A stretch of 64,000 bases of DNA from Saccharothrix sp. HUAS TT1 (GTDB lineage: Bacteria; Actinomycetota; Actinomycetes; Mycobacteriales; Pseudonocardiaceae), in the NCBI RefSeq assembly GCF_040744945.1, contig NZ_CP160453.1, positions 7,998,001 through 8,062,000 of the forward strand, given 5' to 3'. Below are positions 1-64,000 of this stretch, piece by piece; within the stretch, counting starts at the first letter, position 1, and each line of letters opens with the position of its first letter. The notes below the pieces were generated by a model. It ran no database searches. It saw nothing but the letters and a program-made list of their open reading frames with translations, and was not told the DNA's origin. Both the position numbers and the translations under genes were made by a program.

Positions 1-1241
1 GACAACACCTGCCGCAGGAACGCCCACGCGTACTCCACCGCACCTCGCACCGCGCGAAAACCGTTGCCCCGGCGCAGGAAGGGCAACCACGCGCCGATTG
101 CCGCCAGCCCGCTGCGCACGGTCGCCCCGTAAGCGCGGCGACGTAGCAGCAGGTTCGCCCGGTGCAGTTCGAACAGCACGGCGCCGCGGCGGTAACCCCC
201 GGCACGGGAACCGCTCACGGCGTTGTCCAGCAGGGCAAGGGCTTCGTCGTACCGACCTCGCCGAACCGCGAGGCGGGACGTGGCCGCGTCGAGGATCGCG
301 TGCGCGGCGGTGTTGTGGCGCAGGCGCGCGAACACCCGGCGGGCCTCGGTGAAGTGGTGTTCGCTCTCGTCCCAGGCGCCGCCCAGCAGGAGGATTTCGC
401 CGATCGCGATGTGCTGGAAGCCGCTCTTGCGCTCGTGCTCGGCGTGCGTCATGTACCGGTGGTCGAGCGCGCGGACCAGGCTCACCAGGGCCTCTTCCTC
501 CCGTCCCAGCATGTGCAGGACGCGACCGCTGTAGTGGTGCGCCCTGGCCAATGCCCGCATGGCCCGGTGGCTGTCCGACGGCACGTCGGCCGTGAGCGCC
601 GCCTGGTAGTGGGTCAACGCCGTGCGCAGGCCGCCCTGCGTGTAGTGGAGGTTCCCAAGGCACACGCGCACCTCGGGCAGCCGGTGTGCGCACGTCGGAT
701 CGGTCGAGCACACGGTCAGGCACCGGTCCAGCAACCGGGCTGCCGACTGGTACTCGGTCAGGTCGATCGCGAACTGGGCGGTGGCGAGGTCGACTTCCAC
801 GCGGTCCAGCGCCGTGCGGCACGCCCGGAGGGCCAGCGCCAGCTCCCGCCTGCGGGCTTCGTCGCCCTCCGTCACCCGGGCGTAGTAAGACGCCTTGGCC
901 AGGTGCACCGGCCAGCCCGCGAGCCCCGCCGCCGCGAACACCGAGGCCGCCGCCTGCACCACGTCCGGGAAGTCCGCCACCCCGGGCCGGTCGCCCTGCT
1001 CGATCGCGCTGACCGCCAGCTCCACGAACCGGTCCAGGAACCGCGACAGCACGACGCCGTCGACCGGGATCCGGTACCGGCTGACGTTGTCCAGGTCCTT
1101 GACCATCGTCCGCAGGACGTCCTCCGGCGAGTCGTCGTCCGCGCCGCGGGCGGACCGCTCGAACGACCGGTGCACCACGTCGTGCCACGTGGCGCGGTTG
1201 GCGCCACCGTAGCCGCGGAAGGTCCGCTCAGCCGAGGTCAT
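1..1241 (-). CDS. TPR-repeat protein, partial (runs off the left edge)
   Basis: An open frame runs on the minus strand from ATG at 1241 to base 1 without a stop, so at least 413 residues are visible and the C-terminus is missing. The ATG overlaps the stop of the upstream STAND gene by 14 nt, so the two are almost certainly translated together. The product is soluble, without signal peptide or membrane segment. Alpha-helical 34-residue-like units rich in A, L, Y and G recur through the visible part (for example around VCLGNLHYTQGGL and ARAHHYSGRVLHMLG), typical of tetratricopeptide repeats. TPR stretches usually form the sensor or partner-binding arm of STAND ATPases; here that arm seems to be a separate polypeptide. 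That role is inference; open frame, overlap and TPR character are visible. Confidence 0.7.
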   Translation of the reverse strand, partial: MTSAERTFRGYGGANRATWHDVVHRSFERSARGADDDSPEDVLRTMVKDLDNVSRYRIPVDGVVLSRFLDRFVELAVSAIEQGDRPGVADFPDVVQAAASVFAAAGLAGWPVHLAKASYYARVTEGDEARRRELALALRACRTALDRVEVDLATAQFAIDLTEYQSAARLLDRCLTVCSTDPTCAHRLPEVRVCLGNLHYTQGGLRTALTHYQAALTADVPSDSHRAMRALARAHHYSGRVLHMLGREEEALVSLVRALDHRYMTHAEHERKSGFQHIAIGEILLLGGAWDESEHHFTEARRVFARLRHNTAAHAILDAATSRLAVRRGRYDEALALLDNAVSGSRAGGYRRGAVLFELHRANLLLRRRAYGATVRSGLAAIGAWLPFLRRGNGFRAVRGAVEYAWAFLRQVL

Positions 1242-2892
1242 CGGCCTGCGGGCGGGTGTACTCGTAGAGCAGGCTGTGGATCGAGTACCGGGAGTTGAGC
1301 CGGGACGCCTGCACCAGGCCCAGGTCGAAAGCGGCCTGCAACGTGGTGTCGAACGCGTCCGACCCCAGCCCGGCGAGCTCCCGCAGCTCCTCGCGGCTGA
1401 TCTCGTCGCCGCGCCGCTTGACGCAGAACGCCGCGATCAGCGCCTGCGCGTTGTCCGGGCTCGCGACCAGCTCCAGCTCCGCGAGCGACCGGTCGAACAG
1501 GTAGTCCTTCACCTGCCGGCCGAGGCGACCGCGGGTGTGCGTCGCCGCGTCGGTCAGCTCCTCGGCGACCCGCCCCAGGGGCAGCCCGGTCGACAGGTAG
1601 CGGCCGACGACGAGCTTGAGCAAGTACGGGTTGCCCTCCGTGATCCCGACGACGGGGGACAGCAACTCTCGGGGCGCCGTCACCAACTGCTCGTCGTCGC
1701 GCCCGATGTGCCGCACGAGCGCCACGGCGTCATCCTCGGACAGCCCTCGGATCATGTGCTGCTGCACCAGCCCGAACGGCCCCTCGACCCGGCTGCGGCT
1801 GGCGACCACGAGCTTGTTCGGCCGGGCCAGGCCGAAGCCGTCGAGCCGGTCGACCAGAACGGTGGCCTGGCGCGGCGTCTCCACGTTGTCCACGACCGTG
1901 ACCACGCGGCCGTTCGCCGTCGCCAGGCTGTCGCGGAAACCCTCGCCCCACTGACGCGGATCGGGACCGAGCACGATGCCGAGCTGGTCGGCGAGGTCGA
2001 CCACGGTCTCCATCCACCAGCTCCGCGCGTCGGGCGAGAAGTCGGCTTCCGGCCCGTCGCCGCGCACGGTCGTCCACAGCACCCGGTCCACCAGCCCGTC
2101 GCGGTGCGCCCGGTCGACCGCCTCGAACGTGACCGTCGTCTTGCCGATCCCGCCCGTGCCGCGCACGGCGAGGATCCACGAGCCCGTCGGATTGGCCAGC
2201 GCCTCGCGCACCCGCGCGGTGGTCGTTTCGACGCCGAAGAGCCCGTCGCGTTCGTGGTTGACCGCCGCTCGGTCGCGCCAGCCGCCGTCCGGGGCGCTCA
2301 CCTCGGGTTGGCCGGGCACGTGGAGCCACCCCACGACCCGGCTCTCCTTCACCTGCGCCTCGACCCGTTGGTAGCTCTCGGGGTCGATGTCCGAGTGCCC
2401 CTGGCTCACCACGTCCTCGTGGAACCGCTCGGAGACGATCACAGCGACCGGCGCCGCCTGCGGGGCGGCGGCCAGGGCGCCACGCAGCGGGGTCGAGTCC
2501 AGCAGGCGCGCCAGCAGGACCATCGGCCTGCCCGTGTAGCCGAAGTCGTCCAGCACCACGTCGGCGTCGTGCACCGCCACCCGCACGCGCATCCGCTCCG
2601 ACTCCGGCGCACGCTCGTTGTGCGCGCGCAGGGCATCGACCAGCACACCCAGGACCGGGTGCAGCAACAACCGCTTGGGATACCGGGCGGGGACCGCCAC
2701 AACCAGCCCGTCACCACGATCGTGGTCGTGGCACGAGCCCCAGTCGATACCCGCCTGGGCGAACGCCCCGGCCAAGCACTCCCGGAGCGCCCGCCGCATC
2801 GCGACCGACGCCGCGTTGTGCCGATGAGGGTCAGCGGACCGCTCGATGTCCACCGCGAACAACGCGCGGTGCTCGGGTTCGAGCAAGACCAT
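1228..2892 (-). CDS. STAND NB-ARC ATPase with degenerate nucleotide-cyclase-like N-terminal domain
   Basis: A 554-residue soluble protein with two recognisable parts. Residues about 8-195 resemble a class III nucleotide cyclase fold: Asp15 in the first strand (LFAVDIE), an RGDGLVV motif at 59-65 where the second metal Asp normally sits, and YTGRPMVLLARL at 119-130 in place of the YTV-GDTVNLAARL region, with the transition-state Asn replaced. It may therefore be catalytically dead and act as a sensor. Residues about 220-520 are an NB-ARC/STAND ATPase with Walker A RGTGGIGKTT (Lys251), a Walker B-like VVTVVDNVE and a winged-helix-like C-terminal part. The TPR gene begins inside its stop region. 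Actinobacterial cyclase-STAND proteins are known in architecture but mostly uncharacterised; signalling or defence are both possible. Confidence 0.72.
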   Translation of the reverse strand: MVLLEPEHRALFAVDIERSADPHRHNAASVAMRRALRECLAGAFAQAGIDWGSCHDHDRGDGLVVAVPARYPKRLLLHPVLGVLVDALRAHNERAPESERMRVRVAVHDADVVLDDFGYTGRPMVLLARLLDSTPLRGALAAAPQAAPVAVIVSERFHEDVVSQGHSDIDPESYQRVEAQVKESRVVGWLHVPGQPEVSAPDGGWRDRAAVNHERDGLFGVETTTARVREALANPTGSWILAVRGTGGIGKTTVTFEAVDRAHRDGLVDRVLWTTVRGDGPEADFSPDARSWWMETVVDLADQLGIVLGPDPRQWGEGFRDSLATANGRVVTVVDNVETPRQATVLVDRLDGFGLARPNKLVVASRSRVEGPFGLVQQHMIRGLSEDDAVALVRHIGRDDEQLVTAPRELLSPVVGITEGNPYLLKLVVGRYLSTGLPLGRVAEELTDAATHTRGRLGRQVKDYLFDRSLAELELVASPDNAQALIAAFCVKRRGDEISREELRELAGLGSDAFDTTLQAAFDLGLVQASRLNSRYSIHSLLYEYTRPQADDLG

Positions 2893-3475
2893 GCCACCAG
2901 ACCATAGAGCCGGCCCCGGGCCGCGCCCAGCCAGTCAGGGCCCGAACCGACCCGCACACCGCGAATTCACCCGGTAGCGGTACGCCCTTGCGACGTCGGG
3001 CCAGCACACGAGCGAATCCGACCTCCGGCTGTGCCACGCCGTACGCAGCATGATCACCGCCGATAAGCGGTTCAGCGGACGTGGCTCCAGACCTTGGAGG
3101 GCTCCTCGCACGTGAACCCTTCCCATTCGACCGGTTCCCGGCCCGTGCCGACCTACAGCGTTAACTCCGCATGGTCCAACATCCTTGGCACGATCCCACC
3201 GGCACCCGGACTGGCCGTATCCATGATGCGCTCCAGCGCTCGAAGACTATGCCACTGCCCTCATCGAGGACGCGTTCCCTAGCGGCGGATGCGGCACCGG
3301 AACCTGTGCCGGTCTGCGGCACGAGGTCCCGGTGCCGCGCCGACCGACGAGACCGCACCGGCTCGGTCCGGGCACCCCCGCCGTGGGCTGGAGGCCCGCC
3401 GGGGCGCACACTCGCACCGCCCTGAAGCCCCTCGGGTCGACCGCGCGCATCAGGTGACGACGGCTCCGCGGGAGA
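2893..3475. other. intergenic region, no supported gene
   Basis: About 580 bases between the STAND gene and the end of the NlpC/P60 gene. Only short ORFs without ribosome binding sites or recognisable motifs occur on either strand. The composition is slightly less GC-rich than the flanks, so it could hold an eroded gene, but no family could be identified. The upstream signals of the STAND gene must lie at its left end. Confidence 0.4.
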
Positions 3476-4513
3476 TCACAGCCGCCTGGCCGACCGCCAC
3501 GAAGTCGAGTAGAAGCCGCCGTCGTCCAAGAGCGAGGTGCCGCCCACGTCGCCCAGCGTGGGCCCGTTGATGCGCTCCCTGCTGGAGATGAAGCGGTGGT
3601 GGCCGCCGTCGTCGAGGCCGAGGTAGATGCCGACGTGGTCCAGGGTGTCCGGGTCGTCCTCGACCTCGAAGAACACCAGGTCGCCCGGCTGGAGCCGGCT
3701 GTAGTCGGTGGCGCGGCGGCGTTCGTTGGCGACGAGCTGCACGCCGGGGCCGAACTCCGAGATGGCGTAGGCGCGCCGGGGCAGGCCCGGTCCCGGGGCG
3801 TTGACGCCCAGCAGCGGCATGCCGAGGCGGTAGCCGAACACCAGGCGCACGTAGCCCGAGCAGTCCACGGCGCCGTAGCGGCTGCGCTCGGGCTGCGCGC
3901 TGGTGCCGTTGACGAAGTCCCAGGGCAGACCCAGGTAGTCGTAGAAGTCCGACTGCTCCTGCCGGCCCGCGCCGGAGGACTTGACCGGGCCGAACGAGGC
4001 GTCCCCCCGGAAGCGCACACCGTTGGCGTCGGTCTCGTCCGGCATGTCGATCAGGTACTCGGTGGCGACGGCGAGCACGTCGGGACCGGTGTCACCGCGT
4101 GCTCGCGCGAACCAGTCGGTGAACCAGCCCTCGACCTCGGCGCCGACCCGCCACGGCTGCGGCAGCAACCGCACCCACGAGGAGGTGGTGACGGTCGCGG
4201 TGGTCGCCTTGGGCTCGCTGAAGGACCGGCGCGGGCCGACGAGCTGGGCCGTGCGCGCACCGTCGGTGAACACCGCGACGACCACTCCGCCCGCCTTGTC
4301 GCGCACGACGGTGCGGGCGGGCGCGTCGAGCCGTTCGTAGACCAGCTGATCGGCCTGCGGGCTCACCGATCCCGGCTCGACGGCCCGGTCGCCGCCCGAC
4401 CCGCCGGTGGGGACGTCCGGCCACCGGACGACCAGCGCGACCGCGAGAGCGGCGACCACCAGCGCCGCCACCCCCGCCCGCGGCAGCCACGTGAGTCGCC
4501 GTTCCGCCTTCAT
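3476..4513 (-). CDS. membrane-anchored NlpC/P60 cysteine peptidase, candidate gamma-PGA or peptidoglycan hydrolase
   Basis: A 345-residue protein starting at ATG 4513 (an in-frame extension to 4579 would overlap pgsC and is rejected). Residues 13-31 form one hydrophobic segment after a basic N-terminus: a signal anchor. The C-terminal half is an NlpC/P60 domain: catalytic Cys218 in VDCSGYVRLVFG, His293 in LDHVGIYLG and a third polar residue at HH305-306, with the typical LQPGDLVFFE strand between them. The gene lies 19 bp downstream of pgsC as the last gene of a receptor-pgsB-pgsC operon. In Bacillus, the PGA depolymerase PgdS is also an NlpC/P60 enzyme, so cleavage of gamma-glutamyl bonds in the polymer made by the neighbouring enzymes is a reasonable inference. 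Ordinary peptidoglycan hydrolysis remains possible. Confidence 0.8.
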   Translation of the reverse strand: MKAERRLTWLPRAGVAALVVAALAVALVVRWPDVPTGGSGGDRAVEPGSVSPQADQLVYERLDAPARTVVRDKAGGVVVAVFTDGARTAQLVGPRRSFSEPKATTATVTTSSWVRLLPQPWRVGAEVEGWFTDWFARARGDTGPDVLAVATEYLIDMPDETDANGVRFRGDASFGPVKSSGAGRQEQSDFYDYLGLPWDFVNGTSAQPERSRYGAVDCSGYVRLVFGYRLGMPLLGVNAPGPGLPRRAYAISEFGPGVQLVANERRRATDYSRLQPGDLVFFEVEDDPDTLDHVGIYLGLDDGGHHRFISSRERINGPTLGDVGGTSLLDDGGFYSTSWRSARRL

Positions 4514-4532
4514 CCCTCTCGCACCAACCGCT

Positions 4533-5018
4533 TCAGACCGTGGGCACCAGCCCGATGAGCACGCCGCTCGCCAGTACACCGTATCCGGCCGCGCTGACGG
4601 TACCCGTCGCTATCGCGGTGACCAGCGGTGGTTGGCGGACGAGCTGGTAGGCGATGAGACCGGGCACCACGAACCCCAGCGTCTGGTGCGCGAACAGCAG
4701 CGGGTAGTCGCTCTGGATCAGCATGAACAGCGTTGTCTGCAGCAGCACGCCGGTGAGCACGACGGCGGCGAAGAGCCGCTTGCCGTAGAGGATGACCACG
4801 CGCTGCAACAACTTCACCGCGCCGAACGTGACACCGCTCATGACCACCACGAGCAGCGCGCGCCGGTAGTCCTCCACGAGGGTCAGGGCCAGCCAGCCCG
4901 GCGTGATCATGCCGCCGGGCGAGAGGTTGGTGGTGAGGTAGCACGCCAGGGAGAACACGAGGCCGATGGCCAGGCCGAGGGTGGCGACCTCCGGCAGGAG
5001 GAGGGATCCGTTGGTCAC
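4533..5018 (-). CDS. pgsC: poly-gamma-glutamate synthase membrane subunit PgsC/CapC
   Basis: 161 residues, almost entirely hydrophobic, with about five predicted membrane segments, the normal size and layout of PgsC/CapC. It begins at a GTG at 5018 that overlaps the pgsB stop in a GTGA arrangement, so it is translated by coupling to pgsB. Recognisable features are the N-terminal LPEVATLGLAIGLVFSL segment, the SPGGMITPGWLAL stretch and the C-terminal GVLASGVLIGL segment. In Bacillus, PgsC forms the membrane-embedded part of the synthase with PgsB and is needed for polymer elongation and export. Neighbour identity (PgsB core on one side) makes the assignment secure at family level. Which amino acid is polymerised cannot be told from the sequence. 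Confidence 0.88.
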   Translation of the reverse strand: MTNGSLLLPEVATLGLAIGLVFSLACYLTTNLSPGGMITPGWLALTLVEDYRRALLVVVMSGVTFGAVKLLQRVVILYGKRLFAAVVLTGVLLQTTLFMLIQSDYPLLFAHQTLGFVVPGLIAYQLVRQPPLVTAIATGTVSAAGYGVLASGVLIGLVPTV

Positions 5019-6901
5019 GACTGCTTCCGGGGTCTGGGAGTGGTGCGGTGGTCGGGGTGCGGTGACGCGTCGCGGTCGGGGGTCTCGTGTCCCGGGCTGT
5101 CGAAGAGGTCCCCCCGCGCCGCGCCGTCGGCCTGCGCCCGGTGCGCCGGGCGGGGCGTCACGCCGCCGGGGTGTTCGGCCCGGAGCCCGGTCCCGGGGTC
5201 GTAGCGCTGCCGGACCGGGTCCGGGTGGGCGCGGTCGGGCGCCGGACGTCGCGGGTCCTGCGCCCGGTGGGGGTCCCCGACGGGCAGCCGACCTCGGGAG
5301 GGCGGAGCCACCGGGTTGACGAACCGCGTCTCCGCCGACGCGTCGCGGGACGTCTCCGCCGACGCGTCGCGGGACGTCTCCGCCGACCGCCAGGACCCGG
5401 CAGGGTGCCGCCGGTGCTCGTGCGGGCGGGGGTGGACCGGCAACCGCTCACCCGGTGCGCGCGGTGGCTCGTGGCGGGCGTCCGGCAGCGGCGAGGGGAA
5501 CCGGCCGTCGTCCGTCCCGCGCGGCGGGAGGGGACGCGGCCGCCCCCCGGCGTCCGGTCCTGGTGCGGCGCCCCGGGGTGGGGTGGGTCGCGGGGTGCGG
5601 CCGGAGGGGACGTCCCCGGCGGGTGCGGGCCGGGCCGGGCGCGCGGGCGGCTCGACGCGCGCACCCGGTTCGATCCGCGCGGCCTTCCCCACCCGCGCGT
5701 CCGCGGGGGCGGCCTGCTCCGCCGGCGGCGGTTCCTCCAGGTGCTCGACGGCTTCCAGGAACATCTCGCCCTGGCCGTGGATGTTGCCGATGGCCACGAG
5801 CGACGCGGTCGACTCGACCCCGGCCAGGACGGCGTCGAGGATTTCCCGACCGCTGCGCGCGGCGCCGAGGTCGGTCACCCGGTCGCGCCACCGCTCGTCC
5901 ACCGCGGACAGGGCGCTGCGGGTCGGTTCCCCGATGAGCACCACCCGGTCGGGGTCGATCCGCGCCACCAGGGCGCCCATCTGCTGGTTGCGCTCCACGC
6001 GGTCCGGTCGGCAGTTGATGACCACGTGCAGGGGGCGGCCGATGGACCCCTGCTCCAGCAGCCGTTCGATGTTCATCAGGGTGGACTCGGGGTCGTTGGC
6101 CGCGAAGACGTTGGCCAGCTTGATCCGCTTGTCGCCCGCGATCCGGGTGTGCACCGACAGCACGCCCGGGTCCGGCGGCGCGGACCACATGCCCGCCAGC
6201 GCCGAACGCCGGTTCACGCCCAGCAGGTCGGCCACCTTGAGCGCGATGGCGACGTTCTCCTTGAACGTGATCCAGGTGAAGCCCGCCATGTCGTCGTCGG
6301 TGACCGACTCGGGGTCGACCGCGATCAGCTCGCAGTCCCGCTTGGCCGCCTCCGCCTCCAGGATGTGCAGCCGGTCCACCTCGGCCGTCACGCACACCCC
6401 GCCCACCGGCATGGACCGGCTCAACGACCGGGCCACGTCGTCGAGGGTGGGGCCCATCTCGGCGAGGTGGTCCTCGCGGACGTTGCACAGCACGCCGATG
6501 GTGGAGCGGATCAGCTTGCTCTGGTTGATCTCCTGCAGGTCGGGCATGACCGCCATGCACTCGATCACCAGCGCGTCGGACCGGTAAGCGGCGGCACGGC
6601 GCACGATGCCGATCTGCTCGACGACGTTCGCGATGCCCCACTTGCGGTAGACCGGTTCCTCGCTGCCGTCGGGGTGGATGAACCGGGCGGCCGTGCCGGT
6701 GGTCTTGGCCGTGGTGACCAGTCCCCCGCCGCGCAGGGCCCCCGCGCACAGCCGGGTGATGGAGCTCTTGCCGCGGATGCCGTTGACCAGGACCCGGTGC
6801 TCGATGCTGCCGAGCTGGCCGAGGTGCCTGCGCTGCTCGACCACGCCCGCGGCGAACGTGCCGGCCGTGAGCAGGACGAAGACGACGTAGAGGTAGGTCA
6901 C
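5015..6901 (-). CDS. pgsB: poly-gamma-glutamate synthase PgsB/CapB with long Pro/Arg-rich C-terminal tail
   Basis: 628 residues from GTG 6901, which overlaps the stop of the upstream receptor gene (GTGA). Residues 1-20 are a membrane segment. Residues 41-49 read GIRGKSSIT, the nucleotide-binding loop of the Mur-ligase-like amide ligase family to which PgsB/CapB belongs. The conserved core (about 388 residues, ending near the IGNIHGQGEMFLE motif) matches the usual 390-400 residues of PgsB. A tail of about 240 residues rich in Pro, Arg, Gly and Asp follows, predicted disordered and including an eight-residue tandem repeat (SAETSRDA) encoded by a 24-bp DNA repeat. PgsB ligates glutamate through the gamma-carboxyl using ATP at the inner membrane face. 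The tail is absent from Bacillus PgsB and its role is unknown. Confidence 0.88.
   Translation of the reverse strand: MTYLYVVFVLLTAGTFAAGVVEQRRHLGQLGSIEHRVLVNGIRGKSSITRLCAGALRGGGLVTTAKTTGTAARFIHPDGSEEPVYRKWGIANVVEQIGIVRRAAAYRSDALVIECMAVMPDLQEINQSKLIRSTIGVLCNVREDHLAEMGPTLDDVARSLSRSMPVGGVCVTAEVDRLHILEAEAAKRDCELIAVDPESVTDDDMAGFTWITFKENVAIALKVADLLGVNRRSALAGMWSAPPDPGVLSVHTRIAGDKRIKLANVFAANDPESTLMNIERLLEQGSIGRPLHVVINCRPDRVERNQQMGALVARIDPDRVVLIGEPTRSALSAVDERWRDRVTDLGAARSGREILDAVLAGVESTASLVAIGNIHGQGEMFLEAVEHLEEPPPAEQAAPADARVGKAARIEPGARVEPPARPARPAPAGDVPSGRTPRPTPPRGAAPGPDAGGRPRPLPPRGTDDGRFPSPLPDARHEPPRAPGERLPVHPRPHEHRRHPAGSWRSAETSRDASAETSRDASAETRFVNPVAPPSRGRLPVGDPHRAQDPRRPAPDRAHPDPVRQRYDPGTGLRAEHPGGVTPRPAHRAQADGAARGDLFDSPGHETPDRDASPHPDHRTTPRPRKQS
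5328..5387. repeat. 24-bp tandem repeat, 2.5 copies, inside the pgsB tail
   Basis: A 24-base unit beginning GTCTCCGCCGACGCG occurs at 5328-5351 and 5352-5375, with half a further copy to 5387. The copies are identical, encode SAETSRDA in the minus-strand frame and keep the pgsB reading frame, so copy number could vary without breaking the gene. Confidence 0.9.
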
Positions 6902-9132
6902 GCCGAGCCCTTCCCGACTCGGGCGCGGGACGCGCGGGCGGCGGCGCGGCGGACCGGCGGGCGGGACTGCGGTGCGTGCGCCGCGGGCTTGTCCACCGGT
7001 TTGAGGAACTGGGTGGGGTCGGTGGCCGCACCCCGTGGCCGGCGCACCTCGCCGAGTCGGTCGGGGCCCTGGGTCACCGCCTGTCGGCAGATCTCCAGGC
7101 ACGAGGCGATGGTGCCGACCTCGTCGTGCCGCTGGGGGTAGATGACCGACTTGAGGTCGCCGCGGACCAGGGCGTCCGCGGCGCGGGAGACCCGGCGCAG
7201 CGGGCCGAGCACGGAGAACAGCAACCAGCCGTAGCCGAACAGCGCGACCAGCGCGACGATCAGCGCGACCAGTTGCGCGTAGCGGCGGACGTCGTTGACG
7301 GGCAGGGCGAGTTCGGCGCCGGGCTTCTCCGAGACCACCGTCCAGCCGAGCCGGCCGACCTCGCCGCCGACCACGGCCGCGGCGGAGACGATGCCGGGGC
7401 CGTCCTCGCCGGGTTGGACGTCGCCGACGGGGTCGCCGCGCTGGGCGCGGGTGGCGCCGTCGCGCAGTGCCGGGTCGGTGACCTGCTCGAAGGCGATGAA
7501 GCCGTCCGTCGCGCTGATGGTGCGGAAGTCCCCGTCGACCAGGCGCGCGTGGCCGGGCACGTGGCCCAGCAGGGAGCCGAGGTGCTCCAGGTCGAACTCC
7601 CCGACCACGGTGGAGCCCCCTGCCACGGGGACCTCGGCGAAGATCACCGGGACGCGGCCCTCCTGGTTCTGCTGGCGCAGGCCGGCCACCGCCGCCGGGG
7701 GTTCGCCGATGCGCAGCGGGGGGCGGCCGACGGGCTCACCGGCCCGGCCGGAGCGGTCCACCGCGTAGAGGCTGCGGTAACGGGTCTGGTCGACCATCAT
7801 CCGCTCCAGCGCGGACCGCAGGGCGTCGGGCGACCCCGCGCCGGCGGCGACGGCGGAGAGGTCGGCCAGGCCGTCGTTCATGCTGCGGCGCAGGGCGTCC
7901 GTCGCCCTGGCGGTCTGGGCGCGGACCCCGGCGACGACACCGGCGGGGATGTCGACCTCGGCCGGGCGGAAGGCCACGAGCACCCCGCCCGACCAGGCGA
8001 AGACCGAGAGCGCGAGGACGCAGCAGGTGGCGCGCGCGGTGACGCGGCGGCCGGTGACCGGCTCGACGTCGCCGCTCCCGCCGGTCAGGCGGTCCAGGCA
8101 CAGCCGGGCCGCGGCGACGACGCGGGCCACCTCGGCCGTCCCGGTGGGGCGGACGGTGGTGCCCAGGTCGCCGGAGGCGAGGGAGAGCAGGTCGGCGCGG
8201 GCGGTGAGGACGGGACCGGTGACGACGCGGCGCACGACCACGAACCCGACGACGGCGAGCAGCGCCAGCAGCGCGGCGGGAACGATGCCCGAGGTGCCGG
8301 CCGCGCCGCTGTGCAGCGGACCCGCGGCGACCGCGACCACGGCGAGGTCGAGGCCGTCGGGGCTGCCCGACGGCACGACCCGCACGTGGGCGTAGGTGCG
8401 CTGGACGCGGTCGTCCGGCATCCCGAGCAGCACACCGGGGCCGGCGGCGGCGGCGCGGGCGGCCTCGGCGAGGAAGCGCTCGACGTCGGGGGCGCGGTCG
8501 CGGGCCAGCGGCCCCGTGGCGGCGACGACCTGGCCGGACAGGGTGGTGAGCAGGTAGGACTGGCCGAGCACGTCATCCGCGGCCGGCTCGGGCAGTCGCA
8601 GGGCCGTCGTCGCGGTGAGCAGTCGGCCGTCGGGCAGCCTGGCGGTGATGAGCAGCACCGGTTCGCCGCCGGCGGTGACCGCCGAGGTGACCGCGGCGTC
8701 GTCGACGGCCGTCGGGATCACCTGGACCGGGACCTGCTCACCGCGTGCGGCGAGCAGGGAACGACCGGGTTCGGCGAGCACCGCGGCTCCGCGCCACTTG
8801 CGGTTGCGCACCAGGTCGTCCAGCAGCCGGTCCGGTTCGCCGGTGGCGCCGGTGGCGGCGTTCCGCAACTCGCTCGAACCCTGGTTCGCCGTCGCGCCGA
8901 TGGAACGGGCCACTCCGAGCGCGATCTCCTGCTGGGACTCGCGGAAGGCGGCGGGCACCTCTTCGTCGCCGTCGCCGCTCAGCAGCAGGCCCGTGGTCCC
9001 GGCCAGGGCCAGGAGCAGGACGAGCAGTGCCGTGGGCAGTAGGCGCACCGTGGCCGGAAAGGACGTTTCCGGTAATTGGTCCTGCAAGCGTCCCAGCCGG
9101 ACGTCACGGTCTGTAACCGTTTTGTGGCGCAC
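6898..9132 (-). CDS. receptor-like membrane protein with two extracytoplasmic domains and HAMP linkers, no output domain
   Basis: 744 residues from GTG 9132, preceded by a GGAGA ribosome site 7 nt away. Membrane segments lie near residues 27-50, 280-302, 370-392 and 620-645, enclosing two extracytoplasmic regions of about 230 residues that look Cache-like. After the second segment comes a HAMP-type helix pair (TGPVLTARADLLSLASGDLG), and after the last another (LGPLRRVSRAADALVRGDLK), so the protein seems to be a duplicated Cache-HAMP unit. The C-terminus is a short basic, proline-rich tail; no histidine kinase, methyl-accepting, cyclase or phosphatase domain follows. Its stop overlaps the pgsB start (GTGA), so receptor and polymer synthase are made together. 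A direct regulatory or scaffolding role for the synthase is inferred from this coupling. Confidence 0.75.
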   Translation of the reverse strand: MRHKTVTDRDVRLGRLQDQLPETSFPATVRLLPTALLVLLLALAGTTGLLLSGDGDEEVPAAFRESQQEIALGVARSIGATANQGSSELRNAATGATGEPDRLLDDLVRNRKWRGAAVLAEPGRSLLAARGEQVPVQVIPTAVDDAAVTSAVTAGGEPVLLITARLPDGRLLTATTALRLPEPAADDVLGQSYLLTTLSGQVVAATGPLARDRAPDVERFLAEAARAAAAGPGVLLGMPDDRVQRTYAHVRVVPSGSPDGLDLAVVAVAAGPLHSGAAGTSGIVPAALLALLAVVGFVVVRRVVTGPVLTARADLLSLASGDLGTTVRPTGTAEVARVVAAARLCLDRLTGGSGDVEPVTGRRVTARATCCVLALSVFAWSGGVLVAFRPAEVDIPAGVVAGVRAQTARATDALRRSMNDGLADLSAVAAGAGSPDALRSALERMMVDQTRYRSLYAVDRSGRAGEPVGRPPLRIGEPPAAVAGLRQQNQEGRVPVIFAEVPVAGGSTVVGEFDLEHLGSLLGHVPGHARLVDGDFRTISATDGFIAFEQVTDPALRDGATRAQRGDPVGDVQPGEDGPGIVSAAAVVGGEVGRLGWTVVSEKPGAELALPVNDVRRYAQLVALIVALVALFGYGWLLFSVLGPLRRVSRAADALVRGDLKSVIYPQRHDEVGTIASCLEICRQAVTQGPDRLGEVRRPRGAATDPTQFLKPVDKPAAHAPQSRPPVRRAAARASRARVGKGSA

Positions 9133-9289
9133 GAAATTTCTCCGACCCCGTCACCCATAAGGAGAGGGGCGCGCCCCCGAACGCGCTACCCCGGTTGATG
9201 CAACCCGTAGATTGTGCACCACAAAGTCGCCAACGCCTAGCCAAGAGGGGACTACTGATGTGCCGAACGAGTGAATCCGATTTACATCG

Positions 9290-10195
9290 GTGATCTATAT
9301 TCGTTTACGGCGTACTTTTGTGTTGTTTCTCGCCGTGATCAGCATCTCCTTCGTCGGGTGTTACGGAAAGGGCCCTTCCGACGATCCGCCACCGCCCTCC
9401 GACCCGGCGGTGGCCCTCGCGGAACGGGTCGCCGCTTTCGTGGCGGCGCTGCGCGAGGACGCGCCCTACCGACCACCCACCGCCGAACAGCGCCGGGCGT
9501 TCACCGAGGCGTTCGCCGCGCTGGGCCCCACCCCGGCGACGGGGGACGACGACCTGCGCTCCCTCGGCTTCGCCGTGCGGCGCACGGTGGACGAGGAGAC
9601 CGGCCGCCCCTACGCGCTCGCGGCCGCGGAGGCCGGCACCGAGCACAGCTGGGGCCTGTACGTGGTGGACCTGTCCCGACCGGTGCGGGTCGCGGTGCAG
9701 GTCCCGCACCCCGCCAACGACCTGCGCACCGCCGAGATCGGGCTCGACCTGTTCCGCCGGGTTCCCGGCGCCGTGCTCTCCGTGGCGGGCACGCACCGCC
9801 GCGTGGCCGCCGGCGCGGGTGACGCCGCCCACCGCACGGACTCGCTGTTCCACGCGGCGGCCGAACGGCACTCGCGCGACCGCGTGCCACAGGTGCAGCT
9901 GCACGGCTTCGACGACGACAGCCTCCCGTCCGCGGACCTGGTGCTCTCCCCCGGCGCGGCGCGGGAGGACCCGTCGATCACCCGGGTCGCCGACGACCTC
10001 GAAGGGCTGCTGCGCGTGTGCCGGGCGTGGGCGCGCGACTGCGGCGATCTGGAGGGCAGGCGGAATCGGCAGGGAGCCGTCGCGGCGGAGCACGGCGCCT
10101 TCTTCGCGCACGTGGAGCTCAACCGCACCACCCGGGTTTCCCCCGAGGAGTGGGAACCCGTCGTCCGCGCGCTGGAAAAAGCACTGGGCGGCTGA
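9290..10195 (+). CDS. putative lipoprotein, possible metal-dependent PGA hydrolase-like protein
   Basis: 301 residues from GTG 9290. A basic N-terminus and hydrophobic stretch end in the lipobox-like ISISFVGC (Cys24), so it is probably lipid-anchored outside the membrane. The mature part contains HPANDLRTAEIG, AGTHRR, DAAHRTDSLFH and VQLHGFD. This spacing (H, acidic residue, T-x-E-I, later an x-x-HG strand) recalls phage-type gamma-PGA hydrolases of the PghP family, which are zinc enzymes with a carboxypeptidase-like fold. That resemblance is from memory, the spacing differs by one residue, and it should be taken as a hint. The gene is divergent from the receptor-pgsBC operon and 98 bp upstream of pgsA on the same strand, so a role in polymer handling fits. 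Confidence 0.6.
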   Translation: MIYIRLRRTFVLFLAVISISFVGCYGKGPSDDPPPPSDPAVALAERVAAFVAALREDAPYRPPTAEQRRAFTEAFAALGPTPATGDDDLRSLGFAVRRTVDEETGRPYALAAAEAGTEHSWGLYVVDLSRPVRVAVQVPHPANDLRTAEIGLDLFRRVPGAVLSVAGTHRRVAAGAGDAAHRTDSLFHAAAERHSRDRVPQVQLHGFDDDSLPSADLVLSPGAAREDPSITRVADDLEGLLRVCRAWARDCGDLEGRRNRQGAVAAEHGAFFAHVELNRTTRVSPEEWEPVVRALEKALGG

Positions 10196-10293
10196 GCCGG
10201 CGCGCGGCCGAACCGGCGGGCGCCCGGTCCGGCGGACGCCGGAAAACGGTCCCGGCACGTGAAGCGTCACCATTACCACGAAAGGGTTCTGTT

Positions 10294-12759
<2,466 letters not shown>

Positions 12760-12767
12760 CCCGGACC

Positions 12768-12803
12768 GGCGAGCGGGCCACCCGACCGAACCGCCCGCTC
12801 GCC
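12768..12803. terminator. hairpin after pgsA
   Basis: Perfect 11-bp inverted repeat GGCGAGCGGGC / GCCCGCTCGCC with a 14-base loop, starting 9 bases after the pgsA stop. There is no T-run, as is common for high-GC actinobacterial terminators. Confidence 0.6.
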
Positions 12804-13089
12804 ACCCGGCTGCCGGACCGCGACTCCACCGTGCCGCGCCCGGACCGTCCCACGTCCGCGGTCGAGCGGGCCGATCGCGCGCTGCTCGCCGCGGTGGCGT
12901 CGGCGTCCGTCATGAAGAAATTGCCCTACCGGACCCTCGGCCACCTGAAGCGCAGGTCAGACCGCGTGTCCGACCCTGGCGACCCACCCGCTCCGGGGGT
13001 GTCGGACCACCAAGGGGTGATGTCGGTGCACACATCGACGCCGATTGGGTACACCACCGCGATAGCCGTCGACAGCACAGGAGAGCTCG
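12804..13089. other. intergenic region upstream of wrbA
   Basis: Together with the preceding hairpin, the stretch between pgsA and wrbA has no supported gene. It holds a weak inverted repeat (GTCCGAC at about 12969 with GTCGGAC about 35 bases later) and ends in the wrbA ribosome site AGGAGAG. A promoter is expected here, but none could be assigned. Confidence 0.4.
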
Positions 13090-13695
13090 ATGTCCGACCT
13101 CAAGATCGCCGTCATCTACTACTCCGCCACAGGCAGCGTGCACGCGATGGCCCGAGCCGCGGCCGAGGCGGCCGAGGGGGAGGTGCGGCTGCGGAAGGTG
13201 CGCGAGCTGGCGCCGGACGAGGCCATCGCCAGCAACGAGGGCTGGGCTGCCCACGTCAAGCAGACCCAGGACGTCCCCGAGGCGACCTTGGACGACCTGG
13301 AGTGGGCCGACCTGCTCATCTTCGGCACGCCCACCCGTTACGGCCTGCCGACGGCGCAGCTGAAGCAGTTCATCGACTCCACCGGCCCGCTCTGGGCGCA
13401 GGGCAAGCTGGTCGACAAGGTGGCGACCTCGTTCACCTCGGCGGGCACCGCGCACGGCGGCCAGGAAACCACCATCACCGCGCTGAACAACACCTTCTAC
13501 CACTGGGGCTGCGTCATCGTGCCACCCGGCTACGCCGACCCCATCCAGTTCCAGGCCGGTAATCCCTACGGCACGAGCCACGTCTCCAACAACGGCCAGA
13601 CCCCACCCGGCCAGGTGGAACTGGACGCGGTGACCTTCCAAACCCGTCGAGCCGTGCGCATCGCCCGCGCCCTGAAGAAGGGCCTGACCGCCTAG
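13090..13695 (+). CDS. wrbA: NAD(P)H:quinone oxidoreductase, WrbA family
   Basis: 201 residues starting at ATG 13090 behind AGGAGAG. It has the flavodoxin-like fold of WrbA: the phosphate loop YYSATGSVHAMA near the N-terminus, the FMN-contacting GTPTRYGLPTAQLKQF, TSAGTAHGGQETT and the C-terminal PYGTSHVS. WrbA proteins bind FMN, form tetramers and reduce quinones by two electrons with NAD(P)H, protecting against redox stress. Length is typical (about 200). It stands alone, between the PGA locus and the insertion element that begins the mobile island, and nothing ties it to either. The family assignment is firm; the physiological substrate is not visible. Confidence 0.93.
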   Translation: MSDLKIAVIYYSATGSVHAMARAAAEAAEGEVRLRKVRELAPDEAIASNEGWAAHVKQTQDVPEATLDDLEWADLLIFGTPTRYGLPTAQLKQFIDSTGPLWAQGKLVDKVATSFTSAGTAHGGQETTITALNNTFYHWGCVIVPPGYADPIQFQAGNPYGTSHVSNNGQTPPGQVELDAVTFQTRRAVRIARALKKGLTA

Positions 13696-13857
13696 CTCCG
13701 GCAGGAGCATCGCACCCAGGAGCCACCCCGCGGACGGCCCTCGGCAACATCGTGCCGCACTTGTCCCCTGCATGTGCAGCACCTGTCGAGGGTCTGCTGC
13801 ACGGATTGGTGACATCTGAGTTGGCTTGCCGTGATGGCGAGCTGGGAGGATGTCGCT

Positions 13858-14166
13858 GTGCCCAAGCCCTACCCCCGGGAGTTCCGCGACGATGTCGTGC
13901 GGGTCGCCCGTGACCGTGAGCCCGGCGTGACGGTCGAGCAGGTCGCGAAGGACTTCGGGGTCTATCCGATGACCTTGTTCAAGTGGCTGCGCCAAGCCGA
14001 CACCGACGAGGGCGTCAAACCCGGTGTGAGCAGGAACGACTCGGCCGAGCTGCGCGAGGCGCGCAAGCGGATCAAGCTGCTCGAGCAGGAGAACGAGGTC
14101 CTGCGGCGGGCGACCGCGTACTTGTCGCAGGCGAACCTGCCGGGAAAAGGCTCTACCCGCTCGTGA
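13858..14166 (+). CDS. IS3-family transposase orfA (helix-turn-helix subunit)
   Basis: 102 residues from GTG 13858, chosen because GGGAGGA lies 8-9 bases upstream; the frame is also open from 13831. The first 55 residues are a transposase_8-type helix-turn-helix (REFRDDVVRVARD, VEQVAKDFGV, TLFKWLRQAD). The rest is a leucine-zipper-like helix (ARKRIKLLEQENEVLRRA), which in IS3 elements mediates multimerisation. In intact relatives a -1 ribosomal frameshift near the end of orfA yields the OrfAB fusion; the frame relation here (orfB start in -1) is consistent with that. orfA itself is intact. Confidence 0.85.
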   Translation: MPKPYPREFRDDVVRVARDREPGVTVEQVAKDFGVYPMTLFKWLRQADTDEGVKPGVSRNDSAELREARKRIKLLEQENEVLRRATAYLSQANLPGKGSTRS

Positions 14167-15021
14167 GCGAGTTCGCCGCGGACGGGATTCCCGTCGCGGT
14201 GACGTGCCGGGTCCTGAACATCGCTCGACAGCCGTACTACCGTGGCGTGCCCGACCGGTCGCCGATGCCGAACTGGTCAAGGCGTATCGGGCGAACGCGT
14301 TGTTCGACGCCCACCGCGACGATCCGGAGTTCGGATACCGGTTCCTGGCCGACAAGGCGCGCGACGTCGGCCTGTCGATGGCGGATCGGACCGCGTGGCG
14401 GATCTGCTCGTCCATGGGCTGGTGGAGCGCGTTCGGCAGGAACGCGGCCGCAACGGCGCGAAGGCCGGTCCGCCGGTCCACGACGACCTGGTCCACCGCG
14501 ATTTCACCGCCACCGCACCGAACCGGCTGTGGCTGGCCGACATCACCGAACACCGCACCACCGAAGGAAAGCTGTATCTGTGCGCGGTCAAGGACGTCTG
14601 CTCCAACCGGATCGTGGGCTACTCCATCGCCTCCCGGATGAAGTCCCGCCTCGCCGTCACCGCGCTCACCAACGCCATCGCCCGACGCGGTGACGTCGCC
14701 GGCTGCGTGGTGCACACCGACCGCGGATCGCAATTTCGATCAAGGAAATTCGTCCGTGTCCTCGCTCGCCACGGGCTGGCAGGCTCGATGGGCAGGGTGG
14801 GCGCGGCGGGTGACAACGCCGCCATGGAGAGCTTCTTCGCGTTGCTGCAGAACAACGTTCTCGACCGGCGCGCCTGGCACACCCGCGACGAGCTCCGGAC
14901 CGCGATCGTCACCTGGATCGAACACACCTACCACCGCCGCCGACGCCAAGCCCGCCTCGGCCGGTTGACCCCCATCGAATACGAAGCAATCATGACCACG
15001 TCAGCCAGCCAGGCTGCGTGA
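14157..15021 (+). pseudogene. IS3-family transposase orfB with two frameshifts
   Basis: The DDE integrase-core subunit is spread over three frames. It starts in the -1 frame after orfA (YPLVSEFAADGIPVAVTCRV), moves to a second frame near 14240 (ELVKAYRANALFDAH ... GWWSAFG) and to a third near 14440 (GRNGAKAGPPVHDDLVHRDF onward). Each move fits loss of a single base. The last frame keeps all three catalytic acids: Asp in WLADITEH, Asp in VHTDRGSQF and Glu in AAMESFFALLQ. With two frameshifts it is unlikely to be functional. Sequencing error cannot be excluded, although the neighbouring transposase also carries a one-base loss. Confidence 0.85.
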
Positions 15022-15135
15022 CTACAACTGTCACCTACTCGTGCAGCAGACCCGACTTTTCGAGCGGCACAGGCCTACTTCACTCGGCGGGAGGCCGCAC
15101 GGAAAAGGATCAGCCCATCGCTGACACCTCGCTGC

Positions 15136-15273
15136 GTGGCCCACCTATCGGCCTGGATCACCGGACACCGCCGCTGCGTCCGCGACTACGAACGACTACC
15201 TCACCACCACGAGGCCGTGGTCCGCTGGTGCATGATCCGCATCACCAGTCACCGACTCATCCAACACCAGTAG
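15136..15273 (+). pseudogene. C-terminal remnant of a DDE transposase (IS5-like)
   Basis: 46 codons ending at TAG 15271-15273 read VAHLSAWITGHRRCVRD followed by YERLPHHHEAVV, the C-terminal signature of transposases whose last segment has an A-W-x-x-x-H-R-R-C-x-R-D-Y-E-R-L motif. The catalytic part is missing, removed where the IS3 element ends. The frame can be followed upstream to about 15056, but that part has no recognisable similarity. The fragment shows an older insertion at this hotspot. Confidence 0.7.
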
Positions 15274-15284
15274 CTCGAAAACGG

Positions 15285-17441
15285 CTACTTGGAGCCTAGT
15301 TTGTCGAGTTGCCGCTGCACCTGAGCGGCATCGCCATTTCGACCTTGCCGGCCATACATGCGCAAAGATTCTGACCAGGCAGTATGGGCTCCACGGACCT
15401 CGCCAATAGCGATATAAGACTGACCGAGCCTGTTCAAAACATCGGCGCTAGGGCGACTGTGGCCAAGTCTTCGATATAGCGACAGAGCTTGTTGGTACAG
15501 ATTCACGGAATCGCGATAGTTACCTGTTTGATAACAGATTCCCGCAAGACTGCTCAGGGCGTCTGCCTCCCCATCGCTGCGATCGAATTTTCGGTACAAG
15601 GCGAGCGCGGCTTCGCAATGTTGGCGGGCCGAATCATACAGTCCAAGTTGTGCAGAATTCACACCAACGCTGTCGAGTGCACTTGCTTCCCAGACAGGAT
15701 TACCTAGTGTGCGATATATGCTCAGCGCAGAGGTAGCGTGTTCTAGTGCGCGCCTAGCATTACCGTGTTTTCCTACCACCATTGCGAGAGCCCGGTGAGC
15801 ACGAGCTTCGTTGGCATGATCGCCAATTGAGCGAGCAAGACCAAGGGCTTGAGCGATGTACTCGATCGCGATGACATATTGCCCTTCCTGCGCAATGGCG
15901 TGCCCTAAATTATGGTAAGCGCGAATTCGCGCAGGAGCGTGTCGGGATTTTTCGGCTGCCGTGAGCCCTGCTTGCCAGACATCCAGGTGATCCTGTCGAT
16001 GTCCTCGGCGAATATGGAACGTATGCAAGGTCCATGCTAATTGCCATACTGGCTGGTGCCAGTTGCGGACAACGCACACATGCTGTGACGCCAGAAGGCA
16101 CATGTGCTCAACGTCGAACCAGGTCATGGCGGCGGTATAGTCCAGTATTGCAGCCGGACGACAACCGGACGAAAGCGGGCGAATTGTGATCGGCGGCCGA
16201 TGTGGATCCAGTAACCTTTCGCCGAGGTATGCGGTTAGTAGATAGAAGTCGACCAGTCGCTGCAGTGAGACGTCTACTAATTTCTCGTCCAAGTGATGGG
16301 TGGTGTTGCTTGCGTAGCTGCGCACTAGATCATGCATCGAGTACCGACCATTCGACCCTCTATGTAACAATGAAGCATCTTCGAGCGCGCGCAGCACTTT
16401 GTGACACAGTGTCAGCGGCATATCCAGTAGGTTCGCTGCGGCGGACAGGGAGATCGACGGGCCAGGCGCGATGCCAAGGAGTCCAAATGCAATCTGCTGA
16501 TTATGGGGCAATTCACTGTATGACCAAGAAAGTATAGCAGGCAAGCTAACTGTCGGATCATCGTCCTCAAGTGCTGCGAGTCCAAAATCGCGTAGTTCGA
16601 TTGCGAAATCCGCAAGCGGGACATGTGGTCGTGCTACTGCTCGGCCTGCGATGACACTAAGTGCGATGGGAAGGCCTTTACATAGTTTGATCAACCCCGC
16701 AACAGCTTCAACGTCCTCCGCGATGCGATCCGTTCCCAACCGTAGAGCAAGCAAAGCGTGCGCATCGCTATCATCTAGCGTGTCAAGGGGTACATGGTGT
16801 GCGCCATGTCGTGAGATTATTGCGTTTAGTACTCGACGGCTGGTCACCACAGTCACGCAAGAATCTCCGCCGGGAAGTAGGGGGTCCACCTGGGCAGAAC
16901 TCACCGCATTGTCCAGAATAATGAGCATTCGTCTTTTCGCAACAATACTGCGATACAGCGCCACTTGGGAATGAAGCTCAACGGGTATGCAATTAGGATC
17001 AACGTTGAGTGCCGCAAGGAATCCTTTTATTGCCACGGAAGGACTCATGGGCTCGCCATCTGGACTGAATCCACGAAGGTCGACAAATAGTTGTCCATCC
17101 GGGAAAGCGTCAATGTGCTCATGTGCCCATCGTATCGCTAGCCAGGTCTTGCCAATCCCGCCAGATCCTCCAATGGCTGAGATCAGGACTGATGAGCCGG
17201 AGGCTGCCCGGTCGAGTGCTGCTAATTTTGCGGCGCGACCGACGAATTGGCTCGACACTGCAGGGAGTTGCTGCGGAATAGGTGCGACAATGGTTGAAGT
17301 CTGCTCCAGGTGGATGCCCCCATAGATTTTTCCCGCCTGCAGAATAGTTCCAGCTTGATAGGCATTGACTTGGTTGAGCACTGGTGCTTCAAGGTAGTCT
17401 TGAGGGTCTGCACTTCTTGGTTTCTCGGACGATGTTGGCAT
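15285..17441 (-). CDS. NB-ARC/TPR STAND protein, IS-flanked and lower in GC
   Basis: 718 residues from ATG 17441, chosen because GGAGG lies 8 bases upstream; in-frame ATGs further upstream lack a site. The N-terminus carries NQVNAYQAGTILQAGKIYGG, a short glycine/beta motif often seen just before STAND modules in actinobacteria. Residues about 60-400 are NB-ARC: FVGR at 66-69, Walker A GGSGGIGKTW (Lys98), Walker B MLIILDNAV, VTSRR sensor, GLPIALSVIAG and the MHDLVRSYA winged-helix end. Residues about 480-700 are tandem TPRs (ARAHRALAMVVG, ASALDSVGVNSAQLG, ADALSSLAGICYQTGN). No SARP DNA-binding domain and no obvious effector is present. Base use is clearly AT-richer than the flanking genes, and transposase fragments lie on both sides: signs of horizontal arrival. 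Confidence 0.8.
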   Translation of the reverse strand: MPTSSEKPRSADPQDYLEAPVLNQVNAYQAGTILQAGKIYGGIHLEQTSTIVAPIPQQLPAVSSQFVGRAAKLAALDRAASGSSVLISAIGGSGGIGKTWLAIRWAHEHIDAFPDGQLFVDLRGFSPDGEPMSPSVAIKGFLAALNVDPNCIPVELHSQVALYRSIVAKRRMLIILDNAVSSAQVDPLLPGGDSCVTVVTSRRVLNAIISRHGAHHVPLDTLDDSDAHALLALRLGTDRIAEDVEAVAGLIKLCKGLPIALSVIAGRAVARPHVPLADFAIELRDFGLAALEDDDPTVSLPAILSWSYSELPHNQQIAFGLLGIAPGPSISLSAAANLLDMPLTLCHKVLRALEDASLLHRGSNGRYSMHDLVRSYASNTTHHLDEKLVDVSLQRLVDFYLLTAYLGERLLDPHRPPITIRPLSSGCRPAAILDYTAAMTWFDVEHMCLLASQHVCVVRNWHQPVWQLAWTLHTFHIRRGHRQDHLDVWQAGLTAAEKSRHAPARIRAYHNLGHAIAQEGQYVIAIEYIAQALGLARSIGDHANEARAHRALAMVVGKHGNARRALEHATSALSIYRTLGNPVWEASALDSVGVNSAQLGLYDSARQHCEAALALYRKFDRSDGEADALSSLAGICYQTGNYRDSVNLYQQALSLYRRLGHSRPSADVLNRLGQSYIAIGEVRGAHTAWSESLRMYGRQGRNGDAAQVQRQLDKLGSK

Positions 17442-17683
17442 AGAGGTGCCTCCGTCAACCACAAGCGTCATGTGCCCGGTCATTATCCATCAATTCTTGG
17501 TGACGGAAAGGTCAGCCGACCAGATTCACCCGTTGGGCAGTCACTTGCTCGCAAATCTGCGGGTAGCTCTTCATCAACGTTGTACTTGCCGAGACTCCCG
17601 TGCGTGCAGGTCGAGTCGCGGGTTGCTCCACACCCTGCCGCTACCATGGCGACACGGACGAGCGGCCGGAGGGCACTGGTCGG
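17442..17683. other. intergenic, upstream of the NB-ARC gene
   Basis: Holds the ribosome site of the divergent NB-ARC gene (GGAGG at about 17449) and presumably its promoter. Beyond it there is only unassignable sequence leading into a transposase scrap. No supported gene. Confidence 0.4.
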
Positions 17684-17815
17684 CCAGTGCTCATCGAGCC
17701 GGACAGTGCGTCGCCGGTATCGCTCGATCACACCCGGTACCTGCTCCGGGAACGTCCGGCGCACGTACCTGGTGACAGGGCACGCATCCGACGTTGTGTC
17801 TGCCGATAACTCCAT
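17684..17815 (-). pseudogene. fragment of an ISL3-type transposase
   Basis: On the minus strand this stretch reads CPVTRYVRRTFPEQVPGVIE and then RYRRRTVRLDEHW, like the segment after the zinc-finger region of ISL3-family transposases (R-R-T-F-x-E-Q-x-P-G ... R-Y-x-R-R-T). The rest of that gene is absent or out of frame. The fragment abuts the left end of the next insertion element, which probably landed in it. The assignment rests on one conserved motif block. Confidence 0.5.
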
Positions 17816-19022
17816 CCATGCAGGTTGAAGCCGTGCGTAGCTTGAAGGGCCAAGGTGCTTGTGGGTGCGGCCACAGGTCCACAGCGCCAGCCGCTGACGC
17901 GGCATGATGAGCGGCTGTGCTGCTCCGACTGGCCTACCTCGGTGTGACCAACGCGTTCACCCTGCTGCGCCTGCTGCTCCTGAGCGACCGGGACAAGGAC
18001 ACGGAAATCCTGGCGCTACGGCACCAGATCACCCTCCTGGAACGCCAACTCGGTGACGCCCGTCCACGGTTCTCCCCAGCGATCGGGCATTCCTCGCGGC
18101 ACTGCTGCACCGACTCCCGGCCGATGCGCTTCGTCGGCTCCGACTACTGGTCCGTCCAGAAACAGTGCTTCGGTGGCACCGCGACCTCCTCGCACGCCGC
18201 CATGCAGCCAGATCCCGTCCCAGGCGGCCTGGCCGTCCACGGACCGTCCGCTCGATCCGGCTCCTGGTGCTGCGCCTGGCACGGGAGAATCCCACCTGGG
18301 GCTACCGCCGCATCCACGGCGAACTCCTCGTGCTCGGCGTCAAGGTCGCAGCATCCACCGTCTGGCAAATCCTCAAGGATACAGGGATCGACCCTGCTCC
18401 CGAGCGCACCTCGACGACCTGGCCGGCCTTCCTCCGCTCCCAGGCCGAGGCGCTACTGGCCTGCGACTTCTTCGAGACCTCCACGTTGAGCGGCACCCGC
18501 CAGTACGTACTCGCGGTCATCGAGCACACCAGCCGCCGAATCAGAGTCCTCGGCACCACCGCACACCCCACCGCATCCTGGGTCACCCAAGCCGCCAGGA
18601 ACCTCGTCATGGACCTCGAAGACTCGGGCAAACACGCGCGGTTCGTGATCCGCGACCGGGACGGGAAGTGCCCAGCACTGTTCGACGCCGTCCTCGCCGA
18701 CGCGGGCATCCGGGTCGTCCTCAGCGGCGTCCGCATCCCGCGCATGAACGCGATCATGGAACGCTGGATTCAAAGCTGCCGCCGGGAACTTCTCGACCGA
18801 ACGCTGATCTGGAACCAACAGCACCTGCTGCACGCCCTGCGCGAGTACGAGCACTTCTACAACACCCACCGACCCCACCAAGGCATCGACAACGCCCGAC
18901 CGCTACAACCACTGCCACAACCAGCGGCCGACCAAGCAGCCGTCACCCAGCTCGACATCCGCAGACGGCACCGACTGGGCGGCATCCTCAACGAATACCA
19001 CTACGCAGCCTGACCTGCACGG
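17816..19022 (+). mobile_element. second insertion sequence (integrase-core type), degenerate
   Basis: A unit of about 1.2 kb holding one transposase reading frame. Candidate ends are CCATGCAGGTT at 17816-17826 and its near reverse complement GACCTGCACGG at 19012-19022 (two mismatches). The left end abuts an ISL3 fragment and the right end abuts the truncated recombinase, consistent with insertion into older mobile DNA. The exact ends are tentative. Confidence 0.5.
17917..19013 (+). pseudogene. integrase-core transposase with one frameshift
   Basis: The reading frame begins at GTG 17917 (LLRLAYLGVTNAFTLLRLL, DKDTEILALRHQITLLERQL), is lost after ARPRFSPA near 18078, and resumes one frame back as DRAFLAALLHRL ... 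PETVLRWHRDLLARRH, continuing to the stop at 19013. A single missing base explains the break. The second part keeps the rve catalytic acids: Asp in LACDFFET, Asp in IRDRDGK and Glu in NAIMERWIQSCRRELLDR, followed by the FYNTHRPHQGI tail. A shorter protein starting near 18165 could be translated but lacks the N-terminal DNA-binding region, so it is treated as a pseudogene. Confidence 0.8.
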
Positions 19023-20119
19023 ACGACATTTTCGGCAAGCACAGGGTCGATCCCGTCACCAAGAACCGCCCTTCCAAGTCGGAGTCCTTCGCCACGTCGG
19101 ACGAAGCCGACGCCTGGATCGAGATGATCAAAGGTGCCGCTGCCCGTGGCGTCGATCCCTCGGCCGCGACGATGCCTCTGGTGGACTACGGCAACGACAA
19201 CATGACGTTGGCCATGCGCGGCCTGGAAGCTAAGACGATGGACCCCTACCTTGCGGGCTGGCGCAAGCGGGTCGTGCCGACGCTCGGTCACCTGCCCGTG
19301 CGCATGATCACCAACGGCGTGGTGGACAGGGCAGTGCACGGCTGGATCGCCGACGAGTGCGGCCGGTCGGTGGTCAAGAACAGTATCGCCGTCCTGGTGC
19401 GAATCATGGAACAGGCGTTGCGTGACGGGATCATCGACCGGAACCCGGCACGGATCACCGGCTGGCAGCGCGAGTACCTGCGGGCGGAGGATGAGCTGGA
19501 CGATCCCCGGTCGCTGGCGCTGCCGGACTGGCAGACGCTCACCCGGCTCGCCGACGCTCTGGTCGAGCGGTCGCACGAGAACTACTCGGGCTGGGGCGAC
19601 GTGGTGATCTTCGCCGCGTGCACGGCGGCCAGGATCGGTGAAGTGTCCGGCTGCCGCGTCGGTGATATCGACACCACCGATTGGACGTGGCGGATTCGAC
19701 GTCAGACCACGACCGCACCCGGCGGTTTGGTGGACAAGGGCACCAAAGGCAAGCGTGCCCGGACGGTGCCGTTGATCGAAGAGGTTCGGCCGCTCGTCCA
19801 ACGGCGGATCGACAAGGTCAACGGCAGGCCCGACGCGCGGCTGTTCACCGGGCCACGTGGCGGGCGCATCTCGACGGCGGTACTGCGGGACGCGACCCAC
19901 TGGGACGAGGTCGTGACCAAGCTCGGCTACGAGTACTTGCGGCGGCACGACCTCAGACATACCGGACTCACTTGGCTGGCCGATGCTGGGGTGCCCGTGC
20001 ACCATCTTCAGCGCATCGCCGGTCATGGTTCGTTGGCCACTACTCAGCGCTACCTGCACCTGGGATCGAAGTCGGTCACCGAAGCAGGAAGATTGCTGAC
20101 GCGTTACCTAGCCCTTTAA
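19022..20119 (+). pseudogene. tyrosine recombinase (integrase) truncated at its 5' end by the IS
   Basis: An open frame of about 365 codons directly after the insertion sequence encodes a phage-type integrase without its first residues and start codon. The sequence begins at DIFGKHRVDPVTK in the N-terminal arm-binding region, followed by a core-binding SAM-like domain (MDPYLAGWRKRVVPTLGHL) and the catalytic domain: Arg in ARIGEVSG, H-x-x-R in RRHDLRHTGLTW, His in IAGHGSLATTQ and nucleophile Tyr in TTQRYLHLGS. The catalytic residues are intact, so only 5' loss disables it, unless it is expressed from a start within the IS. It lies 1 kb from the 3' end of tRNA-Pro, the orientation expected for an element integrated at that tRNA. 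Confidence 0.85.
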
Positions 20120-20125
20120 GGCTCT

Positions 20126-20320
20126 TTATCGACCGCAGCAACCACATACCCTTCCACTTGGACCTAGGTCTACTTCAAGATAACGGTTCGAGAACTTCTC
20201 AAGTGCGTCTTTAGTCTCCGTGCCGTTGATGTACCTGTTAACCCTTTCCACAAACTCGGCCTGCTGAGAGCTATTCAAACTGATGAATCCGCGAATAACG
20301 CGAGCGGTGGCGGCATCCAT
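20126..20320 (-). CDS. 64-residue protein partnered with the membrane/zinc-ribbon protein
   Basis: 64 residues from ATG 20320, eight bases after the stop of the upstream gene, so the two form an operon. The N-terminal part is helical (ATARVIRGFISLNSSQQAEF) and the C-terminus ends in CGCCGR. No family is recognised. Its stop lies 7 bases from the end of the convergent recombinase remnant. AT content is higher than in surrounding chromosomal genes, as for its partner. Such very small proteins beside membrane effectors can be antitoxins, regulators or sensors; the sequence does not decide. Confidence 0.65.
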   Translation of the reverse strand: MDAATARVIRGFISLNSSQQAEFVERVNRYINGTETKDALEKFSNRYLEVDLGPSGRVCGCCGR

Positions 20321-20328
20321 GGTAGCCC

Positions 20329-20943
20329 TTACTTCTTAGATCGACTCTTCCTGTCAAAAGATCCACAGACCGAACAGGCCGTGGACTCCATACTATACGG
20401 CTGCACACCGCATGCCACGCATGTCTGCCCCAGTTCGCGGAGGCCTGCACGCATGCCCAGGCGCGTCTCATGCGGCTTGATACCACGGCGCAAGTCCTGT
20501 TCGCGGCGTGCCTTGTCCTCCGCCTTTAGTATTTCGTAACGAAGCTGCAACTCGACTGCCGAGTTCGGCGGGCTCTCCGCCAATTCCTTGAACTTAGCGT
20601 ACAGGTTACGATTCTCGACCATGGACTCAATTGCATAGGCATAGGATTCGACCCATGTCGCCGCCAATGACCATAGTGAAAAAACAGCTTGCAGTACAGC
20701 GATTGCGGCACCAATAGTGACCGCTACAGGCAGAGCGCCAAAACCGATACCAAATCCGCCGACAAGGCCACCGATCACCACCGGAACGACGAGCCCCATG
20801 AACCCTAGGACACGAAGAAAAGTCGCCAGTCGCTGAGAGCGCTTTTCGAAGACGAAAGACGTGCCGAACGCCTCACGGGCCCGCTTCCAGCAATCCTGGA
20901 TGGTGACGTCGTCTCCGCCACGAGGCACCGCGTCCCTGTCCAC
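20329..20943 (-). CDS. 2TM SLATT-like protein with CxxC-x11-CxxC zinc ribbon (mobilome-associated type)
   Basis: 204 residues from GTG 20943. An N-terminal helix is followed by two closely spaced hydrophobic segments at about residues 45-68 and 72-98 (GFMGLVVPVVIGGLVGG; AVTIGAAIAVLQAVFSLWSL), then a long charged helix (residues about 100-165) and a C-terminal zinc ribbon with CVAC, exactly 11 residues, then CSVC. A two-TM hairpin followed by cytoplasmic helices is the layout of SLATT domains, known as pore-forming effectors coupled to nucleotide-signal defence systems. The CxxC-x11-CxxC pattern matches a protein type repeatedly annotated on mobile elements. It forms an operon with a 64-residue protein and sits between the recombinase remnant and tRNA-Pro. 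The defence role is inference. Confidence 0.7.
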   Translation of the reverse strand: MDRDAVPRGGDDVTIQDCWKRAREAFGTSFVFEKRSQRLATFLRVLGFMGLVVPVVIGGLVGGFGIGFGALPVAVTIGAAIAVLQAVFSLWSLAATWVESYAYAIESMVENRNLYAKFKELAESPPNSAVELQLRYEILKAEDKARREQDLRRGIKPHETRLGMRAGLRELGQTCVACGVQPYSMESTACSVCGSFDRKSRSKK

Positions 20944-21071
20944 GCCCGATCAGCCCTTCATACAGTGGCCACCCAGCAAGGTTCCGGGTGCACCTGGACA
21001 CGGACCGGTGGTCCCCGCGTGGTCCCCAGCCCCCGCTAACGCAAGGCCTCTTCACATCTCATCTGCCTACA

Positions 21072-21118
21072 GAAGAAGCCCGCTGACCTGGGCAGATCCC
21101 AGATCAGCGGGCTTCTTC
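21072..21118 (-). terminator. strong hairpin 3' of tRNA-Pro
   Basis: A 15-bp perfect stem (GAAGAAGCCCGCTGA with its complement) with an inner CTGGG/CCCAG stem. It lies just downstream of the tRNA on the tRNA's transcribed strand and is likely its terminator. It also marks the chromosome side of the mobile island. Confidence 0.7.
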
Positions 21119-21124
21119 AGACCG

Positions 21125-21198
<74 letters not shown>

Positions 21199-21208
21199 GC
21201 CGCATCCC

Positions 21209-21246
21209 GTTGTGGGGTGCGCGCATAGCTTAGCGCACCCCACAAC
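21209..21246. terminator. hairpin upstream of tRNA-Pro
   Basis: Perfect 14-bp stem GTTGTGGGGTGCGC with its complement and a 10-base loop. It lies between the histidine kinase gene and the tRNA and is a plausible transcript boundary. Confidence 0.6.
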
Positions 21247-21303
21247 GGCCCCCGACGCGACCCCCCTCATCGGCCGATCAAGCGGTCTACCTGGGGAGAT
21301 GGT

Positions 21304-21330
21304 GGAGGCCCGTCGGCAAGACGGGCCTCC
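21304..21330. terminator. hairpin after the histidine kinase gene
   Basis: Perfect 11-bp stem GGAGGCCCGTC / GACGGGCCTCC with a 5-base loop, about 50 bases downstream of the kinase stop on its transcribed strand. Confidence 0.6.
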
Positions 21331-21379
21331 GCGCTCCCCCTCGGCCATCAACCGTTCCCCCCGGATCGACGCCCGCTCA

Positions 21380-22498
21380 CTATGCGTTCGCGCGGTTTCG
21401 TGCACTACCGCCAAAAGTTGAGTCATCTGTGTCAACTTTCGACGGACCCGAGGGTAGGTTCACGTCCAGGACGAAGCTCCCGTCCGCACCCTTCCTGGTG
21501 GTCAGGCCGCCGCCCGCTTGGATCACGCGTTCCGTCAGGCCGTGCAGCCCCTGGCCGCCTCGGTCCGGTGACGGGAACCCCGCAGTCGGGCTCGGGCCGT
21601 TGGAGATCGTCACGTGCAGCCGCCCGTCTTGCCGGGACAGTCGCACGTGGACCTCGGCCCCCGGGGCGTGCTTGGTCACGTTGGTCAGCGCTTCCTGCAC
21701 CACCCGGTAGACCGCGCGGCCGGTGGAGGGTGGGGGTGGGGGGCCGCTTCGGTCTTCGTAGTGCACCGCCATCCCGGCTGATGCTGCTCGGTCGATCAGG
21801 GCTTGGACGCCTTCGAAGCCCGGAGTGGGCTCGGTGTTGAGCAGGCCGAGGGCGGCGCGCATCTCGGCCAGGGCCTCCTTCGCCGACGCACGGAGGCGCA
21901 ACGCGGTCTCGCGGGTCTTGGCATCATCGGTGGTGGTGGCCAGGGCTGCCGACTCCACAGCGATGAGCGTGGCGTGGTGGCCGACGGCGTCGTGGATCTC
22001 GCGGGCGATCCTGGCCCGTTCCGACGCACGGGCGCCGGCTTCGCGGGCTTCCAGTTCCGCGGTCCGCGCCCGGGAGGCTTCGGCCAGGCTCGCGGTCAGG
22101 TGGTGTCTGGTGGTGACCAGGGCGCCCAGGGCCGTCGGCGCGCCTGCCATGAACAGGGCGAAGGTGACCGTGAGGAGGGCCGGTCCCGGTGGCAGGCGTT
22201 GGGTGGTGACCACCAGGGCGGACGGGAGGACGGTGGCCGCGGCCACCCAGGCGATCATCACCGGCACGGTGGACTTGCGGCCGATCCGGTACAGCGCCAC
22301 CACGGCGGGCGGCCAGCCCAGACCTCCGACGAGGCCCGGCAGGCACGCCAGGGCCGCGACCCACGGCCGCCGGCGGCGCACGGGGAGCACTAGGCACGCG
22401 GCCAGGGCGGTGGGGAGGGACCACGCGTACGGGACGTGGTCGGCGAGCAGGACCATCGCGGCGGGCGCCGCGACGACCAGGAGTTCGAGGAGGATCAC
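21380..22498 (-). CDS. NarL-class sensor histidine kinase
   Basis: 372 residues from GTG 22498, whose GTGA overlaps the stop of the response-regulator gene. The N-terminal 130 residues hold four to five membrane segments with little outside loop, a sensor type seen in intramembrane-sensing kinases. A coiled helix follows (ARTAELEAREAGARASERARI in part) into the HisKA_3 dimerisation motif AREIHDAVGHH, where the first His is the phosphoacceptor. The HATPase region has the N-box VVQEALTNVTKHA and G-box DRGGQGLHGLTERV. It should phosphorylate the coupled LuxR-type regulator. The signal is unknown; no transporter or target gene lies directly next to it, since der-plsC-cmk upstream are housekeeping genes. 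Confidence 0.88.
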   Translation of the reverse strand: MILLELLVVAAPAAMVLLADHVPYAWSLPTALAACLVLPVRRRRPWVAALACLPGLVGGLGWPPAVVALYRIGRKSTVPVMIAWVAAATVLPSALVVTTQRLPPGPALLTVTFALFMAGAPTALGALVTTRHHLTASLAEASRARTAELEAREAGARASERARIAREIHDAVGHHATLIAVESAALATTTDDAKTRETALRLRASAKEALAEMRAALGLLNTEPTPGFEGVQALIDRAASAGMAVHYEDRSGPPPPPSTGRAVYRVVQEALTNVTKHAPGAEVHVRLSRQDGRLHVTISNGPSPTAGFPSPDRGGQGLHGLTERVIQAGGGLTTRKGADGSFVLDVNLPSGPSKVDTDDSTFGGSARNRANA

Positions 22499-23151
22499 CA
22501 CGTGCCCACCCGGTGGGCGACCAGGGCGGCCTGGACCCGGTTCTCGACCCCGAGCTTGGTCAGCACGGTGGAGACGTAGCTCTTGACCGTCGCCTCGCTC
22601 AGGCCGAGCGACGCGGCGCTGGCGCTGTTCGGTTGGCCGTTCGCCAGCAGCCCGAGCACCTGGCGCTCCCGGGCGCTCAGTCCGTCGATTTGGGCGTCCT
22701 GCCGGAGGGTGGCGGTCCGCAGCTTGGGCAGCAGGCGGGCGGTGATCCGGGGGTCGAGCACCGCTCCCCCGGCTGCCAGGTCGAGCACGGCGCGGACCAG
22801 GGCGTCCGGTTCGGCGTCCTTGAGCAGGAAGCCCTGCGCGCCGAGCTCCAACGCCCTGGCCACGTAGTCGTCCAGGTCGAACGTGGTCAGCACGGCGAGC
22901 GCGGGCGGGTCGGGCCAGGCCAGCAGCGCCTTCAACGCCGCCAGCCCGTCCATCCCCGGCATCTGCACGTCCACCAGCGCCACGTCCGGCCGGCACCGGC
23001 GGACGACGTCGAGCAGGCCGGCGCCGTCCGCGGCTTCCGCCACGACCTCGACCCGCCCGTCCGCTTCGAGCAGCACCCTCAGCCCCTGGCGGAGCAGCGC
23101 TTCGTCGTCAGCGAGGACCAATCGCACCGGCACGGTGCCAGGCAACCCCAT
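22495..23151 (-). CDS. LuxR/NarL-family response regulator
   Basis: 218 residues. The receiver domain (about residues 8-122) has the acidic pair in LADDEALL, the phosphoacceptor Asp in VALVDVQMPG and the switch Thr/Lys positions in LTTFD and LLKDA. The C-terminal HTH_LuxR domain contains LSARERQVLGLLANG and ATVKSYVSTVLTKLGVENR. Start ATG 23151 is the first in frame; a GTG at about 23133 (VPVRLVLADDE) is an equally good alternative, as neither has a strong ribosome site. It is translationally coupled to the histidine kinase downstream, giving a conventional NarL-type pair. The regulated promoters cannot be seen here. Confidence 0.88.
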   Translation of the reverse strand: MGLPGTVPVRLVLADDEALLRQGLRVLLEADGRVEVVAEAADGAGLLDVVRRCRPDVALVDVQMPGMDGLAALKALLAWPDPPALAVLTTFDLDDYVARALELGAQGFLLKDAEPDALVRAVLDLAAGGAVLDPRITARLLPKLRTATLRQDAQIDGLSARERQVLGLLANGQPNSASAASLGLSEATVKSYVSTVLTKLGVENRVQAALVAHRVGTW

Positions 23152-23173
23152 TCGGCCTGCCGGAGCAACCGGA

Positions 23174-24580
23174 TCACTTCTTCGGGCGCTTCTCCCGCAC
23201 CCGCACCGAGATCCGCACCGGGCTGCCCTGGAAGCCGAACTCCTCGCGCAGCTTCCGCTCGATGAACCGCCGGTAGCCCGCCTCCAGGAAGCCGGTCGTG
23301 AACAGCACGAACGTCGGCGGCCGGGTGGCGGCCTGGGTCGCGAACAGCACCTTCGGCTGCTTGCCGCTGCGCACCGGCGGCGGGGTGGCGGCGATCAGGT
23401 CGGTCAGCCACGAGTTGAGCCTGCCGGTCGGCACCCGGGTGTCCCACGAGTTCAACGCGGTCCGCAGCGCGGGCGCGAGCTTGCGCACGGCGCGCCCGGT
23501 CAGCGCCGAGATGTTCACCTTCTCCGCCCACGGCACCCGGACCAGCCCGCGTTCCAGCTCGCGCACCATCGCGTTGCGCCGGTCCTCGTCCACCAGGTCC
23601 CACTTGTTGAACGCCAGCACGCACGCCCGGCCGGACTCCACGACCATGGTCAGCACCCGCAGGTCCTGCTCGCTGATCGGCTCGGACGCGTCCAGCAGCA
23701 CGATCGCGACCTCGGCGGACTCGATCGCGGCCTTGGTGCGCAGCGACGCGTAGTACTCGGCGCCGGACGCGAAGTTCACCCGCTTGCGCAGGCCGGCGGT
23801 GTCCACGAACCGCCACAGCTCCTCGTCCAGCTCGACCAGCGAGTCGACCGGGTCGACGGTGGTGCCGGCGACGTCGTGCACGACCGACCGGTTCTCCCCG
23901 GTCAGCCGGTTGAGCAGGGACGACTTGCCGACGTTCGGCCGGCCGACGAGGGCGACCCGGCGCGGGCCGCCGCGGACGGCCTCGTAGGTCTCGCGGGGCG
24001 TCTCGGGCAGCGCCTTCAGGATCGCGTCGAGCATGTCGCCGGAGCCGCGGCCGTGCAGGCCGGACACCGGGATGGGCTCGCCGAGGCCGAGCGACCACAG
24101 GGAGGCGACCTCGGCCATCAGCCGCTCGTCGTCCACCTTGTTGGCCACCACCAGCACGGGCCGCTTGGACCGGCGCAGCAGCTTCACGGCGGCCTCGTCG
24201 GTGGTGGTCGCGCCGACGGTGGCGTCGACCACGAACAGGATCGCGTCGGCGGTGGCCATGGCCAGCTCGGCCTGGGCGGCGACGGAGGCCATCATGCCGG
24301 TGGCGTCGGGCTCCCAGCCGCCGGTGTCGACCACGGTGAACTTGCGGCCGTTCCACAGCGCGTCGTAGGCGACCCGGTCGCGGGTCACGCCCGGCACGTC
24401 CTGCACGACCGCCTCGCGGCGGCCGATGATGCGGTTGACCAGCGTCGACTTGCCCACGTTCGGCCGGCCGACCACGGCCAGCACCGGCATCGGCGGCGCG
24501 CCGGCCTCCTCGCCCTCCACCGCCTCGTCGAACGCGGTCCAGTCGGACTCGTCCGCCCAGGTGCCGTCCAAGTCCGTCAT
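23174..24580 (-). CDS. der: ribosome-assembly GTPase Der (EngA)
   Basis: 468 residues, ATG 24580. Two tandem GTPase domains each begin with GRPNVGKS (first followed by TLVNRIIG, second by SLLNRLTG) and each have DTGG/DTAG, NKVD/NKWD-type specificity loops, followed by a KH-like C-terminal domain. This duplicated-G-domain architecture is unique to Der, which assists 50S subunit maturation. The start codon overlaps the plsC stop (ATGA), and plsC overlaps cmk in turn, so cmk-plsC-der is one translationally coupled operon. A short acidic N-terminal stretch before the first G domain is usual in actinobacteria. Confidence 0.97.
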
Positions 24581-25221
24581 CGTGCTTCTCCTCGCTGGCT
24601 GTCGAGCTCGGCCACCAGCGTGGCCAAGCGGTCGCGGACCTGCTCGGTGGCCTTCACGAGCGCCTGGCGACCCTTGTCGTCCGACAGCTCGAACGGCTCA
24701 CCCACGAGCACGTCCACCACGGGCCGGAACCGCCGTCGGGTCCCGGCCGGGCGCAGGGTGCCGCGGCACGCGACGGGCACGACGAGGGCGCCGGTCGAGC
24801 GGGCCAACCAGGCCGCGCCCTTCTGCGCCTCGGCCACGTCGCCCGCGCCGCGGGTGCCCTCGGGGAACACGCCGACCACGCCGCCCGCCCGCAGCACCTG
24901 CTGCGCCGCGAGCAGCGGTCCGCGGTCGGGTTCGCCGCGCCGCACGGCCAGTTGGCCGATCCTGCGCAGCAGCGTGCCCGCCACGCCCTTGAACATCTCC
25001 TGCTTGATCAGGAAGACCACGCGCCGGGACAGCCGGCCGAACAGTATCGGCCCGTCCGCCATCGAGCTGTGGTTGGCCACGACGACCACGGGGCCGGTCG
25101 ACGGCATCCGCGAGGCGCCGTGCACCCGGACCCGGAACGGCACGCGGAAGGGCACGCGCGAGATCCACCGGCCGACGTCGTGCAACCAGGGCGTCGAGCC
25201 CTCGGGGAGCTGGTCGGTCAC
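24577..25221 (-). CDS. plsC: 1-acyl-sn-glycerol-3-phosphate acyltransferase-like protein (PlsC family)
   Basis: 214 residues from GTG 25221, overlapping the cmk stop. It carries the PlsC block I motif NHSSMAD (H-x4-D, catalytic), the block III motif PEGTRG and a following VPVACRGT strand. PlsC enzymes acylate lysophosphatidic acid to phosphatidic acid at the membrane face. Placement between cmk and der is a recurrent actinobacterial arrangement. Whether this copy is the main phosphatidate synthase or a paralogue with another acceptor is not visible. Confidence 0.9.
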
Positions 25222-25946
25222 CCGCGCACCCGTCCGCTCGGCTGGGCCAGCAGTCCCTTGGCGTCCACCAGTTCCAGCAGCGCGGCCAGCGTGCCGGCCA
25301 GGTCGAGCGACGTCGTGTCGAGCACGACCGCGTCGTCCGCGGCGCGCAGCGGCGACGCCGCGCGGGTGGAGTCGTAGGTGTCCCGGCGCCGCACGTCGGC
25401 GAGCGTGGCGTCCAGCGTGGCCGCCCGGCCGGACGCGCTGTCCTGCTTGGCGCGGCGCTGGGCGCGGGCCTCGGCGTCGGCGGTCAGGTAGACCTTCAGC
25501 GGCGCGTCGGGCGCGACGGCGGTGCCGATGTCCCGGCCCTCCACCACGATGCCGCCCACCTCGTCCAGCGCCGCCGCGATGATCCGGCGCTGCTCGGCGA
25601 CCAGCAGCTCGCGCACCGCGGGCACGGCCGACACCGGCGACACGGCCAGCGTCACCTCGGGGCCGCGGATCTCCGCGCCGACGTCGTCGCCGTCGAGGGT
25701 CGTGGTCGAGCGGTCCGGGTTCGTGCCCTGCACGAGCCGCGCCGCGGCCGCGACCCCGGCCACCGCGGCCTGGTCGGCGGGGTCGGCGCCGGCGCGCAGC
25801 ACGGCCAGCGTGACCGCGCGGTACATCGCGCCGGTGTCCAGGTAGCGGGCGCCCAGCGCCGCCGCGAGCCGGCGCGCCGCGGAGGACTTGCCGGTGCCGG
25901 ACGGCCCGTCGAGGGCCACCACGCCACGCAGCTCACCGTGTACCAC
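25218..25946 (-). CDS. cmk: cytidylate kinase
   Basis: 242 residues. Start GTG 25946 is chosen because GAGGAGG lies 8 bases upstream; the longer in-frame start at 25988 would place that site inside the gene. P-loop [15 protein letters not shown] is followed by the CMP-binding region ([12 protein letters not shown]), the VEGRDIGT motif and the lid RRDTYDS. It phosphorylates CMP and dCMP to the diphosphates with ATP. First gene of the cmk-plsC-der coupled set. Confidence 0.96.
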
Positions 25947-26027
25947 GGGGTTTTCCTCCTCAACGCGACGACGGTCGTCAACCGCCAATTGTGCCCGGTG
26001 TGGCGCGTCACACCCGCATCAGGCCAC

Positions 26028-27137
26028 TTACAGGTCGGCCAGCAGCAGGCCACTGCGCGGCTTGGGGGTGAAGTAGGTGCTCTTGCGCGGCATCCGACCG
26101 CCCGCCGCGTGCACGGCCAGCACCTCGTCCAGCGGCACGGGCGCGATCAGCAGGACGACGTCCGCCTCGCCCGCGCCGGGCGGCTCACCGGTCACCGGCC
26201 GCACGTGCGGGCTCTCCGGGTCCAGCCCCAGCGCCTCGGCCAGCAGCACGGCCTCGACGAACGCGTGGTCCACGCCCGTCGACGGCAGGTCGACGCGCAC
26301 CGCGTACGACCCGGCCACCGCGATCACCACGCCGGGTGACGGTCGTGACGCCGCGTCGACCGGCGTGACGGCGAGCCCGAGCGCCCGCCACGCGGAGGCC
26401 ATGTCGGCCAGCGACAGCCCGGCGCCGGCCACGGCCCGGTGGATCGGCCCGACCCGGACGTCCGGACCGGCCGTGACCAGGGCGAGCAACCCCGGTAACC
26501 CGGCCGACGCGGCCACCCGGTGGTTGCCGTCGGCCACCATCAGCGGGTGCTCGCCGGCGGCGGCCAGCAGGGCGTCCTGGCGCTCCCCGGGACCGACCAG
26601 CCACAACCAGTGCCGCCGTCCGCCGGGGTCGACCACGGACACCGCGGGCTCGTCGTCCACCTCGGCCACCAGCCGGGTCAGCCGGACCTCACCGCGGGCC
26701 ACCGGCACGAGCATCGCGGCGCTGGTGACGCAGCCGAGGCCGGACAGCACGCGCGCCCGTTCGGCGACCACGTCCGGGTAGACGTCCTCGGTGTGGCCGG
26801 CCACCGCCGGGTCGACCATGCACAGCAGCCCGTGCGCGGTGCCGTCCGGGCCGTCCACCCGGTACGGCGCGACCACGTCGCGCACCTCGCGGTACGCGGT
26901 GCGGCGCAGGTGGGCCAGCTCGGCGGCGGCGTGCGGGAGGGCGTCGAGCAGGCTCGACCCGGCGGCCAGCGCGGCGGGCGTGCGGTGCGGGTGCTGCACG
27001 GCGAGCAGCGTGCCCGGGCGGGCGCGGGCCAGGGCGGCGACGACCCGCTCCGGCTCGGCGAACTCGTCGACGTCCGGTCCCGGCACCCGGTCGCGCACGA
27101 CCCATCCACGGTCGATCGACCGAACACGTCCCGTCAC
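26028..27137 (-). CDS. DUF1015 family protein
   Basis: About 369 residues from GTG 27137; the frame is open to 27194, but that would overlap the divergent gene starting at 27157. Family hallmarks are VADGNHRVAA in the middle and the C-terminal PRKSTYFTPKPRSGLLL. DUF1015 proteins are widespread, sometimes compared to HipA-like or phosphoserine-related proteins, and have no settled function. It is divergent from the TrkA-C/antiporter pair, with only about 19 bases between start codons, so the two promoters must overlap. Confidence 0.8.
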   Translation of the reverse strand: MTGRVRSIDRGWVVRDRVPGPDVDEFAEPERVVAALARARPGTLLAVQHPHRTPAALAAGSSLLDALPHAAAELAHLRRTAYREVRDVVAPYRVDGPDGTAHGLLCMVDPAVAGHTEDVYPDVVAERARVLSGLGCVTSAAMLVPVARGEVRLTRLVAEVDDEPAVSVVDPGGRRHWLWLVGPGERQDALLAAAGEHPLMVADGNHRVAASAGLPGLLALVTAGPDVRVGPIHRAVAGAGLSLADMASAWRALGLAVTPVDAASRPSPGVVIAVAGSYAVRVDLPSTGVDHAFVEAVLLAEALGLDPESPHVRPVTGEPPGAGEADVVLLIAPVPLDEVLAVHAAGGRMPRKSTYFTPKPRSGLLLADL

Positions 27138-27156
27138 TCGACTAGCATCACATGGT

Positions 27157-27639
27157 GTGAACGTCGAGGTGACGCCGCTTCCGGGGATCGGCACCCGTCA
27201 GGACTTCATGATCCGCGCGGGCCGTCGGATCGGGGTGATAACCCACCGTGACGGCAAGTTCGAGCTGATCGTGTCACACCGGGACGACCCGGACGGGTGC
27301 GCGGCGTCGATAGCGCTCACGGCCGCGGAGGCGAGCACCCTGGCCGGGCTGCTCGGCTCGCCGCAGCTGGTGGCGCACCTCCAGGAGCAGCACCGCGAGG
27401 TCGCGGGCATCTCGACCAAGCAGTTCCCGATCGTGCCCGGCTCCCGGTTCGACGGCAGCCCGCTGGCCGAGACCGAGCTGCGCACCCGCACCGGCGCGTC
27501 CATCGTGGCCGTCGTGCGCTCGGGCTCGGTGCACCCGTCGCCGCGCCCCGACTTCGGGTTCGAGGGCGGCGACCTGGTCGTCGTCGTGGGCACCGCCGAC
27601 GGCCTCAACGCCGCCGGCGAGCTGCTGGGCGGTGGCTGA
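27157..27639 (+). CDS. TrkA-C domain regulatory subunit of a cation/proton antiporter
   Basis: 160 residues from GTG 27157. The N-terminal half is a small beta-rich domain (QDFMIRAGRRIGVITHRDG), and the C-terminal half is a TrkA_C (RCK_C) domain: ETELRTRTGASIVAVVRSG and FEGGDLVVVVGTADGL. Such stand-alone proteins, like KhtT, are cytosolic regulatory subunits of K+/H+ antiporters. The antiporter gene begins five bases after its stop, strongly supporting a two-subunit system. Ligands are not visible. Confidence 0.85.
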   Translation: MNVEVTPLPGIGTRQDFMIRAGRRIGVITHRDGKFELIVSHRDDPDGCAASIALTAAEASTLAGLLGSPQLVAHLQEQHREVAGISTKQFPIVPGSRFDGSPLAETELRTRTGASIVAVVRSGSVHPSPRPDFGFEGGDLVVVVGTADGLNAAGELLGGG

Positions 27640-27644
27640 GCACC

Positions 27645-28829
27645 TTGCACAGCACCGCAATCGCTCTGATCCAACTGGGCGCGGTCTTCTTCGGGCTGGG
27701 CCTGCTCGGCAAGATGGCGTGGCGGGTCGGCATCTCGCCGATCCCGCTCTACCTGATCGGCGGCCTGGCCTTCGGGCAGGGCGGCCTGGTGCCGTTGCAC
27801 GGCATCGAGGACTTCACGCACCTCTCCAGCGAGATCGGCGTCATCCTCCTGCTCCTCCTGCTCGGCCTGGAGTACTCGGCCGCCGAGCTGATGACGGGCC
27901 TCAAGCGGTCGTGGACGGCGGGCCTGCTCGACATCGCGCTGAACGCGACGCCGGGCGTGATCGCCGCGCTGATCCTGGGCTGGGGCCCGGTCGGCGCGCT
28001 GGCGATGGGCGGCGTCACCTACATCTCGTCGTCCGGGATCATCGCCAAGGTGCTCGGCGACCTGGGCCGGCTGGGCAACCGGGAGACCCCGGTGGTGCTG
28101 TCGGTGCTGGTGTTCGAGGACCTGGCGATGGCGGTCTACCTGCCGATCCTGACGGCCGTGCTGGCGGGCGTGAGCTTCGTCGGCGGGTTGACCGCGGTGG
28201 GCATCTCGCTGGCCGCGATCACGGTGGTGCTGGTGATCGCGCTGAAGTTCGGCCGGTACGTCTCGGCGGTGGTGGACAGCCCCGACCCGGAGGTGTTCCT
28301 GCTCAAGGTGCTGGGCGCGGCGCTGCTGGTGGCGGGCCTGGCGTCGCAGCTGCAGGTGTCGGCGGCGGTCGGCGCGTTCCTGCTCGGCATCGCGATCTCG
28401 GGGTCGACGGCGGAGAACGCGACGCGGATGCTGGAGCCGCTGCGCGACCTGTTCGCGGCGATGTTCTTCGTGGTGTTCGGGCTGAACACCGACCCGGCGT
28501 CGATCCCGCCGGTGCTGGCGCTCGCGGTGGCGCTGGCCGTGGTCACCACCTTGACGAAGGTGGCCACCGGGTGGTGGGCCGCGCGGCAGCAGGGCATCGG
28601 GCGGATGGGCCGGGCCCGGGCGGGCGCGGCGCTGGTGGCGCGCGGCGAGTTCTCGATCGTGATCGCGTCGCTGACCGTGGCGTCCGGCGCCGTGGACGGC
28701 GAGCTGGCGGCGCTCGCGACGGCGTACGTGCTGCTGATGGCCGTGCTCGGGCCGGTCGCGGCGCGGGTGGTGGAACCGTTGGCGAAGAAGTTCACCCGAA
28801 AGCGTGGTGACGCGCCCGCGGTGGCCTGA
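27645..28829 (+). CDS. cation/proton antiporter (CPA2 family)
   Basis: About 394 residues, 12-13 membrane segments. The frame continues upstream inside the previous gene, so TTG 27645, with a GGCGG site upstream, is the likely start. Na_H_exchanger family features include GLEYSAAEL and SSSGIIAKVLGDLGRLGN in the unwound-helix region, LVFEDLAMAVYLPI with the conserved acidic residue, and MFFVVFGLN. It resembles the KhtU/KefB group and should exchange K+ or Na+ for protons under control of the TrkA-C subunit encoded just upstream. No TrkA-N domain is attached. Confidence 0.88.
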   Translation: MHSTAIALIQLGAVFFGLGLLGKMAWRVGISPIPLYLIGGLAFGQGGLVPLHGIEDFTHLSSEIGVILLLLLLGLEYSAAELMTGLKRSWTAGLLDIALNATPGVIAALILGWGPVGALAMGGVTYISSSGIIAKVLGDLGRLGNRETPVVLSVLVFEDLAMAVYLPILTAVLAGVSFVGGLTAVGISLAAITVVLVIALKFGRYVSAVVDSPDPEVFLLKVLGAALLVAGLASQLQVSAAVGAFLLGIAISGSTAENATRMLEPLRDLFAAMFFVVFGLNTDPASIPPVLALAVALAVVTTLTKVATGWWAARQQGIGRMGRARAGAALVARGEFSIVIASLTVASGAVDGELAALATAYVLLMAVLGPVAARVVEPLAKKFTRKRGDAPAVA

Positions 28830-28970
28830 CCAGGTATCTCTCGGCGGCCCCGGCGCTCCACTACGGCAGACGAACCACGGTCGCGCCGGGGCAACACTTA
28901 CGGCTGATTGAGCACGGGCGCGCTCCGGGGTTACACCTGACTGCCGTCCAACCCCGAAGGGGGTCTCGTC

Positions 28971-30167
28971 ATGTCACAGCCAACGGGCGCCGAGACGACT
29001 GGTCGCTACCTCGTCCTGCTCGACGACCGGTCGGTCGCGGCGGGCGCGCGGGAGATGAACCGGGTCGCCGGGATCAGCGCCGCCAGCACCGCGGACTCCG
29101 CCACCAGCGCCGAGCTGGCCGCGGCCGACGGCGTCATCTTCCAGGACCTGGGCATCGCGGTGGTCAACGCGACGCCGGACCAGGTCACGAGGCTGACGCG
29201 GGCCGCCGAGGCGCCCGGCCCGATCGCGGTGGTCGAGGCCGAGCGGATCGTGCACGCCTACACCGCGCCGCCGGGCACCGACGAGGTCGCCGCGCCCGCC
29301 GTGGACGAGTCCGTGTTCACCTGGGGCCTGCAGGCGGTCGGCGCGAACATCAGCTCGGCCACCGGCAAGGGCGTGCGGGTCGCCGTGCTCGACACCGGGT
29401 TCACCGTGGCGCACCCGGACTTCGCGGGGCGCGTCGTGATGACGCAGTCGTTCATCACCGGCGAGTCCGTGGACGACGCGCACGGCCACGGCACGCACTG
29501 CATCGGCTCCGCCGCCGGCCCCCGTTCGGCCGCGAGCGGCGGTCCGGGCTACGGCGTCGCGCACGAGGCCGAGATCTACGCGGGCAAGGTGCTGTCCAAC
29601 CGGGGCAGCGGCTCCGACAGCGGCATCCTGGCGGGCATCGAGTGGGCCATCGCCAACGGCTGCGCGGTCGTCTCGATGTCGCTCGGCGCGGCCGTGCGGC
29701 CGGGCACCCCGCACTCGCAGATCTTCGAGCAGGCCGCCACGCGGGCGATCGCGAAGGGCACGCTGATCATCGCCGCTGCGGGCAACGAGAGCAGCAGGCC
29801 GGGCCGGGTCGCGCCGGTCGGCCACCCGGCCAACTGCCCGTCGATCCTGTCGGTCGGCGCGGTGGACGTGCACCGGGCGATCGCGCCGTTCTCCTGCGGG
29901 ACGGTCGACACCGTCGGCCAGGTCGACGTGGTCGGGCCCGGGGTGGACGTCTACTCCAGCTGGAACGCCGAGAACAGCGGCATCGGGATGCACCGGCGCA
30001 TCCAGGGCACGAGCATGGCCACGCCGCACGTCGCCGGCGTCGCGGCGCTCATCGCGGAGAAGCACGGCGCCCGCGGGTGGGAGCTGTGGGCCAGGTTGGC
30101 GCAGACCGCGCGCCGGCTGGCCCTGCCGTCCACGGACGCGGGCGCGGGGATGGTCCAGGCGCCCTAG
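28971..30167 (+). CDS. subtilisin-family serine peptidase without signal peptide
   Basis: 398 residues from ATG 28971, with GAAGGGGG upstream. Residues 1-105 look like an inhibitor_I9-type propeptide (TGRYLVLLDDRS), followed by the S8 catalytic domain: Asp141 in VAVLDTGF, His173 in HGHGTHCIG, oxyanion Asn272 in AAAGNES and Ser348 in GTSMATPHVAG. There is no signal peptide or anchor, so the enzyme is probably cytosolic or leaves by another route. It ends in a terminator hairpin at 30189. The family is certain; substrate and role are unknown. Confidence 0.9.
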   Translation: MSQPTGAETTGRYLVLLDDRSVAAGAREMNRVAGISAASTADSATSAELAAADGVIFQDLGIAVVNATPDQVTRLTRAAEAPGPIAVVEAERIVHAYTAPPGTDEVAAPAVDESVFTWGLQAVGANISSATGKGVRVAVLDTGFTVAHPDFAGRVVMTQSFITGESVDDAHGHGTHCIGSAAGPRSAASGGPGYGVAHEAEIYAGKVLSNRGSGSDSGILAGIEWAIANGCAVVSMSLGAAVRPGTPHSQIFEQAATRAIAKGTLIIAAAGNESSRPGRVAPVGHPANCPSILSVGAVDVHRAIAPFSCGTVDTVGQVDVVGPGVDVYSSWNAENSGIGMHRRIQGTSMATPHVAGVAALIAEKHGARGWELWARLAQTARRLALPSTDAGAGMVQAP

Positions 30168-30188
30168 GCGGAACTCCGGCACGACCGC

Positions 30189-30224
30189 GGGGGTCCTCTC
30201 CTACCGGGAGGGCCCCTGCTTTTC
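30189..30224 (+). terminator. terminator after the subtilisin gene
   Basis: Stem GGGGTCCT / AGGGCCCC (one G-T pair) with a 10-12-base loop and a short T-containing tail (GCTTTTC), 22 bases after the stop codon. Confidence 0.65.
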
Positions 30225-30415
30225 TCGTGCGGCGAATCGGGATCAGTGCTCGCCGGATCACGTCACCTGACCGGTCCGACAACCGGCGTGAGGGGAAGTC
30301 CCTCCAACAGGTCGGGAGGCCGACACCCTACGCTGTGCGGGGCAATCGACCCATCATCGAACACGTGTTCTATCATCACGCCGGGTCGAGCCGGATGCAG
30401 AGAGGAAACGAGAAC

Positions 30416-30910
30416 GTGCAGGCGGACACGCTCGTGGAGCAGGAAGAGACGGTGGACGCCGAGGCGCCCGCCGCACCCGTGCAGCAGGAGGTCGCCCCCG
30501 TGGCTGAGCAGTCGGACGAGCGGTCGGCGGAGCCGGCGGCCAAGCCCGCAGAGCCGGCGGCCAAGCCCGCGGAGGCGCAGGCCAAGTCCGCTGAGCCCGA
30601 GGCGAAGCCCGTCAAGCGGCCCAAGTCGACGGCCAAGAAGACCCGCACGGTCGAGCTGACGCTGACCGTCACCGGCACCGCCGACGGCGAGTGGCAGGCC
30701 GACCTGGTGCACGGCACCAAGCGGGTCGTCCAGGGCCTGGCCATCTCGGCCGCGGCCGTGTCGCGCGCGGCCAAGGAGCTGCACGAGGACATCGCGGGCG
30801 GGATCGACGAGGTCGTCGAAGCGGCCCGCGCCCAGCACCGCACGCGGATGGAGGAGCTGGAGGCGGAGCTCGCGAAGGTCAAGGCCGCGCTGGCCGAGCT
30901 GAACGACTGA
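30416..30910 (+). CDS. DUF6319-like small protein with Ala/Pro/Lys-rich N-terminus
   Basis: 164 residues from GTG 30416, chosen because AGAGGAA lies 9-10 bases upstream; longer in-frame starts lack a site. Residues 1-70 are acidic then Ala/Pro/Lys-rich, with degenerate repeats (EPAAKPAEPAAKPAEA), probably disordered. Residues 75-160 form a compact domain beginning VELTLTVTGTADGEWQ, with a helix SRAAKELHEDIAGGI and a C-terminal coiled coil ending AELAKVKAALAELND. This resembles an actinobacterial family I know as DUF6319, of unknown function; the assignment is from memory. It stands alone between two terminators. Confidence 0.65.
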   Translation: MQADTLVEQEETVDAEAPAAPVQQEVAPVAEQSDERSAEPAAKPAEPAAKPAEAQAKSAEPEAKPVKRPKSTAKKTRTVELTLTVTGTADGEWQADLVHGTKRVVQGLAISAAAVSRAAKELHEDIAGGIDEVVEAARAQHRTRMEELEAELAKVKAALAELND

Positions 30911-30926
30911 CGCCCACCCGGACGCC

Positions 30927-30960
30927 GGGGGCCGTCGCCCGACCGCGGGCGGCGGCCCCC
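30927..30960. terminator. bidirectional terminator between convergent genes
   Basis: 15-bp stem (GGGGGCCGTCGCCCG with its complement, one G-T pair) and a 4-base loop between the convergent DUF6319-like and oxidoreductase genes. Confidence 0.75.
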
Positions 30961-30967
30961 GTTCCGC

Positions 30968-31921
30968 TCAGCGGGACGGGTCCAGGACCAGCTTGCCGGT
31001 GGTGCGGCGGGCCCGCAGGTCCTCGTGCGCCCGGCGGACCTCGGACAGGCCGTACTCGCCGCCCGGCACGGCGCGCAGCTCGCCCGCCAGGACCAGGTCG
31101 AACAGCTCGGCCATGGCGCGGTGCACGACCCGGCCCGGCAGCTTGAACGCGTGCGGCAGCCACATGCCCGCGACGGTGGTCGAGCGGACCAGCAGCTTGG
31201 CCGGCGCGACCGGGGTCGGCTGCTCCCTGCTCGCCATGCCGTAGAACGCCAGCCGGCCGAACGGGGCCAGGGCGGCGATGCTCTGGTCGGTCACCGAGCC
31301 GCCGGTCATGTCCAGGACGACGTCGACGCGCCGGCCGCCGTTGGCCTCGCGCAGCACGTCGGTCATGTCCTCGGCGGTGGAGTCGACCGCGACGTCCGCG
31401 CCCAGCTCCAGCGCCAGCTCCCGCTTGGCCTCCGTGCTCGCGGTGGCGATGACGCGGCCCGCGCCCCACTTCTTGGCCAGCTGCACGGCCAGCGAACCGA
31501 CGCCACCGGCGGCCGCGTGGACGACGACGGTCTCCCCCGGCTCCAGGTGCGCGCTCCTGCGCAGCAGCAGCCAGGCGGTCGCGCCCTGCACGACCAGGCT
31601 CAGCGCCGTCAGGTCGTCCACGCCGTCCGGCACGTCGAACGCGGTCGCCTCGGGCACCACGGCCTTCTCCGCGTAGCCGCCGAAGTTGGTCAGCCCGACC
31701 ACCCGCCGGTCGCCCGCCGTGCCGACGACCTCGCCGCCGGGCACCAGCGGCAGCTCCATCTTGGACAGGTAGGAGTTCTCCGACTGGTGGGTGTCGGCGT
31801 AGTTCAGGCCCGCGCGGCTGACGCGGACGAGCAGTTCGCCCGCGCCCGCGACGGGGTCGGGCAGCTCGACCTCGTCGAGGACTTCGGGTCCGCCGAACTC
31901 GGTGATCTGGATGGCGCGCAC
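30968..31921 (-). CDS. zinc-independent MDR oxidoreductase (NADPH:quinone reductase type)
   Basis: 317 residues from GTG 31921, five bases after the stop of the upstream SDR gene. GroES-like N-terminal domain (QITEFGGPEVLDEVELP, VSRAGLNYADTH) and a Rossmann domain with HAAAGGVGSLAVQLAKKWGA. The zinc-ligand cysteines of alcohol dehydrogenases are absent, placing it in the quinone oxidoreductase/zeta-crystallin branch, which reduces quinones or enoyl groups with NADPH. Co-transcribed with an SDR and situated in the acyl-CoA region, a role in redox chemistry of a carbon substrate is plausible, but the substrate cannot be given. Confidence 0.87.
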   Translation of the reverse strand: MRAIQITEFGGPEVLDEVELPDPVAGAGELLVRVSRAGLNYADTHQSENSYLSKMELPLVPGGEVVGTAGDRRVVGLTNFGGYAEKAVVPEATAFDVPDGVDDLTALSLVVQGATAWLLLRRSAHLEPGETVVVHAAAGGVGSLAVQLAKKWGAGRVIATASTEAKRELALELGADVAVDSTAEDMTDVLREANGGRRVDVVLDMTGGSVTDQSIAALAPFGRLAFYGMASREQPTPVAPAKLLVRSTTVAGMWLPHAFKLPGRVVHRAMAELFDLVLAGELRAVPGGEYGLSEVRRAHEDLRARRTTGKLVLDPSR

Positions 31922-31926
31922 GGGTG

Positions 31927-32751
31927 TCAGCTCTCCTCGGTGGTCGGCGGTTCGACGCCGGTGGGGTCGGTGGCGGTGGCGGTGGGGTCGGCGAGCCGGA
32001 CGCGCTCGCCGGACGCGGTGCGCGGGCCGGGCGGGTTGGGGAAGGTGAACGGCGCGCTGGGACGACCGGCCTGCACGAACCAGCATTCACCGGGTCGGCC
32101 GTCGCGCAACACGGACATGAACGCGTCGACCACGTCGTCCACGGCCATCACCGGCATCCCGGTGGACTCCAGAGCGGACTTGAAGTCGGTGATGATCGCG
32201 GTGTCGGCGAACGACGGGCACACCGCGCTGACCGTGACGCCGTCACCGGCGAGCACCGGGCCCAGGCCGCGGACGAGCCCGACGACGGCGGCCTTGTTCG
32301 CGCCGTAGAGGGGGTCCAGGGGCATCGCCATCAGGCCGGCCATGCTGGCGGTGGCGACGACGCGCCCGCCGCGCTTCTTCAGCTCGGGCAACGCCGCGTG
32401 CACGCCGTAGACGACGCCGTCGAGGTTGATCCCCATCACCTTGCGGTAGCGCTCGGGGTCGAAGTCGTCGCCGAGGCCGAAGCCGGTGCCGACGCCCGCG
32501 TTGAGCACGGCGATGTCGAGCCCGCCGAACCGCTCCACCGCCACGGCCACCGCGGCCTCGTCCTGCCGGGGGTCGCTGACGTCGCAGTGCGTGAACACGC
32601 CGCCGATCTCGTCGGCCACGGCCCGGCCGCGGTCGTCGTCCACGTCCGCGACGACGACGGACGCCCCGGCGGCGGCCAGTCGGCGCGCCACCCCCGCCCC
32701 GATGCCGTTCGCGGCACCGGTGACCAGTGCGACCTTGCCCGAGAACTCCAC
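31927..32751 (-). CDS. short-chain dehydrogenase/reductase
   Basis: 274 residues. GTG 32751 is chosen because AGGAGG lies about 5 bases upstream; an ATG at 32772 would put that site within the gene. Classical SDR: TGAANGIG cofactor loop, NAG in LNAGVGTG, catalytic Ser in ATASMAG and YGANK active site. A Pro-rich tail of about 35 residues after the SDR core is unusual. Co-transcribed with the MDR oxidoreductase. It diverges from the fabG-like gene, with two palindromes in the shared upstream region. Confidence 0.87.
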   Translation of the reverse strand: MEFSGKVALVTGAANGIGAGVARRLAAAGASVVVADVDDDRGRAVADEIGGVFTHCDVSDPRQDEAAVAVAVERFGGLDIAVLNAGVGTGFGLGDDFDPERYRKVMGINLDGVVYGVHAALPELKKRGGRVVATASMAGLMAMPLDPLYGANKAAVVGLVRGLGPVLAGDGVTVSAVCPSFADTAIITDFKSALESTGMPVMAVDDVVDAFMSVLRDGRPGECWFVQAGRPSAPFTFPNPPGPRTASGERVRLADPTATATDPTGVEPPTTEES

Positions 32752-32770
32752 CGCGCCTCCTCTGGCTGGC

Positions 32771-32788
32771 ATTCCGACCAGTCGGTAT
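32771..32788. promoter_or_regulatory. palindrome upstream of the SDR/MDR operon, candidate TetR-family operator
   Basis: ATTCCGACCAGTCGGTAT is an imperfect 18-bp inverted repeat centred on CGACCAGTCG, typical in size and composition of TetR-family operators. It lies about 20 bases from the SDR start codon and differs from the 16-bp palindrome nearby, so it may bind a different regulator, possibly the TetR encoded at 34721-35305. Confidence 0.45.
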
Positions 32789-32836
32789 GGTTCTCCCGAC
32801 AGGCCCTGGCGTCAAGGCGACGTCGTCACTAGGTTA

Positions 32837-32852
32837 CTAAGCGGTTGCTTAG
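32837..32852. promoter_or_regulatory. 16-bp operator, copy 1 (fabG-like/maoC promoter)
   Basis: CTAAGCGGTTGCTTAG, an inverted repeat (CTAAGC / GCTTAG). The same 16 bases recur at 38470-38485, and a close variant occurs at 40628-40643. It lies 26 bases upstream of the fabG-like start codon, where a repressor would block transcription. Confidence 0.75.
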
Positions 32853-32877
32853 GCTCGCAGATCAAGGAGGATCAACC

Positions 32878-33639
32878 GTGGCCGAGACGGACGCACGGGT
32901 GGCCATCGTCACCGGTGCCGCACGCGGCATCGGCGCCGCCGTAGCCACGCGGCTCGCGCAGGACGGCATGGCCGTCGCGCTCCTCGACCTGGACGAGGAC
33001 AGCTGCGCCGACGCCGTGGACGGGATCAGGGCGGCCGGTGGCACGGCCATCGCGGTCGGCGTGGACGTCAGCGACAGCGCGGCGGTCGACGCGGCCGTGC
33101 AGCGGGTCGCCGACGAGCTGGGCGCCCCGACCGTCCTGGTCAACAACGCCGGCATCCTGCGGGACAACCTGCTCTTCAAGATGACCGACGACGACTGGGA
33201 CGCGGTGATCAACGTGCACCTGCGCGGCTCGTTCCTGATGAGCCGGGCGGTGCAGAAGTTCCAGACGGCGGTCGGCTGGGGCCGCATCGTGAACCTGTCC
33301 AGCACGTCGGCGCTGGGCAACCGGGGCCAGGCGAACTACTCGGCGGCCAAGGCGGGCCTGCAGGGCTTCACCAAGACGCTGGCGATCGAGCTGGGCAAGT
33401 TCGGCGTGACCGTCAACGCCATCGCGCCGGGGTTCATCGCGACCGACATGACCGCCGCCACGGCGGCCCGGGTCGGCGTGGACTTCGAGGACTTCAAGAA
33501 GGGCGCCGCCGCCATGATCCCGGTCGGGCGCGTCGGCACGCCCGATGACATCGCGCACACCGCTTCCTTCCTGGTCAGCGAGGGTGCCGGGTTCGTGTCC
33601 GGGCAGGTCGTCTACGTCGCCGGCGGACCGAAGGACTGA
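32878..33639 (+). CDS. SDR, 3-oxoacyl/3-hydroxyacyl reductase type (FabG-like)
   Basis: 253 residues from GTG 32878 behind AAGGAGG. TGAARGIG cofactor loop, NNAG, catalytic SSTS and YSAAKAG, and the IAPGFIATDMT segment near the C-terminus, all FabG-like. Three bases separate its stop region from the maoC start, so they are co-transcribed from a promoter carrying operator copy 1. In this setting it probably oxidises a 3-hydroxyacyl-CoA rather than serving fatty acid synthesis. Confidence 0.88.
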   Translation: MAETDARVAIVTGAARGIGAAVATRLAQDGMAVALLDLDEDSCADAVDGIRAAGGTAIAVGVDVSDSAAVDAAVQRVADELGAPTVLVNNAGILRDNLLFKMTDDDWDAVINVHLRGSFLMSRAVQKFQTAVGWGRIVNLSSTSALGNRGQANYSAAKAGLQGFTKTLAIELGKFGVTVNAIAPGFIATDMTAATAARVGVDFEDFKKGAAAMIPVGRVGTPDDIAHTASFLVSEGAGFVSGQVVYVAGGPKD

Positions 33640-33640
33640 C

Positions 33641-34102
33641 ATGCGGGTATTCGCGAACCTCGAAGAGCTGGCCGCCGCCAGGGGCGAGCACCTGGGCCAC
33701 GGCGAGTGGCACGAGATCACCCAGGCCGAGATCAACCTGTTCGCCGACGCCACCGGCGACCACCAGTGGATCCACGTCGACCTGGAGAAGGCGGCGGCCG
33801 GGCCGTTCGGCGCGCCGGTCGCGCACGGCTACCTCACGCTGTCCCTGATCCCGCTGCTGGTGCGGGACGTCTACACCGTGGAGGGGCTGGCGATGGGCGT
33901 GAACTACGGGCTGAACAAGGTCCGCTTCCCGAGCCCGGTCGTCGTGGGGTCGCGGGTGCGGGCCGGCGCCGAGCTGGTCGGGATGACCGACGTGGCGCAG
34001 GGCAAGCAGGCCGTGGTGCGGGTGACGGTCGACATCGACGGCAACCCGAAGCCCGCCTGCGTGGCCGAGACCGTCGTCCTGCTGGTCCCGGCGGCCCCCT
34101 GA
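33641..34102 (+). CDS. MaoC-family hydratase
   Basis: 153 residues from ATG 33641, immediately after the fabG-like stop. Hot-dog fold with the R-hydratase motif FADATGDHQWIHVD (catalytic Asp and His) and GAPVAHGYLTLSLIP. MaoC-like proteins add water across trans-2-enoyl-CoA to give (R)-3-hydroxyacyl-CoA, the substrate expected for the neighbouring FabG-like reductase. Short single-hot-dog form. A 16-bp perfect hairpin terminator follows. Confidence 0.9.
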   Translation: MRVFANLEELAAARGEHLGHGEWHEITQAEINLFADATGDHQWIHVDLEKAAAGPFGAPVAHGYLTLSLIPLLVRDVYTVEGLAMGVNYGLNKVRFPSPVVVGSRVRAGAELVGMTDVAQGKQAVVRVTVDIDGNPKPACVAETVVLLVPAAP

Positions 34103-34105
34103 CGC

Positions 34106-34146
34106 GACGGGCACGGCGCCACCCCCCGACTGGCGCCGTGCCCGTC
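34106..34146. terminator. bidirectional terminator between maoC and dinB-like genes
   Basis: Perfect 16-bp stem GACGGGCACGGCGCCA with its complement and a 9-base loop between convergent genes. Confidence 0.8.
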
Positions 34147-34166
34147 GTCCGGACGTCCGGTGGCGG

Positions 34167-34724
34167 TCAGGCTTCGCGGGCCACGCGCTCCAGGTTCGCG
34201 CGGTAGGTCTCCCAGTCCACCCGGCCGAGGTTGTCGTTGCCCCGGCGCAGGCCGGCGGCGCCGTCGACCAGCTCGCGGACGATGTCGGCGTGACCGGCGT
34301 GGCGGTTGGTCTCGGCGATCATGTGCACCAGGACCAGGTGCAGGGTGACCGGGTTGCGGTCGGCGGGCCACCACGGCACGGTGCCCGTCGATCCCAGGTC
34401 CAGCGCGTCGATCGTCGCGTCGGAGTGGGCGCAGGCCCGCTGGTACAGGCCGATGACGTCCTCGCGGGACTCGTCGGCCGTCGCCCACATGTCCGCGTTC
34501 GACTCGGCGTCCTCCGCCGCCCACGGCAGCGGTTCGGGGAACGGCCGGCCGAACGTGTCGCCGAAGTAGCCGACCTCGACCCCCGCCAGGTGCTTGACCA
34601 GGCCCAGCAGGTTCGTGCCGGTCGGCGTCAACGGCCGCCGCGCGTCGTAGGGCGACAGCCCGTCGAGCTTCCACAGCAGCGCCTCGCGCGCCACCCGGAG
34701 GTACCGGTGCAGGTCGGACTTCAC
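34167..34724 (-). CDS. DinB/DUF664 family protein
   Basis: 185 residues from GTG 34724, overlapping the stop of the TetR gene (GTGA), so regulator and DinB protein are co-translated. Four-helix DinB fold with LLGLVKHLAGVEVGYF and VHMIAETNRHAGHADIVRE, the histidines of which form the usual metal triad. In actinobacteria this group includes mycothiol-dependent transferases and is linked to detoxification. The substrate is unknown. Confidence 0.82.
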   Translation of the reverse strand: MKSDLHRYLRVAREALLWKLDGLSPYDARRPLTPTGTNLLGLVKHLAGVEVGYFGDTFGRPFPEPLPWAAEDAESNADMWATADESREDVIGLYQRACAHSDATIDALDLGSTGTVPWWPADRNPVTLHLVLVHMIAETNRHAGHADIVRELVDGAAGLRRGNDNLGRVDWETYRANLERVAREA

Positions 34725-35305
34725 GACGAGCCCTCCCGGGGGCGCAGGGACGCGAGCAGCAGGTCGGCGAAGTGGCGGCCGACCTGCTCGGCGGACAGCG
34801 GGCCGTCGGCGCTGTACCACTGGCCGAGGTGGTGGACCGTGCCGAAGAAGTAGTGCACGGTCAGGTCGGCGGGCACGTCCGCGCGGAACACGCCCTCGGC
34901 CTGCCCCTCCTCCACCAGCGACCGGAACCGCTCGTGGTAGCGCCGCCGCCCGACCCGCATCTCCCGCCGCTTGTCCTCGGCGAGGTGGTCGGCCGAGCGG
35001 AAGTAGACCCGGGCCTGGTCGAAGTTGTCCACCGACGTCACCACGACGTCCACCGCCGCCGCGTGCAGCCGCTCGGCCACCGGCGCGGAACCGGACGCGA
35101 AGTGGTCCAGCCGCTCGGTCTGCATCCGCAGCAGGCTGCCGTAGATCTCGTGCAGCAGGTCGTCCTTGGACCCGAAGTAGTGGTACATGGCGCCTTTGGT
35201 GACGCCGGCCAGGTCCACGACCTCCTGCACCGCGACCCGGTCGAAGCCCTTGGCGGCGAACAACCGCGTGGCGGCGTCGATCAGCCGCTCCGGTACCGAT
35301 GCCAT
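34721..35305 (-). CDS. TetR-family transcriptional regulator
   Basis: 194 residues from ATG 35305. N-terminal helix-turn-helix: RLIDAATRLFAAKGFDRV, VVDLAGVTKGAMYHYFGSKDDLL. The C-terminal ligand-binding domain resembles regulators of the fatty-acid/acyl-CoA type. It is coupled to the dinB-like gene. Its own operator could be the GACCGGTC palindrome just upstream of its start (about 35318) or the palindrome at 32771-32788. It is separate from the TetR at 38543 that is the likelier owner of the 16-bp regulon. Confidence 0.88.
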   Translation of the reverse strand: MASVPERLIDAATRLFAAKGFDRVAVQEVVDLAGVTKGAMYHYFGSKDDLLHEIYGSLLRMQTERLDHFASGSAPVAERLHAAAVDVVVTSVDNFDQARVYFRSADHLAEDKRREMRVGRRRYHERFRSLVEEGQAEGVFRADVPADLTVHYFFGTVHHLGQWYSADGPLSAEQVGRHFADLLLASLRPREGSS

Positions 35306-35327
35306 GGGGCAAGCATCGCACGACCGG

Positions 35328-36089
35328 TCAGCCGCCGAGCGTCACGCCGCCGTCCACCACGAACGTCGCGCCGGTGGTGTAGCCGCCCGCCGCGGAGGCG
35401 AGGAACACGACCGCGGCGGCCAGTTCCTCGGGGTCGCCGACCCGGCCGAGCGGCAGCCGGGAGATGTGCGACTCCAGGTAGCCCTCGGGGTACTGGTCGG
35501 TCATCTCGGAGGCGAAGTAGCCGGGCGCGAGCGCGTTGACCCGGATGCCCTTGCGGCCGGTCCACTGCTGCGCCAGGTCGCGGGTCAGGCCGAGCAGGCC
35601 CGCCTTCGACGCCGAGTACGCCGCCTGCGGCAGGCCGCCGGACACCAGGCCGAGGACGCTGGAGACGTTGACGATCGACCCGCCGCCGGTCATCACGGCC
35701 GCCGCCGCCTGCGCCATCCAGTACGCGCCGTTGAGGTTGACGTCCATGACGCCGAGGAACTGCTCGGGCGCCTCCCGGGACGCGGGCACCGCCGACGCCA
35801 CACCGGCGTTGTTCACCAGCACGCGCACCGGGCCGAACTCGGCGGCGGCCCGCGCCACCTCGCGGCAGTCGTCCGGCTGCGCCACGTCGGCCCGCACGAC
35901 CAGCGCGCGCCGACCGGCGTCCTCGACCAGCCGCGCGGTGTCCTTCAGCCGGTCCACCCGCCTGGCGGCGAGCACGACGTCCGCGCCCGCCTCGGCCAGG
36001 CCCTTGGCGAACGCCACGCCGAGCCCGGAGGACGCGCCGGTGACGATCGCGACCTGCCCGTCCAACCGGAACTTGTCCAGGATTCCCAC
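35328..36089 (-). CDS. short-chain dehydrogenase/reductase in the acyl-CoA operon
   Basis: 253 residues from GTG 36089, one base after the thiolase stop. SDR with TGASSGLG, NNAG, SSVLG and YSASKAG motifs and the VVDGGVTLGG C-terminus. Third gene of the acyl-CoA dehydrogenase-thiolase-SDR operon, so a 3-hydroxyacyl-CoA dehydrogenase role is likely. Substrate range cannot be deduced. Confidence 0.87.
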   Translation of the reverse strand: MGILDKFRLDGQVAIVTGASSGLGVAFAKGLAEAGADVVLAARRVDRLKDTARLVEDAGRRALVVRADVAQPDDCREVARAAAEFGPVRVLVNNAGVASAVPASREAPEQFLGVMDVNLNGAYWMAQAAAAVMTGGGSIVNVSSVLGLVSGGLPQAAYSASKAGLLGLTRDLAQQWTGRKGIRVNALAPGYFASEMTDQYPEGYLESHISRLPLGRVGDPEELAAAVVFLASAAGGYTTGATFVVDGGVTLGG

Positions 36090-36090
36090 G

Positions 36091-37293
36091 TCAGCTCAAC
36101 CTCTCCAGGATGATCGCCATGCCCTGACCGCCGCCGACGCACATCGTCTCCAGCCCGAACTGGGCGTCGCGGGCGCGCATGCCGTTGATCAGGGTGGTCA
36201 TGATGCGCGCGCCGGTCGAGCCGAACGGGTGGCCGAGCGCGATGGCGCCGCCGTGCACGTTCAGCTTGTCCATGTCGATGCCGAGCGCGCGCTGGCTGCC
36301 CAGCACCTGCACCGCGAACGCCTCGTTGATCTCGACCAGGTCGATGTCCTCGATGCGCAGGTTCGCGTGCACGAGCGCCTGCTCGGTGGCCTCGACCGGG
36401 CCGAGGCCCATGATCTCCGGCGACAGGCCGGACACACCGGTGGACACGATGCGCGCCAACGGGGTCACGCCGAGTTCCTTGGCGCGCACGTCGCTCATCA
36501 CGATCACGGCCGCCGCGCCGTCGTTGAGGGGGCAGCAGTTGCCGGGCGTGACCGTCCCGTCGGGGCGGAACGACGGCTTGAGCGCGGACACCGCGTCGTA
36601 GGTGACGCCGCGGCGCGGGCCGTCGTCGGTGGAGACCACCGTGCCGTCCGGGAGGGTGACCGGGGTGATCTCGCGGTCGTAGAAGCCGTCCGCGATGGCC
36701 TTCTCGGCCAGGTTGTGCGAGCGGACGCCGAACTCGTCCTGGTCGCGCCTGCCGATGCCGAGCAGGGTGGCGACGTTCTCGGCGGTCTGTCCCATCGAGA
36801 TGTAGTAGTCGGGCAGCTCGCCGTCCGCGCGCGGGTCGTGCCACGGCTCGTTGGTCTCGGCGGTGCGCTGGGTGCGGGCGCGCGCCTCGTCGAACAGCGG
36901 GTTGAGGTGCGGGTCGCCGTGCCGGTAGCGGGAGACGCACTCCACGCCCGCGCTGATGAACGCGTGGCCCTCGCCCGCCTTGATCGCGTGGAACGCCATC
37001 CGCGCGGTCTGCGCCGACGAGGCGCAGAACCGGTTGACCGTGGTGCCGGGCAGGCCGTCCAGGCCGAGCTGGACGGCGATGCGGCGGGCCGCGTTCTGGC
37101 CGTGCTCGTCCTGCGGCTCGGCGCAGCCCAGGTGCAGGTCGGTGAGCTCGCCGGGGTCCAGCTCCGGCACCTTCGCCAGCGCGGCGGCGACGACCTGCGC
37201 GGCCAGGTCGTCCGGGCGCAGGTCTACCAGCGACCCCTTGCGGGCCCGGCCGATCGGGGAGCGGGAGGTGGCGACGACGACAGCCTCGGGCAT
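36091..37293 (-). CDS. thiolase (acetyl-CoA C-acyltransferase)
   Basis: 400 residues from ATG 37293 behind GGAGAAG. N-terminal nucleophile Cys in NRFCASSAQT, His in GGAIALGHPFGSTGAR and second Cys in MCVGGGQG, with NEAFAVQ between them: a complete thiolase active site. The N-terminal loop has CASS where many thiolases have CASG. It cleaves 3-ketoacyl-CoA to acetyl-CoA and a shortened acyl-CoA. Eleven bases separate it from the acyl-CoA dehydrogenase stop. Confidence 0.93.
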   Translation of the reverse strand: MPEAVVVATSRSPIGRARKGSLVDLRPDDLAAQVVAAALAKVPELDPGELTDLHLGCAEPQDEHGQNAARRIAVQLGLDGLPGTTVNRFCASSAQTARMAFHAIKAGEGHAFISAGVECVSRYRHGDPHLNPLFDEARARTQRTAETNEPWHDPRADGELPDYYISMGQTAENVATLLGIGRRDQDEFGVRSHNLAEKAIADGFYDREITPVTLPDGTVVSTDDGPRRGVTYDAVSALKPSFRPDGTVTPGNCCPLNDGAAAVIVMSDVRAKELGVTPLARIVSTGVSGLSPEIMGLGPVEATEQALVHANLRIEDIDLVEINEAFAVQVLGSQRALGIDMDKLNVHGGAIALGHPFGSTGARIMTTLINGMRARDAQFGLETMCVGGGQGMAIILERLS

Positions 37294-37304
37294 GGCGCTT
37301 CTCC

Positions 37305-38453
37305 TCACTGGAGGCCGAGATCGCGGCCGATGAGTTCCTTCATGATCTCGTTGGAGCCGGCCCAGATCCGGGTCACGCGGGCGTCCATCCAGGCGCGGGC
37401 CACCCGGTACTCGGTCATGTAGCCGTACCCGCCGTGCAGCTGCACGCACGCGTCGATGACGTCGTTCTGCACGTCCGCGCTCCAGTACTTGGCCTTCGCC
37501 GCGTCGACGGCGGTCAGCTCGCGCCGGGTGTGCGCGTCGGTGCACTGGTCCAGGAACGCCTGCGTCACGTCGACCTTGGTGACGAGCTCGGCGAGGGTGA
37601 ACTTGTTGTGCTGGAACGAGCCGATGGACTGGCCGAACGCCTTGCGCTCCTTGGTGTACCCGATCGTCTCCACCAGGATCTGCCTGGCGTGCGCCAGGTT
37701 GGAGATCGCGCCGCCGAGGCGTTCCTGCGGCAGGCGCTCCATCATGTGGATGAAGCCCTGGTCGACCTCGCCGATGACGTTCTCGGCGGGCACGCGCACG
37801 TCGTCGAAGAACAGCTCGGCGGTGTCGGACTCGGGCTGGCCGACCTTGTCCAGCTTGCGGCCGCGCTCGAAGCCCTCCATGCCGGTCTCGACCGCGAACA
37901 GCGTGATGCCCCTGGCCCTCTTCTCCGGGCTGGTGCGGGCGGCGACCACGACCATGTCGGCGGAGAAGCCGTTGGTGATGAACGTCTTCGAGCCGTTGAG
38001 GACCCAGTCGCTGCCGTCGCGCACGGCGGTGCTCTTGAGCGCGGCGAGGTCGGAGCCGCCGGAGGGCTCGGTCATGCCGATGCCGGTGGTCATCTCGCCC
38101 GAGCAGAACCGGGGCAGCCAGCGCTGCTTCTGCTCCTCGGTGCACAGGTCGACCAGGTAGGGCGCGACGACGTCGCCGTGGATGCCGAGGCACGAGGCCA
38201 TGCCCGCGCTGACCTTCGACAGCTCCTCGCCGAGCACGGCGTTGAACCGGTAGTCCCCCGCGCCGCTGCCGCCGTACTCCTCCGGGACCTCCAGGCCGAG
38301 CAGGCCCTGCTTGCCCGCTTCGAGCCACACGTCGCGGTCGATGTGGCGCTGCTCGACGAACCGCTCGTAGTTCGGCCTGAGGGTGCGGTCGCAGAACGCC
38401 AACGCGGTCTCGCGGAACGCTTCGTGGTCGGGTTCGAACAGCGTGCGGCGCAC
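37305..38453 (-). CDS. acyl-CoA dehydrogenase
   Basis: 382 residues. GTG 38453 is preferred over ATG 38468: GGAGGG lies 8 bases before the GTG, while the ATG would sit directly against the operator without a ribosome site. ACAD signatures: IGMTEPSGGSDLAAL (flavin binding), KAFGQSIGSFQ and GGYGYMTEYRVARAWMDAR. The position of the medium-chain catalytic Glu reads RIWAGSNEIMKE, so the base may be on another helix as in long-chain/isovaleryl types. Catalyses alpha,beta-dehydrogenation of an acyl-CoA with FAD. First gene of the operon, with operator copy 2 just upstream. Confidence 0.92.
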   Translation of the reverse strand: MRRTLFEPDHEAFRETALAFCDRTLRPNYERFVEQRHIDRDVWLEAGKQGLLGLEVPEEYGGSGAGDYRFNAVLGEELSKVSAGMASCLGIHGDVVAPYLVDLCTEEQKQRWLPRFCSGEMTTGIGMTEPSGGSDLAALKSTAVRDGSDWVLNGSKTFITNGFSADMVVVAARTSPEKRARGITLFAVETGMEGFERGRKLDKVGQPESDTAELFFDDVRVPAENVIGEVDQGFIHMMERLPQERLGGAISNLAHARQILVETIGYTKERKAFGQSIGSFQHNKFTLAELVTKVDVTQAFLDQCTDAHTRRELTAVDAAKAKYWSADVQNDVIDACVQLHGGYGYMTEYRVARAWMDARVTRIWAGSNEIMKELIGRDLGLQ

Positions 38454-38469
38454 TCTCAGGCCCTCCATA

Positions 38470-38485
38470 CTAAGCGGTTGCTTAG
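38470..38485. promoter_or_regulatory. 16-bp operator, copy 2 (acyl-CoA dehydrogenase/tetR divergent promoter)
   Basis: CTAAGCGGTTGCTTAG, identical to copy 1, between the acyl-CoA dehydrogenase operon and the divergent TetR gene. An extra GCTTAG half-site lies about 20 bases toward tetR. Position implies control of the dehydrogenase operon and possible autoregulation of the TetR. Confidence 0.8.
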
Positions 38486-38542
38486 GTCATCGCGTGTGCT
38501 TAGCCTGCGGTATCGTTCGGCTTCGTGTCAAGGAGGGCCCCT

Positions 38543-39163
38543 GTGACGACGGCCAGTGGTGAGTTCGCGCTCCTGGATGAGACGTGGTCCTCGGTCACAC
38601 CGCCGGCGGCCCGGCGGATGCTGATCGCCGCCGCCGCCGCGTTCTCGGTGCGCGGGTACCACGCGACGACGACCCGGGACATCGCGGCGCAGGCGGGCAT
38701 GTCGCCGGCCGCGGTCTACATCCACTACCGGTCCAAAGAGGAGCTGCTGTTCCAGATCTCGCGGATCGGGCACGCGACGTCGTTGTCGTTGCTGACCGGC
38801 GTGCCCGAGGTCGACCCGGCGGCCCGGCTGGCGGCGGCCGTGCGGGCGTTCGCGTCGTGGCACGCCGAGTACCACACGACGGCGCGGGTGGTGCAGTACG
38901 AGCTGAGCGCGTTGACGCCGGAGCACCTGGTCGAGGTGGTCGAGCTGCGGCGGCGGATCGAGGCGTCGGTGCGCGAGATGGTCGAGGCGGGCGTGGCGGC
39001 GGGGGCGTTCGACGTGCCGGAGGTGCGCGGGGCGACCCTGGCGGTGCTGTCGCTGTGCATCGACGTGGCCCGCTGGTACCAGCCCGGCGGTCGCCGCACG
39101 CCGGCGGAGATCGGCGACCTCTACGCGGACCTGGTGCTGCGCATGGTCGGCGCGACGGACTGA
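38543..39163 (+). CDS. TetR-family regulator, likely repressor of the acyl-CoA regulon
   Basis: 206 residues from GTG 38543, chosen because AAGGAGG lies 6-8 bases upstream. Helix-turn-helix: RRMLIAAAAAFSVRGY, TRDIAAQAGMSPAAVYIHYRS. The C-terminal domain is of the type binding acyl-CoA-like ligands (TetR_C_17-like by general appearance). It diverges from the acyl-CoA dehydrogenase operon with the shared operator between them, so it probably represses all three promoters that carry the site and is released by an acyl-CoA intermediate. That ligand is inferred from the target genes. Confidence 0.88.
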   Translation: MTTASGEFALLDETWSSVTPPAARRMLIAAAAAFSVRGYHATTTRDIAAQAGMSPAAVYIHYRSKEELLFQISRIGHATSLSLLTGVPEVDPAARLAAAVRAFASWHAEYHTTARVVQYELSALTPEHLVEVVELRRRIEASVREMVEAGVAAGAFDVPEVRGATLAVLSLCIDVARWYQPGGRRTPAEIGDLYADLVLRMVGATD

Positions 39164-39222
39164 CGCGACGGACGCGGCGGGCTGACGCGGCGGGCCGACG
39201 CGGCGGACCGGCCGGGCAGAGG

Positions 39223-39252
39223 AGCAGGGGCCCCACGACGGGGACCCCTGCT
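39223..39252. terminator. bidirectional terminator between tetR and the GlsB-like gene
   Basis: Stem AGCAGGGG / CCCCTGCT extended inward by CCC/GGG, between convergent genes. Confidence 0.7.
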
Positions 39253-39273
39253 CGGTCGGGCGGGCCGGCCGGG

Positions 39274-39546
39274 CTACCGGACGGACTTCTTGCCGTAGAA
39301 CCCGGCCACCAGGCTCACGCCGATGGCCGCGATCACGACCTGGATAATGATCTCGATCCAGTCGATCCTCGGCGTGTCCTCCACGCCCAGGGCGCGGGCG
39401 ATGAACGTGCCCAGGAACGCCGCCACGACGCCGACGATGATCGTCAGCCAGATGGGGATGGCCTGCTTGCCGGGTGCGACGAGCTTGCCGAGCAGTCCGA
39501 TGATGAGACCCACGATCAGAGCGCTGATCACACCGCCGATGCCCAC
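39274..39546 (-). CDS. GlsB/YeaQ/YmgE family membrane protein
   Basis: 90 residues from GTG 39546 with GGAGG 5 bases upstream. Three hydrophobic segments rich in Gly, Ile and Val (SALIVGLIIGLLGKLV, IPIWLTIIVGVVAAFLG, IIIQVVIAAIGVSLVAG) separated by short loops, the pattern of transglycosylase-associated/GlsB stress proteins. The function of this family is unsettled; members are often induced by envelope or osmotic stress. Stands alone. Confidence 0.85.
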   Translation of the reverse strand: MGIGGVISALIVGLIIGLLGKLVAPGKQAIPIWLTIIVGVVAAFLGTFIARALGVEDTPRIDWIEIIIQVVIAAIGVSLVAGFYGKKSVR

Positions 39547-39685
39547 GATGCCTCCTGCGGGGTAGTCGCTTCGAAGAAGTCCCCGATCGGTCGAGGGCCT
39601 CACGCGCCATCATCCCACCGAACACGCCGTCCGCAGCCCCGAAAAGGGTGGCGTCGACGGGGATTCCCCCGGCGCGGTGACGGGG

Positions 39686-40495
39686 TCAGAAGGCGCCGCG
39701 GAGGCCGTGACCACCACCGGACCGCCTGCCCGCCACCTGGTCCGTCCACTGGTGCAGCAGCGCCGCCCAGTCCGTGCGGATCACCTCATCGTGGGACATG
39801 GCGAAGTGCCCGAACGAGTCGCCGCCCTGGCGGAACAGCCCGCCGCGGCGGTCCGCCTCCAGCACCACGTACAGGTGGTTCCGGTCGGTCACGAAGGTCA
39901 GCTCCAGCTGGCTGATCCTGGCCAGGAACTGGCCCGGCGGCAGGAACTCGATCTCCTGGTAGAACGGCAGCTGCTGCGGCACGCCGTGGATGCGCCCGGA
40001 CTCGTTGTCGGCGCGCTGGAACCGGAACCCGAGGGCGCCGAACGCGTTCAGCACGTGCTCCTGGGAGTGGAGCGGGTGCACGGCCACCGGGTCGAGGTCG
40101 CCGGGGTCGACCGCGCCGCGCACCTCCAGCTCGGTGCGCAGGCCCATCGTCATGCCGTGCAGGTGCTGCCCGTGCACGACGGTCAGCGGCGTCTCCAGCG
40201 GCACCGGGAACTGGAACGGCAGCACCAGGTTCTGGCCCGGCGCGACGGTGATCCGCTGCCCGACCACGACGCGGGCGAACTCGACGTTGCGGTTGTGCTC
40301 GTTGTCGCCGCTCTCCACCTCGACCCTGGTCACGAGCGAGAGCTTGACCTGGTCGATCTCGGCGGGGTGGTCGCCGCCCGCGATGCGCACCTCACCGGTC
40401 AGCAGCTCGCCCGGCCGGGTGTTGGGGTTGGCCAGCACCGTGTCCACCGAGGGACCGCCGACTCCGAACGCGCGCAACATCCTCTTGAAAACCAC
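39686..40495 (-). CDS. Spo0M-like sporulation-control protein
   Basis: 269 residues from GTG 40495, with GGAGG 8 bases upstream. The N-terminal part has the arrestin-like Spo0M pattern: FKRMLRAFGVGGPSVDTVL, RPGELLTGEVRI, then PFQFPVPLETPLTV and the HPLHSQEHVLNAFGALGFRF segment. The C-terminal tail is Gly-rich. Spo0M affects sporulation initiation in Bacillus; in actinobacteria the homologues are uncharacterised. It diverges from the acyl-CoA carboxylase with about 155 bases between. Confidence 0.88.
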   Translation of the reverse strand: MVFKRMLRAFGVGGPSVDTVLANPNTRPGELLTGEVRIAGGDHPAEIDQVKLSLVTRVEVESGDNEHNRNVEFARVVVGQRITVAPGQNLVLPFQFPVPLETPLTVVHGQHLHGMTMGLRTELEVRGAVDPGDLDPVAVHPLHSQEHVLNAFGALGFRFQRADNESGRIHGVPQQLPFYQEIEFLPPGQFLARISQLELTFVTDRNHLYVVLEADRRGGLFRQGGDSFGHFAMSHDEVIRTDWAALLHQWTDQVAGRRSGGGHGLRGAF

Positions 40496-40627
40496 GGTGG
40501 GTGCCTCCTGCACTGCTCTGGGTCACGCCCTTGAGCTGGGGTTTCTCCAAGGACGCCTTGCCTGGTCCATCGGTTCCCTCTGGACGAACGCCAATCACAG
40601 GTGCCAGTATGCGACCGCGGTCACATA

Positions 40628-40643
40628 CTAAGCGGTCGCTCAG
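40628..40643. promoter_or_regulatory. 16-bp operator, copy 3 (acyl-CoA carboxylase promoter)
   Basis: CTAAGCGGTCGCTCAG differs from copies 1 and 2 at two positions (C for T at positions 10 and 14) and keeps the CTAAGCG half. It overlaps the carboxylase ribosome site (AGGAGG at 40642-40647), so bound repressor would block initiation directly. Confidence 0.65.
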
Positions 40644-40652
40644 GAGGTTGAA

Positions 40653-43631
40653 GTGCCCACGCTGCTCGTCGCCAACCGGGGGGAGATCGCCGTCCGGGTG
40701 CTGCGCGCCGCCGCCGACCTCGGCTGGCGGACCGTCGCCCTGGTGACCGACTCCGACGACGCGCACGGTCGGTTCGCCGACCGCGCGGTCCGACTGCAAG
40801 GCTCCTACCTGGACGTGGACGCCGTGCTCGCCGCCGCCGACGGCTGCGACCTGGTGCACCCCGGCTACGGGTTCCTGGCCGAGAACGCCGGTTTCGCCCG
40901 CCGCTGCGCCGAGGCCGGGCTGAGGTTCGTCGGCCCACCGCCCGAGGTGCTGGAACTGCTCGGCGACAAGGGCCGGGCGCGGGCGCTGGCCGTTGAGGTG
41001 GGCGTGCCGGTGCTCGCGGGCGCCGAGGACGGCTTCGAGGACTTCTTCCGCGCGCACGGCGCGGTGGTGGTGAAGGCCGTCGCCGGCGGTGGCGGCAAGG
41101 GCGTGCGGGTGGTGCGGCGGCTCGCCGACCTCGCCGCCGCCGTGCAGCGGTGCCGGGCCGAGGCGCTGGCCGCGTTCGGCGACGACGCCGTGTTCGTCGA
41201 GGAACTGCTCGAACCGGCCCGGCACGTCGAGGTGCAGCTGGTCGGCGCCACCGTTCTGGGCGACCGGGACTGCTCGTTGCAGTCGCGGCACCAGAAGCTG
41301 GTCGAGATCGCGCCCGCGCCCGACCTCTCCCCCGCGCTGCGGTCCGCGCTGCACGGGGCGGCGACGACGATCGCGCGGGCCGTCCGGTACACCGGGCTGG
41401 GCACGGTGGAGTTCCTGGTCGCGCCGGACGGCCGGTTCGCTTTCCTGGAGGCCAACCCGCGGTTGCAGGTCGAGCACACGGTGACCGAGCAGGTCACCGG
41501 GCTGGACCTGGTGCGGGCGCAACTGCTGCTGGCCACCGAGGTCGAGCCGGACCTGGCCCACACGCCGCGTGGCGCGGCGCTGCAACTGCGGGTGAACCTG
41601 ACGTCGACCGGGCGGCTGTCGGCGTTCACGCCGCCGACCGGTCCCGGCGTCCGGGTCGACACGCACGCGTCCGCCGGCTACCGCGCCGGGCTGGACTTCG
41701 ACCCGCTGCTGGCGAAGGTCGTGGTGCACGCCGACGACCTGGACACCGCGCTGCGCCGCGCCCGCCGTGCGCTGGACGAGTTCACAGTGGACGGTGCGAG
41801 GACGAACATCGGTTTCCTCCGGGGGCTTCTGGAGCACCCGGACGTCCTCAAAGCGCACACGGGCCTGGTGGATTCACTGCCCCGTGAGGACACCGGAGCG
41901 CGCGCTCCCGTGCAGGGGACGGTCGTCGCGATCGAGTCCGGCACGGTCGTCGTGGAAGCGATGAAGATGCAGCACGTCGTGCCGGTCGGCGACGCGCGGG
42001 TGCTGGTCGAGGTCGGCGACACGGTCGCGGAAGGCGCGCTGCTGGCCGAGGGCGTGGACGTGGAGGTCGAGGAGAAGGCCGTCGAGGTCGACCTGGACGA
42101 CGTGCGGCCGGACCTGGCGGAAGCGCTGGCGCGGCACGACTTCTCCCGGCCCGGGGCGGAGGCGAAGCGGCACGCGGCCGGTCGGCGCACGGTCCGGGAG
42201 AACATCGACGACCTGTGCTCGGACTTCGTGGAGTACGGCGGGCTGGCCATCGCCGCGCAACGCCGCCGGCGGTCGCTGGACGAGCTGGTCGAGCGCACGC
42301 CCGCGGACGGGCTGGTGGCGGGCGTCGGCACGGTGAACGGCGGCCAGGTCGTCGCGATGTCCTACGACTACACGGTCCTGGCGGGCACGCAGGGGCTGCG
42401 CAACCACGCCAAGAAGGACCGGATGTTCGCGCTGGCCGAGCAGCGGCGGCTGCCCGTGGTGCTGTTCGCGGAGGGCGGCGGCGGGCGACCTGGCGACACC
42501 GACCACGCCGGCGTCAGCGGGCTGGACTGCATGGCGTTCCACCTGTTCGCCAAGCTGTCCGGGCTGGTGCCGCTGGTCGGCATCGCGTCCGGCCGCTGCT
42601 TCGCGGGCAACGCGGTGCTGCTGGGCACGTGCGACGTGGTGATCGCGACCCGGGACGCGACCATCGGCATGGGCGGCCCGGCGATGATCGAGGGCGGCGG
42701 GCTCGGCGTGTTCCGGCCCGAGGAGGTCGGGCCGGTCGACGTGCAGGAGCCCAACGGCGTCATCGACGTGCTGGTGTCCGACGAGGCCGAGGCCGTCGCG
42801 GTGGCCAGGAAGTACCTGTCCTACTTCCAGGGGGGCGCCGAGGGGGCGGGCGCCGAGGGCTGGGAGTGCGCCGACCAGCGGCTGCTGCGGCACCTCGTGC
42901 CCGAGGACCGGGTGCGCGCCTACGACGTGCGGACCGTGGTGGAGACCGTCGCCGACACCGGGTCGGTGCTGGAGCTGCGGCCGGCGTTCGGGCGCGGGAT
43001 CGTCACCGCGCTGGTCCGGGTCGAGGGCAGGCCGCTGGGGCTGATCGCGAACGACCCCGGTCACCTCGGCGGCGCGATCGACGCCGACTCGGCGGACAAG
43101 GCGGCGCGGTTCCTCCAGCTGTGCGACGCGTTCGACCTGCCGGTGGTGTCGCTGTGCGACACGCCGGGGTTCATGGTCGGGCCGGACGCCGAGCGCACCG
43201 CGACCGTGCGGCACCTGACCCGGATGCTCGTGGCCGGCGCGAACCTCGACGTGCCGTTCGGGTTCGTGGCGCTGCGCAAGGCGTACGGGCTGGGCGCGCA
43301 GGCGATGGCGGCGGGCAGCCTGAAGGTGCCGCTGTTCGCCGTGTCCTGGCCGAGCGGCGAGTTCGGCCCGATGGGGCTGGAGGGCGCGGTGCGGCTGGGC
43401 TACCGGCGCGAGCTGGACGCCGTCGAGGACCCCGTGCAGCGCAAGGAGGTGTTCGAGGCGATGGTCGCCGCCGCCCACGAGCACGGCAAGGCGCTCAACG
43501 TGGCGTCCGCCTTCGAGATCGACGACGTGGTCGACCCGGCCGACACCCGGCGCTGGATCGCCACCCTGCTCACCGGTCCGGGCGCGCCGGCCCGGGTCGG
43601 CAAGAAACGTCCGTACGTGGACACCTGGTGA
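40653..43631 (+). CDS. single-chain acyl-CoA carboxylase (biotin carboxylase, biotin carrier and carboxyltransferase fused)
   Basis: 992 residues from GTG 40653. Residues 1-400: biotin carboxylase/ATP-grasp with KAVAGGGGKGVRVV, EANPRLQVEHTVTE. Residues about 405-470: biotin carrier with VEAMKMQ (biotinylated Lys438). Residues about 490-990: both halves of a carboxyltransferase (GLRNHAKKDRMFALAE, LDCMAFHLFAKLSG, CDTPGFMVGPDAE, SWPSGEFGPMGLEGAV). Normal actinobacterial enzymes split these over separate alpha and beta chains; single-chain forms are known as long-chain acyl-CoA carboxylases in mycobacteria. A shorter BT-like linker than in the alpha subunits seems present. Probable reaction: ATP- and bicarbonate-dependent carboxylation of an acyl-CoA. 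Operator copy 3 links it to the acyl-CoA regulon. Confidence 0.9.
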   Translation: MPTLLVANRGEIAVRVLRAAADLGWRTVALVTDSDDAHGRFADRAVRLQGSYLDVDAVLAAADGCDLVHPGYGFLAENAGFARRCAEAGLRFVGPPPEVLELLGDKGRARALAVEVGVPVLAGAEDGFEDFFRAHGAVVVKAVAGGGGKGVRVVRRLADLAAAVQRCRAEALAAFGDDAVFVEELLEPARHVEVQLVGATVLGDRDCSLQSRHQKLVEIAPAPDLSPALRSALHGAATTIARAVRYTGLGTVEFLVAPDGRFAFLEANPRLQVEHTVTEQVTGLDLVRAQLLLATEVEPDLAHTPRGAALQLRVNLTSTGRLSAFTPPTGPGVRVDTHASAGYRAGLDFDPLLAKVVVHADDLDTALRRARRALDEFTVDGARTNIGFLRGLLEHPDVLKAHTGLVDSLPREDTGARAPVQGTVVAIESGTVVVEAMKMQHVVPVGDARVLVEVGDTVAEGALLAEGVDVEVEEKAVEVDLDDVRPDLAEALARHDFSRPGAEAKRHAAGRRTVRENIDDLCSDFVEYGGLAIAAQRRRRSLDELVERTPADGLVAGVGTVNGGQVVAMSYDYTVLAGTQGLRNHAKKDRMFALAEQRRLPVVLFAEGGGGRPGDTDHAGVSGLDCMAFHLFAKLSGLVPLVGIASGRCFAGNAVLLGTCDVVIATRDATIGMGGPAMIEGGGLGVFRPEEVGPVDVQEPNGVIDVLVSDEAEAVAVARKYLSYFQGGAEGAGAEGWECADQRLLRHLVPEDRVRAYDVRTVVETVADTGSVLELRPAFGRGIVTALVRVEGRPLGLIANDPGHLGGAIDADSADKAARFLQLCDAFDLPVVSLCDTPGFMVGPDAERTATVRHLTRMLVAGANLDVPFGFVALRKAYGLGAQAMAAGSLKVPLFAVSWPSGEFGPMGLEGAVRLGYRRELDAVEDPVQRKEVFEAMVAAAHEHGKALNVASAFEIDDVVDPADTRRWIATLLTGPGAPARVGKKRPYVDTW

Positions 43632-43642
43632 AAGGGAACAGC

Positions 43643-44929
43643 ATGGTCACGACCGCTCCTCCCGAGCGGCGCACGTTGCGCAAGCTCATGGCCGCCGGCC
43701 TGGTCGGCTCCTCGCTCGAGTGGTACGACTTCTTCATCTACGCGACGGCCGCGGCGCTGGTGTTCCCGAAGTTGTTCTTCCCCGAGGCGTCGCCGCTGGT
43801 CGGGTTGCTGCTGTCGTTCAGCACGTTCTGGGCGGGCTTCGTCGCCCGGCCGGTCGGCGGGCTGGTGTTCGGGCACGTCGGCGACCGGTTCGGCCGCAAG
43901 CCCGCGCTGGTGACGTGCCTGGCGCTGATGGCCGCGGCGACGTTCCTGATCGGGCTGCTGCCGACCAGCGCGACGGTCGGCGTGCTGGCGCCCGTGCTGC
44001 TGGTGCTGCTGCGGTTCCTGCAGGGCATCGCGGTGGGCGGGCAGTGGGGTGGCGTCGTGCTGCTGCTGACCGAGACCGCCGGGCCGGAGCGGCGCGGGTT
44101 CGCCGGGACGTTCGGGCAGGCCGGCGTGCCGCTGGGGGTGATCCTGGGCAACGTGGCGTTCCTGGTGGTCGGCGCCGTGATGCCCGCCGCGTCGTTCGCC
44201 ACGTGGGGCTGGCGGCTGCCGTTCCTGGCGAGCGCGCTGCTGTTCCCGGTGGTGCTGTTCATCCAGCTGAAGGTGGAGGACAGCCCGGTGTTCCGGGAGA
44301 TCAAGGCGCGCCGCCCGGCGGGACCGCCGCCGGCGCCGCTGCGGGAGGTGCTGCGGACCCACCGCAAGCCCGTGCTGCTCGGCGCGGGGCTGATGTTCGC
44401 GTCGAACGCGGTGTTCTACGTCAGCATCGCCGGGGTGCTCGACTACGCGACCCGCGAGCTGGGGCTGGCGCGCAACTCGGTGCTGGTGGTGACGCTGCTG
44501 TCGTCCCTGCTCAGCGTGCCGGTGATCCTGCTGGCCGGGCGGTGGTCGGACCGGCACGGCAGGCGTCCGCTGATCGTGGTGGGCGCGGTGGCGATGATCG
44601 CGTGGGCGTTCCCGTACTTCTGGCTGGTGGACACGGCGTCGCTGGGGCTGATCTTCGTGGCGCTGGCCGTGTCGGGGATCGGGTCGAGCCTGGTCTACGG
44701 ACCGGTGGCGGCCTACCTGGCCGAGCTGTTCGAGCCGCAGGTGCGGTACTCGGGGGCGTCGCTGGCGTACCAGCTGGCGTCGATCCTGGTCAGCGGCGGC
44801 ACACCGTTCATCATGACGGCGCTGCTGGCGGCCACCGGGACGTCGCTGTCGGTGTCGGCGTTCCTGCTGGTGATGGGCGTGGTGACGCTGGGGTCGGTGC
44901 TCGGGTTGCGGGAAACGCACCGGGTCTGA
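43643..44929 (+). CDS. MFS transporter, metabolite:H+ symporter (MHS) family
   Basis: 428 residues from ATG 43643 behind AAAGGG, 11 bases after the carboxylase stop, so co-transcribed. Twelve membrane segments; MHS signatures SSLEWYDFFIYATAAAL, GHVGDRFGRKPAL and GRWSDRHGRRPLIV. MHS members import organic acids such as dicarboxylates, shikimate or betaine with protons. Under the acyl-CoA regulon it most likely imports an organic acid that feeds the pathway; which acid is unknown. Confidence 0.9.
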   Translation: MVTTAPPERRTLRKLMAAGLVGSSLEWYDFFIYATAAALVFPKLFFPEASPLVGLLLSFSTFWAGFVARPVGGLVFGHVGDRFGRKPALVTCLALMAAATFLIGLLPTSATVGVLAPVLLVLLRFLQGIAVGGQWGGVVLLLTETAGPERRGFAGTFGQAGVPLGVILGNVAFLVVGAVMPAASFATWGWRLPFLASALLFPVVLFIQLKVEDSPVFREIKARRPAGPPPAPLREVLRTHRKPVLLGAGLMFASNAVFYVSIAGVLDYATRELGLARNSVLVVTLLSSLLSVPVILLAGRWSDRHGRRPLIVVGAVAMIAWAFPYFWLVDTASLGLIFVALAVSGIGSSLVYGPVAAYLAELFEPQVRYSGASLAYQLASILVSGGTPFIMTALLAATGTSLSVSAFLLVMGVVTLGSVLGLRETHRV

Positions 44930-44982
44930 AGCCCGCCCGAACACCGTCCGACGTGGCAGTGAGAGCGGCAACGATTGCTGAT

Positions 44983-45014
44983 GCGGGGGTGCGCTCAAGC
45001 GGGCGCACCCCCGC
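44983..45014. terminator. bidirectional terminator after the MHS transporter
   Basis: Perfect 12-bp stem GCGGGGGTGCGC / GCGCACCCCCGC with an 8-base loop; overlaps the last codons of the convergent gene. Confidence 0.7.
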
Positions 45015-45882
45015 GCTTCACCTCGATGCGCATGCCCACCCGCGTGTGGAGCGGCACCGCGGTCGACTCGATGCCGAACACCGGTCGGCCGCCCGGGTCC
45101 ACCGTTCGAACGATCCCGAACCCGTCCTCCTCCTCGCTGAAGCCCACGGGTTCCAGGTACGCGTCGGACCCCGGCGGGAGGGCGACCAGGTACCGGGCGC
45201 GGACGACCGGGGTGCGGAAGCTCAACGTGAAGTCGTCCGGCCTGCGATCGCGCATGAGCGGCGCGCACATACCGGGCCAGTCGCACTCCACGACGATGCC
45301 GAACGAACTCCCCCGCGGCAGCGCCGAGCGGAAGTGGGTGATGAGCACGAACCTGCCCTCGGCATCCCACGCTGAGGTGCTGGACATCCTCGGCCCCGGC
45401 GCACCGTCCACCAGCAGTTTCCGCACCACGACCACGACCCTGCGCCGGAACCTGGCCGGCTGGGGCCAGCCGCAGCCGTGCACCTGGCGGATCGACCACA
45501 GGCCGTCGACGAGCACCTGGGCCCGCATCGTGAGCCGCTTGCGCGTGTCGCCGTTGGGTTCGACGGTGAGGAACTCGTCCCAGTCGACTACCCGGTACTC
45601 CGGCGGGCTGCCGTCCGATGCGAGCTTCGTGTAGTGCGCGACGAGCTGCCACTGGGTCTCCAGCCGTCGCAGGGTCGCTCTGCGGTCGGCCAACAGCACC
45701 AAGCCGGCCGAGAGCAGCACCAGGAGCGCCACGACCAGGGCTCCGGCCTTGACCGCGGTGTTGCCCAACAACGCTCCGAGGAGCACGGCGAAGGACAGGA
45801 TGCCGAGCGCGGCCTTGACGATCGCGGGACTGCCCTCGTCCGCGAGGATGTCGTCCAACCAGATGATGAACCGAGTGAGCAT
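44995..45882 (-). CDS. hypothetical membrane protein
   Basis: 295 residues from ATG 45882, chosen because GGAGG lies 4-6 bases upstream. Two hydrophobic segments near residues 25-42 and 45-65 (ILSFAVLLGALLGNTAV, LVVALLVLLSAGLVLLA), then a soluble C-terminal domain of about 225 residues with beta-strand character (VVVVVRKLLVDG, RFVLITHFRSAL, IRTVDPGGRPVFG). No family is recognised. It stands between two convergent/divergent neighbours and seems monocistronic; membrane attachment with a cytosolic or external domain is all that can be said. Confidence 0.7.
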   Translation of the reverse strand: MLTRFIIWLDDILADEGSPAIVKAALGILSFAVLLGALLGNTAVKAGALVVALLVLLSAGLVLLADRRATLRRLETQWQLVAHYTKLASDGSPPEYRVVDWDEFLTVEPNGDTRKRLTMRAQVLVDGLWSIRQVHGCGWPQPARFRRRVVVVVRKLLVDGAPGPRMSSTSAWDAEGRFVLITHFRSALPRGSSFGIVVECDWPGMCAPLMRDRRPDDFTLSFRTPVVRARYLVALPPGSDAYLEPVGFSEEEDGFGIVRTVDPGGRPVFGIESTAVPLHTRVGMRIEVKRGGAPA

Positions 45883-46088
45883 CCCGCCTCCTGGGAAAAC
45901 TCGGCTACGAACGAGCACTGAAGCGTAACGGAACGTAGTCACCGTCGGGGCGCAATCGGGCGGGAACCGAAATTCGTCCTGTCAGTCGCAGTACAGAGGC
46001 GACGGCCGCCGCGCCGACGCACCCGGGGAGTGAACTGTCAACCGGGTGACGTGCGGAACGTTGCGCGCTTGCCGTACGTTGCCGTGCC

Positions 46089-48407
46089 GTGACCACTCTC
46101 CTGGGACGGTTCAAGCAGCGGCTGCGTCGGTTCGCGCAGAAGCCCGGCTCCGCCGACCTCACGCCCTACCGGAAGCTGCTCGAAGAGGTCAACGAGCAGG
46201 CCGAGCGCGTGAAGAAGCTCAGCGACGAGGAACTGACCGCCGCGGCGGCCGCACTGCGCGACAAATCCGGCTTCGGCAGGCCCGAGCTGGTGGAGGTGTG
46301 CGCGCTCGGCCGGGAGGCCGCCGACCGGGCCCTCGGCCTGCGCCCGTTCGACGTGCAGGTCCTCGGCGCCCTGGGCCTCCTGGAGGGCCACGTGGTCGAG
46401 ATGGCCACCGGTGAGGGCAAGACGCTCTCCGGGGCCATCGCCGCCGCCGGCTTCGCGCTGCGCGGCGACCAGGTGCACGTGGTCTCGGTCAACGACTACC
46501 TGGCCCAGCGCGACGCCGAGTGGATGAGCCCGCTGTACGACCTGCTCGGCGTGGACGTCGGATGGATCAACCAGAGCTCCAAGCCCGAGGAGCGCCGCGC
46601 CGCCTACCAGGCCGAGGTCGTCTACGCGTCGGTCTCGGAGATCGGCTTCGACGTGCTGCGCGACCGGCTGGCCACCGACGAGGGCGACCTCATCGTCCCC
46701 CGGCCGCGCGTCGCGTTGGTGGACGAGGCGGACTCCGTCCTGGTGGACGAGGCGCGCGTGCCGCTGGTCCTGGCGGGCTCCACGGCGGGCCCGGCGGTCG
46801 ACCCGGCGCTGGCCGACCTGGTCAAGCGGCTGCGCCGCGACCTGCACTTCGAGATCGACGACGAGGAGCGCAACGTCTACCTCACCGGCGCGGGCAGCGA
46901 GCTGGTGGAACGGGCGCTCGGCGGCATCGACCTGTACTCCGACGAGCACGTGTCGACCACGCTGAGCAAGGTCAACGTGGCCCTGCACGCGCAGGTCCTG
47001 CTGCACCGCGACGTGGACTACATCGTCCGCGACGGCAAGGTGCACCTGATCAACGACACCCGCGGCCGGATCGCGAAGCTCCAGCGCTGGCCCGACGGCC
47101 TCCAGGCGGCGGTCGAGGCCAAGGAGAACGTGGCCACCACGGACGCGGGCGAGGTGCTGGACTCGATCACCGTCCAGGCGCTGCTCAGCCGCTACCCGAC
47201 GGTGTGCGGCATGACCGGCACGGCGGTGGCCGTCGCCGAGCAGCTGCGCGACTTCTACCAGCTGGAAGTGCTGGTCATCCCGCCGAACGTGGAGACGATC
47301 CGGGAGGACGAGGAGCCCCGGCTGTACGCGACGCTGGAGCAGAAGGAAGCCGCCGTCGTCGCCGAGATCAAGCAGGCGCACGAGACCGGCAGGCCGATCC
47401 TGGTCGGCACGCTGGACGTGGCCGAGTCCGAGCGGCTGTCCCGCAAGCTGGCCGAGGCGGGCGTGGAGTGCGTCGTGCTCAACGCGAAGAACGACGCCGA
47501 GGAAGCCTCGATCATCGCCGACGCGGGCTCGTTCGAGCGGGTCACCGTGTCCACCCAGATGGCGGGCCGCGGCACGGACATCCGGCTCGGCGGGCACGAC
47601 TCGACCGACCGGGAGCGCATCGCCGAGCTGGGCGGGCTCTACGTGATCGGCACCGGGCGGCACTCCAGCAGCCGGTTGGACGACCAGCTGCGCGGTCGCG
47701 CGGGGCGGCAGGGCGACCCGGGCGGGTCGGTGTTCTTCTCCTCGCTGCAGGACGACCTGATCACGCAGTACGTGCCGGACCACGACGAGCCGGCCGAGGT
47801 GGACGAGGACGGCCGCGTCACCGACGCGGGCACGCTGCACACCGTGGAGCACGGGCAGCGCGTGGCCGAGGGCGTGCACCTGGAGATCCACCGCAACACC
47901 TGGCGGTACAACAAGCTGATCGAGCACCAGCGCCAGCTGCTGCTGGAGTACCGGGACAAGCTGCTGCGCACCGACCTGGCGTGGGAGGAGCTGTCCGAGC
48001 GCAAGCCGGACAAGGCGCACGAGCTGAAGGACCTGGACGAGGCGGTCAGGGTGAAGGCGGCCAGGCTGATCGGGCTGCACCACCTCGACCAGCGGTGGAG
48101 CGACCACCTGACGTTCCTCACCGACCTGCGGGAGGGCATCCACCTGCGGGCGCTGGCGCGGCAGAACCCGCTGGACGAGTTCCACCGGGAGGCCATCCCG
48201 GCCTACCACAAGATCATCCCGGACGCCTGGGACGAGGCCGAGGAGACCTTCGCGAAGGTGCTCATCGACGCCGACGGCGCGCACCTGGCCGAGGCGGGCG
48301 TGCAGCGCCCGAACACCACCTGGACGTACCTGGTCAACGACAACCCGTTCTCCTCCGGCCTGGAGGAGACGTTCAAGGGGTTGGTCAAGCTCGTCCGGCG
48401 CCGCTAG
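46089..48407 (+). CDS. secA2: accessory Sec translocase ATPase SecA2
   Basis: 772 residues from GTG 46089. DEAD-like motor: Walker A ATGEGKT (Lys111), Walker B VDEADSVLVDEAR, preprotein cross-linking region, then NVETIREDEEPRLY, VSTQMAGRGTDIRLGG and RGRAGRQGDPG. It lacks the C-terminal linker and Cys-rich SecB/zinc-binding tail of housekeeping SecA, which is about 900 residues, so it is the SecA2 class. SecA2 drives export of a subset of proteins together with SecYEG. No obvious substrate genes are adjacent; a small hypothetical gene follows in the opposite direction. Confidence 0.93.
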   Translation: MTTLLGRFKQRLRRFAQKPGSADLTPYRKLLEEVNEQAERVKKLSDEELTAAAAALRDKSGFGRPELVEVCALGREAADRALGLRPFDVQVLGALGLLEGHVVEMATGEGKTLSGAIAAAGFALRGDQVHVVSVNDYLAQRDAEWMSPLYDLLGVDVGWINQSSKPEERRAAYQAEVVYASVSEIGFDVLRDRLATDEGDLIVPRPRVALVDEADSVLVDEARVPLVLAGSTAGPAVDPALADLVKRLRRDLHFEIDDEERNVYLTGAGSELVERALGGIDLYSDEHVSTTLSKVNVALHAQVLLHRDVDYIVRDGKVHLINDTRGRIAKLQRWPDGLQAAVEAKENVATTDAGEVLDSITVQALLSRYPTVCGMTGTAVAVAEQLRDFYQLEVLVIPPNVETIREDEEPRLYATLEQKEAAVVAEIKQAHETGRPILVGTLDVAESERLSRKLAEAGVECVVLNAKNDAEEASIIADAGSFERVTVSTQMAGRGTDIRLGGHDSTDRERIAELGGLYVIGTGRHSSSRLDDQLRGRAGRQGDPGGSVFFSSLQDDLITQYVPDHDEPAEVDEDGRVTDAGTLHTVEHGQRVAEGVHLEIHRNTWRYNKLIEHQRQLLLEYRDKLLRTDLAWEELSERKPDKAHELKDLDEAVRVKAARLIGLHHLDQRWSDHLTFLTDLREGIHLRALARQNPLDEFHREAIPAYHKIIPDAWDEAEETFAKVLIDADGAHLAEAGVQRPNTTWTYLVNDNPFSSGLEETFKGLVKLVRRR

Positions 48408-48426
48408 CCGGTCCGGTCGCGCGTGC

Positions 48427-48456
48427 GCGCGGGCTGGGGTCAGGCCCAGCCCGCGC
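48427..48456. terminator. terminator after secA2
   Basis: Perfect 12-bp stem GCGCGGGCTGGG / CCCAGCCCGCGC with a 6-base loop between secA2 and the convergent small gene. Confidence 0.75.
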
Positions 48457-48461
48457 CCGCG

Positions 48462-48743
48462 TCAGCGGACGGGCGCCGAGACCTTGCCGTCCTCGACCGG
48501 CTCCGCCTGCCGGGGCAGGGTGGTCGGTCTCGGGATCCGCTGGGCCACCGCCTGCTCGGTGAGCGCGCGGATCTCCGCCAGGATGTCCAGGTGGTGCTGG
48601 GACGGTGGCGGGCCGACGAGGTTCGAGTGGTCGAACGCGGTGCGTTCGGCCCGGTGGGCCAGGTTCTGGAGGCGCCGGATCAGGTCCCACTCCTGGTCTG
48701 TGCGCGTAGAGCGCCGTTGCTCAGTCACCCCGGAAGCAGACAC
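48462..48743 (-). CDS. small hypothetical protein
   Basis: 93 residues from GTG 48743; a GTG five codons later is an alternative, and neither start has a clear ribosome site. Helical, charged, with RRLQNLAHRAERTAFD and LAEIRALTEQAVAQ and a Pro/basic C-terminus. No family is recognised. GC pattern and codon use look like a real gene. It converges on secA2. Confidence 0.55.
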   Translation of the reverse strand: MSASGVTEQRRSTRTDQEWDLIRRLQNLAHRAERTAFDHSNLVGPPPSQHHLDILAEIRALTEQAVAQRIPRPTTLPRQAEPVEDGKVSAPVR

Positions 48744-49133
48744 CTCACGCCGGGTGAACGTAAATCACCTGGCAGTGCGAACTTCGCTGGGTCAACTCAG
48801 CTACCCCTGCGGGGGCGGTCGAAACACCCCGATCGCGGGACTCAAGGAGCCACCGCCGGGCGAGGCGCCACGCCACGCACGCGCGGGACGTCGAGAAAAG
48901 GGCCGTTCAGGCGTCGATTTCGCCAGAGCCGGTTACCAGGACGCACCGATCGGCGTCGCCCGATGCGGTGAAAACTCCGGCCACGCTCAGCTGTGACGCG
49001 CTGTTGGGCCGTTCCCCTGAGTGAGGGTCACTCGCCGGTATGCCACTGATGGCTCCACGCACCACATCCGCCCCACCGGCCATGGCGGTCGACGCCATTC
49101 CGCGGCCGGGCCCGCGGTTTTACCGTGCCTGGG
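48744..49133. other. intergenic region upstream of the secreted esterase
   Basis: About 390 bases without a supported gene. Contains the upstream regions of the small minus-strand gene and of the esterase, but no recognisable operator or promoter could be assigned. Confidence 0.4.
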
Positions 49134-50441
49134 GTGAACAAAGCCGTTCCGCTGATCGCAGCGCTGACGCTCCTCGCGACGACGGCGCAGGCCGTTCCCG
49201 CGTCCGCCCAAGGATGCGGGCCCCTGCGCGTGCCCGGTGCCGAGCACCAGGAACTGACCCGGCTCGCCGACCTGTCCACCGCGGGCGGGCGCACCGACCC
49301 GGCCGACTGGGCGGGCCTCACCCCCGCCGGCCTGCCCGCGCCGACGCCGGTGCCCGGCACGCAGGTGGACGGCTACTTCCCCGACACCTCCACCGGCAAC
49401 ACCAACAACGGCTGGGCGCACGACTCGCAGTTCGTCATCCGGCTGCCGGAGCGCTGGAACGGCGGGCTCGTCGTGGCGGGCTCCCCCGGCGTGCGCGAGC
49501 AGTACGCCAACGACCGCGCGATCAGCGACTTCGTGCTGGCCCGCGGGTACGCGTTCGCGGCGACCGACAAGGGCAACACCGGCGCGACCTTCTACCGCGA
49601 CGGCAAGCGGCCCGGCGACGCGATCGCCGAGTGGAACCACCGGGTCACCCAGCTGACCAGGGCGGCGAAGGTGGTGGCGGCGCAGCGCTACTGCCGGCCG
49701 CCGTCGCGCACGCTGGCCACCGGCATGTCCAACGGCGGCTACCTGGTGCGGTGGCAGCTGGAGAACCGGCCGGAGCTGTACGACGGCGGCGTGGACTGGG
49801 AGGGCACGCTGTGGTCCGCGGCCGGTCCGAACCTGCTGACGTTCCTGCCGCCCGCGCTGGCGGCTTACCCGGCCGGTGACCGGGAGGCGGTGGTGGCGGC
49901 CGGCTTCCCCGCCGAGTCGGAGTTCCTGTGGCCGTTCCACCACCAGTACTACTGGGACCTGACGCAGCGGATCTACCGCGAGGAGCTGGACCCGGGGTGG
50001 GACGGCGGCGCGGAGGCGGGCACGCCGTTCTGCGCGCCCGGCACGCCGCTGTGCGACGCCGACTACGACTACGCGGCACGGCCGCAGGCGCAGCGGGCGG
50101 TGCAGCGGATCGCGCTGACCGGCCGGATCGGCAAGCCGATGCTGACCCTGCACGGCACGCTGGACGTGCTGCTGCCCATCTCCCGCGACTCCGACGTGTA
50201 CGCGGACATGGTGCGCCGCGCGGGTCGCGGCGCGTTGTTCCGCTACTACCGGATCGAGGGCGGCACCCACGTGGACTCGCTGTTCGACGCGTTCCCGGAC
50301 CGCCTGCGCCCGCTGACGCCCTGCCACCGCTCGGCGTTCACCGCGCTGGAGTCCTGGCTGTCGTCGGGCGCTCTGCCGCCCGCGTCGGCGACCGTCCCGC
50401 GTCCGGCGGCGGTGAACACCACGGAGTGCGCGCTGTCGTGA
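49134..50441 (+). CDS. secreted alpha/beta-hydrolase, tannase/3-hydroxybutyrate oligomer hydrolase type
   Basis: 435 residues from GTG 49134 (GTG 49125 also possible). N-terminal signal peptide (VPLIAALTLLATTAQAVPASAQG, cleaved after ASA). Nucleophile elbow GMSNGG, acid in GTLDVLLP and His in GGTHVDS make a catalytic triad; several paired Cys residues (FCAPGTPLCDAD) fit the tannase-like fold. The neighbours, a 3-hydroxybutyrate dehydrogenase, transporter and regulator downstream, suggest an extracellular hydroxybutyrate oligomer or ester hydrolase that feeds that pathway. Convergent with the regulator gene. Confidence 0.78.
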   Translation: MNKAVPLIAALTLLATTAQAVPASAQGCGPLRVPGAEHQELTRLADLSTAGGRTDPADWAGLTPAGLPAPTPVPGTQVDGYFPDTSTGNTNNGWAHDSQFVIRLPERWNGGLVVAGSPGVREQYANDRAISDFVLARGYAFAATDKGNTGATFYRDGKRPGDAIAEWNHRVTQLTRAAKVVAAQRYCRPPSRTLATGMSNGGYLVRWQLENRPELYDGGVDWEGTLWSAAGPNLLTFLPPALAAYPAGDREAVVAAGFPAESEFLWPFHHQYYWDLTQRIYREELDPGWDGGAEAGTPFCAPGTPLCDADYDYAARPQAQRAVQRIALTGRIGKPMLTLHGTLDVLLPISRDSDVYADMVRRAGRGALFRYYRIEGGTHVDSLFDAFPDRLRPLTPCHRSAFTALESWLSSGALPPASATVPRPAAVNTTECALS

Positions 50442-50449
50442 CCCGACCC

Positions 50450-50488
50450 CCCGCCGCTCGGTGCGCACTGGGGGCGCCGAGCGGCGGG
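50450..50488. terminator. bidirectional terminator between esterase and regulator
   Basis: Stem CCGCCGCTCGG / CCGAGCGGCGG, loop of about 15 bases, between convergent genes. Confidence 0.7.
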
Positions 50489-50491
50489 ACC

Positions 50492-52339
50492 CTACCCGCC
50501 CAGCACCTTCATCAGCTTGAGCGCCAGCTGGACCTCCAGCACCCGTTCCGGCGACTGCCAGTCGTCGCCCAGCAGGCTCGCCACCCGGTCCAGCCGCTGC
50601 ACCACCGTGTTCACGTGCACGTGCAGCTCGTCCTTGGCCCGGCTCAGGTTCGCGCCGCAGGCGAAGTACGCCGTCACCGTCCGGACCAGCTCGGTGCCCC
50701 GGCTGGAGTCGTAGTCCAGCAGCGGGCCGAGGGTGGACCGCACGTAGCCCGCGATGTCGGCGCGGTCGCCGAGCAGGACGCCGACGAAACCGAGGTCGGC
50801 GAGGGTGCCGCCGGTGCCCTCGCGGCCCAGTTGGAGCAACGCCTTGAGGCACCGCACGGCCTCGGCGTGCGCGGCGGCGACCTCGGCCGGGCCGTGCGCC
50901 GGGCCGCCCGAGCCGACGGTCACCGGCAGGCCGACCGCCTGCCCCAGCACCCTGGCCGCGTCCTTCGCCGCGCACGCCAGGTCCGCGCCGGGCAGCACCA
51001 GCACCACGTGCTCGCCGTGCGCGCCCGCCAGCCCGCGGCACGACGACGCGTGGTGCGCGGCGGCGGCGAGGAGCCGGTCCCGGGGGCCGTCGGCGACCAG
51101 CACGACGTGGTCGGACACCAGCTCCACTCCAACCCGGCGGGCCCGGGCGCGCAGCGCGACCGGGTCGACGACGGCGGTCAGCAGGTCGGTGATCAGCTCG
51201 CCGCGGACCTTGTTCTCCGCCTCGGCGACCGTGCGGCGCAGGAGCAGCAGCAGGGCGGTCACCACGCCCGCGCGCTCGAACAGCCTGCGGTCGGCGTCGC
51301 CGAGGTCCGGGCGGTCGGTGAGGGTGATGCTGCCCAGCAGCTCCCGGCCGGCCAGCACGGCGCACACCCACGTGCCGTCCTGCGGGATGGCCCGACCGCT
51401 GGCCCGGGACGCGTTGACCGCCGCGCGGGGCTCGGGGGCGCGGGTGGCGCCGATGCGGGCCAGCTCGACGCCGTCGCTGTCGTGCACCACGATCCCGCCG
51501 TCGAGCACCTTGGCCACGGCGGCGGCCACCTCGGGCACGTCCGCGCCGCGCAGCACCAGGTCGGTGAGCCGGTCGTGGGCGTCCTCGGCGCGGCGCATGG
51601 CCTCGTTGTGCGCGCGGATCGTCTCGCCCGCCGACCGCGTCTCCTCCAGCAGGTGCGCGGTGTCCAGCGCGATCGCCACGTGGTCGGCCAGCGACGACAG
51701 CAGCGCGACCTCGTCCGGCGGGAACTGGCGCGGCGAGCGGTTGGCCGCGTAGAGCACGCCGATCACCCGGCGGTCCAGCTTGAGCGGCACGCCGAGGATC
51801 GCGACCAGGCCCTCGTCGCGCACGGCGGCGTCGATGGGACCGGTGTGGTCGAACCGGTCGTCGGCGAAGTAGTCGGCGGTGACGTACGGCCGCGCGGTCT
51901 GCGCCACCAGCCCGCCCAGGCCCTCGCCCATGCCGAGCCGGACCTGTTGGAACAGCGCCGAGATCGAGCCGTCGGTGACCCGCATGTACGTGCCGCGGCC
52001 GGGCTCGTTCATGCTCAGGTAGGCGATGTCCGCGCCGAGCAGCAGGCGGGCCCGCCGCACGATGGACCGCAGCACGGCGTCCGGGTCGCGCACGCCCGCC
52101 AGGTCGTTGGCCGTGTCGAACAGCGCTTCCAGCTCGGCCTCGCGGCGGCGGTGCGCGGTGAGCGTGCGGCGGATCCGCAGCGCCCACTCGGTGGCGCGGG
52201 CGACGCGGTCCAGCTCGGCGTCCGGCACGCCCGCCGCGCGGGCCGCGGGGAGCACCGCCGCCAGCCGCTCGCTGCCCGCGTCGGTCGCGAGCAGGTCGAG
52301 CAGTTCCAGCAGGTGCTCCACCGCGTCCGCCTCACTCAT
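50492..52339 (-). CDS. GAF-domain regulator with PucR-type C-terminal HTH
   Basis: 615 residues from ATG 52339. A helical N-terminal region (residues 1-70), a GAF domain (about 75-230: LGADIAYLSMNEPG, GILGVPLKLDRRVIGVLYAA in part), a coiled linker, a GGDEF-like remnant typical of PucR regulators and a C-terminal HTH_30 motif (ANLSRAKDELHVHVNTVVQRL in part). Such proteins activate catabolic genes in response to small ligands. It lies beside and in the same direction as the transporter and dehydrogenase, suggesting it controls that module. Confidence 0.85.
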   Translation of the reverse strand: MSEADAVEHLLELLDLLATDAGSERLAAVLPAARAAGVPDAELDRVARATEWALRIRRTLTAHRRREAELEALFDTANDLAGVRDPDAVLRSIVRRARLLLGADIAYLSMNEPGRGTYMRVTDGSISALFQQVRLGMGEGLGGLVAQTARPYVTADYFADDRFDHTGPIDAAVRDEGLVAILGVPLKLDRRVIGVLYAANRSPRQFPPDEVALLSSLADHVAIALDTAHLLEETRSAGETIRAHNEAMRRAEDAHDRLTDLVLRGADVPEVAAAVAKVLDGGIVVHDSDGVELARIGATRAPEPRAAVNASRASGRAIPQDGTWVCAVLAGRELLGSITLTDRPDLGDADRRLFERAGVVTALLLLLRRTVAEAENKVRGELITDLLTAVVDPVALRARARRVGVELVSDHVVLVADGPRDRLLAAAAHHASSCRGLAGAHGEHVVLVLPGADLACAAKDAARVLGQAVGLPVTVGSGGPAHGPAEVAAAHAEAVRCLKALLQLGREGTGGTLADLGFVGVLLGDRADIAGYVRSTLGPLLDYDSSRGTELVRTVTAYFACGANLSRAKDELHVHVNTVVQRLDRVASLLGDDWQSPERVLEVQLALKLMKVLGG

Positions 52340-52343
52340 GCCC

Positions 52344-53693
52344 TCATGCTCGCACCGACGTCCGGGCGTCGTCGGTGCGGTTCAGCGAGCTGCCCCTGGT
52401 CTCCTTGGCCGCCAGCACCGCGATCACCGTCAGCACGCACATCCCGAGCACGTAGAGCACCACCGGGAAGGTGCTGTCGTAGGCCGCGAGCAGCGCGGTC
52501 GCGATGAGCGGCGCCACCGCGCCCGCCGCGATCGACGCCAGCTGGTAGCCGATGGACGCGCCCGAGTAGCGGACCTTCGTGCCGAACAGCTCGGAGAAGA
52601 ACGCGGCCTGCGGGCCGTACATCGCGCCGTGCAGCACCAGGCCGACGGTGACGGCCAGCGTCATCGGGACGAACGACCGGGTGTCCAGCAGGGCGAAGAA
52701 CGCGAACATCCACAGGCCGATGCCGACCGTGCCGATCAGGTACGTGGTGCGGCGGCCGATCCGGTCCGACAGCGCGCCCCACATCGGGATCGTCACCAGG
52801 TGCGCGAACGACGCGATCAGCACCGCGTTGAGCCCCGTCGAGCGCGGCATGCCCAGCTCCGTGGTGATGTAGACCAGGATGAACGCGGTGATCACGTAGT
52901 AGGACACGTTCTCCGCCATGCGCGCGCCCATCGCGATCAGCACCTCGCGCCAGTGGTGGCGCACGACGGCCACGATCGGCGGCTTCTCGGGGGCCTTGCT
53001 CAGCTCGGCCTTGCGCTGCGCCTCCAGGAAGACGGGCGACTCCGACACGCTGAGCCGGATCCAGAGCCCGATCAGGACGAGGAAGCCGGAGAGCAGGAAC
53101 GGCACGCGCCAGCCCCAGGACAGGAACGCCTCGTCGGTCTGCACGGCGGCCAGCACGGCGAGGACGGCGGTGGCGAGCAGGTTGCCCATGGGGACGCCCG
53201 CCTGCGGCCAGGAGGCCCAGAAGCCGCGTCGTTCGGCGCTGCCGTGCTCGGACACGATGAGCACCGCGCCACCCCACTCGCCGCCGAGGGCGAAGCCCTG
53301 CACCAGGCGCAGGAACGTCAGCAGCAGCGGCGCGCCGACGCCGATGGCGGCGTAGGTGGGCAGCAGGCCCATGGCGAACGTGGCGCCGCCCATCAGCACG
53401 AGGCTGAGCACGAGCAGCTTCTTGCGGCCGAGCTTGTCGCCGAAGTGGCCGAACACCAGGCCGCCCAGCGGGCGGGCCAGGAAGCCGATCGCGTAGGTGG
53501 TGAACGCGAGCAGCGTGCCGGTGAGCGGGTCCGCGGTGGGGAAGAACAGCTTGTTGAACACCAGGGCGGCGGCGGAGCCGTAGAGGAAGAAGTCGTACCA
53601 CTCGATCGTCGTGCCGATCAGGCTGGCCACGACGACCTTGGCGAAGGACGGTTTCGGCTGCGGCGGTGCGGCGTTGGTCATGTCGGTCACCAC
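52344..53693 (-). CDS. MFS transporter, MHS family, likely hydroxybutyrate or related acid importer
   Basis: 449 residues from GTG 53693; ATG 53681 (MTNAAPPQPK) is equally possible. Twelve membrane segments, with MHS motifs TIEWYDFFLYGSAAAL, GHFGDKLGRKKLLV and WGALSDRIGRRTTYLIG. Situated between a 3-hydroxybutyrate dehydrogenase and a GAF/PucR regulator, all on the same strand, which points to import of 3-hydroxybutyrate or a close organic acid. Five bases separate its stop from the regulator start. Confidence 0.88.
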   Translation of the reverse strand: MVTDMTNAAPPQPKPSFAKVVVASLIGTTIEWYDFFLYGSAAALVFNKLFFPTADPLTGTLLAFTTYAIGFLARPLGGLVFGHFGDKLGRKKLLVLSLVLMGGATFAMGLLPTYAAIGVGAPLLLTFLRLVQGFALGGEWGGAVLIVSEHGSAERRGFWASWPQAGVPMGNLLATAVLAVLAAVQTDEAFLSWGWRVPFLLSGFLVLIGLWIRLSVSESPVFLEAQRKAELSKAPEKPPIVAVVRHHWREVLIAMGARMAENVSYYVITAFILVYITTELGMPRSTGLNAVLIASFAHLVTIPMWGALSDRIGRRTTYLIGTVGIGLWMFAFFALLDTRSFVPMTLAVTVGLVLHGAMYGPQAAFFSELFGTKVRYSGASIGYQLASIAAGAVAPLIATALLAAYDSTFPVVLYVLGMCVLTVIAVLAAKETRGSSLNRTDDARTSVRA

Positions 53694-53718
53694 TTCGTTG
53701 GGGAGGGGGGTGGGGGCT

Positions 53719-54486
53719 TCACTGGGCGGTCCAGCCGCCGTCGATCGTGAAAGACGAACCGGTGACGTGGCCGGAGTGCGCGCCGCACAGCCACAGCACG
53801 ACGGAGGCCACCTCGGCCGGTTCGATGAGCTGCTTGATGGCGTGCCGGGTGAGCATCACGTCGGTCAGCACCTGCTCGGGTCCGATGCCGTGCGCGCGGG
53901 CCTGGTCGGCGACCTGGTTCTCCACCAGCGGCGTGCGCACGTAGCCGGGGCTGACGCAGTTGCTGGTCACGCCGTGCGGCGCGCCCTCCAGCGCGATGAC
54001 CTTGCTCAGCCCTTCCAGGCCGTGCTTGGCGGCGACGTAGGCCGACTTGAACGCGCTGGCCCGCGAGCCGTGCACGCTGGAGACGTTCACCACCCGGCCC
54101 CAGCCGCGCTGGTACATGTGCGGCAGCACGTGCCGGGCCAGCAGGAACGGCGCGGTCACCATCACCCGCTGCAGCAGCTCGAACCGGTCGGGCGGGAACT
54201 CGTGCACCGGCGCGACGTGCTGCAGCCCCGCGTTGTTGACCAGGACGTCGACCTCGGTCGGCAGGTCGCGGGCGGGGTCGACGTCGGACAGGTCGACCAC
54301 GTGCTCCGCGCCGCCGGTCTCGCGGGCCACCTCGGCGACCGCGTCGCCGTCGCGGTCGACCAGGAGCACCTTCGCCCCGGCTCGGGCGAGGGCGACCGCG
54401 CAGGCCCGCCCGATGCCGCTGCCGGCGCCGGTGACCAGGGCGGTGCGACCGGACAGGTCGTCGCTGTGACCGGGGACACTCGTCAT
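53719..54486 (-). CDS. 3-hydroxybutyrate dehydrogenase
   Basis: 255 residues from ATG 54486. SDR with TGAGSGIG, NNAGLQHVAPVHEFP, SSVHG, YVAAKHGLEG and SPGYVRTPLVENQV. The LQHVAPVHEFP and PLVENQV segments are characteristic of D-3-hydroxybutyrate dehydrogenases, which oxidise 3-hydroxybutyrate to acetoacetate with NAD+. Upstream lies about 190 bp with the promoter; downstream the MHS transporter and the regulator. With the secreted esterase at 49134 the set makes a compact hydroxybutyrate-use module. Confidence 0.9.
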   Translation of the reverse strand: MTSVPGHSDDLSGRTALVTGAGSGIGRACAVALARAGAKVLLVDRDGDAVAEVARETGGAEHVVDLSDVDPARDLPTEVDVLVNNAGLQHVAPVHEFPPDRFELLQRVMVTAPFLLARHVLPHMYQRGWGRVVNVSSVHGSRASAFKSAYVAAKHGLEGLSKVIALEGAPHGVTSNCVSPGYVRTPLVENQVADQARAHGIGPEQVLTDVMLTRHAIKQLIEPAEVASVVLWLCGAHSGHVTGSSFTIDGGWTAQ

Positions 54487-54680
54487 GGGCCGAAACGCTA
54501 GGTGACCTGCGGTTCAGCGGACATGTGACCAAGCCCCACAACCCGTGGGCGGTGGATGTGTTTAGCCAACAGTTAGCGGGGAAATGATCGGGTTGTCACA
54601 TACGGGGTGAAGCGGACAGGACTCGTATGTAGGCTGCTTTGGCCCGTTCGGGGGACGAAAGACGTCTTGGGGGTTACGAA

Positions 54681-54896
54681 GTGTCACTCACGCCGATCTA
54701 CGACGACCTGCTGCGCGAGTTCGAGGGCATCATCCTCGTCAGCGAGGCCGCCGAGGCGGTCCAGGCCGCCGCCGACGCCACCACCGACGAGCCGACCGCG
54801 CCCGCCGCACCCACCGCACCCACCGCGCCCGCCGCACCCACCGCGCCCGCCGCACCGACCGCGACGGACACCCCGGACACGCCGGCCGAGAGCTGA
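54681..54896 (+). CDS. small protein with Ala/Pro/Thr-rich tail
   Basis: 71 residues from GTG 54681, preceded by GGGGGTT. Residues 1-35 are an acidic amphipathic helix region (LTPIYDDLLREFEGIILVSE); residues 36-71 are a low-complexity Ala-Pro-Thr repeat (APTAPTAPAAPTAPAAP). No family is recognised. It stands alone, convergent with a TetR remnant. A real short gene is likely from its codon use and the ribosome site, but its role is unknown. Confidence 0.5.
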   Translation: MSLTPIYDDLLREFEGIILVSEAAEAVQAAADATTDEPTAPAAPTAPTAPAAPTAPAAPTATDTPDTPAES

Positions 54897-54900
54897 GGGG

Positions 54901-55598
54901 TCACGGCGTCGACGCGCTCTTCGAGCCGATGAGGGCTTCGACGCCGTCCAGCAGCAACCGGAGGCCGAACTCGAACCCGTCCTCCGAGTACGGCCCGACA
55001 CCGGCCCGCACCACCCGCGCCGGCGCCGGGTAGGCCGAGAAGTCCACCAGCTCGCCGAGCGCGGCGTCGCGCTCGCGCGCCTCCTCGGGGCTCTGCTCGC
55101 GGGCGTCGAGGCTCAGCCGCGCCTGGCCGCGCACGTACGCGTCGACCGACTCGACCACCGCCACGCCCTCCGCCCCGGTCGGGCCGGTGCCGTCCAGCAC
55201 CCGCAGCGCCGAGTCCAGCCACCGCAGCAGGTTCGGCCCCGGCGCGAGCCCGGCGGAGACCAGGTGCAGCACCCACGGGCGCCTGCGGAAGCCCTCGTGG
55301 TCGGCGCGGGCTCACGCCTCCACCTCGGCCCGCCAGTCGCCGGGCCGGCGTCCGGCAGCGGGTCCTCGGCCGCGACCGAGTCCGCCATCAGGGCCGCCGG
55401 CTCCGCCTTGCCCGGCAGGTAGGTGTAGAGCGACGCCGTGCCGACGCCCAGCTCCTCCGCCGCCCGGCGCATGGACAGCGCGCCCAGCCCCTCGACCTCC
55501 ACGACCTCGATCGCGGCGGCCACGATCCGTTCCGCCGTCAGCCCGCGGCGCGGGCCGCGGGCCGGTCTGCGGTCGTCCCGCCAGAGCAGTTCCAGCAC
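54901..55598 (-). pseudogene. TetR-family regulator, frameshifted and with an in-frame stop
   Basis: The N-terminal part reads from GTG 55598 (VLELLWRDD) through a good helix-turn-helix (LTAERIVAAAIEVVEVEG, MRRAAEELGVGTASLYTYL). Near 55345 the frame must shift by one to continue as DWRAEVEA, after which TGA at 55312-55314 replaces a probable Trp codon, and the rest (ARADHEGFRRRPWVLHLV to the stop at 54901) continues in that frame. Two lesions and its decayed divergent neighbour show an abandoned regulator-transporter pair. Confidence 0.8.
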
Positions 55599-55614
55599 TC
55601 GCCGCCGCGAGATG

Positions 55615-55917
55615 GCGCTGTCGGTGGTCGCGCGGCCGTTGGCGGGCGTGCTGGCCGACCGGTGGGAACGACGCCTCACCGCCGCCACCGGCGCGCTGCT
55701 CTACGCGGTGTCGTGCGCGGGGTACGCGCTGGCGGAGAGCGCACCTCTCGCCTGCGGCGCGGCGGTCGGCAGCCTGGTGGCGGGAGCGCTGCACGACGGG
55801 GCGCACTGGTGGGTGGCGTGCGTGGTGGCCGGCGGGATGATCCTCGCGGGCGCGGTCGTCGTGCCGCGGGCGGTGCGGCTGCTCGGCGTCCCGGACGTCC
55901 CGGTCACGACCGCGTGA
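55615..55917 (+). pseudogene. C-terminal fragment of an MFS transporter
   Basis: About 100 codons encode ARPLAGVLADRWERRLTAATG, two or three membrane segments and a short tail (AVVVPRAVRLLG): the MFS loop motif (R-P-x-x-G-x-L-x-D-R) and the last helices only. The N-terminal 250-300 residues are missing and the break abuts the start of the TetR remnant, so a deletion between the divergent regulator and transporter explains both. A GATC-rich terminator hairpin follows. Confidence 0.75.
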
Positions 55918-55920
55918 AAG

Positions 55921-55960
55921 CGATCGGGCCGCCGGGGAGCGATCCCCGACGGCCCGATCG
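55921..55960. terminator. bidirectional terminator before the LCP gene
   Basis: Outer 10-bp stem CGATCGGGCC / GGCCCGATCG, with an imperfect inner stem, between the MFS fragment and the convergent LCP gene. Confidence 0.75.
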
Positions 55961-55973
55961 CGGTGCGCATCCG

Positions 55974-57083
55974 CTACTTCGGCGCCGGGAGCAGGTCGGC
56001 CGGCACCGGCTCGTCCTTCTCCAGCGCGCCGAACAGGCGCAGCGCGTTCTCCCGGTCCCACTGCACGACCGAGCCCGCGCCCGGCACGGTCGGCGTGCCG
56101 CCCACCGGCACGGTCACCGTGTCCACTCCCCCGCCCATGGCGAACGCCATGCCCGCGAGGTGGTGCAGGTGGTCGTCGGAGTTCACCGAGATCGAGTCGG
56201 TGCCCGCGAACAGCAGCGGGAACGCCCGGAACGGGTTGGCCAGCGTGCCGAAGCTCGTCGCCTTGTCGGTCAGGGCGGCGAGGAACTTGCGCTGGTTCTC
56301 CACCCGCTGGAGGTCGGCCGTGGCGAACGCCCTGGTGCGGACGAAGCCCAGCGCCTGGGCGCCGTCCAGCTCCTGGCAGCCGGGCTGGAGGTCCAGGCCC
56401 GCCAACGGGTCCTGCATCGGCTCGTCGATGCACATGTCCACGCCGCCGACCGCGTCCACGATGCCGGCGAACCCGCCGAAGCCGATCTCCATGTAGTGGT
56501 CGACGTGGATGCCCGTGGCGCCCTCGACGGTCTGCACCAGCAACGACGGCCCGCCGAACGCGAACGCCGCGTTGATCTTGTTCTTGCCGTTGCCGGGGAT
56601 GTCCACATAGGAGTCCCGGGGCACGCTCACCAACGTCGACTTCCCGGAGCCCTCCGGGATGTGCAGCAGCATGATGGTGTCCGTGCGCCGGCCGCCCGCG
56701 TCACCGGTGGCCAGGTCGGCCTTCTGCTCCTCGGTCAGGTCGTCGCGCGCGTCCGATCCGACCAGCAGCCAGTTGGTGCCGGGCGTGTCGGCGGGCCGGT
56801 CCGGGTAGTCGGCCAGCGCGTCGATCCGGCGCAGCGACCCGTCGACGTAGAACCACAGGCCGATCCCGAACGCCAGCAGCAGCACCAGCACGACGCCGAT
56901 GGCGCGACCGATCCTCGGCTTGCGGCGCTTGGCCGCCGGGCGTGGCCGGGCTTGCGCGTAGGCGGCTGTCGGGCGCGGCTGCTGCTGGTACCCGCCCGGC
57001 TGCGGCCTGCGCGGCGGTTGCTGCGGCCTGCCCTGTCGGTACCCGCCCTGCTGATACCCGCCCTGCTGGTATCCGGCGTTCAT
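55974..57083 (-). CDS. LCP (LytR-CpsA-Psr) family cell-wall glycopolymer ligase
   Basis: 369 residues from ATG 57083 (a GTG at 57086 is directly upstream). The cytoplasmic N-terminus is a low-complexity Gly/Gln/Tyr/Arg/Pro stretch (YQQGGYQQGGYRQGR) followed by basic residues, a membrane segment near 60-80 (AIGVVLVLLLAFGIGLWFYV), then the LCP domain: LLVGSDARDD, RTDTIMLLHIP, VSVPRDSYVDIPG and VRTRAFATADLQRVENQR with the conserved Arg and Asp residues. LCP enzymes attach glycopolymers (arabinogalactan or teichoic-like) to peptidoglycan. The N-terminal repeat may be a phosphorylation or interaction region. Confidence 0.92.
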   Translation of the reverse strand: MNAGYQQGGYQQGGYRQGRPQQPPRRPQPGGYQQQPRPTAAYAQARPRPAAKRRKPRIGRAIGVVLVLLLAFGIGLWFYVDGSLRRIDALADYPDRPADTPGTNWLLVGSDARDDLTEEQKADLATGDAGGRRTDTIMLLHIPEGSGKSTLVSVPRDSYVDIPGNGKNKINAAFAFGGPSLLVQTVEGATGIHVDHYMEIGFGGFAGIVDAVGGVDMCIDEPMQDPLAGLDLQPGCQELDGAQALGFVRTRAFATADLQRVENQRKFLAALTDKATSFGTLANPFRAFPLLFAGTDSISVNSDDHLHHLAGMAFAMGGGVDTVTVPVGGTPTVPGAGSVVQWDRENALRLFGALEKDEPVPADLLPAPK

Positions 57084-57155
57084 CACGCGACCCCGTCCGT
57101 GTGTCGGTCACTGCTCGCACCTATAGACGCGGTGCGGCGCAAGAGGTTGCCCACC

Positions 57156-57545
57156 CTAGTGGTCGGGCGGCAGCACGAGCGCCGCCAGCAGGCGGTCCAG
57201 CTCGGCCTCCGGGTCGTCGGTCAGGCCGGTGTGCGCGGGCGAGGTCTGGATGATGGTGCTGCGCGGCGCGGTCAGCCAGCGGAAGCGCTGGCCCGCCGAC
57301 GTGCGCGACACCGGTCCCGCCGTCGGCGCCCCGTCGCACGACAGCCCCAGGTGCTCCAGGCTCGCCCGCAGCACCTCGACGTCCAGGAACGGGTCCAGCG
57401 CCAGCACCCGCCGCTCGTCGACGTGCACGCGCGCGCCGAGGAAGTCCAGCTCCTTGCAGTAGACCAGCACGCCGACGTTGACCGACTCGCCGCGCTCCTG
57501 CCGGGGCACGGCGCGCAGCAGCGCGTACTCAAACACGTGCGGCAC
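57156..57545 (-). CDS. DUF3037 family protein
   Basis: 129 residues from GTG 57545, overlapping the end of the HipA-like gene by 17 nt. The DUF3037 pattern is VFEYALLRAVPRQERGESV and NVGVLVYCKELDFLGARV, with the acidic DDPEAELDRLL C-terminus. The family is of unknown function, often next to HipA-like kinases, which is exactly the context here. The overlap means a fixed-ratio pair. Confidence 0.85.
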   Translation of the reverse strand: MPHVFEYALLRAVPRQERGESVNVGVLVYCKELDFLGARVHVDERRVLALDPFLDVEVLRASLEHLGLSCDGAPTAGPVSRTSAGQRFRWLTAPRSTIIQTSPAHTGLTDDPEAELDRLLAALVLPPDH

Positions 57546-58323
57546 GGGCGGCCTCCAGAGCGTCGACCCAGGTCCGCGGCGCGGCCAGGCGGGCGGTGAA
57601 GAACGACTCGTACGCCTCGCGCACGGCCTGCGGCGTGCCGAACGACTCGTCCTGCGCCAGCCACTGGTCGGGCACCAGCGCCAGCACCTCGCGCACCAGC
57701 TCGGGCGTGACGCGGGCGGTCAGCTCCGCGTCCACGTCGGCCAGGGGACCGGCGAACGGCAGCACGAGGTGGTCGGCGACGTCGAACCGGTAGCTCGCCG
57801 CCGGGAACTTCTCCGGCCGCCAGGAGTGGTGGAAGTACAGCGAGGCGCCGTGGTCGATCAGCCACAGCTCGCGGTGCCAGAGCAGCGTGTTCGGGTTGCG
57901 CCAGCTGCGGTCGACGTTGAGCGTGAGGGCGTCCAGCCACAGCAGCCGGGTGGCGAGGTCGGCGCCCGGCTCCCGCACCACCGGGTTGTAGTCGAACGAG
58001 CCGGGCAGGTAGTCCAGCCCGAGGTTGAGCCCGCCGCTGGCCTTCAGCAGCTCCTGGACCTCCTGGTCGGGCTCGGCGCGGCCCAGCTCCGGGTCCAGCT
58101 CGACCAGCACGATCTCGGGCACCCGGAAGCCGAGGCGGCGAGCCAGCTCGCCGACGACGATCTCGGCGATCAGCGCCTTCACGCCCTGGCCCGCGCCGCG
58201 GAACTTGAGCACGTACATGCCGAGGTCGTCGGCTTCGACCAGGCCGGGCAGGGAACCGCCCTCCCGGAAGGGCGTGACGTAACGCGTGGCCGCGACTCTG
58301 CGCAGCCCGTTCGTGGGGTTCAC
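57529..58323 (-). CDS. HipA-like kinase domain protein
   Basis: 264 residues from GTG 58323. Motifs of the HipA-type phosphatidylinositol-kinase-like fold: YVLKFRGAGQGVKALIAEIV (P-loop region and lysine), LWLDALTLNVDRSWRNPN (catalytic D-R-x-x-x-N) and LWLIDHGASLYF (metal-binding D). The N-terminal part of classical HipA is missing, so it is a short form. Paired by overlap with a DUF3037 protein. HipA itself is a tRNA-synthetase-phosphorylating toxin; whether this relative acts as a toxin or a regulator is not known. A perfect inverted repeat lies upstream of its start. Confidence 0.85.
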   Translation of the reverse strand: MNPTNGLRRVAATRYVTPFREGGSLPGLVEADDLGMYVLKFRGAGQGVKALIAEIVVGELARRLGFRVPEIVLVELDPELGRAEPDQEVQELLKASGGLNLGLDYLPGSFDYNPVVREPGADLATRLLWLDALTLNVDRSWRNPNTLLWHRELWLIDHGASLYFHHSWRPEKFPAASYRFDVADHLVLPFAGPLADVDAELTARVTPELVREVLALVPDQWLAQDESFGTPQAVREAYESFFTARLAAPRTWVDALEAARAARV

Positions 58324-58372
58324 GGTGTTTATTTTGCCGCTGCTTCGCAGGCGGCGGCTCGGTCGCCTGGAA

Positions 58373-58445
58373 GTCGACCGTTCACTCCTCATTTCCCGAC
58401 GATCGAAGGGCGTGATCGTCGGGAAATGAGGAGTGAACGGTCGAC
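58373..58445. repeat. perfect 32-bp inverted repeat with 9-base loop
   Basis: The arm at 58373-58404 (beginning GTCGACCGTTCACTCCTC) is the exact reverse complement of the arm at 58414-58445, with loop GAAGGGCGT at 58405-58413. It lies between the HipA-like gene start and the end of the SGNH esterase. There is no T-run and the stem is far longer than an ordinary terminator. It is the longest perfect palindrome I noticed in the window. Confidence 0.92.
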
Positions 58446-58456
58446 GCGACCTCGCG

Positions 58457-58556
58457 GGTGGGGCAAGGGGGCAGGGGGAAGGGGGCAGGGGGAGGGGGGA
58501 AGGGGAAGGGGAAGGAGCAGTTGGGTGGGAGGTGAGGGGCGGGGGCGAGTGGGGGG
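58457..58556. repeat. G-rich purine tract
   Basis: About 100 bases that are almost only G with some A on the plus strand (GGGGGCAGGGGGAAGGGGG and similar runs), ending at the SGNH esterase stop. Numerous G-runs of four to six bases spaced by short linkers could form G-quadruplexes on the plus strand (template for the esterase mRNA's 3' end). Confidence 0.8.
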
Positions 58557-59303
58557 TTAGTTGGGTGAGGTGGCTTTGGTCAGGGCGGTGAGGTAGCCGG
58601 ACTCCTGGCCCGCCCGGTTCGGGTGGTAGGAGCGGTCGACCGGGACCAGGACCAGGCCGTTCAGCCACGAGTCGTCGGCGCACACGCCGTGGCCCGCGAA
58701 CGCCTCCCGCACGTCGGCGTACGCGAACCCGACCGCGGCCGTCCGGTCCGCGGTCACCTCGGCCAGCGCGTCGGCCGCCCGGTTCACCGAACGGCGCTTC
58801 GCCTCGCTCATCAGGCACCACGACTCGAACGAGAACAGCCGCGGGTAGCCCAGCACGACGACGTCGGCCGACGTGCGGTCGCGCACCGCGCCGTACAGCC
58901 CGTCCAGCCGGCCGGGCAGCTCGTCGCGGATGAACCGCTCCGCCTCGCCGGTCCGCGCCGCGCACTCCTCGTCGCTGCCCAGCGTGCACGTCGTCATGAC
59001 GTCGCTGAACCCCGCGTCGTTGCCGCCCGCCGTGATCGTCACCAGCGTGGTCGCGGCCGTGATGCGCTCGGCCTGCTCCGCCACCTCGCCGGTCCGGGCC
59101 CCCGCGCACGCCGCCAGCACCACGGACGCGCCGGTGCGCTCGCCCCACAGCCTCGGGTACGCGTGCGGGCTCTGCCGGCAGTCGTCGGACGCCTCGTCGC
59201 CCGCGCCGAGGCCCGCCGCGTAGGAGTCGCCCAACGCGACGAGCTCCGGCGCGGCGGGCGCGGGGACCATGGACACGAGCAGCGCGAACGCCATCACCTT
59301 CAT
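58557..59303 (-). CDS. secreted SGNH/GDSL-type esterase
   Basis: 248 residues from ATG 59303. Signal peptide about 1-17 (MKVMAFALLVSMVPAPA). Block I GDSYAAG (nucleophile Ser), block III GGND and block V SYHPN (catalytic His) mark an SGNH hydrolase; two to three Cys pairs suggest an extracytoplasmic enzyme. Probable lipase or esterase; substrate unknown. The stop overlaps the end of a G-rich tract. Confidence 0.9.
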   Translation of the reverse strand: MKVMAFALLVSMVPAPAAPELVALGDSYAAGLGAGDEASDDCRQSPHAYPRLWGERTGASVVLAACAGARTGEVAEQAERITAATTLVTITAGGNDAGFSDVMTTCTLGSDEECAARTGEAERFIRDELPGRLDGLYGAVRDRTSADVVVLGYPRLFSFESWCLMSEAKRRSVNRAADALAEVTADRTAAVGFAYADVREAFAGHGVCADDSWLNGLVLVPVDRSYHPNRAGQESGYLTALTKATSPN

Positions 59304-59343
59304 GTCCCCGGCCTACCACTGTGGATGGTGCCGCCGGCGGAAG

Positions 59344-60474
59344 TTAACCCTTCAGGGCGACGCACACCGGGATGGGCGCGGCGGTGGTGTGCGCGAGCCG
59401 CAACCCGCCGGTCCGCCGGTCGACCGCGAACGCGGTGACCGAGTCGGAGTTCTGGTTGGCCGCCAGCAGGAACCGGCCGGACGCGTCCAGCTCCAAGTGC
59501 CGGGGGAACTTCCCGCCGACCGGCGTCGCCTCGACCAGCCGCAGCGCCGCGCCGCCGCGTTCCACGGCGAACACGGCCACGCTGTCGTGGCCCCGGTTGG
59601 ACAGGTAGACGAACCGCCCGTCCGCCGACACCAGCACCTCGGCCGGGTAGTTGCGCGGCGTGGTCGGCGCGCCGGCCGGGAGGGTGCTCAGCTTCGGGCC
59701 CGGCTTGAGCACGCCGCGGTCGTAGCTCGCCACCACGACGGTGGAGTCGAGTTCGTTGGCGATGTAGGCGAACCGGCCCGAGGGGTGGAACGCCAGGTGC
59801 CTCGGCCCCGCGCCGGCGTGCACGCGGGCCGTGCCGGTCAGGGTCAGCTTGCCCTCGTCACCGAGGCGGTAGCTGTGGACCGAGTCGGTGCCCAGGTCTA
59901 CGGCCAGCACGAACTCGCCGGTCGGGTCGGGCAGCACCTGGTGCGCGTGCGGCCCCTCCTGCCGGTCCGGGTCCGGTCCGGCGCCCCGGTGCTCGACCAG
60001 GTCGGTGCGCTCGCCCAGCGAGCCGTCGGGCAGCACCGGGTGCACGGCCACGCTGCCCGAGCTGTAGTTGGCCGACAGCAGGAACCCCCTGTGCAGCGCC
60101 AGGTGGCACGGGTCCGCGCCGCCGGTGCTCCGGCTGCCGACCACCTTCGGCACGCCGTCCGGGCCGACCGCCAAGGCGGTCACCTCACCGTCGGACTTCT
60201 CGTTGACCACGTACACGTGCCGCCCCGCGTCGATCACGAACGACGGGTTGACCACGTCCGGCACCACGCCGGTGACGCGCAACCGGCCGGTCGACGGGTC
60301 GTACGCGCCCAGGCCGAGGCCCGTGCCACCTCCCGGCCAGGAGGTGTAGGTGCCCAGGTAGGCGCGGACCTCCGCCCGCCCCAGCAGCTCCTCGGCCCCG
60401 GATACGCCCTCGGTCATCAGCAACCCCGCTCCCACGCCAACGGCACCCAGGAACCGCCGCCTGTCCACCACCAC
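59344..60474 (-). CDS. lactonase family (6-phosphogluconolactonase-like beta-propeller), Tat-type signal
   Basis: 376 residues. GTG 60474 is chosen because GGAGG lies 6 bases upstream; two further GTGs follow immediately and the frame is open to 60534. N-terminal DRRRFLGAVGVGAG looks like a twin-arginine signal. Seven-bladed propeller repeats: YLGTYTSWPGG, ANYSSGSVAVH, PHAHQVLPDPTGEFVLAVDLG in part, YLSNRGHDSVAVF, LAANQNSDSVTAF. Members hydrolyse lactones such as 6-phosphogluconolactone; a Tat-exported copy may act on other lactones outside the cell. Confident at family level only. Confidence 0.85.
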   Translation of the reverse strand: MVVDRRRFLGAVGVGAGLLMTEGVSGAEELLGRAEVRAYLGTYTSWPGGGTGLGLGAYDPSTGRLRVTGVVPDVVNPSFVIDAGRHVYVVNEKSDGEVTALAVGPDGVPKVVGSRSTGGADPCHLALHRGFLLSANYSSGSVAVHPVLPDGSLGERTDLVEHRGAGPDPDRQEGPHAHQVLPDPTGEFVLAVDLGTDSVHSYRLGDEGKLTLTGTARVHAGAGPRHLAFHPSGRFAYIANELDSTVVVASYDRGVLKPGPKLSTLPAGAPTTPRNYPAEVLVSADGRFVYLSNRGHDSVAVFAVERGGAALRLVEATPVGGKFPRHLELDASGRFLLAANQNSDSVTAFAVDRRTGGLRLAHTTAAPIPVCVALKG

Positions 60475-60559
60475 ACCGAACCTCCGCTCGACCGCCCGCG
60501 GCGATCCCACAGTGGCCTGGACCACCCTGAACAAGCAAGAGGCGCAATGAAGATTGCGT

Positions 60560-61429
60560 CTAGCGCAACGGGTCGGCGTCCCGGAGCCGTGCCAACTCGA
60601 CCGCCGGATCGTACGAGGGTTCGGGGTACGCGGGCGCCAGGTCCCGCAGCGCCTCCAGCAGCAGCCGCGCCACCACCCAGTTGCGGTACCACTTGCGGTC
60701 CGACGGGACGGCGAACCACGGCGCGGCCGGCGTCGAGCACTTGACCAGCGCGTCCTGGTAGGCGAGCTGGTAGCGGGAGAACTTCGAGCGCACCTCCAGG
60801 TCGCCCGGGTTGTACTTCCAGAGCTTGAGGGGGTCCTCCAGCCGGGCGATGAGCCGTTCCCGCTGCCGCTCCGGCGAGATGTGCAGGAAGCACTTGACGA
60901 TCGTCACACCCTGGCCGGCCAGCTCCGCCTCGAAGGCGTTGATCTGCCGGTACCGGCGCCGCCACTCGGTCGACGGCACCAGGTTGTCCACCCGCGCGAT
61001 CAGCACGTCCTCGTAGTGCGAGCGGTCGAACACGCCGATGTAGCCGGGCGGCGGCACCTGGCGGCGGATCCGCCACAGGAAGTCGTGCCGCAGCTCGGCC
61101 CGGGTCGGCTTCTTGAACGACGCGATGCGCAGGCCCTGCGGGTTGACCAGGCCCGCGACGTGCCGGATCGTGCCGCCCTTGCCGGAGGTGTCCATGCCCT
61201 GGAGGACCAGCAGCACCCGCCGGTGGCCACCACCCGTGCCCTCGGCGTAGAGCCGTTCCTGCAGCCCGTCCAGCTCGTCGCCGATCTTCGCCATGTCGAC
61301 GACGGCGGCGGCTTTCGACCGCGGCCCGACCGGCGTGCCGGAGGGGTCGACGCCCGCCAGCTCGAAGTGGTCCGGGTCCACCCGGAAGGCGTCCGATATC
61401 GGCTGGACCTGCGCGGATTTGTCGGCCAT
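60560..61429 (-). CDS. polyphosphate kinase 2 family protein
   Basis: 289 residues from ATG 61429. Walker A GMDTSGKGGTIRHV and the PPK2 motifs PTRAELRHDFLWR, FDRSHYEDVLIARV and FLHISPERQRERL. PPK2 enzymes move phosphate between polyphosphate and (d)NDPs or NMPs. Single-domain (class I-type) length. Divergent from rocD with about 140 bp between. Confidence 0.93.
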   Translation of the reverse strand: MADKSAQVQPISDAFRVDPDHFELAGVDPSGTPVGPRSKAAAVVDMAKIGDELDGLQERLYAEGTGGGHRRVLLVLQGMDTSGKGGTIRHVAGLVNPQGLRIASFKKPTRAELRHDFLWRIRRQVPPPGYIGVFDRSHYEDVLIARVDNLVPSTEWRRRYRQINAFEAELAGQGVTIVKCFLHISPERQRERLIARLEDPLKLWKYNPGDLEVRSKFSRYQLAYQDALVKCSTPAAPWFAVPSDRKWYRNWVVARLLLEALRDLAPAYPEPSYDPAVELARLRDADPLR

Positions 61430-61496
61430 CGTCGCAGGGTATCCCGCTGATCTTGACCGTACCCGCTGTGCAACGGATCGCCGCGAAATCGCCCGA

Positions 61497-61504
61497 TTGC
61501 GCAA
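61497..61504. promoter_or_regulatory. TTGCGCAA palindrome upstream of rocD
   Basis: Perfect 8-bp palindrome 67 bases before the rocD start, in a region with further GCGCAAC motifs (61530), and with a similar CGCAAT-N4-ATTGCG inverted repeat at 60543-60558 near the end of the PPK2 gene. Lrp/AsnC-type regulators often control rocD through such motifs, but no regulator gene is in the window. Confidence 0.35.
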
Positions 61505-61570
61505 CGAACACACCGGACGCGCAACGCCTGGCGGATGAAATCGCTGGCGCAGGCCCCTTAGCCTGGTGAC

Positions 61571-62812
61571 ATGACCGTCCTCGCCTCACCCGTCGCCGGG
61601 CACGCACCGAACTCAGCGCACTTCATCACGCTCGACGAGGAGTGGAGCACGCACAACTACCACCCGCTGCCGGTGGTGATCTCGCACGGCGAGGGCTCGT
61701 GGGTGACCGACGTCGACGGCCGCCGCTACCTCGACTTCCTGTCCGGCTACTCGTCGCTGAACTTCGGCCACCGCCACCCCGACCTGGTCGCCGCCGCCGT
61801 CGAGCAGCTGGGCCGGGTCACGCTCACCAGCCGCGCGTTCCACCACGACCAGTTCGGCCCGTTCTGCCGCGAGCTGGCCGAGCTGACCGGCACCGAGGTG
61901 GTGCTCGCGATGAACTCCGGCGCGGAGGCGGTCGAGTCGGCGATCAAGGTGGCCCGGAAGTGGGCGTACCGGGTCAAGGGCGTGCCGGACGGGGCCGCGG
62001 AGATCGTCGTCGCCGGGTCGAACTTCCACGGCCGCACCACCACGATCGTCTCGTTCTCCACCGACGACACCGCGCGCGGCGACTTCGGGCCGTTCACGCC
62101 GGGGTTCAAGGTGGTCGGGTACGGGTCGCTGGACGCGCTGCGCGACGCGATCACCGAGCGGACCGCGGCGGTGCTGCTGGAGCCGATCCAGGGCGAGGCG
62201 GGCGTGGTCGTGCCGCCCGCGGGCTACCTGGCGGGCGTGCGGGCGCTGTGCGACGAGCACGACGTGCTGCTGATCGCGGACGAGATCCAGTCCGGCCTGG
62301 GCCGCACCGGCGACCTGCTGGCGCTGGACCACGAGGGCGTGCGGGCCGACCTGTACACGCTGGGCAAGGCGCTGGGCGGCGGCATCGTGCCGGTGTCGGC
62401 GGTGGTCGGCAGCCACGCCGTGCTGGGCGTGCTGCGGCCCGGTGAGCACGGGTCGACGTTCGGCGGCAACCCGCTGGCGTGCGCGGTCGGCCGGGCCGTG
62501 GTGCGGCTGCTGGCCACCGGCGAGTTCCAGCAGCGGTCCCGCGAGCTGGGCGCGCACCTGCACGCGCGGCTGGGCGAGCTGGTCGGGCACGGCGTGGCCG
62601 AGGTGCGCGGGCGCGGGCTGTGGGCCGGCGTCGAGATCGCGCCCGGCGGACCGCGCGGGCGCGCCGCGTCGGAGGCGCTGGCCCGGCTCGGCGTGCTGTG
62701 CAAGGAGACCCAGGACAGCACGCTGCGCGTCGCTCCCCCGCTCGTCATCACGCGGGAGGAGTTGGACCTGGGTGTCGACGCGATCAGCGAGGTGCTGACC
62801 ACCCAGCGTTAA
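61571..62812 (+). CDS. rocD: ornithine aminotransferase
   Basis: 413 residues from ATG 61571. Class III PLP aminotransferase: MNSGAEAVESAIKVARKW, LLEPIQGEAGVVVPP, LLIADEIQSGLGRTG (cofactor Asp), TLGKALGGG (PLP-lysine 266) and GEHGSTFGGNPLACAVG. The NYHPLPVVI N-terminal segment and the ending typical of RocD distinguish it from other class III enzymes. It converts ornithine and 2-oxoglutarate to glutamate-5-semialdehyde and glutamate in arginine catabolism. Link to the PGA locus through glutamate supply is possible but not supported by proximity. Confidence 0.93.
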   Translation: MTVLASPVAGHAPNSAHFITLDEEWSTHNYHPLPVVISHGEGSWVTDVDGRRYLDFLSGYSSLNFGHRHPDLVAAAVEQLGRVTLTSRAFHHDQFGPFCRELAELTGTEVVLAMNSGAEAVESAIKVARKWAYRVKGVPDGAAEIVVAGSNFHGRTTTIVSFSTDDTARGDFGPFTPGFKVVGYGSLDALRDAITERTAAVLLEPIQGEAGVVVPPAGYLAGVRALCDEHDVLLIADEIQSGLGRTGDLLALDHEGVRADLYTLGKALGGGIVPVSAVVGSHAVLGVLRPGEHGSTFGGNPLACAVGRAVVRLLATGEFQQRSRELGAHLHARLGELVGHGVAEVRGRGLWAGVEIAPGGPRGRAASEALARLGVLCKETQDSTLRVAPPLVITREELDLGVDAISEVLTTQR

Positions 62813-62874
62813 CGCAGGTCACGGACATGTGGAGGTAGGCGCATCCCCGCGGTCCGGCAGGCATCCTTACCGCT

Positions 62875-64000
62875 ATGGGTGAACGCAAGCGGGCCGTCGC
62901 GGCCGTCGCGCTGGGACAGTGGGTGGACCCGGGGGAAGTCCTGGCGCGCGGCCGCGAGCTGCGGGCGACGGTCGGCCACGACGCGCACCGCGAGGTGGCG
63001 CTCGCACCGGACCGGCCGACCGTGGTCGAGTTCCTGAACGCCTCCAACGAGGGCCGACTGTCCGATTTGGTGCCTTTGCGCATCGGCCGGATGCTCGCCT
63101 CGCCGTTCGCGTTCTTCCGGGGCAGCGCCGGGCTGATGGCGGGTGACCTGGCCGCCGGCGCGCGCAGCGGGTTGGACGCCCAGCTGTGCGGTGACGCGCA
63201 CGCGGCGAACTTCGGCCTCTACGGCACGCCCGAGGGGTCGATCGTGATGGACGTCAACGACTTCGACGAGACGCTGCCCGGACCGTGGGAGTGGGACCTG
63301 AAGCGGCTGGCGACGTCGCTGGTGCTGGCGGGTCGCGAGGGCGGGGTGTCGGAGAAGGGCTGCCGCGACGCGGCGTCCGACGCGGTGCGCGCGTACCGGG
63401 GCGCGATGCGGCACCTGGCCGAGATCCCGTTCCTGGAGTCGTGGAGCGCGCTGGGCGACGAGTCGGCGCTGTCCAAGTCCAAGGCGGACGACCTGCTGGA
63501 GAACTTCACCAAGGCGGCGTCCAAGGCGCGCCGGAACACCAGCGCCAGGGTGGCGGCGAGGTGGACCAGGCGCGAGGGCGAGCACATCCGGTTCGTCCCG
63601 GACCCGCCGGTGCTGTCGCGGATATCGCCGGAGGTCGCGGAGTCCGTGGTGGACGCGCTTCCGTCCTATGTGGACACCCTGCGCGAGTCGCGGTACAACC
63701 TGATCATGCGCTACAGCGTGTCGGACGTGGCGTTCCGGGTGGTCGGCACCGGCAGCGTCGGGTGGCGCAACTACCTGGTGCTGCTGCACGGCAACGGCGA
63801 CGAGGCGCTGGTGCTGCAGGCGAAGGAGGCCCGGCCGTCGGCGCTGGCGCCGTTCCTCGGCACGCCGCCGGTGAAGCACGAGGGCAAGCGGATCGTGCAC
63901 GGCGCGCGGCTCGTGCAGGCCGAGACCGACATCCTGCTCGGGTGGACCACGATCGACGGGCGGCCCTACATCGTCCGGCAGTTCCGCAACCGCAAGGGCG
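62875..64000 (+). CDS. DUF2252 family protein, partial (runs off the right edge)
   Basis: At least 375 residues from ATG 62875; the frame is still open at base 64000. Features of DUF2252: LVPLRIGRMLASPFAFFRG, LCGDAHAANFGLYGTPEG, FDVNDFDE-like VMDVNDFDETLPGPWEWD, and VLLHGNGDEALVLQAKEA, which resemble the active-site loops of kinase-like (HipA/aminoglycoside-phosphotransferase-like) folds with the H/D-N-D-F-D pattern. Function unknown in general. Confidence 0.85.
   Translation, partial: MGERKRAVAAVALGQWVDPGEVLARGRELRATVGHDAHREVALAPDRPTVVEFLNASNEGRLSDLVPLRIGRMLASPFAFFRGSAGLMAGDLAAGARSGLDAQLCGDAHAANFGLYGTPEGSIVMDVNDFDETLPGPWEWDLKRLATSLVLAGREGGVSEKGCRDAASDAVRAYRGAMRHLAEIPFLESWSALGDESALSKSKADDLLENFTKAASKARRNTSARVAARWTRREGEHIRFVPDPPVLSRISPEVAESVVDALPSYVDTLRESRYNLIMRYSVSDVAFRVVGTGSVGWRNYLVLLHGNGDEALVLQAKEARPSALAPFLGTPPVKHEGKRIVHGARLVQAETDILLGWTTIDGRPYIVRQFRNRKG

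What the first reader, a model, noticed from the sequence alone, without database searches (positions are those of the whole stretch)
3476..9132. PGA synthase genes translationally coupled to a receptor-like protein that has no output domain
A duplicated Cache-HAMP membrane protein without kinase, cyclase or methyl-accepting domain overlaps pgsB by GTGA, pgsB overlaps pgsC by GTGA, and an NlpC/P60 hydrolase follows. I know of no described case in which a capsule-type amide ligase is coupled to such a receptor; the synthase itself may be the output, gated by a signal sensed outside the membrane.
Basis: partly seen in the sequence, partly recalled or inferred. Interest (0 to 1): 0.7.

Follow-up and report, generated by a model that had tools for sequence, protein, structure and literature searches.

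The report
Capsule-polymer synthase wired to a receptor
In many soil actinobacteria the genes for a polyglutamate-type polymer synthase sit directly behind, often overlapping, a gene for a chemoreceptor-like membrane protein in which no signalling output part could be found, so the synthase itself is likely the output that the receptor would switch from outside the cell.

Summary
A 744-residue receptor-like protein (REC, 6898-9132 -) overlaps pgsB by GTGA, pgsB overlaps pgsC by GTGA, and an NlpC/P60 gene follows after 19 nt. REC is an internal duplication of a dCache-HAMP unit; no output domain was found and its tail is modelled as disordered. The divergent gene at 9290-10195 is a predicted gamma-PGA hydrolase; a CapA/PgsA gene follows it.

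The pairing is not unique to this genome. All 41 REC loci from named genomes carry pgsB directly downstream. In 57 of 58 distinct REC loci the pgsB start lies -3 to +16 nt from the REC stop. Of 37 pgsB loci found without reference to REC, 21 have REC; REC-partnered PgsB falls on one side of one tree branch (57 rows against 16, SH-aLRT 91). Three genomes of two lineages carry a single-unit REC; where the upstream side is visible (2 of 2), CheY-like receivers without DNA-binding domains overlap its start.

Best reading: REC is a regulatory subunit and the synthase is its output. Contact, ligand and sign of control are untested. Searches of the held papers found no description; the nearest precedent is the archaeal receptor Af1503. 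New variant of a known kind.

The parts
6898..9132 (-). REC: output-less receptor-like membrane protein, two dCache-HAMP units, 744 aa
   Evidence: 56-sequence alignment A3
8293..8979 (-). REC first ectodomain (residues 52-280), predicted dCache-like
   Evidence: AlphaFold2 model; match of residues 28-328 to the single-unit model, E 1.3e-8. Domain borders are read from the model
8083..8217 (-). REC first HAMP (residues 306-350)
   Evidence: Profile of A3, positions 275-355, matches Tsr at E 1.3e-4 and positions 300-354 the Af1503 HAMP (chimera) at 2.7e-3; not recognised by Pfam
7303..7959 (-). REC second ectodomain (residues 392-610), predicted dCache-like
7063..7212 (-). REC second HAMP (residues 641-690), the most conserved part of REC
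   Evidence: PF00672 37.9 bits; 3.09 bits mean information, 19 of 50 positions above 3.5
7003..7062 (-). REC conserved short tail (residues 691-710, RLGEVRRPRGAAT-like), then a disordered end
   Evidence: 2.70 bits; pLDDT about 61 falling to 39-48. Absent from the single-unit RECs
6898..6901 (-). GTGA overlap of the REC stop and the pgsB start; a GGGAAGGG stretch (6908-6915), Shine-Dalgarno-like by eye, lies inside the REC end
   Evidence: spacing conserved in 57 of 58 distinct loci
5015..6901 (-). pgsB, PGA synthase amide ligase; core residues 1-390, then a proline- and arginine-rich extension (5018-5734)
   Evidence: TIGR04012 368.5 bits; core length
4533..5018 (-). pgsC, membrane partner of PgsB
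   Evidence: PF14102 119.6 bits; TIGR04011 76 bits, under its cut-off
3476..4513 (-). NlpC/P60 family hydrolase with an N-terminal membrane anchor by eye; possible PgdS-like PGA hydrolase (inferred)
   Evidence: PF00877 35.9 bits; present in 40 of 41 REC loci
9290..10195 (+). divergent gene for a predicted secreted or membrane-anchored gamma-PGA hydrolase (LIPO; M14/PghP-like fold)
10294..12759 (+). CapA/PgsA-type protein (PGA_cap)
   Evidence: PF09587 189.7 bits

Best explanation
REC is a membrane protein in which no output domain was found, encoded within -3 to +16 nt of pgsB in 57 of 58 distinct loci, and it is predicted to be the sensing and regulatory subunit of a gamma-polyglutamate synthase that would itself serve as the receptor's output. 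Shown: gene order, near-invariant stop/start spacing, one-branch co-occurrence with a PgsB clade, internal duplication, absence of a recognisable output domain, conserved second HAMP. Predicted: dCache ectodomains outside, HAMPs inside; LIPO as a PGA hydrolase. Inferred: because pgsB is translated straight after REC, REC and PgsB are made together at the membrane. A signal outside (a small ligand in dCache2, perhaps glutamate or gamma-glutamyl fragments freed by the LIPO and NlpC hydrolases) would shift the second HAMP, which would contact PgsB and PgsC and set their activity. In single-unit relatives, phosphorylated CheY-like receivers would add a cytosolic input.
For: 41 of 41 REC loci from named genomes have pgsB then pgsC directly downstream, 40 of 41 the NlpC gene, 36 of 41 LIPO. 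Stop-to-start spacing -3 to +16 nt in 57 of 58 distinct loci. PgsB-first, without reference to REC: REC next to 7 of 22 places in the phylum draw (21 of 396 genomes with a match over the cut-off), 7 of 8 in the order draw (200 genomes), 14 of 15 in the class draw (394 genomes); 21 of 37 distinct places in all, 19 of 21 inside the window's class. PgsB tree: 57 REC rows against 16 others need one change (SH-aLRT 91; shuffled mean 14.8, 0 of 500 as low). REC-first in 396 genomes with a single-unit model: the strong matches (181 bits or more at the best hit of each place) lie at 7 places, all beside pgsB; the next match elsewhere has 55.5 bits over the C-terminal HAMP part (only 4 candidates per genome scored). 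Both paralogous cassettes of Kibdelosporangium keep their own REC type. Receivers overlap the single-unit REC gene in 2 of 2 loci with visible upstream and a histidine kinase lies within the stretch in both. dCache fold, second HAMP most conserved, LIPO as PGA hydrolase by fold.
Against: No contact between REC and PgsB or PgsC was tested. Distance-matrix correlation is not specific: REC-PgsB 0.80, REC-LIPO 0.91, REC-NLPC 0.89. One REC locus (L071) has a broken pgsB 56 nt away. G133 (L122), sister to the REC clade, makes do without REC. Receivers are absent within 1.5 kb of all 50 two-unit RECs tested, so that supporting context is confined to two lineages. The conserved tail after HAMP2 is missing in single-unit RECs. 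The 41 REC-first loci were found with patterns from the HAMP2 region, so RECs that lack them were not sampled. Polymer production by any of these strains was not looked for.
Confidence: 0.58

Rival explanations
1. REC is a structural or export subunit of the synthase, not a sensor: its dCache domains would hold or guide the growing chain outside, like PgsA or PgsE, and HAMP would only hold the dimer together.
For: REC is more constant in the cassette than CapA/PgsA: CapA lies near pgsB in 15 of 16 loci without REC but in 17 of 54 REC rows (15 of 50 distinct) and 6 of the 8 class-draw loci.
Against: CapA exists elsewhere in 24 of 25 REC genomes searched, so PgsA is not generally replaced. The fold is that of small-molecule sensors, HAMP2 is the most conserved part, and receivers are coupled to the single-unit form.
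Confidence: 0.2
2. REC signals to some other cytosolic partner (a kinase, a receiver or a division protein) and is coupled to pgsB only so that both are made in fixed ratio; the synthase is not the target.
For: Receivers and kinases lie next to the single-unit REC. Af1503-like receptors are coupled to a small separate protein and sit near transporters (PMC4834066, passages seen).
Against: No conserved partner other than PgsB, PgsC, NlpC and LIPO accompanies REC across 41 loci by the queries used; a partner encoded elsewhere was not searched for. Strong REC matches were found only beside pgsB.
Confidence: 0.17
3. The pairing is hitch-hiking: the cassette moves as a block (it is also on Streptomyces plasmids) and REC has no functional link to the synthase.
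For: The cassette lies on plasmids in 6 Streptomyces records (the 4 distinct ones examined have pgsB after REC).
Against: Spacing is kept to a few bases in 57 of 58 distinct loci over several families, and REC was not found apart from pgsB in the genomes searched.
Confidence: 0.03

Closest known systems
PgsBCA / CapBCA gamma-PGA synthase with PgdS (Bacillus)
   Same: PgsB by TIGR04012 over cut-off, PgsC by PF14102, CapA/PgsA by PF09587, a hydrolase of the NlpC/P60 family downstream.
   Different: A receptor gene replaces the promoter-proximal position and pgsA is not third in the operon. Regulation described in the review PMC5751247 (passages seen) is transcriptional: DegS-DegU, ComP-ComA, SwrA.
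Af1503-type archaeal receptors with Af1502 (STAC)
   Same: Receptor whose sole cytosolic part is HAMP, no recognisable effector, translationally coupled to the next gene (PMC4834066, passages seen); Af1503 HAMPs are among the nearest solved HAMPs by profile.
   Different: The coupled partner here is a biosynthetic amide ligase, not a small STAC protein. REC has two units with dCache ectodomains; no homology outside HAMP was found by sequence.
dCache chemoreceptors (PctA, PctC, Mlp24, CtaA, TlpC)
   Different: No methyl-accepting signalling domain; REC ends after HAMP.
Phage PghP / YndL gamma-PGA hydrolases
   Different: Sequence identity 11-14%; extra N-terminal part; comparable Z for an N-formylglutamate amidohydrolase and for 2odf, so the substrate is not fixed by the fold.

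Membership tests
gamma-PGA synthase (PgsB/PgsC/PgsA) | PgsB equivalog match over the curated cut-off | tested here: met
   TIGR04012 368.5 against 222.7
gamma-PGA synthase (PgsB/PgsC/PgsA) | PgsC equivalog match over the curated cut-off | tested here: not met
   TIGR04011 76 against 96.45; the Pfam family CapC is met, 119.6 against 27
gamma-PGA synthase (PgsB/PgsC/PgsA) | PgsA/CapA present | tested here: met
   PF09587 at 10294-12759, 189.7 bits; a second CapA elsewhere in the genome
gamma-PGA synthase (PgsB/PgsC/PgsA) | gamma-linked polyglutamate is made | not testable with these tools
   Needs chemistry
dCache-HAMP receptor | dCache ectodomain | tested here: met
dCache-HAMP receptor | HAMP after the last membrane helix | tested here: met
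   PF00672 37.9 against 25
dCache-HAMP receptor | Output domain (MCP signal, HisKA/HATPase, GGDEF, EAL, phosphatase, cyclase) | tested here: not met
   No such match in Pfam or NCBIfam at E up to 1, except HAMP-part matches of such receptors; tail disordered
Af1503-type output-less receptor | HAMP as sole cytosolic module and translational coupling to the next gene | tested here: met
   REC also has HAMP1 between its two units
Af1503-type output-less receptor | Coupled partner is a STAC protein | tested here: not met
   Partner is PgsB
PghP-like gamma-PGA hydrolase (LIPO) | Sequence family match (PF05908 or NCBIfam) | tested here: not met
   No family for the window protein or for its L110 and L170 relatives in Pfam
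PghP-like gamma-PGA hydrolase (LIPO) | Fold and invariant His/Asp/Glu positions | tested here: inconclusive
   Fold match; H140, H169, D178, H181, H205, H274, E276 invariant in 34 sequences; metal sites not superposed

The most novel reading that the evidence does not exclude
A polymer synthase is itself the output domain of a chemoreceptor-like receptor: actinobacteria have built a capsule-type amide ligase into transmembrane signalling, so that extracellular ligand binding gates polymerisation directly, with no kinase, cyclase or second messenger, and in older single-unit lineages with CheY-like receivers acting on the same receptor-synthase complex.
Probability: 0.42. Interest if true: 0.86.

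Novelty: new variant of a known kind. Interest (0 to 1): 0.68.

Why it matters
Control of gamma-PGA synthases is described, in the review seen here, as transcriptional. A receptor subunit would make it allosteric and immediate, and would give output-less HAMP receptors a class of enzymatic partner. It also gives a simple rule (REC present or absent) that splits actinobacterial PgsB into two groups, and a tractable test: the cassette is on a plasmid of the laboratory strain Streptomyces clavuligerus ATCC 27064. The single-unit lineages with receivers make the question of direct phospho-control of a polymer synthase testable.

Tried and rejected
REC as a general replacement of PgsA: rejected, because CapA is found elsewhere in 24 of 25 REC genomes searched; G542, 77% complete, had none.

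Hidden output domain in the REC tail: not found.

REC-PgsB co-variation: distance-matrix correlations on 47 common loci are not specific. Thirty-four PgsB positions differ between the REC group and the rest, but that is expected of any two clades and was not used as evidence.

A second protein search with the profile A1 added nothing to the first (29 hits, all among the 31). Sequence profile of LIPO against solved structures gave only chance-level hits. PgsB alone had no solved relative by sequence at E 0.01.

Large REC/pgsB overlaps of 178 and 114 nt in L048 and L062 were an artefact of reading past the REC stop; true spacing is +5 and +3.

Amino-acid-binding motif of dCache: compared by eye with a motif recalled from memory; the recalled RxWY stretch is not obvious in dCache2. 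Not a test.

Whether the 16 loci without REC have some other receptor upstream was examined only for L122: none in the same direction; a divergent two-component pair lies upstream by eye.

Literature: search listings only. Passages were seen of PMC4834066, PMC10897055, PMC5751247, PMC12502663 and PMC3979752. The three papers holding both PgsB and 'HAMP' hold it as 'hampered' or 'Hampton'. PgsB with 'Cache domain': 0 papers; PgsB with 'chemoreceptor': 2 Bacillus genome papers, listing only. Subscription papers and preprints are not in that library.
Full report
OBSERVATION. On the minus strand the window holds REC (6898-9132), pgsB (5015-6901), pgsC (4533-5018) and an NlpC/P60 gene (3476-4513) in this order. 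REC and pgsB share GTGA at 6898-6901, pgsB and pgsC share GTGA at 5015-5018; the NlpC start lies 19 nt after pgsC. PgsB passes the equivalog model TIGR04012 (368.5 against 222.7), PgsC passes PF14102 (119.6 against 27) but not TIGR04011 (76 against 96.45), NlpC/P60 passes PF00877. On the plus strand follow a divergent 301-aa gene (LIPO, 9290-10195) and a CapA/PgsA gene (10294-12759, PF09587 189.7 bits). The genome has one PgsB and two CapA.

HOW GENERAL. A scan of one genome per species with the REC alignment gave 41 loci, mostly Pseudonocardiaceae, also Micromonosporaceae, Kribbella and one Streptomyces. pgsB and pgsC follow directly in 41 of 41, the NlpC gene in 40, LIPO is in the held stretch in 36. 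The scan used patterns from the HAMP2 region, so it is biased to RECs that hold them. Counting from PgsB instead, three draws with TIGR04012 gave 22 places in 21 of 396 genomes (phylum), 8 in 8 of 200 (order) and 15 in 14 of 394 (class), own genome included in each; 37 distinct places. REC is next to 21 of 37, to 19 of 21 in the window's class (exceptions G133 and G334) and to 2 of 16 outside it. In the phylum and class draws only up to four candidates per genome were scored. Counting from a single-unit REC model in the same 396 genomes, the strong matches lie at 7 places, all beside pgsB; the best match elsewhere is 55.5 bits over the HAMP end (same cap, list cut). On plasmids, 6 Streptomyces records match; three are S. 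clavuligerus. The 4 distinct records examined have pgsB right after REC.

SPACING. In 58 distinct loci (62 rows, 4 of them the same contig twice) the pgsB start lies -3 to +16 nt from the end of the REC stop in 57, -3 to +8 in 56, and exactly -3 (ATGA/GTGA) in 14. The exception, L071 (+56), has a pgsB open for only 214 aa. Such spacing over several families argues for co-translation (inference).

TWO KINDS OF PgsB. A tree of 73 PgsB rows puts the 57 REC-partnered rows on one side of a single branch (SH-aLRT 91, no bootstrap), the 16 others on the other side; one change, shuffled mean 14.8, 0 of 500 as low. Branches of the outside rows are long and the program warned that their joins may be false; the root is not fixed. 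REC rows were partly gathered through REC, which inflates their number but not the partition seen in the PgsB-first places. CapA lies near pgsB in 15 of 16 loci without REC, in 17 of 54 REC rows and in 6 of the 8 class-draw loci; it is elsewhere in 24 of 25 REC genomes searched. Three Kibdelosporangium species carry two cassettes, and each REC type forms its own clade (support 100) as do their PgsB.

THE SINGLE-UNIT LINEAGES. Three genomes of two lineages (G542 and G367 of one genus; G804) have a one-unit REC beside pgsB, and their PgsB form a clade (support 100). In G542 (L110) two CheY-like receivers (Response_reg 93.6 and 62.3 bits) precede REC, the second overlapping it; pgsB, pgsC and a LIPO gene follow. 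In G804 (L170) a receiver (97.2 bits) overlaps REC by GTGA, REC overlaps pgsB by ATGA, and LIPO is divergent. No DNA-binding domain was found in these receivers. A histidine kinase gene lies some kilobases off in both. In G367 the contig begins inside REC, and its REC reading is interrupted; it was left as it is. No receiver lies within 1.5 kb of REC in 50 two-unit loci. So where a second unit was added, receivers are not coupled; whether one took the place of the other is a guess.

MECHANISM. The most likely reading: REC is made together with PgsB, stays with PgsB-PgsC in the membrane, and passes an outside signal through HAMP2 to the ligase. The ligand is unknown; glutamate or gamma-glutamyl pieces freed by the two hydrolases would give a feedback loop (speculation). 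The sign of control is unknown. The distance-matrix comparison did not single out REC-PgsB (0.80; REC-LIPO 0.91), so the case rests on gene order, spacing, co-occurrence and anatomy.

KNOWN OR NEW. Output-less HAMP receptors are known in archaea: Af1503, translationally coupled to Af1502 (PMC4834066, passages). Control of pgsBCA in the review seen is transcriptional (PMC5751247, passages). In the held library no paper describes PgsB with a HAMP or Cache receptor; NCBI calls REC 'HAMP domain-containing protein'. Hence: new variant of a known kind, widespread and, as far as searched, undescribed.

Noticed in passing
window 5018-5734 (-): PgsB carries a proline/arginine-rich extension of about 240 residues after its core; in relatives with REC PgsB ranges from 385 to 732 aa (broken L071 left out), so the extension comes and goes.
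   Followed up: partly
L110 2450-3195 and 8150-10303; L170 4177-7199 and 10304-10900: Stand-alone receivers and GAF/PAS histidine kinases around the single-unit receptor-synthase cassette.
   Followed up: partly
L180-L183 (Streptomyces plasmids): The cassette lies on large Streptomyces plasmids, among them pSCL4 of S. clavuligerus ATCC 27064.
   Followed up: partly
L050, L062: Contigs titled Rhodococcus rhodnii NRRL B-16535 carry both Kibdelosporangium-type cassettes almost unchanged (branch lengths); the assembly may be mislabelled or mixed.
   Followed up: no
L071 11286-11930; L084 1-1123: Two degraded cassettes: pgsB open for only 214 aa in Streptomyces sp. yr375, and an interrupted receptor in a metagenome-assembled genome.
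   Followed up: no
L122 7959-12094: Micromonospora-family genome G133 has pgsB-pgsC-NlpC-CapA without REC and branches next to the REC clade: a possible stage before REC was gained.
   Followed up: partly
window 1228-2892 (-): STAND-type NTPase (NB-ARC 21.8 bits, just under its cut-off) with an N-terminal stretch that by eye resembles a degenerate nucleotide cyclase.
   Followed up: no
window 13090-13695 and 13831-15021 (+): By eye, a WrbA-like flavoprotein and an IS3-like transposase pair beyond the CapA gene.
   Followed up: no
REC residues 345, 678, 682 (window 8098, 7099, 7087 as first bases on -): Cysteines near the end of each HAMP are nearly invariant in REC (C345 in alignment A1, C678 and C682 in A1 and A3); no role known.
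   Followed up: no
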